The translations under genes were made by a program, and so were the position numbers. A stretch of DNA of 36,915 bases from a virus, in IMG/VR virus record IMGVR_UViG_3300048672_000664, positions 1 to 36,915 of that record; one strand, written 5' to 3'. The notes under the pieces were generated by a model. That model made no database searches. It was not told the DNA's origin and saw only the letters and a list, made by a program, of their open reading frames with translations. Of this stretch, positions 1 to 36,915 are shown in pieces. Position 1 is the first letter of the stretch. Every line of letters starts with the position of its first letter.

Positions 1-80
1 CCACATCGAACGCAGATCTGATTCAAACGCTTGTAATGATCACGTGCTTTCTGCCATTTGTACGTATATAAACTAGCCAT
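1..80 (-). CDS. HNH endonuclease, N-terminal fragment cut by the window edge
   Basis: Reading leftward from an ATG at 80, the frame stays open to base 1 and gives about 26 residues. They include KWQKARDHYKRLNQICVRCG, the tryptophan-containing helix followed by a Cys-x-x-Cys knuckle that opens many phage HNH endonucleases. The His-Asn-His core itself lies outside the window. HNH proteins encoded next to the terminase genes of HK97-like phages are known to assist terminase cleavage at packaging, and here the terminase genes lie at the opposite window edge. I infer that the fragment belongs just upstream of terS on a circular map. The family call rests on a short N-terminus only. Confidence 0.6.
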   Translation of the reverse strand, partial: MASLYTYKWQKARDHYKRLNQICVRC

Positions 81-129
81 AAGTAATTATAGCCGCAATC
101 ATTGCCGACGCAATAAATATTTTTATCAT
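73..129 (-). CDS. Possible 18-residue hydrophobic peptide coupled to the HNH gene
   Basis: An ATG at 129 opens an 18-codon frame that begins MIKIFIASAMIAA and is almost entirely hydrophobic. It ends at a TAG inside the first codons of the HNH gene, so its stop overlaps that gene's start, as in translational coupling. No strong ribosome binding site is visible, only AGTGA just upstream. It could be a leader peptide, a tiny membrane peptide or chance. Nothing is known of its function. Confidence 0.25.
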   Translation of the reverse strand: MIKIFIASAMIAAIITYG

Positions 130-178
130 TCACTATCAATAACTTACAATAATAATAATTACATAAATACAATATTTA

Positions 179-211
179 TTTACTTTTACATATAGTTTGC
201 TATTCTATAGT
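179..211 (+). promoter_or_regulatory. Candidate early promoter for the left small-gene operon
   Basis: The AT-rich stretch between the leftward HNH gene and the rightward gene at 245 holds TTTACT at 179-184 with TATTCT at 201-206 (16-base spacer). An alternative pair is TTTACA at 185-190 with TATAGT at 206-211 (15-base spacer). Both resemble sigma-70 elements. The divergent gene arrangement requires a promoter here. The exact hexamers are a judgement. Confidence 0.4.
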
Positions 212-244
212 CAACCTAAATACAAAACAACCGGAGAGACTAAA

Positions 245-424
245 ATGAACACCTACGTATTCAGAAACCGCTACCACTTCCACCGCATAGTTATGATCGA
301 TTCAAATAGTGAGGACAATGCACGTTACGCATTAAATCAAGACCCCGACGACAACTATGACAACAAATACAACTGGGTTTTAGAATCAATCACAGAAACA
401 GAGGAGCCGCTGGATGAAATTTAA
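245..424 (+). CDS. Small hypothetical early protein (59 aa)
   Basis: The gene begins at ATG 245, just after a good ribosome binding site (GGAGAG, 231-236); an upstream in-frame ATG at 197 lacks one. The 59-residue product starts MNTYVFRNRYHFHRIVMID and is rich in Asn, Asp, Glu and Tyr, with an acidic C-terminal half and no membrane segment. Its alternating beta-like N-terminus and sequence match no family I can name. It is the first gene of a tightly packed early operon, and its last codons overlap the start of the next gene by 11 bases. Position suggests an early host-interaction or regulatory protein, which is inference only. Confidence 0.6.
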   Translation: MNTYVFRNRYHFHRIVMIDSNSEDNARYALNQDPDDNYDNKYNWVLESITETEEPLDEI

Positions 425-545
425 AATAACAGCCTATCTCAATAATGTAAAGCTGTTCACGCTATATAACGTTGACGAATCAAAACTATCTAGCATTATA
501 ACATCACGTGAGCATTATATATTTTTAGTGGAGAGAATTAAATGA
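414..545 (+). CDS. Small hypothetical early protein (43 aa)
   Basis: A 43-codon frame begins at ATG 414 inside the end of the previous gene, with GAGGAG-type Shine-Dalgarno sequence around 401-406. The product starts MKFKITAYLNNVKLFTLYNV. It ends in a TGA that shares bases with the next ATG (ATGA, 542-545), the signature of coupled translation. The residue pattern suggests a small beta-rich fold. No family is recognised. It is supported chiefly by the unbroken chain of overlapping starts and stops on both sides. Confidence 0.5.
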   Translation: MKFKITAYLNNVKLFTLYNVDESKLSSIITSREHYIFLVERIK

Positions 546-625
546 ACAAATTATATCTACAACTGATTTTAACGGCAGCTAACCTGGCCATAACAATAAT
601 TTTACTATATTGGATTTTAAAATGA
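542..625 (+). CDS. Small single-span membrane protein (27 aa)
   Basis: The frame opens at ATG 542 in an ATGA overlap with the previous stop and closes with another ATGA overlap at 622-625. A ribosome binding site (GGAGAG, about 530-535) lies ten bases upstream. The 27 residues begin MNKLYLQLILTAANLAITII and form one hydrophobic helix of about 20 residues ending in WILK, so an inner-membrane micropeptide is likely. Function is unknown. Confidence 0.5.
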   Translation: MNKLYLQLILTAANLAITIILLYWILK

Positions 626-795
626 ACCAAATAAACCAATCCCTTCGCGCTATTGAACGAGCCAGAAAACAACAACATCAGATCGTTAAAGATTTGATAG
701 ACGATGCAAACCGCCAGGCATCAAAACTACTAATCAGTCATGTATTCTGTGCCACCATGATTGCCATTGTTTTGCTAGGATGGATTTATGGCTAA
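622..795 (+). CDS. Small membrane-anchored early protein (57 aa)
   Basis: I take ATG 622, coupled to the previous TGA, rather than the in-frame ATG at 610. The 57-residue product has a charged, amphipathic helical N-terminus (residues 1-35, rich in Arg, Gln and Lys) and a C-terminal hydrophobic segment (about residues 38-56, SHVFCATMIAIVLLGWIYG) able to span the membrane. It looks like a tail-anchored small protein. The next gene's ATG at 788 lies within its last codons. No family is recognised. Confidence 0.55.
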   Translation: MNQINQSLRAIERARKQQHQIVKDLIDDANRQASKLLISHVFCATMIAIVLLGWIYG

Positions 796-1186
796 AGAAA
801 CAGCAGAAAAAATGAGAATACTTAATGAATTGATTGCAGAAAAAAAAGAATGTGAAAAACTAATAAAACAGGCAGATGACGCTAAAAAAAGACTAGACGA
901 ATTGCTAGGCTATGGATTTGTCGATATTGGATTAATTAAAAAAGCAAAACAGGATTATGAGGATAGCAAATGGCCAGTATTCATTAAAAAATATGATTAT
1001 GAACAAAATAAACGAATTGTAAATGTTGATAAAAAATGGATTTATATAAAAGCCGATGGATTTTGTAAACCTATTCAATATTCTATTGTTGATGGTCGCA
1101 AGATAAACTCAAGAAATAATTATCTATCAATTGACCATAAAAAAGCACTTGAAATTTGGGAAAAATTCAAAAATGAAAATAAATAA
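788..1186 (+). CDS. Hypothetical early protein, coiled-coil N-terminus (132 aa)
   Basis: The 132-residue product starts eight bases before the end of the previous gene, preceded by AGGA (778-781). Residues 1-45 are Lys/Glu/Leu-rich with heptad-like spacing and probably form a coiled coil. Residues 50-132 are mixed, with several Tyr and Trp and the pattern KKWIYIKADGFCKPIQYSIV, which suggests a small beta domain. No motif identifies a known family. The gene sits in the middle of the early operon and overlaps the next one by 14 bases. Local base composition is very A-rich. Confidence 0.6.
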   Translation: MAKETAEKMRILNELIAEKKECEKLIKQADDAKKRLDELLGYGFVDIGLIKKAKQDYEDSKWPVFIKKYDYEQNKRIVNVDKKWIYIKADGFCKPIQYSIVDGRKINSRNNYLSIDHKKALEIWEKFKNENK

Positions 1187-1568
1187 TGAAATGCAGTTCA
1201 ACGCCATTGTCCGTTACACAGGATTTGGAAAGGGCAAGTTGAACAATATCATGAATAACCGTAAATATGGCTTTCCATACCCAACACGAGTAATCGACTG
1301 CGGACATTGCAAATACCGGTATTTCAAAGCTGATGAAATAGAAACCTGGTTTGCCAACTATTCAGAAATCACCTCTAAAGGAGGATTATCAAGACGAAAA
1401 AAAGAATATTTCATAATACTGTCTCGATTTGTTGACCGCACAAGGCCCAAAATTGATCCTGACGCTCTAATTTTAAAATACCGCAACAATGTATCAACTG
1501 AATTAATTTCGATGCGTGACGGCGAATATTTGAAGCAATTTGATGACAATTACCAGAGGTTTCTATGA
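1173..1568 (+). CDS. AlpA/MerR-like winged-helix DNA-binding protein (131 aa)
   Basis: The start at ATG 1173 overlaps the previous stop by 14 bases and is preferred over an in-frame ATG at 1131. Residues 7-55 read like a small winged helix of the AlpA/excisionase type: a recognition helix in the stretch TGFGKGKLNNIMNNRKYGFP, a turn with Pro-Thr-Arg, a wing with DCGHC, and the closing motif YFKADEIETWFA. Such proteins bind DNA as excisionases or transcription activators. Residues 70-131 are basic and helical without a recognised domain. With no integrase in the window, a regulatory role is as likely as excision. The fold assignment is inference from pattern. Confidence 0.45.
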   Translation: MKINNEMQFNAIVRYTGFGKGKLNNIMNNRKYGFPYPTRVIDCGHCKYRYFKADEIETWFANYSEITSKGGLSRRKKEYFIILSRFVDRTRPKIDPDALILKYRNNVSTELISMRDGEYLKQFDDNYQRFL

Positions 1569-1726
1569 GCAAAAAAGACAATCATCAAGAATACACTCTA
1601 GCTGGTTATTTTATTTATCGTGACAATGAATACTGGACCACAACACGATCAACTTACAGTAAATATTTTTACAAACCACCCAAATACGAATTGATTCCCA
1701 TATACACAAAAACAAAGCCCCGATAA
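1565..1726 (+). CDS. Small hypothetical protein ending in a terminator (53 aa)
   Basis: ATG 1565 overlaps the previous TGA in an ATGA pair, and AGAGG at 1555-1559 serves as ribosome binding site. The 53 residues begin MSKKDNHQEYTLAGYFIYRD and are rich in Tyr, Lys and Thr, with no membrane segment. The last four codons form the left arm and loop of the downstream terminator hairpin, so gene end and operon end coincide. No family is recognised. Confidence 0.55.
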   Translation: MSKKDNHQEYTLAGYFIYRDNEYWTTTRSTYSKYFYKPPKYELIPIYTKTKPR

Positions 1727-1737
1727 GGGGCTTTTTT
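1714..1737 (+). terminator. Rho-independent terminator of the left early operon
   Basis: AAAGCCCC (1714-1721) and GGGGCTTT (1727-1734) form an eight-pair stem around a five-base loop, followed by uninterrupted T to 1737. The A tract on the left side would also let it work weakly in the opposite direction. It separates the rightward small-gene operon from the leftward zinc-ribbon gene at 1742. Confidence 0.85.
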
Positions 1738-1741
1738 ATGC

Positions 1742-1867
1742 CTATCGTTGATGGGCTATCTTTAAATCATTTCCCATAGAAAACTCTTTCTCACAGTCAA
1801 CGCAAATACATTTTTTAGTTGAATAGAAAATCAGCATGGATTTTTCGCAGTGTGGGCAGAAGATCAT
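1742..1867 (-). CDS. Small zinc-ribbon protein (41 aa)
   Basis: An ATG at 1867 opens a 41-codon frame beginning MIFCPHCEKSM. It carries two Cys-x-x-Cys knuckles (residues 4-7, FCPHC, and residues 22-25, CVDC) about 15 residues apart, the layout of a minimal zinc ribbon that binds one zinc ion. The C-terminus is short and polar. Such ribbons bind nucleic acid or act as transcription cofactors, but this one matches no named family that I can identify. It lies downstream of the DUF3987 gene and of the repeat array, and may be read through from cro. The regular cysteine spacing argues that it is a real gene. Confidence 0.55.
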   Translation of the reverse strand: MIFCPHCEKSMLIFYSTKKCICVDCEKEFSMGNDLKIAHQR

Positions 1868-1872
1868 TTTAA

Positions 1873-2147
1873 AAACTCATTTCAATAATTAATGAAGTGA
1901 GTTGAAGTGAGTTTTGAAATGAGTTTAACTATAAGTATATGATATATATATATATATTAACTCATTTCATTAATTCATATACATAGGTATAAAAATACCT
2001 GTGTATAACTATTATTATCAAAGCCCCTTGAATTAATGAAATGAGTTTGTTTGTTGTTATTTATCAATGTGTTAAACTCGATCTCACTTCAAACTAGTTT
2101 CAAACTCACTTCATTAATTATTGAAATGAGTTTTTCTAACTCACTGA
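1873..2147. repeat. Iteron-like array of TGAARTGAGTTT in both orientations, candidate replication origin
   Basis: Clear copies on the plus strand are at 1893-1903, 1903-1914, 1915-1926, 2037-2048 and 2122-2133. Reverse copies (AAACTCAYTTCA) are at 1873-1884, 1959-1969 and 2102-2113, with degraded copies at 2083-2091 and 2138-2147. Copies are often paired head to head around TAATTAAT. Positions 1931-1960 are almost pure A/T (repeated TA), which suits DNA unwinding, and a hairpin (AGGTAT/ATACCT, 1985-2000) lies inside. There is no convincing coding frame from 1868 to 2172. Repeated sites beside a replication-type ATPase gene suggest an origin. An operator array is the alternative. Confidence 0.6.
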
Positions 2148-2172
2148 TATTAAAAAGATAATACCATAGTTT

Positions 2173-3537
2173 TTATTTTTTCCAATAATAAGTTTTAACA
2201 GGACGTTGATGCCCTTTAACACGAACGTCATTTGTAAATACCAGTCCTGATTCTAAAAACTCTGCAAGCAACTGTTTTTTCAAAGATGGATTGATCGATT
2301 GTGTTTTTCTTGTCATCTCTGATTGAGTTACTCCATTTTTACCAGCCTCTTTAATAACACGTTGCAAAATCTTGCTATAGCGTTCATTTTCATTATCGGC
2401 GCATAAATGCTGGAATTTTTTGATAAACACGTCAGCACTTGACCAAACCAAGCGCATACACCACTCATACGTATCTATAGACTCGCCTAAATCTAACAGC
2501 AATGCCAACTGCAAGGACATCACAGAAATGCGCTTGTACAGTGTTTTAAACACAGCTTTATCACCACCTGCTTTTTCCATTTCAATGGACAGATGATTAA
2601 ATTTATCATCCTGAAAATATTTTTCTGCTAGATAGTCGTCTGAAACATCAATTGGTGTTGATTCAAAGTAGGGACTTGAGTCAAACAGATTTATTTTCGA
2701 GCGCAACGCTTCTGTGATGTTCTCAGGGACATTTCTTGATTTAATCCGGTCATGATTAATAGCAACATGTTTTTCACCGAAAATCACCAAAAACCTAGCT
2801 AGTGATCCATCCATCACTTCGGTTGATTTTAGACTATCTAATATTTGACGCTCTGTGGTCATGCCTAAAAAGCATAAATTCGGCTCTTTAATAATGCGCG
2901 ATTCTTGTCCTTTGCGTTTCTTTTCTCGGTACTGGTCAGCCGAACTGGTATACAGCTCAGTGATAATAGGCATAATCTCACGACTGTATTGATTTGATGT
3001 TTTATTGTTAATCGAGCTGAAGTAATGCCCTGCTTCATCGATTGTCAATAATGCGTTTGGCGTATCGCTCACTGCATCAACCAAGGCGGCACCTGAAGCC
3101 ATTTGACCATAAACGTTTTCACCCATGCCAACCGACGCCAATATTTTTGTAGCGGCTTTAATTGGCCAGTCTTTTCCTTCGCCTGATTCGGCCATGCACA
3201 GCATCATGACGTTGCCCTTCACACCGTCTATTGAATACGACCGTCCATAGGCGGTTGATAGTACCGCTATAGTCGCCGCAAACGCTAACGCAGGCTGTCT
3301 TTTAATGCTCGTTGATAATATCCACTGCTGGATCTCTCTAGCCAATCCTGGCTCTTTTATTTCGTAGTCAATGCCATTGGTAATGTCGGGTATCCATTCT
3401 TGAGCTTCGACTATTTCTGCTGTAACATTAATTTCGTCATTATATTTATCGATTTTAATAGATAGTTTTTCGTTCTCCTGTTCTGTCAAGTATTGATATT
3501 GCCACTCAAGGTAAGATTCAGTATCAATAGAGTCCAT
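2173..3537 (-). CDS. DUF3987-family P-loop ATPase, probable replication helicase or initiator (454 aa)
   Basis: The 454-residue protein has an unusual Walker A, AESGEGKD (residues 116-123, with Asp where Ser/Thr is usual), and a Walker B, ALLTIDEAG (162-170), in a core that resembles the DUF3987/YfjI group found in phages and plasmids. Proteins of this group are encoded among replication genes and are thought to act as helicase-like ATPases. No primase domain is fused at the N-terminus: the first 60 residues are acidic and look disordered or adaptor-like. The C-terminus (about 385-450) resembles a winged-helix, ending in GHQRPVKTYYWKK. It is the second gene after cro, five bases downstream, and its 3' end abuts the repeat array. 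Role as the replication ATPase is inference from family and position. Confidence 0.75.
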   Translation of the reverse strand: MDSIDTESYLEWQYQYLTEQENEKLSIKIDKYNDEINVTAEIVEAQEWIPDITNGIDYEIKEPGLAREIQQWILSTSIKRQPALAFAATIAVLSTAYGRSYSIDGVKGNVMMLCMAESGEGKDWPIKAATKILASVGMGENVYGQMASGAALVDAVSDTPNALLTIDEAGHYFSSINNKTSNQYSREIMPIITELYTSSADQYREKKRKGQESRIIKEPNLCFLGMTTERQILDSLKSTEVMDGSLARFLVIFGEKHVAINHDRIKSRNVPENITEALRSKINLFDSSPYFESTPIDVSDDYLAEKYFQDDKFNHLSIEMEKAGGDKAVFKTLYKRISVMSLQLALLLDLGESIDTYEWCMRLVWSSADVFIKKFQHLCADNENERYSKILQRVIKEAGKNGVTQSEMTRKTQSINPSLKKQLLAEFLESGLVFTNDVRVKGHQRPVKTYYWKK

Positions 3538-3542
3538 TCTGA

Positions 3543-3731
3543 TTACTCAGCATCTGACAGCAACAAAGTTTCTCTCGATTTAAACTTACCCTTCGTCACT
3601 AACTCAACTTTAAACTGAATATTGTCAGTTAACTCATCCGGCCAACGGCGAACGCTATTTTCATGAATACGCAATGCTCTGGATGTTTGAGCCAACCCGC
3701 CAAAATATTCGATCACATCTTTTTTTAACAT
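3543..3731 (-). CDS. cro: Cro-like repressor of the P22 Cro/DicC type (62 aa)
   Basis: The start is ATG 3731, with GGAGA about ten bases upstream on the minus strand. A longer frame reaching 3974 only antisenses the next gene. The 62 residues begin MLKKDVIEYFGGLAQTSRAL and run into RIHENSVRRWPDEL, the helix-turn-helix of the P22-Cro family (conserved KKDVIEYFG and the recognition helix ending in Trp). Family members bind palindromic operators and shut down early transcription. Its own start faces two palindromes at 3759-3793, its probable targets. It heads the leftward operon with the DUF3987 gene. No partner CI repressor is visible nearby. Confidence 0.85.
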   Translation of the reverse strand: MLKKDVIEYFGGLAQTSRALRIHENSVRRWPDELTDNIQFKVELVTKGKFKSRETLLLSDAE

Positions 3732-3758
3732 TTTATTAGTCTCCACTTGAAAATAAAT

Positions 3759-3793
3759 ATTTACATTTTGTAAATGTGTGATAATATTATCAC
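3759..3793. promoter_or_regulatory. Divergent control region: two palindromic operators and the rightward promoter
   Basis: ATTTACATTTTGTAAAT (3759-3775) is a 7+3+7 palindrome, and GTGATAATATTATCAC (3778-3793) is a perfect 16-base palindrome. They lie back to back in the 106-base gap between cro (leftward) and the Sak4-like gene (rightward). TTTACA at 3760-3765 and TAATAT at 3782-3787, 16 bases apart, make a plausible sigma-70 promoter for the rightward operon. Its -35 and -10 each fall inside one palindrome, so a bound repressor would block it. Cro is the obvious candidate ligand. That is inference from position. Confidence 0.65.
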
Positions 3794-3837
3794 GCAATGA
3801 GAAAAAAGTGAAAGTTAATTTTAAATAGGTATTAAAT

Positions 3838-4638
3838 ATGAGCATATTACAAACTGCAAAAAAACCCTCTAGTCGTGCGCCGATCATGACGATAACTGGC
3901 GATGCCGGAATGGGTAAAACAAGTCTGGCAGCTACGTTTCCAAACCCAGTATTCATACGTGGCGAGGATGGCATCCAATCAATCAGTAAAGATACGCGCC
4001 CGGACGCATTCCCTGTTTTAACTGAAGTCGATCAGCTATGGGATCAGTTGATTGCGCTTCGCAATGAATCGCATCAATACAAAACAGTTGTTATTGATTC
4101 TGTTACCGCTATTGATACGCTGTTTACTAATTACATCGTGGATACAGATATCAAAAAACCCAAAACAATCGCGCAAGCGCTAGGCGGTTACGGAGCAGGA
4201 TTTCAAGCATTGTCTAGCCTGCATGGTCGTATTCGCCGTATTTGTGGTGATATTAATGATAAAGGTATCAATGTCATTTTCATAGCGCATTCTGAAACAG
4301 AAAACATCGAGCTGCCAGACGAAGACGCTTATACGCGCTACGGAATACGTATCAACAAAAAATCGTTGTCTCACTATATCGACAATGTAGACCTTGTTGG
4401 ATTTATCAAACTGGAAACCATTACCCGTGGCGACGGTGACCGCAAGAAAGCAATTTCAGACGGAACAAGGCAGATTATTTGCTATGCAACACCTGCGAAT
4501 ATCAGCAAAAACCGTTATGGAATAGAGGAAAAAATAACCGTAGAAAAAAACAAAAACCCATTTATCGGACTCATGCCGATAGCCGGATTAAAGCAAACAA
4601 AGCAAACAGCAACCACAGAGGAAAAAGAAAATGTCTAA
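3838..4638 (+). CDS. Sak4-like RecA-fold ATPase, single-strand annealing/recombination (266 aa)
   Basis: The protein carries Walker A GDAGMGKT (residues 21-28) and Walker B YKTVVIDSV (81-89) within a RecA-like AAA_24 domain, and the length suits phage Sak4 proteins. Sak4 works with a single-strand-binding protein to promote annealing and strand exchange in phage recombination. The next gene encodes a DUF669 protein and the one after a YqaJ exonuclease, exactly the partners expected. The start at 3838 has a weak AGG about a dozen bases upstream. The gene ends in an eight-base overlap with the next. Being first behind the palindromic promoter, it is probably Cro-controlled. Confidence 0.8.
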   Translation: MSILQTAKKPSSRAPIMTITGDAGMGKTSLAATFPNPVFIRGEDGIQSISKDTRPDAFPVLTEVDQLWDQLIALRNESHQYKTVVIDSVTAIDTLFTNYIVDTDIKKPKTIAQALGGYGAGFQALSSLHGRIRRICGDINDKGINVIFIAHSETENIELPDEDAYTRYGIRINKKSLSHYIDNVDLVGFIKLETITRGDGDRKKAISDGTRQIICYATPANISKNRYGIEEKITVEKNKNPFIGLMPIAGLKQTKQTATTEEKENV

Positions 4639-5131
4639 TTTTTGGGATATAGAAGGCGAAAAACTAAACACAACCGGAAAGTATGAATTAGGCGGAGGCG
4701 GGTTTAAATTGATACCAGACAATACGAATTGTATTGCATTGATTGACAAAGCCGAATGGCAGGAATACCAAGGTAATGAATATATTAACATCAAATGGCT
4801 GATTACATCTCCAGAAGAATACAAAGGCCGTGTTGTTTTTCAAAAACTTAAAGTTTTCGATGAAGATGCAAAACGCGCAAGCAAAGCAAAGCAAATGTTA
4901 TCGGCTATTGATGTCAATGCAGGCGGCAAGCTGTCAAAGCTAAAATCTGCGCCATCACCCATTCAGTTAAACGCATTACATAACGCTAAAATGATGATTA
5001 AAGTGTTTGTTTGGGAGATTGACGACAAGTCCGGCAATTGGGTAGGCGGTGTTAGCCCTGCGCCAACATCATCAACAAGCGCTGTTTCTACTGTTGCAGA
5101 AACTGATTTCGAAGACGATGTGCCTTTTTAG
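4631..5131 (+). CDS. DUF669 single-strand-binding-like protein with SSB-type acidic tail (166 aa)
   Basis: The 166-residue protein has the DUF669 layout: FWD near the N-terminus, a Gly-rich KYELGGGGFKLIPD loop, then a compact beta domain with a conserved IKWLITSPEEYKGRVVFQKL stretch. A Ser/Thr/Pro/Ala linker (about 143-156) leads to the C-terminus DFEDDVPF. That tail closely copies the DDIPF tip by which bacterial SSB recruits partner proteins. DUF669 proteins are encoded beside Sak4-type recombinases and are regarded as phage SSB analogues. The start overlaps the previous gene by eight bases, implying coupled, stoichiometric synthesis. Confidence 0.75.
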   Translation: MSNFWDIEGEKLNTTGKYELGGGGFKLIPDNTNCIALIDKAEWQEYQGNEYINIKWLITSPEEYKGRVVFQKLKVFDEDAKRASKAKQMLSAIDVNAGGKLSKLKSAPSPIQLNALHNAKMMIKVFVWEIDDKSGNWVGGVSPAPTSSTSAVSTVAETDFEDDVPF

Positions 5132-5144
5132 TAGGTAACTATCT

Positions 5145-6005
5145 ATGAAACAACTATCACATGAATGGTTTGCGGCTCGGAGGGGCCGCATTACTGGTTC
5201 CAATGTCGGAGCTATATTAGGATTGTCTCCGCATACAACACGCGACGATGTCATGCGTCGCATGTGCATGGAATGGCAAGGCATGGAAAGCGAATTTACC
5301 GGCAATGTAGCCACCGAATACGGGCAATTTCATGAAAAATTAGCTGTGCAGGATTTGCAAGATAATTATGATGTCGTTGTTAAAGAATGCGGGTTTATAC
5401 CCCATACAGAACTTTACTGGTTAGGGGCCAGTCCAGACGGATTAATTGATGATAACCTCATAGTCGAGATTAAATGCCCGTATAGCTTGCGTGATGATGA
5501 AAGCCCTGTATTTAGGTCAATCAATGAACAGCCGCATTATTTCGCGCAAATTCAAATTGAGATGTTCTGTGCAGGTCGCAAATCCTGCATTTTTTATCAA
5601 TGGAATAGATATGATGATAAATTTGAGTATGTTTATTTTGACCATGGCTATATTGACGGAATATTGCCAGAATTGAAACAATTCTATGACGAGTATTTGT
5701 CCATGCGTGAACTACCCATCGAACCATTGCTTAAAGACATAAATACGCAACAATCAAAACAATTGCTGGATGAATACAGGCAATTAACAGACGCGATAGA
5801 TAATGCAACTGACCGTAAAAAAGAAATTTTGAGCGAATTAGTTATACTATCGAAAGGAGAAAACGCTCAAATATGGTATAGTAAATTAACCAAGGTTCAA
5901 CGCGAAGGCGCGATTAGCTACGCAAAAGTAGTTAAAGACCATTGTCCTAATGTAAACCTAGAACCGTACAAAGGTAAACCTTCTGAATATTGGATTCTGA
6001 AGTAA
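5145..6005 (+). CDS. YqaJ-family viral recombinase exonuclease (286 aa)
   Basis: The N-terminal 175 residues show the YqaJ/lambda-exonuclease fold: WFAARRGRITGSNVGAILG (residues 8-26), FHEKLAV with Glu64, GASPDGLI with Asp98, and VEIKCP with Glu108 and Lys110, which together supply the metal-binding PD-(D/E)xK site. These enzymes resect linear double-stranded DNA 5' to 3' and feed a partner annealing protein. Residues 180-250 look helical and could form a coiled coil. The gene follows the SSB-like gene by 13 bases and precedes the helicase by three. Length is normal for the family. Confidence 0.85.
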   Translation: MKQLSHEWFAARRGRITGSNVGAILGLSPHTTRDDVMRRMCMEWQGMESEFTGNVATEYGQFHEKLAVQDLQDNYDVVVKECGFIPHTELYWLGASPDGLIDDNLIVEIKCPYSLRDDESPVFRSINEQPHYFAQIQIEMFCAGRKSCIFYQWNRYDDKFEYVYFDHGYIDGILPELKQFYDEYLSMRELPIEPLLKDINTQQSKQLLDEYRQLTDAIDNATDRKKEILSELVILSKGENAQIWYSKLTKVQREGAISYAKVVKDHCPNVNLEPYKGKPSEYWILK

Positions 6006-6008
6006 AAA

Positions 6009-7766
6009 ATGCCTCTCCACCCCTACCAACAGGAAGCTCACGACGCTGTAATGTCGTGGGTTTCTAAATCATCAGAGCCGTGCCTGATTGAAGCGCCCAC
6101 AGGAGCTGGAAAAAGCCATATTATCGCAGAGATTGCAAAATCTCTGCATACAGTGAGCAAAGGAAAACATGTTCTGTGCCTGGTGCCGAGTAAAGAACTA
6201 TTGGAGCAAAACGCTGAAAAGTACCTACTAACCGGCAATAAATGCAGCTTGTTTAGCGCCAGCGTAGATTCTAAATGCCTACGCCATCCGGTCGTGTTCG
6301 GAACTCCATTGACAGTTAAAAACAAAGCATATAAATTCGGAGAAAAATTCTGTGCTGTCATACTGGATGAGGCGCACAAGGCGTTAACGCCAACTATATT
6401 ATCCATTATCGACACGATAAAAAAAGCTAATCCTTATCTGCGTGTCATAGGCCTGACGGCAACGCCATACAAGCTCGGACATGGATATATCTATCTGCTC
6501 GATGAAAACGACAAAGCGCACGGCACGGATAGAGCCAAAGAGCCGCATTTTAAGAAGAAAGTTTATAGTATCGACGCTCGATATTTGATTGATAACGGTT
6601 ATTTGACACAGCCCATCATTGGAAAAATTAACGGTAATCATTACGAAACTAAAGCAATGGTCGTTAACAAGCTGGGTAATTTCGACAAATCAGACATAGA
6701 CCGCGCTTATCACGGCCATGGACGATTAACATCGGCTATTATCAATGACGTGGTTTCACAATCGCAAAACCGGCAGGGCGTATTGATCTATGCAGCAACG
6801 ATACAACATGCAAAAGAAGTATTAGCCAGCCTGCCACCTGAATTATCGGCCATAGTAACCGGCGATACAGACAAATCAGAACGCGCCAAGATACTCAAAA
6901 GACTACGAGAAAAAAGGCTTAAATACGTTGTTAACGTGGCTGTTTTAACAACAGGCGTAGATGTGCCGCACATTGATGTAATCGCAATCCTACGGGCTAC
7001 TGAATCGATATCGCTGCTACAACAAATCATAGGTCGTGGATTACGTACAGCGCATAATAAAAAAGACTGCCTAGTATTGGACTATGCAGAAAATCTGGAT
7101 CGCCACTGCCCAGACGGGGACATATTCAATCCGAATATTAAAGCGTTCTCTGTTGAGTTAGGATCAGGAATGCTAACCTGTAAATGTCCAGAATGCAACG
7201 GTGAAAATGAGTTCTCAACAGTTAAAAACGAGGCAAAACTAGCTATTGATGAAAATGGCTATTTTGTTGACCTGATGGGCAATCGCGTCATGACTGAATA
7301 CGGCCCCATGCCAGCGCACTATGGCCGCCGGTGCACACAGTATAAAAAAATCAACGGAAAATATGAGCGCTGCAATTACCGCTGGACGTTTAAATCTTGC
7401 GAAAAATGCCAGCATGAAAACGATATAGCCGCGCGTTATTGTGCTGGATGCAAAACTGAATTGGTCGATCCTAACGAAAAATTAATCGGCGATTTCAAGG
7501 CTATGAAAAAAGACCCCTATCAAATGCAAACAGATAAAATCATCGACATTCAAAAAAGCACCACAATTTCAGCAAAAGGCAACGAGTGTTTAAAGGTCAC
7601 ATTCACTACTGAATATAGAACGTTTACTGCTTGGCTGGTAAAAAGCAGTAGCAAATATGATTTGTTTTTTGCCTATAAAGATATACAAACAGTGACGTAT
7701 AAAAAGAACCGTAAAACAGAATTTTTTGATATTTATTCTTACAATGAAGTGGCTGATGAAATTTAA
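6009..7766 (+). CDS. SF2 DEAH-box helicase with C-terminal zinc ribbons (585 aa)
   Basis: Helicase motifs are in order: Walker A APTGAGKS (residues 29-36), DEAH (120-123), motif III GLTATP (148-153), a C-terminal RecA lobe with TTGVDVPHIDV, and motif VI QQIIGRGLRT (about 340-349). A cysteine-rich region follows from about 390 to 485, with CKCPEC and CEKCQHE/YCAGC knuckles typical of zinc ribbons. An extra domain of about 90 residues ends the protein. Phage helicases of this class unwind DNA or remodel forks during replication and recombination. It sits in the recombination operon between the YqaJ and VRR-NUC nuclease genes, so the three probably act on the same DNA substrates. Confidence 0.85.
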   Translation: MPLHPYQQEAHDAVMSWVSKSSEPCLIEAPTGAGKSHIIAEIAKSLHTVSKGKHVLCLVPSKELLEQNAEKYLLTGNKCSLFSASVDSKCLRHPVVFGTPLTVKNKAYKFGEKFCAVILDEAHKALTPTILSIIDTIKKANPYLRVIGLTATPYKLGHGYIYLLDENDKAHGTDRAKEPHFKKKVYSIDARYLIDNGYLTQPIIGKINGNHYETKAMVVNKLGNFDKSDIDRAYHGHGRLTSAIINDVVSQSQNRQGVLIYAATIQHAKEVLASLPPELSAIVTGDTDKSERAKILKRLREKRLKYVVNVAVLTTGVDVPHIDVIAILRATESISLLQQIIGRGLRTAHNKKDCLVLDYAENLDRHCPDGDIFNPNIKAFSVELGSGMLTCKCPECNGENEFSTVKNEAKLAIDENGYFVDLMGNRVMTEYGPMPAHYGRRCTQYKKINGKYERCNYRWTFKSCEKCQHENDIAARYCAGCKTELVDPNEKLIGDFKAMKKDPYQMQTDKIIDIQKSTTISAKGNECLKVTFTTEYRTFTAWLVKSSSKYDLFFAYKDIQTVTYKKNRKTEFFDIYSYNEVADEI

Positions 7767-8151
7767 CAAATCAATCCACGTCGAAGGCGACTTGTCATTT
7801 CGTGGCGATTGCCCGACCGAAGCCGCCGAACAAATCACGTTTTTTTCAGCATTAAAACTAACCCATCCGAAACTAGCTAGAATAGCCGTGCATATCCGCA
7901 ATGAAGGCCAGCGCACGCATCAACAAGCAGCCCGCCATAAAAGCGAAGGTATGAACGTCGGAGCGTCTGACATCATCATTCCTTGTAACCCGCCTATTGT
8001 CATTGAGTTAAAACGCCGTGATCACACAAAATGCCGGTTAAGCGCTGATCAGGAGCAATACTTAATTGACTGCCAAGCCAATGGAGCAAGAGCTTGCATA
8101 GCGTTAGGATGGGAATCTGCAATCAATTTTATAAATAAATATTGCATTTAG
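7756..8151 (+). CDS. VRR-NUC domain nuclease (131 aa)
   Basis: The stand-alone VRR-NUC domain is visible in HIRNEGQR (about 46-53), GASDIII with Asp72, IELKRR with Glu84 and Lys86, and a following SADQEQYL helix. These form the PD-(D/E)xK catalytic core. Small phage VRR-NUC proteins cleave branched DNA such as Holliday junctions. The frame is open from 7726. I chose ATG 7756, which overlaps the end of the helicase gene by 11 bases; ATG 7744 is also possible. It is the last gene of the recombination operon before a new promoter at about 8150. Confidence 0.8.
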   Translation: MKFNKSIHVEGDLSFRGDCPTEAAEQITFFSALKLTHPKLARIAVHIRNEGQRTHQQAARHKSEGMNVGASDIIIPCNPPIVIELKRRDHTKCRLSADQEQYLIDCQANGARACIALGWESAINFINKYCI

Positions 8152-8178
8152 TTAATTTATGTGATTTAATATAATCAC
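8147..8178 (+). promoter_or_regulatory. Promoter with palindromic operator over the -10
   Basis: TATAAT at 8170-8175 is a perfect -10, with TTTAGT (8147-8152) 17 bases upstream as a weak -35. GTGATT (8161-8166) and AATCAC (8173-8178) form an inverted repeat that covers the -10. Its arms match those of the perfect GTGAT..ATCAC palindrome at 3778-3793, although the inner spacing is two bases longer. The same repressor may therefore control both sites. Confidence 0.6.
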
Positions 8179-8196
8179 ACTATAAAAGGAAAAAAA

Positions 8197-8334
8197 ATGG
8201 AAAACAACAAGAAACATAAACTGGTACAAATCAATGTATCAAGAGAAACTAGGGCTGCGATTAAGCTTCTTGCTGCAAGGCATCAATTAACTATGCAGGA
8301 ATATGTTGAAAAACTTATAAAAATACAAAAATGA
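8197..8334 (+). CDS. Ribbon-helix-helix-like small DNA-binding protein (45 aa)
   Basis: ATG 8197 follows an AAAAGGA ribosome binding site. The 45 residues show a basic tail, a beta strand LVQINVSRET, then two helices (RAAIKLLAARHQ and MQEYVEKLIKI), the pattern of Arc/CopG ribbon-helix-helix dimers that insert a two-stranded ribbon into the DNA major groove. It lies directly behind a promoter with an overlapping palindrome and may regulate itself. No toxin partner is recognised next to it. The stop overlaps the next start (ATGA). Confidence 0.6.
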   Translation: MENNKKHKLVQINVSRETRAAIKLLAARHQLTMQEYVEKLIKIQK

Positions 8335-8507
8335 AAACTCACTTCGATAAAAAAGATTTCGACGTAGAATGGCTGTTAGAACATTCTGGTCGTCAATTTA
8401 CCTGTGATCAAATAGATCGATTCGTTGAGCGCGTTGGAATAAAACAAGACTCTAACATACCTGAATCTGAAGCAAGATTGCAAGTATATAATGAGATATT
8501 CAAATGA
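8331..8507 (+). CDS. Small hypothetical protein (58 aa)
   Basis: A 58-codon frame begins in an ATGA overlap with the preceding gene and ends in another with the next (8504-8507). The product begins MKTHFDKKDFDVEWLLEHSG and is highly charged and helical, with a single cysteine. It resembles no family I recognise. Coupling on both sides supports translation. Since it follows a ribbon-helix-helix protein, an antitoxin-toxin arrangement was considered, but nothing in the sequence shows toxin activity. Confidence 0.5.
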   Translation: MKTHFDKKDFDVEWLLEHSGRQFTCDQIDRFVERVGIKQDSNIPESEARLQVYNEIFK

Positions 8508-8713
8508 ACGAAGAACGAGTTATTCAAATGAACGAAGACTTCAGGTTTTTTAATAAGGAATGTTACAAAATAACTAAGTTAATAAACACCTTAGACGATG
8601 AGCTGATGGATAAAAGTTATTTATACGATCTTTTAACTATTCTTCGCTCAGCTAAGAACATTATAGAAAATTTGGCTGAGATATCATCAAATCGAATAAA
8701 TGATAATTTTTGA
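8504..8713 (+). CDS. Small helical hypothetical protein (69 aa)
   Basis: The 69-residue product starts in the ATGA overlap at 8504-8507. It is predicted by eye to be two long helices (residues 5-35 and 42-62), rich in Glu, Asp, Asn and Leu, with no membrane segment and one cysteine. The N-terminus contains the near-repeat MNEERVIQMNEDF, so a second start is possible at 8528. No family is recognised. It is the third gene of the operon from the promoter at about 8150. Confidence 0.5.
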   Translation: MNEERVIQMNEDFRFFNKECYKITKLINTLDDELMDKSYLYDLLTILRSAKNIIENLAEISSNRINDNF

Positions 8714-8798
8714 TTTGGTTTTTAAATACCCGGAACATGCGTACCCGGTTTTGGCATTAATGACAGCGGGGTTAATTTATGTCACAAATTACAGATGA
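8700..8798 (+). CDS. Possible 32-residue membrane peptide bridging two genes
   Basis: A frame of 32 codons runs from ATG 8700, inside the end of the previous gene, to TGA 8798, inside the start of the next (8779). It begins MIIFDLVFKYPEHAYPVLAL and contains a hydrophobic segment (AYPVLALMTAGLIYV) long enough for one membrane span. It would fill the only gap in an otherwise continuous chain of overlapping genes. No clear ribosome binding site is seen, so it depends on coupling. Confidence 0.35.
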   Translation: MIIFDLVFKYPEHAYPVLALMTAGLIYVTNYR

Positions 8799-8967
8799 TG
8801 AATTTAGATTGCAAATGGACAATCAACTAAAGGCGCAAGGATTACGTAAAGCAGAGAGAAACAGAATAGTTGAAGAAGCACTTTTAAGAGTTGGTGTTAA
8901 TTATCGTAAAAAAAGAATTGAAAACGAACGCTCATTAGCTGTTGAGCGTCGAAAAGGCTCCATGTAG
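8779..8967 (+). CDS. Small basic hypothetical protein (62 aa)
   Basis: The 62-residue product starts at ATG 8779 behind GCGGGG (8767-8772). It is helical and strongly basic toward the C-terminus (RKKRIENERSLAVERRKGS), with the middle reading QLKAQGLRKAERNRIVEEAL. A nucleic-acid-binding role would fit the charge, but no family is recognised. It is the last gene before the terminator at 8981-9008 and so closes the early rightward operon. Confidence 0.55.
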   Translation: MSQITDDEFRLQMDNQLKAQGLRKAERNRIVEEALLRVGVNYRKKRIENERSLAVERRKGSM

Positions 8968-8980
8968 TACCTCCTCCCTA

Positions 8981-9008
8981 GCCCTGTGAAGTTAACAGGG
9001 CGTTTTTT
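8981..9008 (+). terminator. Rho-independent terminator closing the early rightward operon
   Basis: GCCCTGT (8981-8987) pairs with ACAGGGC (8995-9001) around a seven-base loop, followed by G and six T (9003-9008). It lies 13 bases after the stop of the gene at 8779-8967 and separates the early genes from the accessory cassette, which would then need its own promoter. Confidence 0.88.
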
Positions 9009-9045
9009 GAATGGCTTTGAATATAGAACCATTCACAAAATAATT
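9008..9045 (+). promoter_or_regulatory. Inverted repeat and weak promoter ahead of the accessory cassette
   Basis: TGAATGG (9008-9014) and CCATTCA (9029-9035) form an inverted repeat with a 14-base gap just behind the terminator. TTGAAT (9017-9022), followed 17 bases later by ATAATT (9040-9045), could be a sigma-70 promoter for the gene at 9061, with TAGGAG (9050-9055) as ribosome binding site. The hexamers are weak matches. Position after a terminator is the main argument. Confidence 0.35.
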
Positions 9046-9060
9046 TAAATAGGAGAAAAA

Positions 9061-9420
9061 ATGATCGATATAAACGAATTAACATTTGGACAACTGAAAG
9101 AAATACGTTCATTAATGCCTGATTTACCTAAAGAAGAAAAGCCTCACCCATTTGTTGGCAAGTTCTGTATTGCACGAGCATATTCAGAAGGAGTGCACGC
9201 CGGGTTTGTCGTGTCAGTTGACAATGACACGTGCATACTAAGGGATAGCCGCAGACTTCATTCATGGAAGGGCACTGGTGTTGCGCTTTCAGGAGTCGCC
9301 AATGGCGAACTAATTTCTGGAAATGTCGACACGATTAACCCTGAAATCTACATAACAGGGTTATGTTCACTAATTCCATGCACAGAAAAAGCCATGAAGT
9401 CTATTTATGAAAAAAAATAA
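9061..9420 (+). CDS. Phage hypothetical protein, DUF6948-like (119 aa)
   Basis: The 119-residue protein starts behind TAGGAG. Residues 28-60 (HPFVGKFCIARAYSEGVHAG then FVVSVDNDTCILRDSRRLHSW) form a small beta domain reminiscent of the DUF6948 group seen in phage accessory regions. It ends with the conserved-looking LIPCTEKAMKSI. There is no signal peptide or membrane helix. It opens the accessory cassette and its last 14 bases overlap the Gly-rich repeat gene. The family comparison is from memory and is tentative. Biochemical function is unknown. Confidence 0.5.
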   Translation: MIDINELTFGQLKEIRSLMPDLPKEEKPHPFVGKFCIARAYSEGVHAGFVVSVDNDTCILRDSRRLHSWKGTGVALSGVANGELISGNVDTINPEIYITGLCSLIPCTEKAMKSIYEKK

Positions 9421-9724
9421 CTATCAAATGATTTATGGCTCTGGAACTGGCTCTGGCAATGGCTCTGGCTCTGGCGATGGATATGGCTCTGGCTATGGCT
9501 CTGGCTATGGCTCTGGCGATGGCGATGGATATGGTTCTGGCTATGGCTCTGGCAATGGCTCTGGCTCTGGCGATGGATATGGTTCTGGCTATGGCTCTGG
9601 CTCTGGCGATGGCGATGGCTATGGCTATGGCGATGGATATGGTTCTGGCTATGGCTCTGGCGATGGCGATGGCTATGGCTATGGCGATGGCGATGGTTCT
9701 GGCGATGGCTATGGAACTGGTTAG
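9407..9724 (+). CDS. Gly/Ser/Asp/Tyr hexapeptide-type repeat protein (105 aa)
   Basis: ATG 9407 lies within the end of the preceding gene. After a short unique leader (MKKNNYQMIYGSG) the whole protein alternates Gly with Ser, Asp, Tyr or Asn (YGSGYGSGDGDGYG). It has no hydrophobic core, so it should be disordered or form an extended Gly-rich structure. The leader recurs in the broken copy at 9742, which argues that this reading frame, not the Ala/Met/Leu frame at 9435, is the one under selection. Function is unknown. A sticky surface or linker protein is possible. Confidence 0.55.
   Translation: MKKNNYQMIYGSGTGSGNGSGSGDGYGSGYGSGYGSGDGDGYGSGYGSGNGSGSGDGYGSGYGSGSGDGDGYGYGDGYGSGYGSGDGDGYGYGDGDGSGDGYGTG
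9432..9722. repeat. Hexanucleotide minisatellite (GGCTCT/GGCTAT/GGCGAT)
   Basis: About 290 bases consist of near-perfect hexamers of the form GGCKMT or GGATAT, nearly 50 units without interruption. Because the unit is a multiple of three, every plus-strand frame stays open or nearly so. Longer blocks are repeated (for example GATATGGTTCTGGCTATGG near 9527, 9574 and 9634), which shows recent internal duplication. Such tracts change length by slippage in whole codon pairs, so protein length can vary without frameshift. Confidence 0.9.
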
Positions 9725-9741
9725 TACCTATGGTTATAGGT

Positions 9742-9975
9742 ATGAAAAATAAATATCAAATAATTTATGGTTCTGTCCCAAGCTATTATGGTGGTGGTGA
9801 TGGTGCAGGGTATGGCTATTATAACGGAGCTGAGTCTGGACAGGGGTAGTCATCTGGTTCTGGCTGTGGTGACGTCTGCAGCTATGATTATGGAAGAGCT
9901 TCTGGAGTCGTGTCTGGATATTGGTCTTGATTTGGTTACGGAAGTGGCTATGGACGTGAAAAAAGTAATTATTAA
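9742..9975 (+). pseudogene. Decayed second copy of the Gly-rich repeat gene
   Basis: The frame from ATG 9742 begins MKNKYQIIYGS, matching the MKKNNYQMIYGS leader of the gene at 9407. It continues Gly/Tyr/Ser-rich through TAG at 9847-9849 and TGA at 9928-9930 to TAA at 9973-9975 (ending FGYGSGYGREKSNY). Between the stops the composition stays Gly/Ser/Tyr-rich, so the stops interrupt a once-continuous gene. Only 35 residues can be made from it. The codon pattern has drifted from hexamers, so this is the older or relaxed copy. Readthrough of both stops is a less likely alternative. Confidence 0.6.
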
Positions 9976-9994
9976 CAACAACTAAGGAAACAAA

Positions 9995-10672
9995 ATGAAA
10001 AGACAATCAAACAATCTCATCGTATTCGCAATTTTCTGGTGCGTAATATTTTTGCTTTTAGTCACAAATCACATTGCAAACGCATCAGAGCGTGAGCATG
10101 AAAGGGGAGATAACAATGCGTCAACGATTTCTAATGCTACCGCACAAAGTTCGTCTTGGGCTGTTGGCGGCAACTCTTCTTTGCATTCTACCATTGGTGT
10201 TAGTGTTGGCGGTTCTAACGCTACTGCAATTAGCGGACCACAGTATAGTAGCAGCGGCGCTTCAATGGGAGAAATAAAAAACGATTCAGCGGGCGGCAAC
10301 GTCCAGATACAAGGCAACAAATACCCAAATCAGGCGCCGACGATATTCAGTACCAGCGCGCCTTCATACAGTCAACGAAACTGCACACCCGTTGGCAGCG
10401 TCAATGCATCAGGCCCGCTTGGTGGGTTAGGGTTTGCATTCCCGATGGGAGGTGATGTCTGCAATGGCTTGAACGAATCCGATAAAATTGCAGAGTGGGA
10501 AAGAGAGTCAGGTGATGCCAAGCTTTGGTTGGTGCAATGTAACCTGATGATACAGAAAGATTCTGATTTGGCTGATGCATTTGAAGACTCCGGCTATAGC
10601 TGTAAAGACGCATATATCAAGCGCCAAGCTGATGCCAACGCCCGCGCAAAAATGAGCTTGCTACAACACTAA
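9995..10672 (+). CDS. Exported or membrane-anchored cysteine-containing protein (225 aa)
   Basis: The start follows AAGGA (9985-9989). Residues 1-30 are a basic tip and a hydrophobic segment (LIVFAIFWCVIFLLLVTNHIANA) that acts as a signal peptide or anchor, with possible cleavage after ANA. Residues 35-120 are low-complexity Ser/Gly/Asn/Ala, and 125-225 form a compact part with four cysteines (CTPVG, DVCNG, VQCN, YSCKD) that could make two disulfides in the periplasm. No family is recognised. It lies between two repeat genes in the accessory cassette, and export with disulfides suggests a role at the host envelope. Confidence 0.6.
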   Translation: MKRQSNNLIVFAIFWCVIFLLLVTNHIANASEREHERGDNNASTISNATAQSSSWAVGGNSSLHSTIGVSVGGSNATAISGPQYSSSGASMGEIKNDSAGGNVQIQGNKYPNQAPTIFSTSAPSYSQRNCTPVGSVNASGPLGGLGFAFPMGGDVCNGLNESDKIAEWERESGDAKLWLVQCNLMIQKDSDLADAFEDSGYSCKDAYIKRQADANARAKMSLLQH

Positions 10673-10717
10673 TCACATAACAGAACAGGAATGTTCATAT
10701 TTTGGAGAAATAAACAA

Positions 10718-11455
10718 ATGAAAATTAAATTCGCTGCAATTTTAGATATTGAATTAGCGCTGAAGGCTGTTGAAAGCAATGGATATGCCTTGCAATACGT
10801 CAAAGACCAGACAGAAGCTATATGTTTAAAGGCTGTTGAAAGAAATAGCTATGCCTTGCAATACGTCAAAGACCAGACAGAAGCTATATGTTTAAAGGCT
10901 GTTGAAAATGAAGGCTGTGCCTTGCAATACGTCAAAGACCAGACTGAAGCTATATGTTTGAAGGCTGTTGAAAGAAATGGCTGTGCCTTGCAATACGTCA
11001 AAGACCAGACTGAAGCTATATGTTTGAAGGCTGTTGAAAGAAATGGATATTCCTTGCAATACGTTAAAGACCAGACTGAAGCTATATGTTTGAAGGCTGT
11101 TGAAAGCAATGGATATGCCTTGCAATACGTCAAAGACCAGACAGAAGCTATATGTTTAAAGGCTGTTGAAAGAAATAGCTATGCCTTGCAATACGTCAAA
11201 GACCAGACAGAAGCTATATGTTTAAAGGCTGTTGAAAGAAATAGCTATGCCTTGCGATACGTCAAAGACCAGACTGAAGCTATATGTTTGAAGGCTGTTG
11301 AAAATGAAGGCTGTGCCTTGCAATACGTCAAAGACCAGACTGAAGCTATATGTTTGAAGGCTGTTGAAAGAAATGGCTATGCCTTACAGTTCGTATTGAT
11401 AAAAGATATTTTTATTAAAATTGCTAAGCAATTAAATATTAAAGTGGAGATTTAA
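10718..11455 (+). CDS. DUF4116-like tandem repeat protein (245 aa)
   Basis: I start at ATG 10718, with TTTGGAG about ten bases upstream; an in-frame ATG at 10691 has none. After MKIKFAAILDIELAL the protein is ten 22-residue units of the form KAVERNGYALQYVKDQTEAI (each with Cys-Leu joining to the next), followed by a short tail. The unit matches the DUF4116 type of helical repeat, with Leu/Val/Tyr at fixed positions forming an alpha solenoid. DUF4116 repeats occur in bacterial effectors and large viruses, with unknown ligands. No signal peptide is seen. Near-identity of units at DNA level shows recent expansion. It precedes the subtilisin-like gene by one base. Confidence 0.7.
   Translation: MKIKFAAILDIELALKAVESNGYALQYVKDQTEAICLKAVERNSYALQYVKDQTEAICLKAVENEGCALQYVKDQTEAICLKAVERNGCALQYVKDQTEAICLKAVERNGYSLQYVKDQTEAICLKAVESNGYALQYVKDQTEAICLKAVERNSYALQYVKDQTEAICLKAVERNSYALRYVKDQTEAICLKAVENEGCALQYVKDQTEAICLKAVERNGYALQFVLIKDIFIKIAKQLNIKVEI
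10763..11391. repeat. Ten 66-bp tandem repeats with a 330-bp higher-order duplication
   Basis: AAGGCTGTTGAA recurs exactly every 66 bases from 10763 to 11357. Units 1 and 6, and 2 and 7, appear identical, and units 3 and 9 share the unusual NEGC variant. The array therefore looks like a five-unit block copied once and then adjusted by gain of unit 8. Such long identities are prone to recombination and to assembly collapse. Confidence 0.9.
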
Positions 11456-11456
11456 A

Positions 11457-13037
11457 ATGCTCATGAAAAAAATACTATTTTTAGTTTTAACGTTAATGAC
11501 AAACATAACGCTGGCGTCAAATGGGTTTTATGTCATTAATAAATGCGATAGTCAGTCGTTTTTAAACGCGTTGAATACGCGTGGATTTAAAACATTGGAT
11601 ATCGATGCCAATAAAACATATGCAAAGATTGACCATGTTAATGCCAAAGGTCAGGTTACCTGGGGACCATCAATCACGGCTCATAACGCACTGTTGGTAA
11701 AAACGAATGGGAATGCCAATAAAACAGCCTTCCTGACGTTTGTAGGTAATGTAAAAAAATACATTGAGTCCGATAGCTGCCTAAAATATGCCGGATTTGA
11801 TGCAGTGATACAAGATCAAGCTGCCGATCTAAGCTGGGGTGTTGATTTGAAAGCACTGGGACATTCTGTCGATCATGCCAATTTAACGGCTGCATTACTG
11901 AAAAATGATGATAAGCGGCCTATTGTTTTATTGCCGGACACCAATATTTTTATCAATCAATTAGTCCCAGACTCGCTATATAGCGTTGATGTCGTCGCGT
12001 CAGGTGATCCAGCATGCAAAGTACTCATGGAAGAAACTAAAAACATGGCAACATCTACGCACGCTACTATTTTAGCCAATGGAATGACATTGACTAGCAA
12101 TAACGTTGCTGTACGTAATATCGTGACGCACTGTAAAGGGAATTTTACGAAACCAGATATTCTGAATGCGTCATTGCAAAAAGCAATTCTATTTTGCAAA
12201 CAGGGGGAAAACTGCGTATTGAACAAAAGCAATGATTCGTACTATGGCAATAGTCTGGAAACCAGCCAAATTCTGTATTCTGCATACAATCGTGGAATAC
12301 CAGTCATACAGAGCATTTTCAACGATTACAGAATTACAACCGATTACGACTACGAAAAACACGTCATTCGTGTAGGGTCATACCTGGAAGATGCTCAGCT
12401 TGTATATGGAACAGTAGGTAATTCTGGCCCGGACATAGTAGTACCGACAACTCAAACAGGATTAACACCAGCATGGTTTAACCCTGTAAAGAATAAAATG
12501 GTTTACACTAAACAGTTAAATATTGGTAATAGCTTGTCAACTGCACTGGTTAGCTCAATTGTAGCCACTATGATGGATCAATGCCGGCTGGCATCAAACG
12601 GTGACAAGAAACTGACACCGGATGAAGTAAAAGATATTTTAAATAGAACTGCTAAAAAGATACCTATTTTACCTGAAAGAATAGCGAATAAAGCATTAGC
12701 CGCTAAGAATATATTTAAAAATTCACGTAATAAATATGTTCGCGGTGGCATTATTCAACCGACACAGGCCATTTTAGAAACTCAAGGTTTTTGTAAATCA
12801 ACTAAACCTGTTGAGCCTATAGGTCATTGTGTTCCATCTAAGACCGATATTTCCTTATCAGAATGTATTGCATTTGAAGAGGATTGGTTAAAACGACTCG
12901 GGATAACAACCGCGAATGTACGTATATTCGATGGAGGTCCGCAACCACCCTGGGCTAGTCATTATTGGTGGTATATATACGATGCTCCGTTAGCTCATGT
13001 GTTTGGTAAGTCAGATGGGTTATGGTGGACTGAATAA
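11457..13037 (+). CDS. Secreted subtilisin-like (S8 family) serine peptidase homologue (526 aa)
   Basis: A signal peptide (MLMKKILFLVLTLMTNITLA) opens the protein, behind GGAG. The subtilase signature is present though divergent: VLLPDTNIF (Asp161), STHATILANG (His202), RGIPVIQSIFND (Asn289, oxyanion), and GNSLSTALVSSIVATMM (Ser359), followed by LTPDEVKDILNRTAKKI. Spacings D-H 41, H-N 87 and N-S 70 match subtilisin (32, 91, 66) well. The glycines of the usual HGTH and GTSMA boxes are partly lost, so activity is uncertain. An N-terminal domain (20-140) and an aromatic C-terminus (WYIYDAPLAHVFGKSDGLWW) flank the core. Eight or more cysteines fit a periplasmic life. An unusual phage gene, perhaps altering the host surface. 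Confidence 0.65.
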   Translation: MLMKKILFLVLTLMTNITLASNGFYVINKCDSQSFLNALNTRGFKTLDIDANKTYAKIDHVNAKGQVTWGPSITAHNALLVKTNGNANKTAFLTFVGNVKKYIESDSCLKYAGFDAVIQDQAADLSWGVDLKALGHSVDHANLTAALLKNDDKRPIVLLPDTNIFINQLVPDSLYSVDVVASGDPACKVLMEETKNMATSTHATILANGMTLTSNNVAVRNIVTHCKGNFTKPDILNASLQKAILFCKQGENCVLNKSNDSYYGNSLETSQILYSAYNRGIPVIQSIFNDYRITTDYDYEKHVIRVGSYLEDAQLVYGTVGNSGPDIVVPTTQTGLTPAWFNPVKNKMVYTKQLNIGNSLSTALVSSIVATMMDQCRLASNGDKKLTPDEVKDILNRTAKKIPILPERIANKALAAKNIFKNSRNKYVRGGIIQPTQAILETQGFCKSTKPVEPIGHCVPSKTDISLSECIAFEEDWLKRLGITTANVRIFDGGPQPPWASHYWWYIYDAPLAHVFGKSDGLWWTE

Positions 13038-13076
13038 TTATTTAGAATAAATAATAGCACGCTTCCTTTTTAAATG
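13038..13076. repeat. Direct repeat, copy A (orphan 3' end of the gene at 13391)
   Basis: Bases 13038-13076 match 13391-13429 at 35 of 39 positions, including a perfect 21-base start that contains the palindrome TTATTTAGAATAAATAA. Read leftward, this copy encodes HLKRKRAIIYSK and a stop, the same end as the gene at 13391-13948 (HIKRKRAIIYSK). It is therefore a stranded gene terminus left on the far side of an inserted segment. It directly follows the subtilisin-like gene. Confidence 0.75.
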
Positions 13077-13103
13077 TAGATAAAATGACACGAGAACAAA
13101 AAA

Positions 13104-13346
13104 ATGCCATACGTAAGAAGTAACAGCACATATTTTGTTTGGCCTTTTTCAATGCACGCAAAAATAGCAAGAGGGGGAAAAATTAATAGAGATGAAGTCT
13201 TACAAACGTTATCAGATGCCAAGCACATTTATGATGGTCATTCTGAGTTATTAGCAGAAATTCAGACGCTTAAAAATGACATTCATAAGCTTAAAATTGA
13301 GAATGCTTTTATGCTAAGACTTATAGAAAATAAAGAGGATAAATAA
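13104..13346 (+). CDS. Small hypothetical protein with coiled-coil C-terminus (80 aa)
   Basis: The 80-residue product begins MPYVRSNSTYFVWPFSMHAK. Residues 38-78 (LSDAKHIYDGHSELLAEIQT and LKNDIHKLKIENAFMLRLIE) have the heptad pattern of a coiled coil. The ribosome binding site is poor (GAGAAC upstream), so it may be coupled or weakly expressed. It lies alone between the two copies of the 39-base direct repeat, which marks it as part of an inserted segment. No family is recognised. Confidence 0.5.
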   Translation: MPYVRSNSTYFVWPFSMHAKIARGGKINRDEVLQTLSDAKHIYDGHSELLAEIQTLKNDIHKLKIENAFMLRLIENKEDK

Positions 13347-13349
13347 CCA

Positions 13350-13388
13350 ATGAGTAAAGAAAAAGATCTGCACAATGATATAAAGTAG
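13350..13388 (+). pseudogene. Truncated 5' end of a gene (12 codons)
   Basis: A good ribosome binding site (AGAGGAT, 13334-13340) and ATG 13350 start a frame MSKEKDLHNDIK that stops at once, two bases before direct-repeat copy B. A strong start leading to so short a product suggests that the rest of the gene was lost when this segment joined the late-operon end. It could equally be a real micropeptide. Confidence 0.3.
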
Positions 13389-13390
13389 AG

Positions 13391-13429
13391 TTATTTAGAA
13401 TAAATAATAGCCCGTTTTCTTTTTATATG
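13391..13429. repeat. Direct repeat, copy B (native 3' end of the late operon)
   Basis: This is the partner of 13038-13076 and forms the last 12 codons and stop of the leftward gene 13391-13948. Its inner palindrome TTATTTAGAATAAATAA (13391-13407) sits where rightward and leftward transcription meet. The stem is pure A/T, so it would be only a weak terminator. Confidence 0.7.
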
Positions 13430-13948
13430 CCCGACATCGGAATCAATAGAATCAACTCTTTTTTCTGTTAACTGCTGTTGAAAATCGATAAAACGATTCT
13501 CGTATCCGGTCAATAGGGTTTCATTGACCGTGATGCGACGATCAAGCTCTTTGAAATTGTCATTAGCTTGCTTGTATTCATTCCACACAGCTCCGACAAT
13601 GCCTGTGGCAACCAACGATATTCCTGTGAATATTTTAACCCATAGCCGATAGGATGTTTTAGCCTTTGCCAGCTCAACCATACTGGCAAAATGTTCCTCG
13701 GCATCTTTTTCCTCATGCGCTGCAAATCTATCCGCTATTCTACGCAGTTCGTTAGTGATTTCATGCTGATGAAGCAGATACCCTTCATGCTGATCCTGCA
13801 GAGTTCCGGCAATCTCATGAAGCACTGAAACGACCTTTTTAACGATTAATCCAAAGGCTTTGACTTCGGCTGATGCGCCTTCCTTTTTAATCAACTCGTC
13901 AATTTCAATGTCGTCTATATCTGTTTTTCGTCGTGTTTTTTGAATCAT
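13391..13948 (-). CDS. Coiled-coil membrane protein, last gene of the lysis region (185 aa)
   Basis: The protein has a basic start (MIQKTRRKTD), helical regions rich in Glu, His and Gln (about 25-100), a single hydrophobic span (about 103-124, WVKIFTGISLVATGIVGAVW) and a second coiled coil (125-170). This layout, soluble helix, membrane span, helix, recalls phage membrane-associated lysis or hemolysin-XhlA-type proteins, but no family is certain. It is the final gene of the leftward operon, separated from Rz by 93 bases that include an inverted repeat (AACTGTT/AACAGTT, 14018-14042). A duplicate of its 3' end lies at 13038-13076. Confidence 0.6.
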   Translation of the reverse strand: MIQKTRRKTDIDDIEIDELIKKEGASAEVKAFGLIVKKVVSVLHEIAGTLQDQHEGYLLHQHEITNELRRIADRFAAHEEKDAEEHFASMVELAKAKTSYRLWVKIFTGISLVATGIVGAVWNEYKQANDNFKELDRRITVNETLLTGYENRFIDFQQQLTEKRVDSIDSDVGHIKRKRAIIYSK

Positions 13949-14041
13949 GGTTATTTAATAAATTTATTTATCACAATTGAAATCGCTAAATGATGTGTGC
14001 TTTCATTGAGGGTGCTCAACTGTTAGGTAATTCCGAACAGT

Positions 14042-14557
14042 TCATTCACAAATTACATTAGGTTGTTTGCATAGCTGTTCAGCCACTTTTATTTTTGCTT
14101 CGATGTCGGCAACGTTGAGCTGGTCGCGTCGGATTTGGGATTCAATAAACGCTCGAAATTCTGGGCTAAATCCGGCTTCATATCGGGTGGTGCCGTACGC
14201 GCCAGTTTTGGAATTACGATCTTGGGGCACTCTGTCTGTACCACTGCCCCGACATAAGGCGTTCTCGCGCACGCTGTTGCGCTCAAGATGCACAGGAGCA
14301 GACTTAATTTCATTGACCTTGGCATTGTAGTTATCCTGTATAAAAGTGGCATAGGCGTTAGATTCTGCGGTTTTTGTTGCAGCCTCTAATTTTGATTCGT
14401 TAAGCACTTTTTCAGCCTCCTTAGCTTGTGCCAATAACTGTGTTTCATACCGTTTTGAAGCGCGCTGGTATCCGTTGTTATCTATCGCATAAACGATTGA
14501 ACTGAATACAGCAATAATTAATACCCATTTAGCCAGGGCTGCATATTCACCGAACAT
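14042..14557 (-). CDS. Rz: Rz-like inner-membrane spanin (171 aa)
   Basis: Residues 6-26 (AALAKWVLIIAVFSSIVYAI) form the N-terminal anchor. They are followed by a long periplasmic helix rich in Lys, Glu, Ala and Gln (30-85) and a C-terminal helical part with cysteines near the end. This is the layout of an i-spanin, which links to an outer-membrane lipoprotein and fuses the two membranes in the last step of lysis. The decisive support is the lipoprotein frame nested within it (14089-14325). The start overlaps the upstream membrane-protein gene by 11 bases. Confidence 0.8.
   Translation of the reverse strand: MFGEYAALAKWVLIIAVFSSIVYAIDNNGYQRASKRYETQLLAQAKEAEKVLNESKLEAATKTAESNAYATFIQDNYNAKVNEIKSAPVHLERNSVRENALCRGSGTDRVPQDRNSKTGAYGTTRYEAGFSPEFRAFIESQIRRDQLNVADIEAKIKVAEQLCKQPNVICE
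14089..14325 (-). CDS. Rz1: Rz1-like outer-membrane spanin lipoprotein nested in Rz (78 aa)
   Basis: The frame lies wholly inside Rz in another reading frame. I start at ATG 14325 (behind CAGGATAAC); ATG 14313 (behind AAGG) is nearly as good. The N-terminus MPRSMKLSLLLCILSATAC is a lipoprotein signal ending in the lipobox ATA-Cys, and the mature part is Pro-rich (CPKIVIPKLARTAPPDMKP). Embedded Rz1 genes of this kind are well known from lambda and P2 relatives. Its presence shows that the phage infects a host with an outer membrane. Confidence 0.8.
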   Translation of the reverse strand: MPRSMKLSLLLCILSATACARTPYVGAVVQTECPKIVIPKLARTAPPDMKPDLAQNFERLLNPKSDATSSTLPTSKQK

Positions 14558-14696
14558 GACAACCCTGCGTCGCTAATAAAAATATGACTAAAATAAGCCC
14601 TGCAAACCCTAATAGCATGAAAAAATAGGCCACATCTTCAACGCCTATGCCATAACCTGCTAAAATTTGGAAAATACCCACTAATATTGGATTCAT
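14547..14696 (-). CDS. Small two-span membrane protein, holin or antiholin candidate (49 aa)
   Basis: An ATG at 14696 overlaps the stop of the upstream gene (ATGA), and the frame ends 11 bases inside Rz. The 49 residues start MNPILVGIFQILAGYGIGVE and hold two hydrophobic stretches (3-17 and 23-42, with FFMLLGFAGLILVIFLLA) separated by an acidic turn, then QGCHVR. Size, topology and position directly before Rz suit a small holin or a holin partner. No family is recognised by sequence. Confidence 0.55.
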   Translation of the reverse strand: MNPILVGIFQILAGYGIGVEDVAYFFMLLGFAGLILVIFLLATQGCHVR

Positions 14697-14875
14697 AAAT
14701 TAAACCCCTGATCGGTTACTCCGGTTACCGGGCAATTGTGCTGTTTTTCGTAAACCGGCAATTCATTCATAAAATCAAATACAGAGTCGATGTCAGTATC
14801 ATTCAGCCTCAAATCAAAATTGTGACTAAAAAATTCGTCGATCATTTGACGAGTTTCATCGTTATCTATAATCAT
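14693..14875 (-). CDS. Small acidic hypothetical protein (60 aa)
   Basis: The frame is open from 14923, but I choose ATG 14875, which follows ACAGGT by eight bases and begins one base after the upstream stop. The 60 residues start MIIDNDETRQMIDEFFSHNF and are strongly acidic, with DTDIDSVFDFMNELPVY in the middle and one cysteine. No membrane segment or family is seen. It is translationally coupled on its 3' side to the small membrane gene. Confidence 0.5.
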   Translation of the reverse strand: MIIDNDETRQMIDEFFSHNFDLRLNDTDIDSVFDFMNELPVYEKQHNCPVTGVTDQGFNL

Positions 14876-14876
14876 A

Positions 14877-15020
14877 TTATTTACCTGTGTGGCAATAGTT
14901 AATAAAACGTTCCCACCATTCAATGTAATTCGCTAAATTCTGTTCAGCTCTGCGTAATTCGTCACGCCTAGCTTGCACTAGCATTTTACCCCAAAATACA
15001 TTGCGTTCGTATTGCGTCAT
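14877..15020 (-). CDS. Small Arg/Trp-rich hypothetical protein (47 aa)
   Basis: A 47-codon frame begins in an ATGA overlap with the stop of the gene at 15017 and ends one base before the next start. It begins MTQYERNVFWGKMLVQARRD and continues as one amphipathic helix rich in Arg, Glu and Trp (ELRRAEQNLANYIEWWERF). No family is recognised. Exact abutment with both neighbours supports it as a gene. Confidence 0.5.
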   Translation of the reverse strand: MTQYERNVFWGKMLVQARRDELRRAEQNLANYIEWWERFINYCHTGK

Positions 15021-15235
15021 AACTGAATAATTGTTCCATCCCAATCTGCTGGTATTGATCCACCATATCCTGATAAATAACCAGAACTGATCAAATCATG
15101 ATTTCTCATTTTTATGATGCTGTTAGGGTGCTTTTCCTGGGCTTCATGCAAAGCTTTTCTGTCATCATTAACAAAAACATTTTCTATAAAGTTAAAATCT
15201 ATTGATGATCTTGTTTTGTGATATTCTGATATCAT
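15017..15235 (-). CDS. Small hypothetical protein in the lysis operon (72 aa)
   Basis: The 72-residue product starts in an ATGA overlap with the endolysin stop and ends in another with the next gene. It is polar and mixed-charge, begins MISEYHKTRSSIDFNFIENV and ends with a Gly/Ser/Asp-rich segment (SSGYLSGYGGSIPADWDG). No membrane span or known motif is seen. Its constant coupling to the endolysin suggests a minor part in lysis or its timing, which is inference. Confidence 0.5.
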   Translation of the reverse strand: MISEYHKTRSSIDFNFIENVFVNDDRKALHEAQEKHPNSIIKMRNHDLISSGYLSGYGGSIPADWDGTIIQL

Positions 15236-15783
15236 TTCATCAGCTCTTTAGCTTTTTCCCAATATGCCAAACGCTGTGGTTGCCCATTTAGTCCACCATT
15301 GATCCTGCGTGTTATCGCGCCAAACTCTCCAGCATCAGCCAGTTCGTTTAATCCGTGTGTTTCCCAAAATGCACCGGCAATTCGAAACGCGAAAACATGT
15401 GATTCAGCAAGTTGCGGATGTATGATGAAATCGACACCCAGGATTTTTCCGAACTTGGCATAGTTTGAACGTCCGGTTAACTGTATAGCTCCACGACCTT
15501 TAAATTTCTCGCCATCTCCTGGCTCTATGTTTCCTAATTGTTCAGCGAGTTTTGAACCGCTAAAAGGCTCATATTTTTTCTGCTGTGCAGTTGGCCCCCA
15601 AATCTCACGCATCCATTTGAACTCACCTGTTTCATGCGCTATTTGAGCGATAAACGCCGTCTGCCTTGCGTAATTATCAATATGAAACTCTGTCATTGCC
15701 GCATTGATAAACGGCAGATACAAATCAATCTTGTCATCTGGACAGGATGAACAAATTGCTCTTAATATGGGTTTCGTAATCAT
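15232..15783 (-). CDS. GH19-family endolysin (183 aa)
   Basis: This is a lysozyme of the chitinase class-I (GH19) fold. QTAFIAQIAHETGEFKWMRE (residues 41-60) carries the catalytic Glu51 in the HET signature. KYEPFSGSKLAEQLGN and GDGEKFKGRGAIQLTGRSNY (about residue 104 on) are the conserved substrate-cleft boxes. It cleaves the glycan strands of peptidoglycan after the holin releases it. There is no signal peptide, so holin-dependent export is expected. It starts in an ATGA overlap with the gene upstream. Length is typical for a stand-alone phage GH19 domain. Confidence 0.9.
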   Translation of the reverse strand: MITKPILRAICSSCPDDKIDLYLPFINAAMTEFHIDNYARQTAFIAQIAHETGEFKWMREIWGPTAQQKKYEPFSGSKLAEQLGNIEPGDGEKFKGRGAIQLTGRSNYAKFGKILGVDFIIHPQLAESHVFAFRIAGAFWETHGLNELADAGEFGAITRRINGGLNGQPQRLAYWEKAKELMK

Positions 15784-16064
15784 TGTTTATATATAGTAAA
15801 TGTAAAAATACCTTTCCATTGGCCTCCGGCCCACTTGTAGGTTGAATTTCCAGTTCTATAAAGCCAGAATTTACTAAAATTGCGTAAAAGTACTTCAATA
15901 ATTTCTATAATACTGATTTTATTTTTTGTCATTCTTATTGCGAATATAAGCCAGGATATATCAGCAAATAACGCATTAGAAAATTCATATATCAACCACA
16001 AAGACCCTGCAATAAAAAAAATTCTCCCCGAAATTATGCTGACAGTATCAATTATTGTAATCAT
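15780..16064 (-). CDS. Small membrane protein upstream of the endolysin (94 aa)
   Basis: Residues 5-40 (IDTVSIISGRIFFIAGSLWL and on to ADISWLIF) contain one or two hydrophobic spans. A basic middle (RMTKNKISIIEIIEVLLRNF) and a Gly/Trp-rich end (STYKWAGGQWKGIFTF) follow. The stop overlaps the endolysin ATG. No ribosome binding site is visible at 16064, and a start at 15932 is possible. A rightward frame on the other strand (15880-16095) is also hydrophobic, but it runs against the operon. Function unknown; a lysis accessory is plausible. Confidence 0.45.
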   Translation of the reverse strand: MITIIDTVSIISGRIFFIAGSLWLIYEFSNALFADISWLIFAIRMTKNKISIIEIIEVLLRNFSKFWLYRTGNSTYKWAGGQWKGIFTFTIYKQ

Positions 16065-16109
16065 ACAGTTAAATGATCGGCGACTTACGTCATAGACAGC
16101 GCCGAAACT

Positions 16110-16490
16110 TTAAACGACAGGGTTAGGAACAATGGCTGCCAATTGTGCAGAGGCTGCACTGACTGGAACCATGCCTGAAACGACAGCATTGATAGCATCA
16201 GCCAAGGCCGGTGAAATAGTACCAGCACCAGCAGCCGCTAATTCAGCAGTCAATGTGTCAACACTGGCCTGCAAAGCAGAAACTTGAGCTGGAAAACCAG
16301 ACAATTCGGCTAATGCTTCGGCAAGGTTTGCTGAATCGACGGCTTGTTGAGCAGCCAGGGCTTGTAATTCTGCGGCCATTTGATCTTGAGTAACTGACAT
16401 AATATTAATCCTATTGGTAAGTGATGCGATTTGTTGTGATATTTCATCCAATTTTTCATTCGATGAAACGTTGATCGTGATTAATGACAT
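16110..16490 (-). CDS. Ala-rich coiled-coil protein with possible dual start (126 aa)
   Basis: The product begins MSLITINVSSNEKLDEISQQ and is a long Ala/Gln/Leu helix (residues 10-95) with heptads, ending in a hydrophobic tail (PVSAASAQLAAIVPNPVV). ATG 16490 sits one base after the stop of the upstream micropeptide, which supports coupled initiation. A second in-frame ATG at 16400 has a much better ribosome binding site (TAGGA, eight bases away) and would give 96 residues. Both forms may be made. No family is recognised; similar Ala-rich helices occur as phage structural or lysis accessory proteins. Confidence 0.55.
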   Translation of the reverse strand: MSLITINVSSNEKLDEISQQIASLTNRINIMSVTQDQMAAELQALAAQQAVDSANLAEALAELSGFPAQVSALQASVDTLTAELAAAGAGTISPALADAINAVVSGMVPVSAASAQLAAIVPNPVV

Positions 16491-16491
16491 T

Positions 16492-16578
16492 TTAGACGCC
16501 CGTTAAAATTAGGAGCACTGTCATTATAGCAAAAAAGCAGAATAAAAATAGGATATCTAAAATGATCTTCTTTATCAT
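16492..16578 (-). CDS. 28-residue hydrophobic micropeptide coupled to the holin
   Basis: The frame starts in an ATGA overlap with the holin stop (16575-16578) and ends one base before the next ATG. It begins MIKKIILDILFLFCFFAI and is one membrane-spanning helix with a short basic tip. Exact overlap on both sides, plus a composition typical of inner-membrane peptides, makes it a likely gene although it is short. It could act as a holin partner or antiholin. Confidence 0.5.
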   Translation of the reverse strand: MIKKIILDILFLFCFFAIMTVLLILTGV

Positions 16579-16835
16579 TCTGATTTATTAGCCGCACTAT
16601 CGGCACCGAATCCAGCCAGAAACACCGCCGTAAATGATAACTGGGTTATCTCAGGGCTTGATGCATAAATCGGAAATACCAAGCCAAGCATCGTGCAAAT
16701 AGCGCCAATGGTGTGTTTTTTATGCGTCATGCAATAGTCATACAGACCATTTGTAATCTCTCCCCTAGCCCATTTTTTCAGCCAATGAGCAACCATTCCG
16801 ATTAATGCAATTGATATGTAAAATATTAATATCAT
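16575..16835 (-). CDS. Probable holin (86 aa, two to three membrane spans)
   Basis: The 86-residue protein begins MILIFYISIALIGMVAHWLK. It has hydrophobic segments at about 2-18, 42-58 and 64-78, and a basic loop with HKKH between them. It follows AGGT on the minus strand. Small size, spans and position ahead of the endolysin cluster, just after the tail genes, are those of a phage holin, which makes the inner-membrane lesions that free the endolysin. The C-terminus is short and polar (ADSAANKSE). Confidence 0.65.
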   Translation of the reverse strand: MILIFYISIALIGMVAHWLKKWARGEITNGLYDYCMTHKKHTIGAICTMLGLVFPIYASSPEITQLSFTAVFLAGFGADSAANKSE

Positions 16836-16846
16836 TTAAAAACCTA

Positions 16847-17533
16847 TTAAAGCCATGACAGTGAAAGTTGACTTAAAGCAACCCAGTTAGAGCCATCATA
16901 AAAAAATTGTATTGCTGTTTTTTGATTTGCAGTTCCTACCCCATCTGTTCCTTTTTTAAAAACACTATTCCACGTAACAGTTCTAGCTCCTGTGGAGTCT
17001 TGAGTAAATGAAAATAACATCTCTGCGCCTATGTATGGATTAGTAGGCGCATTGATTGTTATATTGCCAGTCAATGTACCAACCACAACATTTTTACCGC
17101 TTAGCGCATCAGGTGTTATTGATGCGGAAAATGCAATTTCTTGTAACGATCTTTGTATTCCATAAAGCCCGCCTATTCCATGCCTATGATCCTCATAGCT
17201 AGTAACTGTAGCTGTGCCTGTCACGATTTTATAACATCTGGCAAACCTTCCTATGTCATTCCAGTTTGTTGTCGCTGTTGATACTGAAAATGCACCAGTC
17301 GATCTATTAGCAACGACATAGTTAGTCGTTGATGCTGTTAATGTTACTGTGGCATTAGCGACAGCCGTTCCGTTATATCTGATGCCGAATATGTCCCAAC
17401 TTAGGCCCGCCGATGATTGCCTTTTCCCTCCATAGGTAACAGGGGACGTTGAGTTAAATAACTCATTAACAGTGATCTCTTTAGAACCCTGTGATGATGA
17501 TAATTGCGTTAATAAACTGGTTGAATCTGACAT
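16847..17533 (-). CDS. Tail fibre or tip-associated structural protein (228 aa)
   Basis: The protein is beta-rich and Thr/Ser/Val/Asn-rich. Its second half (KNVVVGTLTGNITINAPTNP, then GAEMLFSFTQDSTGARTVTWNSVFKK and FFYDGSNWVALSQ) is a pattern common at the ends of phage fibre and head-decoration proteins. No enzyme motif is seen. It lies three bases downstream of the large tip protein, so a receptor-binding or fibre role is the natural inference. The host range determinant could be here or in the J-like protein. Confidence 0.6.
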   Translation of the reverse strand: MSDSTSLLTQLSSSQGSKEITVNELFNSTSPVTYGGKRQSSAGLSWDIFGIRYNGTAVANATVTLTASTTNYVVANRSTGAFSVSTATTNWNDIGRFARCYKIVTGTATVTSYEDHRHGIGGLYGIQRSLQEIAFSASITPDALSGKNVVVGTLTGNITINAPTNPYIGAEMLFSFTQDSTGARTVTWNSVFKKGTDGVGTANQKTAIQFFYDGSNWVALSQLSLSWL

Positions 17534-17536
17534 TTT

Positions 17537-20500
17537 TTATCTCGTTAATGTAATAGTTGCAGGATAACCCCTGCCAACAACTGATGATATTTGATAAATT
17601 TTAATATTTATCGTTGTTTGATTACTGCCAAAATCAGTTATCTGGTTTGCACTAGTATAAGTTACCGTTTGAGTTGATGATGTTAATGTTCTTTTTAATG
17701 TAACAAATGTATTGCTTGAATATATTTCAATAGAATATGATTCTGTTGTTTCGCCTAACTGAGCATCAATAAAATCTCTCCATCCAAAAAACCTACTTCT
17801 GCGCGTCCATGTAATAACCCAATCATTAACACCTGAAACAATATACCCTGTGACTAGTACAGGAGATAACGGCAACAAGTTAACGCCTTTATACGTAAAA
17901 TCGACGCTTGATGTTGAATTTAAATAATTCCCATTAGATACGGCTTTGTATTTTTTGCTAACATTAATTTGAGACGATGTTATTTGATTAAACAAGACGT
18001 TAGTAGGCTCTAACAATATAATATCGTCATTAATAACATGAGCACCAGTGTATTGCTCAGTTCCAAACTGACCGCGCAGGAAGTCAGATAATAGATAAGA
18101 TCCATCACCCTGCAAAATACATGTTTGTGCTGACATTATTTCCCATCTGCCATCTATTCCATAGGCAAATAGATTCGACCCATTAAACATTTGATCCTGA
18201 GTGACACTTGAAAGGCTTCCGTTTTTCAAAAAAACCCTTAATCGGCTAGAAAAATCTATTGCTGTTGATATATAGGATGGAATAGGCGTTCCTGCTGTCC
18301 CAATTGTTGCTCCTGGTGTTGAAAATGATGATATCGTATTATACGATTGTCCTGAATCATCACTTTTAAATAGAACTCCTCCGGTCCAGCTCGTTGTATA
18401 TCCAGACATTGCGGCTAGATATCCCGCTGTATTTTCTGAGTCCGTTATCATTGGAACATCTAATAATTTTACTAATGATGTTCCAGGCAACTTTAATCCA
18501 GCTCCAACACTCAGCCCCTCGTCTCCAACAGATGTTGGTGAATATATCGAGGCGACGTTTGCTTTTGCTAAACATTCAAGACGCTGATCGCTTGTGTAAT
18601 TAACCGTTGTAAGCCTAAGATTATAAATAGCATTATCTGTGTTAACTATAATATTATCGGAGGGTTGTAAATTTTGATAAATTGGCGGCAATGAAAGCTT
18701 ATAATCATTCCTTTCCATCCAGTATAAATACAATAAAGTTTGCGCTTTTTTAGCACCCTCATCAGCAGTAAAAGCAACTGATATATCGATAGTTCTTTCA
18801 TTCACTGAATCAGAATTTATGCGCTCAGCATATTGTTCATTTTGATCATATTCCCTTTTATTATCCAAATATTTTATAGTTACGCGCTTTGGAAGAATAG
18901 TATCCATTTCTCGTACATTGCTAATTTGTATTCCCGCCTGTTGTCCAATTGGCCTTGAATCAAGATTTTTAGCTAATATAGTCGCAACAGGAGCTGATCC
19001 TCGTTTTTTAAATTTTATTTTATATCCATCTTGTATAACATCAAAAGGCCATGCTCCTCTCAATGGCTCAATTCCAGCTCTTATAGCACCTTTTGATGAA
19101 ACTCTATACCCTCTTACAATATCAATTAATTCAGTCACATCTATATCTGATGATGTTAATAAATTACTTTTTAATACTTCATTTTGAACTATTGTGCTCA
19201 AATTAACTGTATTTTCAGAAAAAGGACCGGCAATTCTATAAACCTTTATTGTAAATACATTGACATTATCTTCATAAGTTATTACTAATAAATCAGTGCT
19301 TATTTCAAAGCAATTCCAAGCATTATTACCAACAGTTCCAGCTCCTGGCATGAAAACAGTGTTGCTTATAGTAGTACTTGATGAAAAGAAATTATCAGTT
19401 ACTCTCAATCCTGCACCATTTTCAAGCCAATAAAATCTATCAGAGTCAGTAACCGATAAAGCTCTTAAATTTACACTCATATTTACTTGTGAAATAAAAA
19501 CGCCATTGGTTGCATTAAATTTAAGCAATATCCTTGATCCTGAAAGATTAGTTACTCCAAAATATACATAAGATAATGATGTGCCAACAAAAAAGAAATT
19601 GGATGAAACCGTAGTATTTAATGTAAACGGAGGAATATATAATAATGACTTAACAAGAACAAATGTACCGCCAGAGCCTAATGTGTATCTAGCAAGCTCG
19701 CCAGTATTTGTTAAAGATGCATAATAATAACCATTACGTACAGAATAAAAATTTACAACATTAGAAACAGGGTCTTCATAACTGTGATCAAATATAAATC
19801 CAGGGTTTTGATCTTTTGAGCCAAAATAATCATAACCTATTGACATTCCTGACCCTATGCCAAATGTTGACAAGCTAACATCTATACTTAATTTATTTAC
19901 TGTTACGGCGTTGGTAAAAACATTGTAATCGTATATATCTAATAATCCAGTTCCAAATCTAGTATCATTTACTGGTCTTGCGAATCTTAAAAATGGCTCT
20001 TCATATCTAAATGATGATGCCTGGACACCAAGAGATGCAAATGCATTGCTAACAGTATATGATGCTAATTCAGTAAATCCAGTTATAGTTCCATTTGATA
20101 CAATCTCTACCTTAACTTGAGCTCCCAATAATGAGTTATGATATTTCTCTAATGGAAGATCATAAAAAACTATATAGGCTAATCCCCTATATGCAGATGT
20201 ATTATTTATTCCCTTATTAGCTTGTATACGCGGGTCTGGTAACTGAGTATCTGTTCCTAGATATACTTTAAATGTTGATTGTGCCTTATTACTTGCTATT
20301 ATTTCCTCTACACTAGTTCCACCAGCATGATAATAAAGATCACTACCTATCCATATTCTCATTACTCCAGCTATAGGTCCTTCGCATAATCCGACAGCAA
20401 ATGTTGCAAAATAAGAATAATCAGTTTGCTTAGGTACTGGAGATCCGCCCTTTCCTCCCGTAGTTGTAGAAACTTCTTTTATCTTATCATTTTCAAGCCA

Positions 20501-20758
20501 AATTATATTACCATATTGCGCTATTTTTCCATAATTTCTAGGGATAAACGCTCCATAAGTACTTGTTTGTACAGATAAATCTTCTAGTCTAGGACCGAAT
20601 AATTCTGGAGTTTTTGGAGGGTCAAGCAAGTTTCCTGCAACACCTCCTATTGCTGCTCCTAATGCAAATCCTATGGCAGTACCTACCCCAGGAACAATTG
20701 ATCCTATAACTGCACCAACTATACCTCCTACAATAGAACCAATACTTCCGCCACTCAT
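17537..20758 (-). CDS. Large tail tip/host-specificity protein, J-like (1073 aa)
   Basis: The first 50 residues are a Gly/Ala/Ile-rich hydrophobic stretch (GSIGSIVGGIVGAVIGSIVP) followed by PPKTPELFGPRLEDLSVQTS, the usual start of phage tip proteins of the J/GTA class. The middle has the signature of the phage-tail_3 region, with ANVASIYSPTSVGDEGLS near 740-760, and the end is a fibronectin-like beta domain (SPVLVTGYIVSGVNDWVITW, about 985-1005). Such proteins form the central tip that docks with the receptor. Residues 250-520 are an unusual Ser/Asn/Phe/Tyr-rich insert with beta-propeller-like repeats. It is the last gene of the DUF2460-DUF2163-NlpC-J set, overlapping the NlpC gene by four bases. 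Confidence 0.85.
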   Translation of the reverse strand: MSGGSIGSIVGGIVGAVIGSIVPGVGTAIGFALGAAIGGVAGNLLDPPKTPELFGPRLEDLSVQTSTYGAFIPRNYGKIAQYGNIIWLENDKIKEVSTTTGGKGGSPVPKQTDYSYFATFAVGLCEGPIAGVMRIWIGSDLYYHAGGTSVEEIIASNKAQSTFKVYLGTDTQLPDPRIQANKGINNTSAYRGLAYIVFYDLPLEKYHNSLLGAQVKVEIVSNGTITGFTELASYTVSNAFASLGVQASSFRYEEPFLRFARPVNDTRFGTGLLDIYDYNVFTNAVTVNKLSIDVSLSTFGIGSGMSIGYDYFGSKDQNPGFIFDHSYEDPVSNVVNFYSVRNGYYYASLTNTGELARYTLGSGGTFVLVKSLLYIPPFTLNTTVSSNFFFVGTSLSYVYFGVTNLSGSRILLKFNATNGVFISQVNMSVNLRALSVTDSDRFYWLENGAGLRVTDNFFSSSTTISNTVFMPGAGTVGNNAWNCFEISTDLLVITYEDNVNVFTIKVYRIAGPFSENTVNLSTIVQNEVLKSNLLTSSDIDVTELIDIVRGYRVSSKGAIRAGIEPLRGAWPFDVIQDGYKIKFKKRGSAPVATILAKNLDSRPIGQQAGIQISNVREMDTILPKRVTIKYLDNKREYDQNEQYAERINSDSVNERTIDISVAFTADEGAKKAQTLLYLYWMERNDYKLSLPPIYQNLQPSDNIIVNTDNAIYNLRLTTVNYTSDQRLECLAKANVASIYSPTSVGDEGLSVGAGLKLPGTSLVKLLDVPMITDSENTAGYLAAMSGYTTSWTGGVLFKSDDSGQSYNTISSFSTPGATIGTAGTPIPSYISTAIDFSSRLRVFLKNGSLSSVTQDQMFNGSNLFAYGIDGRWEIMSAQTCILQGDGSYLLSDFLRGQFGTEQYTGAHVINDDIILLEPTNVLFNQITSSQINVSKKYKAVSNGNYLNSTSSVDFTYKGVNLLPLSPVLVTGYIVSGVNDWVITWTRRSRFFGWRDFIDAQLGETTESYSIEIYSSNTFVTLKRTLTSSTQTVTYTSANQITDFGSNQTTINIKIYQISSVVGRGYPATITLTR

Positions 20759-21165
20759 TTAATATCCTTGAATCTATATACTCGAACTATTCTATTTTTC
20801 CATCTGTGATCTAGTCTATGCTCAACAACTTTACCAACTGTTGAGTAACTATGTATTATGTTTTCTCCTGTAAATATCGCGACATGCTGTGGGTCTTTTT
20901 CAAATCTCATCATCAATATATCACTGGGCTTCATATTATCATCATAAATACGATCTAAATAATATTGCCTATCTGCAGCGCTTTCTATTTGCCCAGAGCT
21001 TGGCTCTTGTCTATAATTGACATCCTCTGATGTGCTATATCCAAGTTTTCCAGCTATATATACAACGATACCAACGCAATCAAGGCCAATTCCTTTTATC
21101 CTGCCTTGATGTAAATATGGAGTATCGAGACACTCCCTTGCATATTCTATTATCTTATCTTGCAT
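20755..21165 (-). CDS. NlpC/P60-family tail peptidase (136 aa)
   Basis: The papain-like site is visible: LDCVGIVVYIAGKLG with Cys30 and QHVAIFTG with His94; His105 in NIIHSYS follows. Tail-tip NlpC/P60 proteins, like lambda gpK, are thought to cut cell-wall peptide links during DNA entry. Here the domain is stand-alone and short, without the N-terminal Mov34-type domain of gpK. It overlaps the DUF2163 gene by 11 bases upstream and the tip gene by four downstream, so the three products are made together. Confidence 0.85.
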   Translation of the reverse strand: MQDKIIEYARECLDTPYLHQGRIKGIGLDCVGIVVYIAGKLGYSTSEDVNYRQEPSSGQIESAADRQYYLDRIYDDNMKPSDILMMRFEKDPQHVAIFTGENIIHSYSTVGKVVEHRLDHRWKNRIVRVYRFKDIK

Positions 21166-21973
21166 AGGTAGACTTAACAGGAATGAATGAGAATCCGCCG
21201 AAATTAACGATGTTATTCCATTTGGTAAAGCAATCAGTTTTTCTTTTTCTGCATCCAGGTATCATTGTATACGTGTCACCAATAGCAACGTTATAATAAA
21301 AACTCTCATGAGTTGTTATTGTGCCATTAGATAAATAGTCTTTTATTTCAATAGGTTTTAATCCAGCGTTTAAACCACTAGTAAATGATATTATTCCATT
21401 TCCGAAATAATCATCAGATTCTGTCCTAGCAGAATCTATAAATATAGAATTACTAGTTACAGATGTTATAGTTCCGGTTACTGTAATTGGCCCTAATGCT
21501 ATTTTGCACCCTGCGTATTCCTGACCTCCAAACTTTTTAAAACATAATGGTGAATATGTCTGTCCATATGTTTGATTTAACATGTCAATCATCATCATGA
21601 CCTCAACAGTAAATCGCCTATCGTCTATAGTTGTTTTTCCCATAAACCCAACACCAAGCGGCTCTTCATCCTCAATTGGATTTTTCCATGTCGTTGCAAA
21701 TGCATAAACTCTGGCATTGTCAAAAACACCGGATATGACTTTGTCGTATCCTATGCCGGAAATGTTTGCTATGCCATTAAGGTCTACTACGCCAGGGGAC
21801 ATGTTGACTTCAGAGATTTGACCGCTGAACTGATATCCACTATCGGTTTTATAGGTATGTCCACCCATAGTTATGTTTTTAGGATGCGCAGTTAAATAAA
21901 CTGTACCACCCCATAATGTGACAATTCGTATACAATAAATTTTGTATCGGTAATCCGCTACAGTAGACTTCAT
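21155..21973 (-). CDS. DUF2163/BR0599-type tail assembly protein, gpL-like (272 aa)
   Basis: The N-terminal 160 residues match the DUF2163 pattern (LTAHPKNITMGGHTYKTDSG, then SPGVVDLNGIANISG), and the C-terminus carries the BR0599 motif PGCRKRKTDCFTKWNNIVNF GGF (about 240-262) with conserved cysteines. In lambda-like relatives the equivalent (gpL) binds an iron-sulphur cluster through cysteines and joins the tail hub to the tip. CFKKFGGQEYAGCKI supplies further cysteines. It overlaps the DUF2460 gene and the NlpC gene, as is usual for this module. Confidence 0.85.
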   Translation of the reverse strand: MKSTVADYRYKIYCIRIVTLWGGTVYLTAHPKNITMGGHTYKTDSGYQFSGQISEVNMSPGVVDLNGIANISGIGYDKVISGVFDNARVYAFATTWKNPIEDEEPLGVGFMGKTTIDDRRFTVEVMMMIDMLNQTYGQTYSPLCFKKFGGQEYAGCKIALGPITVTGTITSVTSNSIFIDSARTESDDYFGNGIISFTSGLNAGLKPIEIKDYLSNGTITTHESFYYNVAIGDTYTMIPGCRKRKTDCFTKWNNIVNFGGFSFIPVKSTYAR

Positions 21974-22839
21974 GGGTTAAGTAGCTCTATTATTTCGATT
22001 TCGCTAGTTTCTCTAACGCCAGGGACTAAATGATGAATATCAATTTTGCTATTAAATCTAACTGGTATGTCATATTGACATCCAAAAGTAACTACTTCTG
22101 ATCCCTGAGGAGCTGTATTAACAACACCTCCAGAAGAATATGCAGTAAACGCGCTAGAATTAATATTAACTGTTATTGTTGTTGATGTCGTAGATATTAC
22201 TGATGTTCTTAAATTATTAATTTGAACCATACCTGCAACACCAGATATATACACAGAATCATTTGTCAAAAAACCATGCGACGTACCTACTGTAATGACT
22301 GCGCTTGATGCTTGCGTAATAGATGATATTGTCTTTGTTTTATTAGTAAACGTTATAATTCCAGTCGTAGTATCTACTGAAAAATTGACTGTTTGTTGTT
22401 GAGTATTTATTGCAACTAATGATGTTCCTGCAACAGGTTTAAATATAGTTCTAATTGGATAACCAATGGAGGGCAATGCTGTTCCATTTGTACCATATTT
22501 AATCTGCATTTGATAATTAGTTCCTGATATTAATACAGCCTGTTGATCTACCGCAGTTGGCGAAAGAGTTCTATTATTAGTCGTATAGTCGTCAAGCGCT
22601 TTTGCTCTAAACCCAGCATACATTCCAAACGCTCGATGATATAGCGATATGATGTTGTCCCAGATAGTTGCAGTTGCATCAGTATAAAAAAACGTATAAG
22701 TTCTCTGTGGAAAGTTATGTATAAGCCGCCTGTATTCATATCCTGCAGCTGTTGTCGTTATCTCAACAGAATATGTGTCATTATACTGAACGCCAGCGCG
22801 TAAATTAATGGGAAGACTTTCTTCTAAAAAATCAGCCAT
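21970..22839 (-). CDS. DUF2460 tail protein with inserted E1-FCCH-like domain (289 aa)
   Basis: I start at MADFLEESLPINL (ATG 22839, behind GGAG) rather than five codons upstream. Residues 20-110 and 235-289 are DUF2460 (YSVEITTTAAGYEYRR, LYHRAFGMYAGFRAKALDDY, HHLVPGV, SEIEIIELL), a hub protein of the siphovirus tail tip. Between them, about residues 170-240 (SHGFLTNDSVYISGVAGMVQ then INNLR and AFTAYSSGG) lies a small beta domain of the E1-FCCH type often inserted in phage structural proteins. A second such domain is in the tail tube protein. The start overlaps the tape-measure stop by eight bases. Confidence 0.8.
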   Translation of the reverse strand: MADFLEESLPINLRAGVQYNDTYSVEITTTAAGYEYRRLIHNFPQRTYTFFYTDATATIWDNIISLYHRAFGMYAGFRAKALDDYTTNNRTLSPTAVDQQAVLISGTNYQMQIKYGTNGTALPSIGYPIRTIFKPVAGTSLVAINTQQQTVNFSVDTTTGIITFTNKTKTISSITQASSAVITVGTSHGFLTNDSVYISGVAGMVQINNLRTSVISTTSTTITVNINSSAFTAYSSGGVVNTAPQGSEVVTFGCQYDIPVRFNSKIDIHHLVPGVRETSEIEIIELLNP

Positions 22840-25078
22840 AACGCTGCGCTCCACTCAATGCGCTCAATCCTTCCCTGGCTCCCTGTGCGGCCGATCTTCT
22901 AACATCAGGGGCAGATTGATTGCCAGATATGTTAACAATTATATTCATTGGGCCTTGTGATTTTTGTTTGTTCAATTGATTTTTACTTAAAACAATCTCA
23001 CCTTTTTGTAGAATAGCTGGAACTTCATCACTTTTCAATGATCCTATTATTCCTCCTGAATGAAACCGTTGAGCTGCTGAAAACAAATGAGGGCTAACCA
23101 TAGACATTGATCCACCAACAGCGCCAACAGTGCCTCCTTCATGGAAGAAACTTGTCAATATACCTAATAATGACGTTATAGTCGATCCAAAACCACTTCC
23201 TGATCCTGTTCCTTGTCCTGCAAAACTTAATTGCGGTCCAGTTCCATTAAATGGACTAGACCCTGATCCGCTAAATAACCCGCTAAATAAACTTCCAAAA
23301 CTACCTATTTGACTCGACAAATTATCAAATAAATTACCGCCATTTTTATTTTTACCTGTTAATAATTCAAAAAATGCTGATGACAAATATTCAGCAGACA
23401 TGCGCCTTATTGCGGTTCCAAAATTATCAGCCAATCCAGAGACACCATCTTTAAATGGATCAAATAAAAAGTTAGCAAAAGATGATTCCATATTTTTAGC
23501 AGCCTGCTCTGCAAATACACTTAACTGACTAATGCTTTTTTCACCGTTTTCAGAAAACTTTCCATCATTAAATGCTGTTCCTAATTTATCGAATTCTATT
23601 TTTGCCTCTTTTGCTGAAAATATTCCTGATTTTAATGCATCGTCTATTTTATATAATCTCTGTTCAAAATCATTTGAAGCTGGAGGAGTAAAATCAGATA
23701 GTGCTATTTTTAACTGCTCTGCATCTTTTGTAGCCTGATTAATTGCAATTGATTGAGTTTTTGCAATGTCATCACCTTGCTTTAATATATCATTGAATTC
23801 ATTCTGAGAGTCCAACTCTTCAGCAGAAGTTATAAGCTGTTGCTTTCTAAGTGAAGATATGTTTTTTAATGCACCTTGTGTTGTTTCATAGCGAATTCGC
23901 TCAGCCTCTGTAACAACTCCTAATAATGCTATTTGACGATTAAGATTTTCAAGTTCGCGGGATCCGTCCTCGACGCGTGCAGACGATCCCCTTGAGGATA
24001 TTGATTTGTTTTTTGCATTGCCTGATGCAGCGCCGTCTTCACTTAATTTAAGAACTGAATTTACAGCCGCTGTAGAAGTTTGGCTAACTGATTTTTTTAA
24101 ACTACCTGATGATTTTGGGTTGTCAAGATTTTTCACAAAATCATCATAACGTTTTGAAGCCCTTGAAATATCGTCCTTAAATGCATCGTCAATAACACCA
24201 ACTCCCTTAAAGTCAAGCCTTGCAACAGCGCCAAGTTTTGCTGCTAATGCGCCTATTCCTAAGCCTGCTCTATTAAAAATATCATCAGCTGCCGCAACAG
24301 TCTTTGCCACTCCTTTAATAATAAATTCAAATGCAGAAAATAACGCAGAGGCTCCAGAAATTTGCGTGTTTGTTTCTTCAATATAGCCAATAAACGCTGT
24401 AAATGAATTAACAATAGGGCCAGCCATCACAGTTGCAACGCCTCCTATTTTAGTCTGTAGCGTCGTGAACTTATCGTTTAAATCTGCTGAAAGCCTAGCC
24501 ATTTCAGCAGTAACAGGATTAAGTTCTTGACCTGCTGACACCTGTTCTCTAATGGCATTTCCTCCCTGCAATAATAGTGGTGCTAATTCCTGCCATCCTC
24601 TACCGAGAATTCCCGTTGCAACTGCTGCCCGCGTCTGTGCGTCCTCTATTCCGACTAGAGCATCCGATAACTGAGCAAAAGCCTCTGCGTTATCCTTTGA
24701 AGTAATACCGAGAGCCCTAGCTGATTCGCCATTTTTTGCTATGAATACAGATAATTTATTGACCGCAAGACCAACTGTTTCAATGCTGGTGTCTGATAGT
24801 TTGGCCGCATAATCAAGCCCGTTCAGCTGCTCAACAGCAATCCCGGTTTTATCAGCCATCTTGCTTAGAGCATCAGCAGCATCGATGCTACCTTTTATCA
24901 GCGCTGAAAATGTGCCAACGCCTATAATAGCGCCAAGCCCAGAAAATGCACTGTTAATGTTTCCAGCAATACGCTGTGTATTAGTTTGAAACCGGTTTAG
25001 GTCCTGCGTCGCACGATCAAGCGAAGATGTCCACCGTGCTAAATTTGCTGTTAAGTCGATATTAATGCCGTTGCTCAT
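22832..25078 (-). CDS. Tape measure protein (748 aa)
   Basis: The start INIDLTANLARWTSSLDRAT and following helices are typical of phage tape measures. The body is Ala/Ser/Leu-rich helix (up to about residue 570). Hydrophobic Gly/Ser/Phe-rich segments follow at 580-680 (SSQIGSFGSLFSGLFSGSGS), then the conserved tail SFHEGGTVGAVGG and GGIIGSLKSDEVPAILQKGE. The protein sets tail length and is ejected with DNA; 748 residues predicts a tail of roughly 100 nm or a little more by the usual residue-to-length relation. It is the largest helical protein of the tail module, and its gene overlaps both neighbours. Confidence 0.85.
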   Translation of the reverse strand: MSNGINIDLTANLARWTSSLDRATQDLNRFQTNTQRIAGNINSAFSGLGAIIGVGTFSALIKGSIDAADALSKMADKTGIAVEQLNGLDYAAKLSDTSIETVGLAVNKLSVFIAKNGESARALGITSKDNAEAFAQLSDALVGIEDAQTRAAVATGILGRGWQELAPLLLQGGNAIREQVSAGQELNPVTAEMARLSADLNDKFTTLQTKIGGVATVMAGPIVNSFTAFIGYIEETNTQISGASALFSAFEFIIKGVAKTVAAADDIFNRAGLGIGALAAKLGAVARLDFKGVGVIDDAFKDDISRASKRYDDFVKNLDNPKSSGSLKKSVSQTSTAAVNSVLKLSEDGAASGNAKNKSISSRGSSARVEDGSRELENLNRQIALLGVVTEAERIRYETTQGALKNISSLRKQQLITSAEELDSQNEFNDILKQGDDIAKTQSIAINQATKDAEQLKIALSDFTPPASNDFEQRLYKIDDALKSGIFSAKEAKIEFDKLGTAFNDGKFSENGEKSISQLSVFAEQAAKNMESSFANFLFDPFKDGVSGLADNFGTAIRRMSAEYLSSAFFELLTGKNKNGGNLFDNLSSQIGSFGSLFSGLFSGSGSSPFNGTGPQLSFAGQGTGSGSGFGSTITSLLGILTSFFHEGGTVGAVGGSMSMVSPHLFSAAQRFHSGGIIGSLKSDEVPAILQKGEIVLSKNQLNKQKSQGPMNIIVNISGNQSAPDVRRSAAQGAREGLSALSGAQRYG

Positions 25079-25725
25079 AATCCATGCCGCCTTGCTAGTT
25101 GCCCGCCTGCCACTTCTACATACTGCATAATGATTTGTAATATAACAGATTTATTAGACTCAAACGTTTTTTTCATAAAGTGTGTCCCTGGAATATGCTT
25201 GCCGGTTCGCTGGCTCTTACGCCCTGATCGATTACCATTTGAGCTAAATCTAGCATCCGCCCTTGATATTACTACTCGCCTTGACCTTGCTCTAATAGGT
25301 TTTAACGTGCCATTTGACAGGCGCTTATATCCTATTATCTGGCCAACCTCAACTGTTCTTCTTAGGACCTTTCCCTTAGCTTCGTAACCTTCCTCAACGA
25401 ATTGAGCGTAATAGGCATTTTTCTGATTGCCGTACCGCTTACCGGCTCCGCTCTTAGCTCTTGGTCTGATGTAATAACCGATTGAACCGTTCACATTCCT
25501 TTTGTTTAAATGCGATAGTTTGAAAAATAAACTGTTTTTTAGTCTTCCTGCTGGGAATTGTGCAGACGGATGTCTGGATACAGGGGCTGCTTGTTTTAAC
25601 TTGTTGCGTAATAATAGCGCACCTTTGCTAAGTGCGTTTTTAATAACAAGATCGCCAAGCTGCAAGCTATAAGCATTTAATCTCCGTATTACATCGGCTG
25701 TCCCTGTTATTGTGATGTCGGTCAT
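25075..25725 (-). CDS. HK97 gp10-like neck/tail completion protein (216 aa)
   Basis: The N-terminus (DITITGTADVIRRLNAYSLQ, then KGALLLRNKLKQAAPVSRHP) and the downstream YYAQFVEEGYEA box are those of HK97-gp10-like head-tail joining proteins. The second half is very basic (ARSRRVVISRADARFSSNGN, then RSGRKSQRTGKHI). The gene usually lies between the connector and the tail terminator genes. Here it sits directly upstream of the tape measure, some 5 kb away from its usual place, which is a rearranged order. It overlaps the tape-measure start by four bases. Confidence 0.75.
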   Translation of the reverse strand: MTDITITGTADVIRRLNAYSLQLGDLVIKNALSKGALLLRNKLKQAAPVSRHPSAQFPAGRLKNSLFFKLSHLNKRNVNGSIGYYIRPRAKSGAGKRYGNQKNAYYAQFVEEGYEAKGKVLRRTVEVGQIIGYKRLSNGTLKPIRARSRRVVISRADARFSSNGNRSGRKSQRTGKHIPGTHFMKKTFESNKSVILQIIMQYVEVAGGQLARRHGL

Positions 25726-26027
25726 TTATAAGAAACAATGGGAAGATATCCGGCTAGTGAATATTTTTCATTACCACTCGTCACATTACCTGTAATCAGA
25801 TACATATTGCCATCAACACCATTTCTTATTAGCTGAGTGACGATAGTGCCGACTTTAACAGGTGAGTTTAATAACATAGTGCTGACGTTTGCATCAGTGC
25901 CAGACACTACAGAAATAGTCACGCTGTCTATCGTGTCAATGGTCGTTAACACTTTATTAAACTCTAATGAAACAGCGACTATCTCACTTGGTGTTTTTGA
26001 ATCTAAAAAACTAACTAGCTGTGACAT
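25722..26027 (-). CDS. Small structural-region protein (101 aa)
   Basis: The 101-residue product is beta-rich (TTIDTIDSVTISVVSGTDAN) with no cysteine, no membrane span and no recognised family. The end SLAGYLPIVSYK is hydrophobic. It reads like the small beta-barrel proteins found near phage fibre and adaptor genes. It is coupled to the gp10-like gene by an overlap of four bases and follows the LamG gene after four bases. A minor virion role is inferred from context. Confidence 0.5.
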   Translation of the reverse strand: MSQLVSFLDSKTPSEIVAVSLEFNKVLTTIDTIDSVTISVVSGTDANVSTMLLNSPVKVGTIVTQLIRNGVDGNMYLITGNVTSGNEKYSLAGYLPIVSYK

Positions 26028-26031
26028 GTTA

Positions 26032-27546
26032 TTATCTCTCTATTCGATAGTCGCGGCCCTTACTATAAACCGTGTAATTTTTTGAAGCTATTATAGCAGT
26101 AAATGGCGTACCGAAACTTGCTATTGATGATCCCGTTGCGCTTAACGCAGAATTAGCAAGTGCCGATCCAGTAAAATTAACCGTCGCTAAGCCGCTTGAT
26201 GAAAATGAATTGGATGATGTCGGGCTGACAAAAGATGCTAAACCGATACCAGCCGATGATAGCGTACTATTTGATAATGACGCTCCGGTTAATGTTGCTA
26301 AGCCTACCCCAGTTCCAGATAGCGTTGATGCTGCTAATGACTGACCTGTGAACGACCCTAATCCGATACCAGCCGCTGATAATACGGCACTGCCAGCGCT
26401 TGAGCTTGCTCCTACGAAGTTACCAGAAGCTAATCCTGCAGCAGTTAACGTTGAATTAAATAATGATTTACCGTCTAATGAAGCAAAACCAAGTCCGCTA
26501 GATGATAGCGTTGATGTGCTAATCGACGCACCAATGAATGATCCTACGCCAATACCTGAACCAGATAGCGTAGATGTGGATAGCGCAGCGCCTGCAAATG
26601 CCCCGACACCAGCGCCACTAGCGGTTAATGTTGCATTGCCAACACTTGAACTTGAACCGACAAAGCTTCCTAAACCAACACCTGTGCTTGATAGGGTTGA
26701 ATTAAATATTGAACTTCCTGTTAGCGTGGCTAATCCAGCACCAGCGCTAGACAGCGTTGAGTTAAATAGCGATTGCCCTGTAAAACTTGCAACTCCAACG
26801 CCAGATGCTGATAATGCTACGGTTGAAGATGCTGCAAATGGTGAGTAAATATAGCTGTTTCTGTAGTCAGGGGCGAATAGTTGCCAAGGATTCGCAGATA
26901 ATGACCGAACTTCATTATCCGTTAATGCCCTATTCCATACAGCTTGTAAAAATATAGTGCCATTGATCGGGAATACATTTGCTTTATTATATCCAACCCT
27001 AAATCCGAACGCTGATGAATTTTGATTCCCGCCTTGTGTCGCAGTAGCTTTTACTGTTTTATCGGTATATAGACTAAGCGCTGTTCCATTAAAAACCCCT
27101 ATCGCCAAAAATGGCGCTGTGGGCGTCAGTGCAGATGTTGTGGCAGTCGTTGCCGTAGTTCCAGAAAAACCGATAAGTTCAATTTGATTAGATGGGTTTA
27201 TTCTAAATTGAAAATTTCTATTTGCCCCAGTATCATCACTGTCTAAAAGCTCTTGATAAGAACCTGACGCGCAAACTTGAAACGATAACAGTGTAAATGA
27301 AGGCCCTAATGTTCCTACTACATAATCATTGTAAACAGCAGAACCATTATTGTTTATGCCACTATAAAATAAGTGTTTCTTTGTATATACACCTGTTTTT
27401 GAAGTAGGTAACGAATTATTTACAAGATTTGTATCGCTAAACCCATTTGTTAGAAATACAAGATTACGCGTTATGGGGTTATAATAATTTACAGTTCCAG
27501 AAACCGGCTGACTGCTCCTACCCCATTTAATAACCGAATTTGTCAT
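26032..27546 (-). CDS. LamG-domain virion protein with twelve 20-residue beta repeats (504 aa)
   Basis: Residues about 75-215 form a concanavalin/LamG-like domain, ending with the motif NRALTDNEVRSLSANPWQLF that closes many phage LamG proteins. From about residue 228 to 490 there are twelve repeats near 20 residues long, of the form NSTLSSAGAGLATLTGSSIF, made of Ser, Gly, Ala and Thr with a hydrophobic residue every few positions. They should stack as a fibrous beta structure. LamG folds bind sugars, so a carbohydrate-binding surface fibre or capsid/tail decoration is plausible. The repeat region leaves a long open frame on the other strand (26348-26848), which is a shadow. Confidence 0.65.
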   Translation of the reverse strand: MTNSVIKWGRSSQPVSGTVNYYNPITRNLVFLTNGFSDTNLVNNSLPTSKTGVYTKKHLFYSGINNNGSAVYNDYVVGTLGPSFTLLSFQVCASGSYQELLDSDDTGANRNFQFRINPSNQIELIGFSGTTATTATTSALTPTAPFLAIGVFNGTALSLYTDKTVKATATQGGNQNSSAFGFRVGYNKANVFPINGTIFLQAVWNRALTDNEVRSLSANPWQLFAPDYRNSYIYSPFAASSTVALSASGVGVASFTGQSLFNSTLSSAGAGLATLTGSSIFNSTLSSTGVGLGSFVGSSSSVGNATLTASGAGVGAFAGAALSTSTLSGSGIGVGSFIGASISTSTLSSSGLGFASLDGKSLFNSTLTAAGLASGNFVGASSSAGSAVLSAAGIGLGSFTGQSLAASTLSGTGVGLATLTGASLSNSTLSSAGIGLASFVSPTSSNSFSSSGLATVNFTGSALANSALSATGSSIASFGTPFTAIIASKNYTVYSKGRDYRIER

Positions 27547-27986
27547 TAAGGTATACTGATCTCAGAATAGAATACGGTGCCTGATGTCAGGGCTACGCCG
27601 CAATCATTGAATATGACGATTTTCGACGTATGGGGAATAAATCCGAGCTTCTGGCCAATCGAAAACATAGCGGTATGCGTTGTCGATGAGGTATTCATTG
27701 GAACCACACCTAAGAAAATCAAGTCCGGCTCATCAGTTGTCGTCGTTCCCGACGTTGGACCCGATGTAAAATTAGTGCCGTCCAATGACGCCTGAATAAA
27801 CACCTTAGCTTGTTTATTACCAGCCACGGTGTTAGTCGTGGCTACGTTCACTTCGTAGACATGATCGACTGGTTTATTTGTATTGTGAGTGACGGCAGTT
27901 CCGGCCACGTAGGTTATATTAGCCAGCGTGCTTAACCCCGTGACCGTGACACTGGTTCTTGTTCCGACTGTAGGGTTAATAGCCAT
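27546..27986 (-). CDS. Beta-rich structural protein (146 aa)
   Basis: The 146-residue protein is Thr/Val/Ser/Asn-rich and predicted all-beta, beginning MAINPTVGTRTSVTVTGLST, with VFIQASLDGTNFTSGPTSGT resembling the discoidin- or decoration-type strands seen in phage virion proteins. It ends SGTVFYSEISIP. No family is assigned. It ends on the base where the LamG gene starts and begins two bases after the next gene upstream, so it belongs to the same translational unit. Probably a virion component. Confidence 0.55.
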   Translation of the reverse strand: MAINPTVGTRTSVTVTGLSTLANITYVAGTAVTHNTNKPVDHVYEVNVATTNTVAGNKQAKVFIQASLDGTNFTSGPTSGTTTTDEPDLIFLGVVPMNTSSTTHTAMFSIGQKLGFIPHTSKIVIFNDCGVALTSGTVFYSEISIP

Positions 27987-27988
27987 GA

Positions 27989-28552
27989 TTAATTACCATC
28001 TCTTCCAAGTATGAAATAAAGATCATTTCCTGTGATTTGTCCATCCCATCCTAAATCACCTGGAGCCACTGCGGTTCCAGTTCCAGTCGCAAGGGCCTGT
28101 TCCGCCTTCGTCGCAGGCCGTTGGATAATCAATTGGATTGCTGTCCAGCCACCTGATTTCAAATTCCCGTTCGTACCACTGGGTATTTGCGTGCAAGCGT
28201 CTTGTAACCCCGCTCGAATATTCGCCCTATTTGTCGATACACCACCACCAAAAACAGACCCCGCTTGCAATAAGTTTTGCAAGTTAAATTGCTTGCCTTG
28301 ACACGCCAGCGCCCAATTAGCAAAGTCCTGACCGGCACCTGCACCAGGGTTGGAGGGTGTAAAATTCGCCCATATTATAGCATCTTGAATTTCGCTGACT
28401 GGAGTCGTAGTACGCCATACTTGAAATGTCGTATTTGCGTTGAAATAATCCAAAATTGGCTGATCGGCTACACCGATTTGGCCGTTTATTGTAGGATCGC
28501 CTGTAACCAATGCTCGTAAAACGAGTATTTGTGCTCTTGTTAATGCGGCCAT
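27989..28552 (-). CDS. Conserved phage structural-region protein (187 aa)
   Basis: I start at MAALTRAQILVLRALVTGDP (ATG 28552, behind GAGGATTG), not at the TTG two codons upstream. The protein has a helical first half with FQVWRTTTPVSEIQDAIIWA and GAGQDFANWALACQGKQFNL, and a Gly/Thr-rich second half ending DLYFILGRDGN. Proteins with this start and the QVWRT..PV box are found beside tail genes of other phages, without known function. It lies between the tail chaperone and the LamG gene. Confidence 0.55.
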   Translation of the reverse strand: MAALTRAQILVLRALVTGDPTINGQIGVADQPILDYFNANTTFQVWRTTTPVSEIQDAIIWANFTPSNPGAGAGQDFANWALACQGKQFNLQNLLQAGSVFGGGVSTNRANIRAGLQDACTQIPSGTNGNLKSGGWTAIQLIIQRPATKAEQALATGTGTAVAPGDLGWDGQITGNDLYFILGRDGN

Positions 28553-28554
28553 GA

Positions 28555-28989
28555 TCAATCCTCAGTAATAGTTGATGCGGTTGTGATCTGTGGAGTTACA
28601 CCAGTGGTTACGGAAATTGTCGGACTCAACGCGCCGTAATGAAGAATTTTTGTAGCGCCTGATGACGCTACGCCAACACTGGCAAATGATGCTGTACCGC
28701 CTGTGCCTGCAGTCATTGCCCCGAAAGATATCGTTGCAGCGGGTGAAACGCTGTTACCTGTTACAGTCCAGCCGCCTGATGTTCTAGCAACTGAAACGCG
28801 AGCATAGCCCGTATAAGATATTTCACTGCTTGCCTGCGTGCCTGCATCCGTCGGATCGGCTGTATGCAAAGCAACAAAAAGGTTAGTTAACGGCGCTGTA
28901 GCCGCGTTGTCTGCAATGTTGGCGATCGCCGTCGCATTGTAGATGAGTTTAAGAATGTCATTTTCGAAAGTATCTGATTTACCCGCCAT
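28555..28989 (-). CDS. Conserved phage virion-associated protein (144 aa)
   Basis: The start MAGKSDTFENDILKLIYNAT is a well-conserved N-terminus among phages, usually annotated as a putative virion or tail protein. The rest is beta-rich: LFVALHTADPTDAGTQASSE, YTGYARVSVARTSGGWTVTG, then strands ending TTASTITED. It begins inside the last codons of the chaperone -1 frame (11-base overlap) and ends two bases before the next ATG. Virion role is inferred from wide occurrence in structural operons, and no activity is known. Confidence 0.65.
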   Translation of the reverse strand: MAGKSDTFENDILKLIYNATAIANIADNAATAPLTNLFVALHTADPTDAGTQASSEISYTGYARVSVARTSGGWTVTGNSVSPAATISFGAMTAGTGGTASFASVGVASSGATKILHYGALSPTISVTTGVTPQITTASTITED

Positions 28990-29517
28990 TGCCGTGATCT
29001 CGTATAGTTGTTAAATTGATTAAAAATAACTCTATGTCATTGATACCATAGAGTTCACAAACATATGGCAGAGCATTCCAGTTAATCTCTCCGCCCATTA
29101 AATTCCAAGCCGCTATAGCTATCCTTAAATCACTGTGCGGTTCAGGTGACGGAACCGGCAATGATAGCAATTCTAGCCAGCGTCTGGCTTTTTTTCAGTT
29201 TCTAGCCGCCTCTCGTCATGTAGCCGCATTGCATCTAAAACGCCATCGATAATTGGAGCCCACATTCCCGGCTGATCAGATACCCATTCGACAAACAATT
29301 CAGAATCAAACGGTACGGTTATATCTGTACCACCTGGTACCAAATCGATTTCTTGAACGCCAGCCCATCCCACAACAAACTTTTTTAGAATGTCAATATG
29401 CGTAGTTCCAGCTAGGGTTATCCTCTCGATGTCAGTCGGTCGACGGATAGTAAATGTATATTTACCAACCGTTACCGGACTGATTCGTGTAGCTCTGATT
29501 TTTTCGATTAGACTCAT
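28979..29517 (-). CDS. Tail assembly chaperone, GT-like product of -1 frameshift (179 aa)
   Basis: The zero-frame protein reads to AAAAAAG at 29194-29188. A one-base backward slip there joins it to the -1 frame, which continues ARRWLELLSLPVPSPEPHSD and ends at 28979. The extension of about 69 residues has no normal start codon: only TTG 29170 could open it. This is the G/GT arrangement of siphovirus tail chaperones, in which the longer form bridges tube subunits and tape measure. Position directly after the tail tube gene agrees. The ratio of the two products cannot be read from sequence. Confidence 0.8.
29173..29517 (-). CDS. Tail assembly chaperone, G-like zero-frame product (114 aa)
   Basis: The 114-residue protein starts MSLIEKIRATRISPVTVGKY and is followed by a compact mixed fold with IRRPTDIERITLA and FVEWVSDQPGMWAPIIDGVL. 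It ends after the slippery site with KPDAG. The fold pattern and place, three bases downstream of the tail tube gene, are those of gpG-like chaperones that keep the tape measure soluble and guide tube assembly. Most ribosomes should end here and a fraction shift into the longer product. Confidence 0.75.
   Translation of the reverse strand: MSLIEKIRATRISPVTVGKYTFTIRRPTDIERITLAGTTHIDILKKFVVGWAGVQEIDLVPGGTDITVPFDSELFVEWVSDQPGMWAPIIDGVLDAMRLHDERRLETEKKPDAG
29188..29194 (-). promoter_or_regulatory. Slippery heptamer A AAA AAG for programmed -1 frameshift
   Basis: Read on the minus strand, GAA AAA AAG places the canonical X XXY YYZ heptamer A AAA AAG in the zero frame, the most efficient class of -1 site in Escherichia coli. 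The zero-frame TAG follows at 29175-29173, while the -1 frame stays open for 70 codons. The sequence just downstream (GCCAGACGCTGGC, 29188-29176) can fold as a small stem, GCCAG/CTGGC, which may stimulate the shift. Confidence 0.85.
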
Positions 29518-29520
29518 AAG

Positions 29521-30180
29521 TTACGCGCTGTAGTACGTTGGAGAACCAAAAGCCGTTATTGTCGCCTTAGATTTCAAAATATCCTGTGCAGCTCCGGTCG
29601 GTGATCCAGTATAACCAATATAACCAGTAAACACCTGGATAGGTCCGCCTGTACCATACGTTAACCGGATCGCCAACTGTGACTGCAAGTCAGAAGCAGT
29701 TTTCATAGCTGTTTGCCCAGCGTCGGTAATGTCCCATAAATGTTCCATCTCAAATGAAATAGGATTGGCTGCACCTGGTATCTGTGACTTCTGATTAGTG
29801 TGAATAGTGGTTGTATCGAGATAAGCGAAGTCGCCACCTGATGCAGTCATGCTCGCTGCGGTCGTAATCGTTGTTCCGAACGTAATTTTTTGTGCTGTTC
29901 CAGATGTAAACGCATTGAAGCCAACTGTTGATAAGCCAGTACCACCCGATACATCTTCCAATTGAAATGTTGTTCCTGTCACGTTAACAAGCCTAAATAC
30001 TCGACCGTTTAATTGATACATACCATTGACGGTTAGCAATACATAATCGCCATTGGTATAAGTATTCGTTGCTGTAACAACGCCAGGCGCTGCGACTGTA
30101 ATTGCTGTGATAGTAACTGCTGTTGCTATTGCTGATTGCATAGCAACCGCTACGTTACTCATTTTTCTTACTGTTGCCAT
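29521..30180 (-). CDS. Major tail tube protein with inserted E1-FCCH-like domain (219 aa)
   Basis: Residues 1-20 and 100-219 carry the tube fold: MTASGGDFAYLDTTTIHTNQ, then IPGAANPISFEMEHLWD and the end LKSKATITAFGSPTYY, common to lambda-gpV-like tube proteins of HK97-type phages. Between them, about 23-98 (TNGDYVLLTVNGMYQLNGRV, then FRLVNVTGTTFQLEDV and AFTSGTAQKI) is an E1-FCCH-type beta domain, likely displayed on the outside of the tube. The gene follows a hairpin leader shared with the capsid gene and has a strong AGGAG site. Polymerises around the tape measure. Confidence 0.8.
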   Translation of the reverse strand: MATVRKMSNVAVAMQSAIATAVTITAITVAAPGVVTATNTYTNGDYVLLTVNGMYQLNGRVFRLVNVTGTTFQLEDVSGGTGLSTVGFNAFTSGTAQKITFGTTITTAASMTASGGDFAYLDTTTIHTNQKSQIPGAANPISFEMEHLWDITDAGQTAMKTASDLQSQLAIRLTYGTGGPIQVFTGYIGYTGSPTGAAQDILKSKATITAFGSPTYYSA

Positions 30181-30205
30181 GATAGACTCCTGCTATGGGA
30201 AAATA

Positions 30206-30219
30206 ACGCCTCACGGCGT
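30206..30219 (-). promoter_or_regulatory. Hairpin in the leader of the tail tube gene
   Basis: ACGCC (30206-30210) and GGCGT (30215-30219) form a stem with a four-base loop. On the minus strand this is followed by TATTTTCCCATAG and an AGGAG ribosome binding site. Nearly the same layout precedes the major capsid gene (32681-32695). The short T run makes a weak terminator. A transcript-stabilising or processing hairpin fits better, since expression must continue into the tube gene. Confidence 0.5.
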
Positions 30220-30231
30220 GTTAAAAACTAA

Positions 30232-30657
30232 TTAAATCAAAGGATTAAATTCTGTTGTTTCGTATACTATCTTATAAGTTAAAGTTACTGCATTTATTTC
30301 TGCATCATCTTCAACAAATTGAAAATCAGTCGAAAGTAAATAAAAATCAATAGCTTGCGTTGGTAATATCAGTGTAGATTCAATATCAAGCGCCGCGTTG
30401 TCAAAATCACTTTCTATTTTCTCACCGTCCGGAGTGCCTTTTATCCAGCAATTAACAATCAATGTTAATGTCCGTTCTTGCGCCCTTGGCAAGTTATGAA
30501 TAGTCAGTGTATCAACTGTTTCATTCTCAGCAAATAACGTAATAGCAGGAAACGCATTTCTGTTTGGCGCAAATCGCTGAATCCAGACGCCTCCGTAATT
30601 TGGGATAACTTTTAACTGCGCTCTGACATTCTCTAATATCGCGCGTCGAATGTGCAT
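30232..30657 (-). CDS. Tail terminator-like protein (141 aa)
   Basis: The N-terminus MHIRRAILENVRAQLKVIPN is followed by the beta-rich core FPAITLFAENETVDTLTIHN and RTLTLIVNCWIKG, then LSTDFQFVEDDAEINAVTLT, which is the layout of gpU-like/minor tail terminator proteins (about 130-140 residues). These form the ring that ends tail-tube growth and meets the head connector. It overlaps the connector gene by one base and is the last gene before the tube gene, the normal order for HK97-type phages. Confidence 0.7.
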   Translation of the reverse strand: MHIRRAILENVRAQLKVIPNYGGVWIQRFAPNRNAFPAITLFAENETVDTLTIHNLPRAQERTLTLIVNCWIKGTPDGEKIESDFDNAALDIESTLILPTQAIDFYLLSTDFQFVEDDAEINAVTLTYKIVYETTEFNPLI

Positions 30658-31229
30658 TAAAAATAGTCCCGATAATCCGTATAAAACCCTAGTAGCTGTG
30701 TAGCCGCATAGGGTAGCGTACTTAATCTAGCACCTTCAATTGAAGACTGATAACCTTCCCATTGCGACACTATGATTTTAATCGCTTCCTTTATCGGCTC
30801 TGGAACATCAATCGCCATCCCATAGCCACAAACATATTCTATAATGACACTATTCGGATTCATTAATGTATCAGGCCACGCCTTGTTTGGCGCTAATGAT
30901 ACAGAATTGTTAATATTATCAACGTAATAGATTGAAGTATCAAGTGTTTGCAATGCTCCATTGACATCATAATACTTAACGCTTGTAACGCTTTGCAAAT
31001 CGCCGAATAAATTCATCCTATCAATAAATGAATCACTATACGCCAGCCATGTTTGAGTGATAAATTTTCTGCTGGTCAATTCTTCACAGGCTATTCGCGC
31101 TGATTTAATTCGAGACATAATAACCATGTCGCGTGAATTATCATCATTAGCTGATATACCATGAAACGCCCTAGCCTCTGCTAATGTAACAGGCTCAACA
31201 GTAGGGGCTATTTTTAATTTATTAATCAT
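30657..31229 (-). CDS. Head-tail connector (adaptor) protein, gp6/phiE125 gp8-like (190 aa)
   Basis: The start KIAPTVEPVTLAEARAFHGI and MVIMSRIKSARIACEELTSR are the signature of the phage head-tail adaptor family (phiE125 gp8 and HK97 gp6 relatives), followed by KFITQTWLAYSDSFIDRMNL, VTSVKYYDVNGALQTLD and a C-terminal helix (PEPIKEAIKIIVSQWEGYQS). The protein makes the ring below the portal that gates DNA and binds the tail. It overlaps the upstream small gene by four bases. Confidence 0.85.
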   Translation of the reverse strand: MINKLKIAPTVEPVTLAEARAFHGISANDDNSRDMVIMSRIKSARIACEELTSRKFITQTWLAYSDSFIDRMNLFGDLQSVTSVKYYDVNGALQTLDTSIYYVDNINNSVSLAPNKAWPDTLMNPNSVIIEYVCGYGMAIDVPEPIKEAIKIIVSQWEGYQSSIEGARLSTLPYAATQLLGFYTDYRDYF

Positions 31230-31387
31230 TTAGCGTTTTTTACCGCAGACTCAGAATCATCAGCAGCACCAACATCAATAAGATTTTTTGCATATTCAGG
31301 ATCAAGTTCAACAACTTGACCGCATTTATATTGTTGAAAATCCAAAAGAATTAACACGCTTATTTTTTTTACTATTTTTTCAGCCAT
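31226..31387 (-). CDS. Small head-region protein (53 aa)
   Basis: I choose ATG 31387 (MAEKIVKKISVLILLD), which has GAGG five bases upstream, over an in-frame ATG at 31408. The 53 residues form a short beta unit (VLILLDFQQYKCGQVVELDP, then EYAKNLIDVGAADDSESAVK). The pattern GQVVELDPEYAKNLIDVGAA recurs in many small phage head proteins placed between capsid and connector genes. Function is unknown; a capsid-connector accessory is likely. Confidence 0.65.
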   Translation of the reverse strand: MAEKIVKKISVLILLDFQQYKCGQVVELDPEYAKNLIDVGAADDSESAVKNAK

Positions 31388-31428
31388 ACAAACCTCAAAA
31401 AAAGCCATCCTTGGCTACTGGAGAAATA

Positions 31429-32652
31429 TTAAGTCGCTGAATTTTGGTAATATTTTACAGCCGCTGTATCAGTCAAGTTACCGCCTGAACGCATCCACAT
31501 CAAGAACCCAACTTGACCAAGCTTAGCATAAGCGGAATCAGTGAATCTGAACATGGTCGCTGACATTACATCACGAATAATGTACTTGCTGAAATCACCG
31601 AATACGATGGATTTAGCATTAGCTGCCATCACCGCAACATCTTGGTTAATAGTGACTGGATATCCCAAAATTGAATCAGGCATCGCAACACCAAGTCCAT
31701 CATAACCAGGAATAAACACAGGTCTTCCAGCAGTGTCTTTCAATTTACGAACAACCTTTAATGAAGAATCAGCCATCATAAACCCGACATCACCACGTGA
31801 TGCATCATTCATTCTGTAAGCTGGATCAACTGAATGCAGCAAATCAACCAAATCATCAAAAATTACGGTTAACGTTTGTCCGGTTGTGCCAACTTTACCA
31901 GAAGTAGCGCCAGTGACAACACCAGTAGGCTGCGCTGTCCCCGTACCAGTTGTAAACATTTGGTTAGTAATGCGACCTAAACGAGTAACCAGTCGGCTAT
32001 TTACAAATGCCTCGATATCAATTTGAGAATCTTGCAACAACTCAAATGGAACCGCTACGATTTTTGATGAGAATTTGTAAGGCGTTAACGCAACAGTTCC
32101 GAACGTTGGATCAGCTGCTGTTGCAGTTACGTTTTCAGCGATAATTTCACCAACCTCAGCAGTACCGTCTGATGTTGGGAATGATAAAGGATTGCCCATC
32201 TCAGTAGCGATAATTGTTGCAACTGAACGCATACCACCATAGGCTTTCAATGAATCAATCAGCGTTTTTGCAACTTCGGATTGAACAGAAAATCCACCTT
32301 GTGAGCCTGTTCCTACTGATAATGTGTTGTTAATGGTCTGCCATTCTTGAGCGTTTAAAGCTTGATCACCGCCCTTAAGCCACTTAGCATAAAGATGCTT
32401 ATGCGGAGAATGGCTGGATTGTACGGATTCGATCAATTTGTTCTCATTGTTTTCCAACGAGAACTTATCCAGATAATTTTGGATATTGTTAATTTGACCA
32501 TCGATAGCATCGATTTCAGCCATCTTAGCGTCATATTGTTCCTGGTTACTAGGCTCCCAGCGCTTGCCTTCTGCAGCGCTAGTATCCAGCATTGATTTTA
32601 AGTCTTGCGCTATAGTCGAGCGTTTAGCGCGTAGTTCAGTCAATTGTTTCAT
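31429..32652 (-). CDS. HK97-fold major capsid protein (407 aa)
   Basis: Residues 1-70 are a charged coiled-coil scaffolding (delta) domain. It should be removed by the maturation protease encoded upstream. The mature part begins near residues 100-110 and has the HK97 landmarks: SVGTGSQGGFSVQSEVAKTL, LTPYKFSSKIVAVPFELLQD, GTGTAQPTGVVTG and the P-domain ending with MSATMFRFTDSAYAKLGQVG. It builds the icosahedral shell. A strong GAAGGA ribosome binding site and a hairpin leader (32681-32695) precede it, in keeping with high expression. No lysine/asparagine crosslink can be claimed from sequence alone. Confidence 0.9.
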   Translation of the reverse strand: MKQLTELRAKRSTIAQDLKSMLDTSAAEGKRWEPSNQEQYDAKMAEIDAIDGQINNIQNYLDKFSLENNENKLIESVQSSHSPHKHLYAKWLKGGDQALNAQEWQTINNTLSVGTGSQGGFSVQSEVAKTLIDSLKAYGGMRSVATIIATEMGNPLSFPTSDGTAEVGEIIAENVTATAADPTFGTVALTPYKFSSKIVAVPFELLQDSQIDIEAFVNSRLVTRLGRITNQMFTTGTGTAQPTGVVTGATSGKVGTTGQTLTVIFDDLVDLLHSVDPAYRMNDASRGDVGFMMADSSLKVVRKLKDTAGRPVFIPGYDGLGVAMPDSILGYPVTINQDVAVMAANAKSIVFGDFSKYIIRDVMSATMFRFTDSAYAKLGQVGFLMWMRSGGNLTDTAAVKYYQNSAT

Positions 32653-32680
32653 AGTGAGTTTCCTTCTATTAGGGAAAATG

Positions 32681-32695
32681 GAGCCGTCACGACTC
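32681..32695 (-). promoter_or_regulatory. Hairpin in the leader of the major capsid gene
   Basis: GAGCCG (32681-32686) and CGACTC (32690-32695) form a six-pair stem with one wobble and a three-base loop. On the minus strand it is followed by CATTTTCCCTAATAGAAGGAAAC and the capsid ATG. The layout, hairpin with TCAC in the loop region, ATTTTCCC, ATAG, then the ribosome binding site, matches the leader of the tail tube gene. It may stabilise the 5' end of a processed capsid message. Confidence 0.5.
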
Positions 32696-32716
32696 GTTTA
32701 TTACAATTAGCCCGCG

Positions 32717-33448
32717 CTAAACTGCAATTCTTTTTAAATTCAATGACCTATATAGATCACTAAAATCAAATTCTTCAATTTTTTCTGGTTCGGGTTCAGG
32801 CTCTGTCTGTTTATCTTCAATAATGGGCGCGTGAAGATAAGCGGATAAATCCCATTTTATCGTATTCTTTACAGTTGCCTCAGCAATTGCTCCGATAAAC
32901 CCAGCATCAACAGCCTCTTGACCGTATAAATACGTTTCAGCATCCATCATAGCCTTGATTTCATCAGACGGTTTGTTCGTTTTTGCAACGTAGTCGTTCA
33001 AAATGGACTGGTCTGTTTTTTCTAACAAGTCCGCTAATTCAAGAAAATCACTTGCATTTCCAGCGCCGAATGTCCAAGCATTATGAATCATAAACATACC
33101 GCCATTGCTGATTACTGACTCATCAGCCGCAATAACTGGAAATGTCGCTGCACTGGCAGCCACACCATCAACATGGGCAATAATCTTACTGGGATGTTCT
33201 TTAATCGCTTGAGACATTGCCCGAGCTGCGAATACATCACCGCCTGGGCTGTTTATTCTCAAATGGATAATAGGCTGAGTTAACGCATTGAGTTCTTTAA
33301 CGAAATCAATCGCACTAACACCGCCGAAAAATGAATCAGAAACAATGGCATCGTATAAATAAATAGTAGCGTCAGTTTCGTTTTTGTTCTCCACATAAAA
33401 AGAGCCTTTGCCCTTATTAAGTGCTAGAAGTTGCTGTAGTTGGTGCAT
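32717..33448 (-). CDS. ClpP-like head maturation protease (243 aa)
   Basis: I start at ATG 33448 (MHQLQQLLALNKGKG), which has CAGGT eight bases upstream and overlaps the portal gene by 32 bases; the frame is open up to 33490. The ClpP-type catalytic pair is clear: VDGVAASAATFP with Ser99, and MFMIHNAWTFG with His122; RINSPGGDVFAARAM (64-78) is the conserved beta-turn. The enzyme removes scaffold segments from capsid subunits before expansion. A C-terminal tail (TEPEPEPEKIEEFDF) is acidic. Standard position between portal and capsid genes. Confidence 0.9.
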   Translation of the reverse strand: MHQLQQLLALNKGKGSFYVENKNETDATIYLYDAIVSDSFFGGVSAIDFVKELNALTQPIIHLRINSPGGDVFAARAMSQAIKEHPSKIIAHVDGVAASAATFPVIAADESVISNGGMFMIHNAWTFGAGNASDFLELADLLEKTDQSILNDYVAKTNKPSDEIKAMMDAETYLYGQEAVDAGFIGAIAEATVKNTIKWDLSAYLHAPIIEDKQTEPEPEPEKIEEFDFSDLYRSLNLKRIAV

Positions 33449-34706
33449 TGTCAGTACCTGCCGGTATCGATTCGCTTTTGCGCAAACCATCGTTCAAAAC
33501 GTCCCCGCCATCGATCGGCGGCATATTTTCTATCTTGCGTATTTCGTTAACTGTCATCCATCCAGGCTCACCCGCTCTGCCTAGGCCAACCCTATAGCCC
33601 TCATTTCGTGTTTTATAGTCACCGCGCTCAAGCCCTGCTGTCTGGAACTCGACAAAATATTTTGTCTGAACAGGCCATAATTTACGATTAAGCTCTTGTT
33701 CAATTTTTGTCAGATGCCTTGCCAGAGTATATTTAACAAATGCGATACTCATTTGCTCGATACCAGTCCCCCATGCCGTTGCGCTTGAACTGCCAATCAT
33801 GTGAGACGGAACACCAAATATACGCGCTATATCCTCAACCTGAAATTGTCGTGTTGCTAAAAGCTGACTATCCTCTGCCGACATCGTAAGCTCGTGAACC
33901 TTCGCGCCGCCGGTTAATAATACCGGCTTGTGTGATTTTTCAACACCTTGATAGCGGTCAGACCACGAATTTCGCATCATGTCTTGCTGTTCTGGATTTG
34001 GATTTCCTTGCACCTCTATAGCGAAGTCAGGGCGCGCTCCGTTCTCAAAAAAAGCAGCACTGTACTTATCGGCAGCCAATGAAATAGAGGCTGCGTGGCG
34101 CAATACCCACTTGATTTGAGACATCCCATGTAGACCATTAAATCCAGGACCTGGAACATGGATCATGTCAGATGCCGGAATTGTATAAACAGATTTTGAA
34201 CGTGATGTGTCGTTTATTTTGTAAAGTAAATTACCTTCACTATCTCTAACAACCGTAACAAAGCGAGGATTAATCCATTCTATGCTTTTGATATCAAAGA
34301 CTTTATTGGATTTGCGCTTAATCTCTGCGAAGGCGTCACCATGCAACAGCAATGCCGACAACATGGACTCCCAGAATATAGCCGCGCTGTAATACTCGCA
34401 AGGCTGTTCATTGAGGAGCCAATAGATATTGTTTTGAACCTTGTTTCTTGATTCCGCTGTTCGTTCATAGACTGGCAACGGCAATGACGCTATTGCACCA
34501 CCGATCAGGCTAACGCACGCATAAACACTGCTTACCTGCATTGCGGTTAGTTCAGTTATGAACTGGCCAGCGCTCTGGAATCCTGATGTAAACCAATCTA
34601 CAAATTCGGAAGAAGCAATAGAACCGCTATTTTTTAGCGCAGGCAAGGCATTCTCGATCTCAAAATCGTAACGGCTTTTTTTAGGCGCGCGGTTAAATAG
34701 GCTCAT
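33417..34706 (-). CDS. HK97-family portal protein (429 aa)
   Basis: The protein shows the phage-portal family layout: VSSVYACVSLIGGAIASLPL near 60-80, NEQPCEYYSAAIFWESMLSA, the GFNGLHGMSQI loop and LLATRQFQVEDIARIFGVPS (about 285-305), and a C-terminal tail with AGEPGWMTVNEIRKIENMPP (about 380-400). It makes the twelve-subunit ring through which terminase pumps DNA. It begins 33 bases downstream of the TerL stop, in an AT-rich gap, and its 3' end overlaps the protease gene. Confidence 0.9.
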   Translation of the reverse strand: MSLFNRAPKKSRYDFEIENALPALKNSGSIASSEFVDWFTSGFQSAGQFITELTAMQVSSVYACVSLIGGAIASLPLPVYERTAESRNKVQNNIYWLLNEQPCEYYSAAIFWESMLSALLLHGDAFAEIKRKSNKVFDIKSIEWINPRFVTVVRDSEGNLLYKINDTSRSKSVYTIPASDMIHVPGPGFNGLHGMSQIKWVLRHAASISLAADKYSAAFFENGARPDFAIEVQGNPNPEQQDMMRNSWSDRYQGVEKSHKPVLLTGGAKVHELTMSAEDSQLLATRQFQVEDIARIFGVPSHMIGSSSATAWGTGIEQMSIAFVKYTLARHLTKIEQELNRKLWPVQTKYFVEFQTAGLERGDYKTRNEGYRVGLGRAGEPGWMTVNEIRKIENMPPIDGGDVLNDGLRKSESIPAGTDNAPTTATSST

Positions 34707-34738
34707 GAATTCAATTATATATCATAATTTTTATTGCG

Positions 34739-36409
34739 TTACAAAAATATTATCTCGCTCTTTACTTCTTCTTGCTGATTTAAAGATTTTCCAATAGCCA
34801 TGACCGCTGCAACAATGCCGTCAATACGTCCTGTGCTTTTGTCTTTTGCTGGCTTTCTGTTGTTAGCTGGGTCAGAGACTATGACAGCGTTTGCAGCGCA
34901 CCACGTTAAACACGGGTTGCCGTTGTGCGTCATTTGCCCGCCAATTAATCTACGCTCAAATTCATCAACAGCGGGAGCCATATCTTTAAATCCTTGGCCA
35001 AAATCTTGTAAATTAATGTTGATTCCTTCGGCTTGCAAGTGCTGTCTCAGGTCGTCGATACGCCAACGATCATATCCCAAGATCGCTAGATTATATTTCG
35101 ATGAAATTTCAGCCAATCTAGAACAAACAAATGACTTGTCGATTGCTTTGCCTGGTGTTACTTCGAGATGACCATCTTTAACCCATGATAAATAGTCTAC
35201 TCCGTCCCTAAGACCTTTCTGGTATAGCCCGTCCTCTGGAAGCCAGAAGAAGGGCAGTAAACGCCAGTGCGGATCATCTTTAGTCGGTTCAAAAGCTAAT
35301 ACAAGAGCGGTTAAATCATGGACAGATGACAAGTCAAGGCCACCAAAACACCGACGTCCAATGAGTTCTGATTCGTCAATATAGGATTTTGCGCCCATCC
35401 AGATATCGAATGATAACCAAGGATTTGAAGCACCAACCCATTGGGAGAAGTTCAACCGCCTAACAACCGACTCTTTAGACGGCATGCCCTTGGCTTGAGT
35501 GACCTGCTCTCTGATATATTCGTGTTTGATTGTAACACCGAGACTTGGATTGGTTTTATACCAGCACTCCTCGTCCTCAAATGGCTCGTCCCCCTTATCA
35601 ACAGCGCAAACGTAACTAAAAAAAGCGTCATCTTCAAGAACGCCGCTGGCTACCTTAGTTGCATACTCATGATAATGCCAGCACACCGATTGCTTATCAA
35701 ATCCACTATTCGTGATCATGAATATAAGCGCTTGCCGTCTACCCTTAGTACCGGCTCGCATCATCTCGATAAGGTTACCGTTTTTATGCTCGTGTATTTC
35801 GTCGAGCAATACACAGTGCGGCCTTGGTCCTGACTGTGCAGAATCAGAAGCTATCGGCCTAAAAAATGCTGATTTCTCTAAAAAAGCTAAGTTCCAAACT
35901 CCTTGTCCTGTGCCGGATGTGACAAGCCGCTGTTTTAGATAGGGGGATAGGTTACGCATAGCGACGGCGTCACGGAATAACACCATGGCTTGATCTTTAT
36001 GGGTTGCAGCCGCGTAAACTTCCGCCCTAGGTTCGTTATCGGCAACTAAGCAGTAAATGCCGACAAGTGCGGCAAGTGGAGATTTCCCAGAGCCTTTTGA
36101 AGTCTCAATAAATGAAATTCTAAATCGTCGTGTTCCGTCTGCCTTCTTCCATCCGAACAAACTACCTAGAATAAATTTTTGCCACGGAAGAGGATCAAAA
36201 GGTATTCCCTCAAAGTCCCCGCCGTTTAGGCAGCATATTTCTTGAGAGAACTCTATAATCCGATTAGCTGCCTTTTCATCAAAATAAATGCCTAGGCTCT
36301 TGCCGTCTTTCAAGTCTTTAATATGCCGACGACATGAAGCACGTACATGAGGCCCCGCTATAATGCGCTTTGCAATAACGTCTTTTGCGTATTGTGTAAC
36401 GAAGTGCAT
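34739..36409 (-). CDS. terL: Large terminase subunit (556 aa)
   Basis: The ATPase half has Walker A ETSKGSGKS (residues 102-110) and Walker B CVLLDEIHEH (about 199-208), followed by coupling motif ITNSG. The nuclease half has RCFGGLDLSSVHDLTALVLA, with the first acidic residue, LGYDRWRIDDLRQHL, and GRIDGIVAAVMAIG near the C-terminus, which supplies a conserved Asp. These are the terminase_1 (HK97/P27-type) family features. It packages DNA into the prohead and cuts concatemers. The start and TerS stop share bases (TAATG), so the subunits are coupled. Confidence 0.92.
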   Translation of the reverse strand: MHFVTQYAKDVIAKRIIAGPHVRASCRRHIKDLKDGKSLGIYFDEKAANRIIEFSQEICCLNGGDFEGIPFDPLPWQKFILGSLFGWKKADGTRRFRISFIETSKGSGKSPLAALVGIYCLVADNEPRAEVYAAATHKDQAMVLFRDAVAMRNLSPYLKQRLVTSGTGQGVWNLAFLEKSAFFRPIASDSAQSGPRPHCVLLDEIHEHKNGNLIEMMRAGTKGRRQALIFMITNSGFDKQSVCWHYHEYATKVASGVLEDDAFFSYVCAVDKGDEPFEDEECWYKTNPSLGVTIKHEYIREQVTQAKGMPSKESVVRRLNFSQWVGASNPWLSFDIWMGAKSYIDESELIGRRCFGGLDLSSVHDLTALVLAFEPTKDDPHWRLLPFFWLPEDGLYQKGLRDGVDYLSWVKDGHLEVTPGKAIDKSFVCSRLAEISSKYNLAILGYDRWRIDDLRQHLQAEGININLQDFGQGFKDMAPAVDEFERRLIGGQMTHNGNPCLTWCAANAVIVSDPANNRKPAKDKSTGRIDGIVAAVMAIGKSLNQQEEVKSEIIFL

Positions 36410-36870
36410 TAATTGAAAAAGCGCTCTGTAGGATCTGCTTTTTTATCTTTTTCCATAACAGTTACCTTAGCTCTAGCCGTTGGCGACATCCCAAAGTGAA
36501 CCAGGAAGCGCTCAATAATCGGTGCGAGCTGTATCAGTGTCTTAGTCCACGGTGCTTGTGCTAAAACACCCTTGCCCATATCTTTAGTAGACCCGAACCG
36601 CCTTTGATCTTCCCAGCATTCTGCGCAAATCTCCCAATACCGGCAGAACTGGGCCAACATGTCTCTATCGCCCTGGCTCAAAACGCCTGCATTGTTCAAC
36701 ATAGGTGCTAGTTCGTTCCACTTATCGATACCGGCTTGTTTCAGATCGGTTGGGCAGAATAGGTTGAACTCACCCTCTTGAAACGCAGGCTTGTTGTCGA
36801 TGTCTTTTCTGCGCTTGCCTGGGTTGCCGCGTAGCTTTTTTACCGCTACAGGTACTTTTTGTCCTTGCAT
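36409..36870 (-). CDS. terS: Small terminase subunit, P27 family (153 aa)
   Basis: The N-terminus MQGQKVPVAVKKLRGNPGKR carries the P27-family LRGNPGKR motif. FNLFCPTDLKQAGIDKWNEL and LSQGDRDMLAQFCRYWEICA follow, forming the helical DNA-recognition region. TerS binds the packaging site and loads TerL. The sequence before ATG 36870 has no Shine-Dalgarno match, only ATACATATTTT, so its initiation may depend on the gene that lies beyond the window edge. An HNH gene at the other end of the window fits that place on a circular map. Confidence 0.85.
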   Translation of the reverse strand: MQGQKVPVAVKKLRGNPGKRRKDIDNKPAFQEGEFNLFCPTDLKQAGIDKWNELAPMLNNAGVLSQGDRDMLAQFCRYWEICAECWEDQRRFGSTKDMGKGVLAQAPWTKTLIQLAPIIERFLVHFGMSPTARAKVTVMEKDKKADPTERFFN

Positions 36871-36915
36871 AAAATATGTATAAAATTCAATTGGTTAAAA
36901 AATGCGGTCGTGCAT

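Follow-up and report, generated by a model that had tools for sequence, protein, structure and literature searches.

The DNA analysed here, referred to as the window, is IMG/VR record IMGVR_UViG_3300048672_000664 (36,915 bases, about 40% G+C), in which no end repeats were found. Its minus strand encodes the small and large terminase, portal, Clp-type protease, capsid, tape measure, and tail-tip proteins; the early genes—AAA ATPase, YqaJ nuclease, and helicase—reside on the plus strand, and the scanned open reading frames (ORFs) contain no integrase. In the lysis region, which also harbors an endolysin gene, a minus-strand ORF with a lipobox (LSATAC) is nested within a 171-codon ORF, an arrangement that looks like an Rz/Rz1 spanin pair. 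Relatives of the terminase at the 57–60% level are found in a Halomonas phage and in contigs of Limnobacter, Comamonadaceae, Sedimenticola, and Nitrosomonas. Together with the spanin-like pair, these relatives point to a Gram-negative host. The nearest relative of the phage is a viral contig of 8.6 kb whose terminase is 88% identical; it is too short to reach the region described below.

An accessory cassette and its S8-like gene

A cassette spanning positions 9061–13346 follows a terminator-like hairpin and abuts the lysis region (Table 1); such hairpins are no more numerous in this region than expected by chance. Its contents include two exported-looking proteins, one of them the S8-like protein and the other an orphan with a signal-like N-terminus, as well as two repeat-rich genes. 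The first of the latter, an ORF at 9407–9724, encodes repeats rich in Gly, Ser, Asp, and Tyr (GSGDGYG...) built from 6-, 12-, and 48-bp units, and an overlapping frame is open as well. A second Gly-rich copy at 9742–9978, with a similar leader (MKNKYQIIYGS) and in-frame TAG and TGA codons, looks like a decayed paralogue. The other repeat-rich gene, of the DUF4116 type, carries about 9.5 near-identical 66-bp tandem units between 10761 and 11385 (92% matches), a sign that the array may have expanded recently or may vary in copy number. This gene ends just before the start codon of the S8-like gene, whose Shine-Dalgarno sequence lies inside it, and the two are therefore probably translated from one message. 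Downstream, a 39-nt direct repeat (13038–13076 and 13391–13429, 90% identical) flanks an ORF of 80 codons at 13104–13346 and could mark the boundary of the cassette.

Table 1. Coordinates of features in the window
Feature	Position	Strand	Basis or remark
Intrinsic-terminator-like stem-loop with T run	8981–9001	+	Between early genes and cassette
DUF6948 protein, first cassette gene	9061–9420	+	PF22253, 3.2e-14
225-aa orphan protein, signal-like N-terminus	9995–10672	+	ORF; same cassette
DUF4116 repeat protein gene, upstream of S8 gene	10691–11455	+	PF13475, 1.3e-55
Shine-Dalgarno-like GTGGAG	11444–11449	+	Sequence; within end of DUF4116 gene
Gene for divergent S8 (subtilase) family protein, 526 aa	11457–13037	+	ORF with ATG start; Pfam PF00082
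Predicted Sec-type signal sequence, residues 1–21	11457–11519	+	Sequence reading; likely cleavage around A20/S21
N-terminal region, residues 22–149	11520–11903	+	Without family match
S8-like catalytic domain, about residues 150–415	11904–12701	+	Pfam, profile score, alignments, model
Asp161, candidate catalytic Asp	11937–11939	+	Alignments; moderate support
His202, candidate catalytic His	12060–12062	+	Alignments; moderate support
Asn289, candidate oxyanion-hole Asn	12321–12323	+	Alignments
Ser359, candidate nucleophile	12531–12533	+	Alignments; start of long helix in model
LTPDEVKDIL helix, residues 386–395	12612–12641	+	Aligned to same element of two subtilases (L163, L266); helix in model
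C-terminal extension, residues 416–526	12702–13034	+	Ends HYWWYIYD...LWWTE; without family match
171-aa ORF	14042–14557		Lysis region; minus-strand lipobox ORF nested at 14089–14352
GH19 endolysin	15232–15783		Lysis region
Clp-type protease gene	32717–33490		Between portal and capsid genes

The N-terminus of the S8-like protein looks like a Sec signal, as the original prediction had proposed: a Lys-rich start leads into a hydrophobic stretch ending in TLA, predicted cleavage would separate MLMKKILFLVLTLMTNITLA from SNG, and hydrophobic peaks fall within residues 1–24. Such a signal would direct export to the periplasm or to the outside of the Gram-negative host, where the ten cysteines of the protein (residues 30, 108, 187, 226, 247, 253, 376, 446, 458, and 470), also anticipated by that prediction, could form disulphides. 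The following region would fit a propeptide in size. Residues 21–108 gave no informative Pfam match, and the Pfam I9 propeptide family matched neither the whole protein nor these residues, leaving room for a divergent propeptide; residues 442–526 had no Pfam match either. The proposed layout thus comprises a signal peptide, an N-terminal region of propeptide size, an S8 domain bearing D161, H202, N289, and S359, and a C-terminal extension.

Relationship to the S8 family

The first piece of evidence for a subtilase relationship is a Pfam match to Peptidase_S8 (PF00082), barely above the gathering cut-off (23.3 versus 21.8 bits; E 4.7e-5 over 24,736 models) and the sole match to this family in the whole record. 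An S8 profile built from 101 subtilase domains, drawn from genomes of bacteria and contigs of viruses, gives the protein 18.8 bits, whereas the best of 2000 shuffled sequences reaches 12.4 and the next 6.4. Among 714 ORFs scoring below 60 bits with this profile, two exceed 50 bits and derive from loci collected on account of subtilases as well as of terminases; the query itself, present twice, accounts for two entries at 18.8, and the rest do not exceed 5.6. When the protein is compared with a viral subtilase (L266) by pairwise BLAST, the match extends over residues 118–404, and D161, H202, the Asn region, and the Ser box each face the corresponding element of L266. Ordinary subtilases in the same set score 100–320 bits, which by this measure places the phage protein far outside the bulk of the family.

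The four candidate residues are present in the 526-aa ORF as originally predicted, and their spacing (41/87/70 in the order D-H-N-S) compares with 32/91/66 in subtilisin BPN'; the distance of 157 between His and Ser lies near the low end of the 158–189 measured between motif starts in 20 ordinary subtilases. When the protein was aligned by MAFFT, unforced, with the 101 subtilase domains, all four residues fell into the catalytic columns, with N256-x-S258, N289, and S359 in register. In an alignment with 58 viral subtilases, the only invariant columns correspond to D161, H202, T204, S258, N289, G357, S359, and V365. A global profile alignment with hhalign, as we read it, also pairs D and H. In one small MAFFT set, D missed its column although H, N, and S were placed, and local hmmalign aligned neither D nor H. 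As a control, residues 100–222 were shuffled and the rest of the sequence was kept; in 10 of the 100 sequences so obtained, D and H both still fell into place. The alignments thus make the assignment of N289 and S359 secure; that of D161 and H202 is likely but not proven, because of this 10% rate.

The same observations bear on the possibility that an orphan secreted protein resembles subtilases by chance. Such a coincidence would be in keeping with the failure to find a full-length homologue, with a local Pfam match that covers only residues 231–401, and with the unsettled Asp/His pairing in hmmalign and in the shuffles. It is nevertheless improbable in view of the Pfam E-value, the separation of the protein from shuffled sequences and unrelated ORFs, and the register of its C-terminal half, where the Ser helix is followed at the right distance by LTPDEVKDIL, the element that had been singled out as typical of the family.

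Structure prediction adds a measure of consistency. AlphaFold run on the single sequence gave no usable model (pLDDT 33). Residues 100–450 modelled on the alignment of 58 viral subtilases adopt the S8 topology (pLDDT 70, pTM 0.75). In it, D161 sits where a strand ends, a helix begins at both H202 and S359, and the long Ser helix is mostly above 90. The matches that Foldseek lists from the PDB for this model comprise subtilases and proteins related to them, either engineered or macrocyclases. Since the subtilase alignment imposes the fold, this model is partly circular and is counted as consistency rather than proof. Taken together, the sequence comparisons support the assignment of the protein as a divergent, putatively exported, phage-borne member of the subtilase family.

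Homologues were sought in several collections. No match was obtained by tblastn in phages and plasmids, by phmmer in the PDB, or by a pattern-plus-tblastn search of IMG/VR and GTDB genomes, which, requiring eight residues to match exactly, would overlook distant relatives. The whole records of 30 terminase-related viruses contain neither an S8 gene nor a homologue. Sister phages did not emerge when the helicase, tail-tip, and 225-aa proteins were used as queries, nor did a viral relative when the search was made with a mixed S8 alignment headed by the protein. Samples of Gammaproteobacteria, Pseudomonadota, the order of a Limnobacter genome, and a Legionellales-like order (via IcmQ) yielded a single match, an ordinary subtilase (L163) that resembles the protein mainly in the Ser region; little follows from the otherwise empty results in these bacterial samples, as no positive is known for this query. 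DUF4116 genes in two other phages adjoin no annotated protease, and the literature searched on phage subtilases offered little of relevance.

The lack of an S8 gene in the 30 terminase-related records might also be expected of a host gene captured recently and of no lasting use to the phage, and the lability of the cassette, evident from its flanking repeats and the decayed Gly-rich paralogue, would be compatible with such an origin. However, the reading frame has stayed open over 526 codons, no bacterial relative appeared in the genomes searched, and the base composition of the gene resembles that of the other genes of this phage, making recent capture very improbable.

Erosion of the active-site boxes and the question of catalysis

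The signatures of ordinary subtilases (D[ST]G, HGTH, and GTSM[AS]xP) are absent from the protein. DTG is replaced by DTN, HGTHVAG by HATILAN, AAGN by SIFN, and GTSMAxPHVAG by GNSLSTALVSS, so that the boxes around His and Ser are degraded just as the original prediction had stated. The near-universal active-site neighbours changed are G163N, G203A, H205I, G208N, G288F, T358N, P363A, H364L, and G367S; the Ser box has lost its Thr, Met, Pro, His, and Gly. This loss counts more against an ordinary active subtilase than against kinship with the S8 family. Among columns conserved at 90% or more, the protein keeps all 4 catalytic positions and 9 of the 26 others, a difference (Fisher p 0.026) that, coming from one sequence and from columns chosen at the 90% level, lends weak support to selective retention of the catalytic residues.

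Two readings of this pattern are close to evenly matched. In the first, which we favour by a narrow margin, the protein would have kept proteolytic activity of the usual Asp-His-Ser type, Asn289 lying in the oxyanion hole. In the second, to which we give appreciable but less than even weight, the protein would no longer be catalytic, and its S8 fold would serve, once exported, as a scaffold for binding some protein of the host envelope or the extracellular space. The change of 17 of the 26 non-catalytic near-invariant columns, including the Ser-box Pro and glycines of the Asp, His, and Asn boxes, speaks for a scaffold, as does the extreme divergence seen in the profile score. There is also a precedent: PIMMS2 of Plasmodium keeps D, H, S, and the oxyanion Asn without HGT and GTS and has been called a probable pseudoenzyme (PMC5520436). 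On the other hand, the retention of the four catalytic residues and of the N-x-S motif amid the loss of their neighbours is easier to understand if they are used. The pattern of loss, close to the one described for PIMMS2, cuts both ways. PIMMS2, for its part, is a eukaryotic surface protein, and the phage protein differs from it in retaining Gly and Ser in its Ser box (GNS) and H-x-T in its His box.

Comparison with known proteins and possible role

Ordinary gammaproteobacterial S8 members (PF00082, MEROPS S8; loci L163, L167, and L175) share with the phage protein the order and spacing of D, H, N, and S, the N-x-S motif, and the succession of a Ser helix and an LTP-type helix. They differ from it in overall sequence, of which only about 15–30% is identical, and in their intact boxes and far higher profile scores. 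A like layout is seen in SprP (PA1242) of Pseudomonas aeruginosa, a chromosomally encoded, active protease of 590 aa with its triad numbered E262/H299/S499 (PMC3937732). Both proteins, of similar size, consist of a signal peptide (predicted for the phage protein), an N-terminal domain of unknown function, an S8 domain, and a C-terminal extension, and SprP demonstrates that this combination can make an active enzyme (PMC3937732).

Phage-encoded S8 domains are rare, as had been suggested, and already known: one S8 query matched 47 of 50,697 phage records, a single canonical Ser-box pattern occurs in 114 stretches among the 2.9 million viral contigs of IMG/VR, and BFVD entries also include phage S8 proteins. 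The S8 genes found in Bacillus phages SP-15, Goe3, and vB_BcoS-136 and in other phages are matched by an ordinary subtilase query; none matches the present protein by tblastn. S8 domains are also found in some phage structural proteins, for example, the baseplate wedge of Synechococcus phage S-SCSM1, which raises the question of a virion or head-maturation protease. Here, this is highly unlikely: the gene has a predicted signal sequence and lies on the strand opposite to the head and tail genes, and no S8 enzyme is needed for head maturation since the place between the portal and capsid genes is taken by a Clp-type protease gene.

Rather than a role in the virion or in replication, an envelope-facing accessory role is suggested because the small cassette adjoins the lysis genes and holds exported-looking proteins. 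Receptor trimming, superinfection exclusion, and help in lysis are guesses, and nothing in the analysis points to a receptor; the evidence does not separate receptor trimming from non-catalytic binding, the two roles offered by the original prediction. For the reading as a whole, in which a Gram-negative phage carries, in an accessory cassette adjoining its lysis genes, the gene for an exported and divergent S8 protein that would act by Asp-His-Ser catalysis and face the envelope, we see the chances as balanced. The kinship with S8 sequences, the residue identities, and the gene context are observed directly, and export, catalysis, substrate, and role are inferred from them. A bolder proposal places the protein in a subfamily of its own, phage-borne, exported, and new among subtilases, where catalysis survives in boxes unlike those of all S8 proteins compared here and acts on the host envelope; this seems to us unlikely.

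One orphan sequence provides this evidence, which limits its weight. An active protein would show how far the boxes of a subtilase can erode with catalysis surviving and would provide an example of an envelope protease that a phage makes in a Gram-negative host; an inactive one would add a phage-encoded pseudo-subtilase for comparison with PIMMS2 of Plasmodium.
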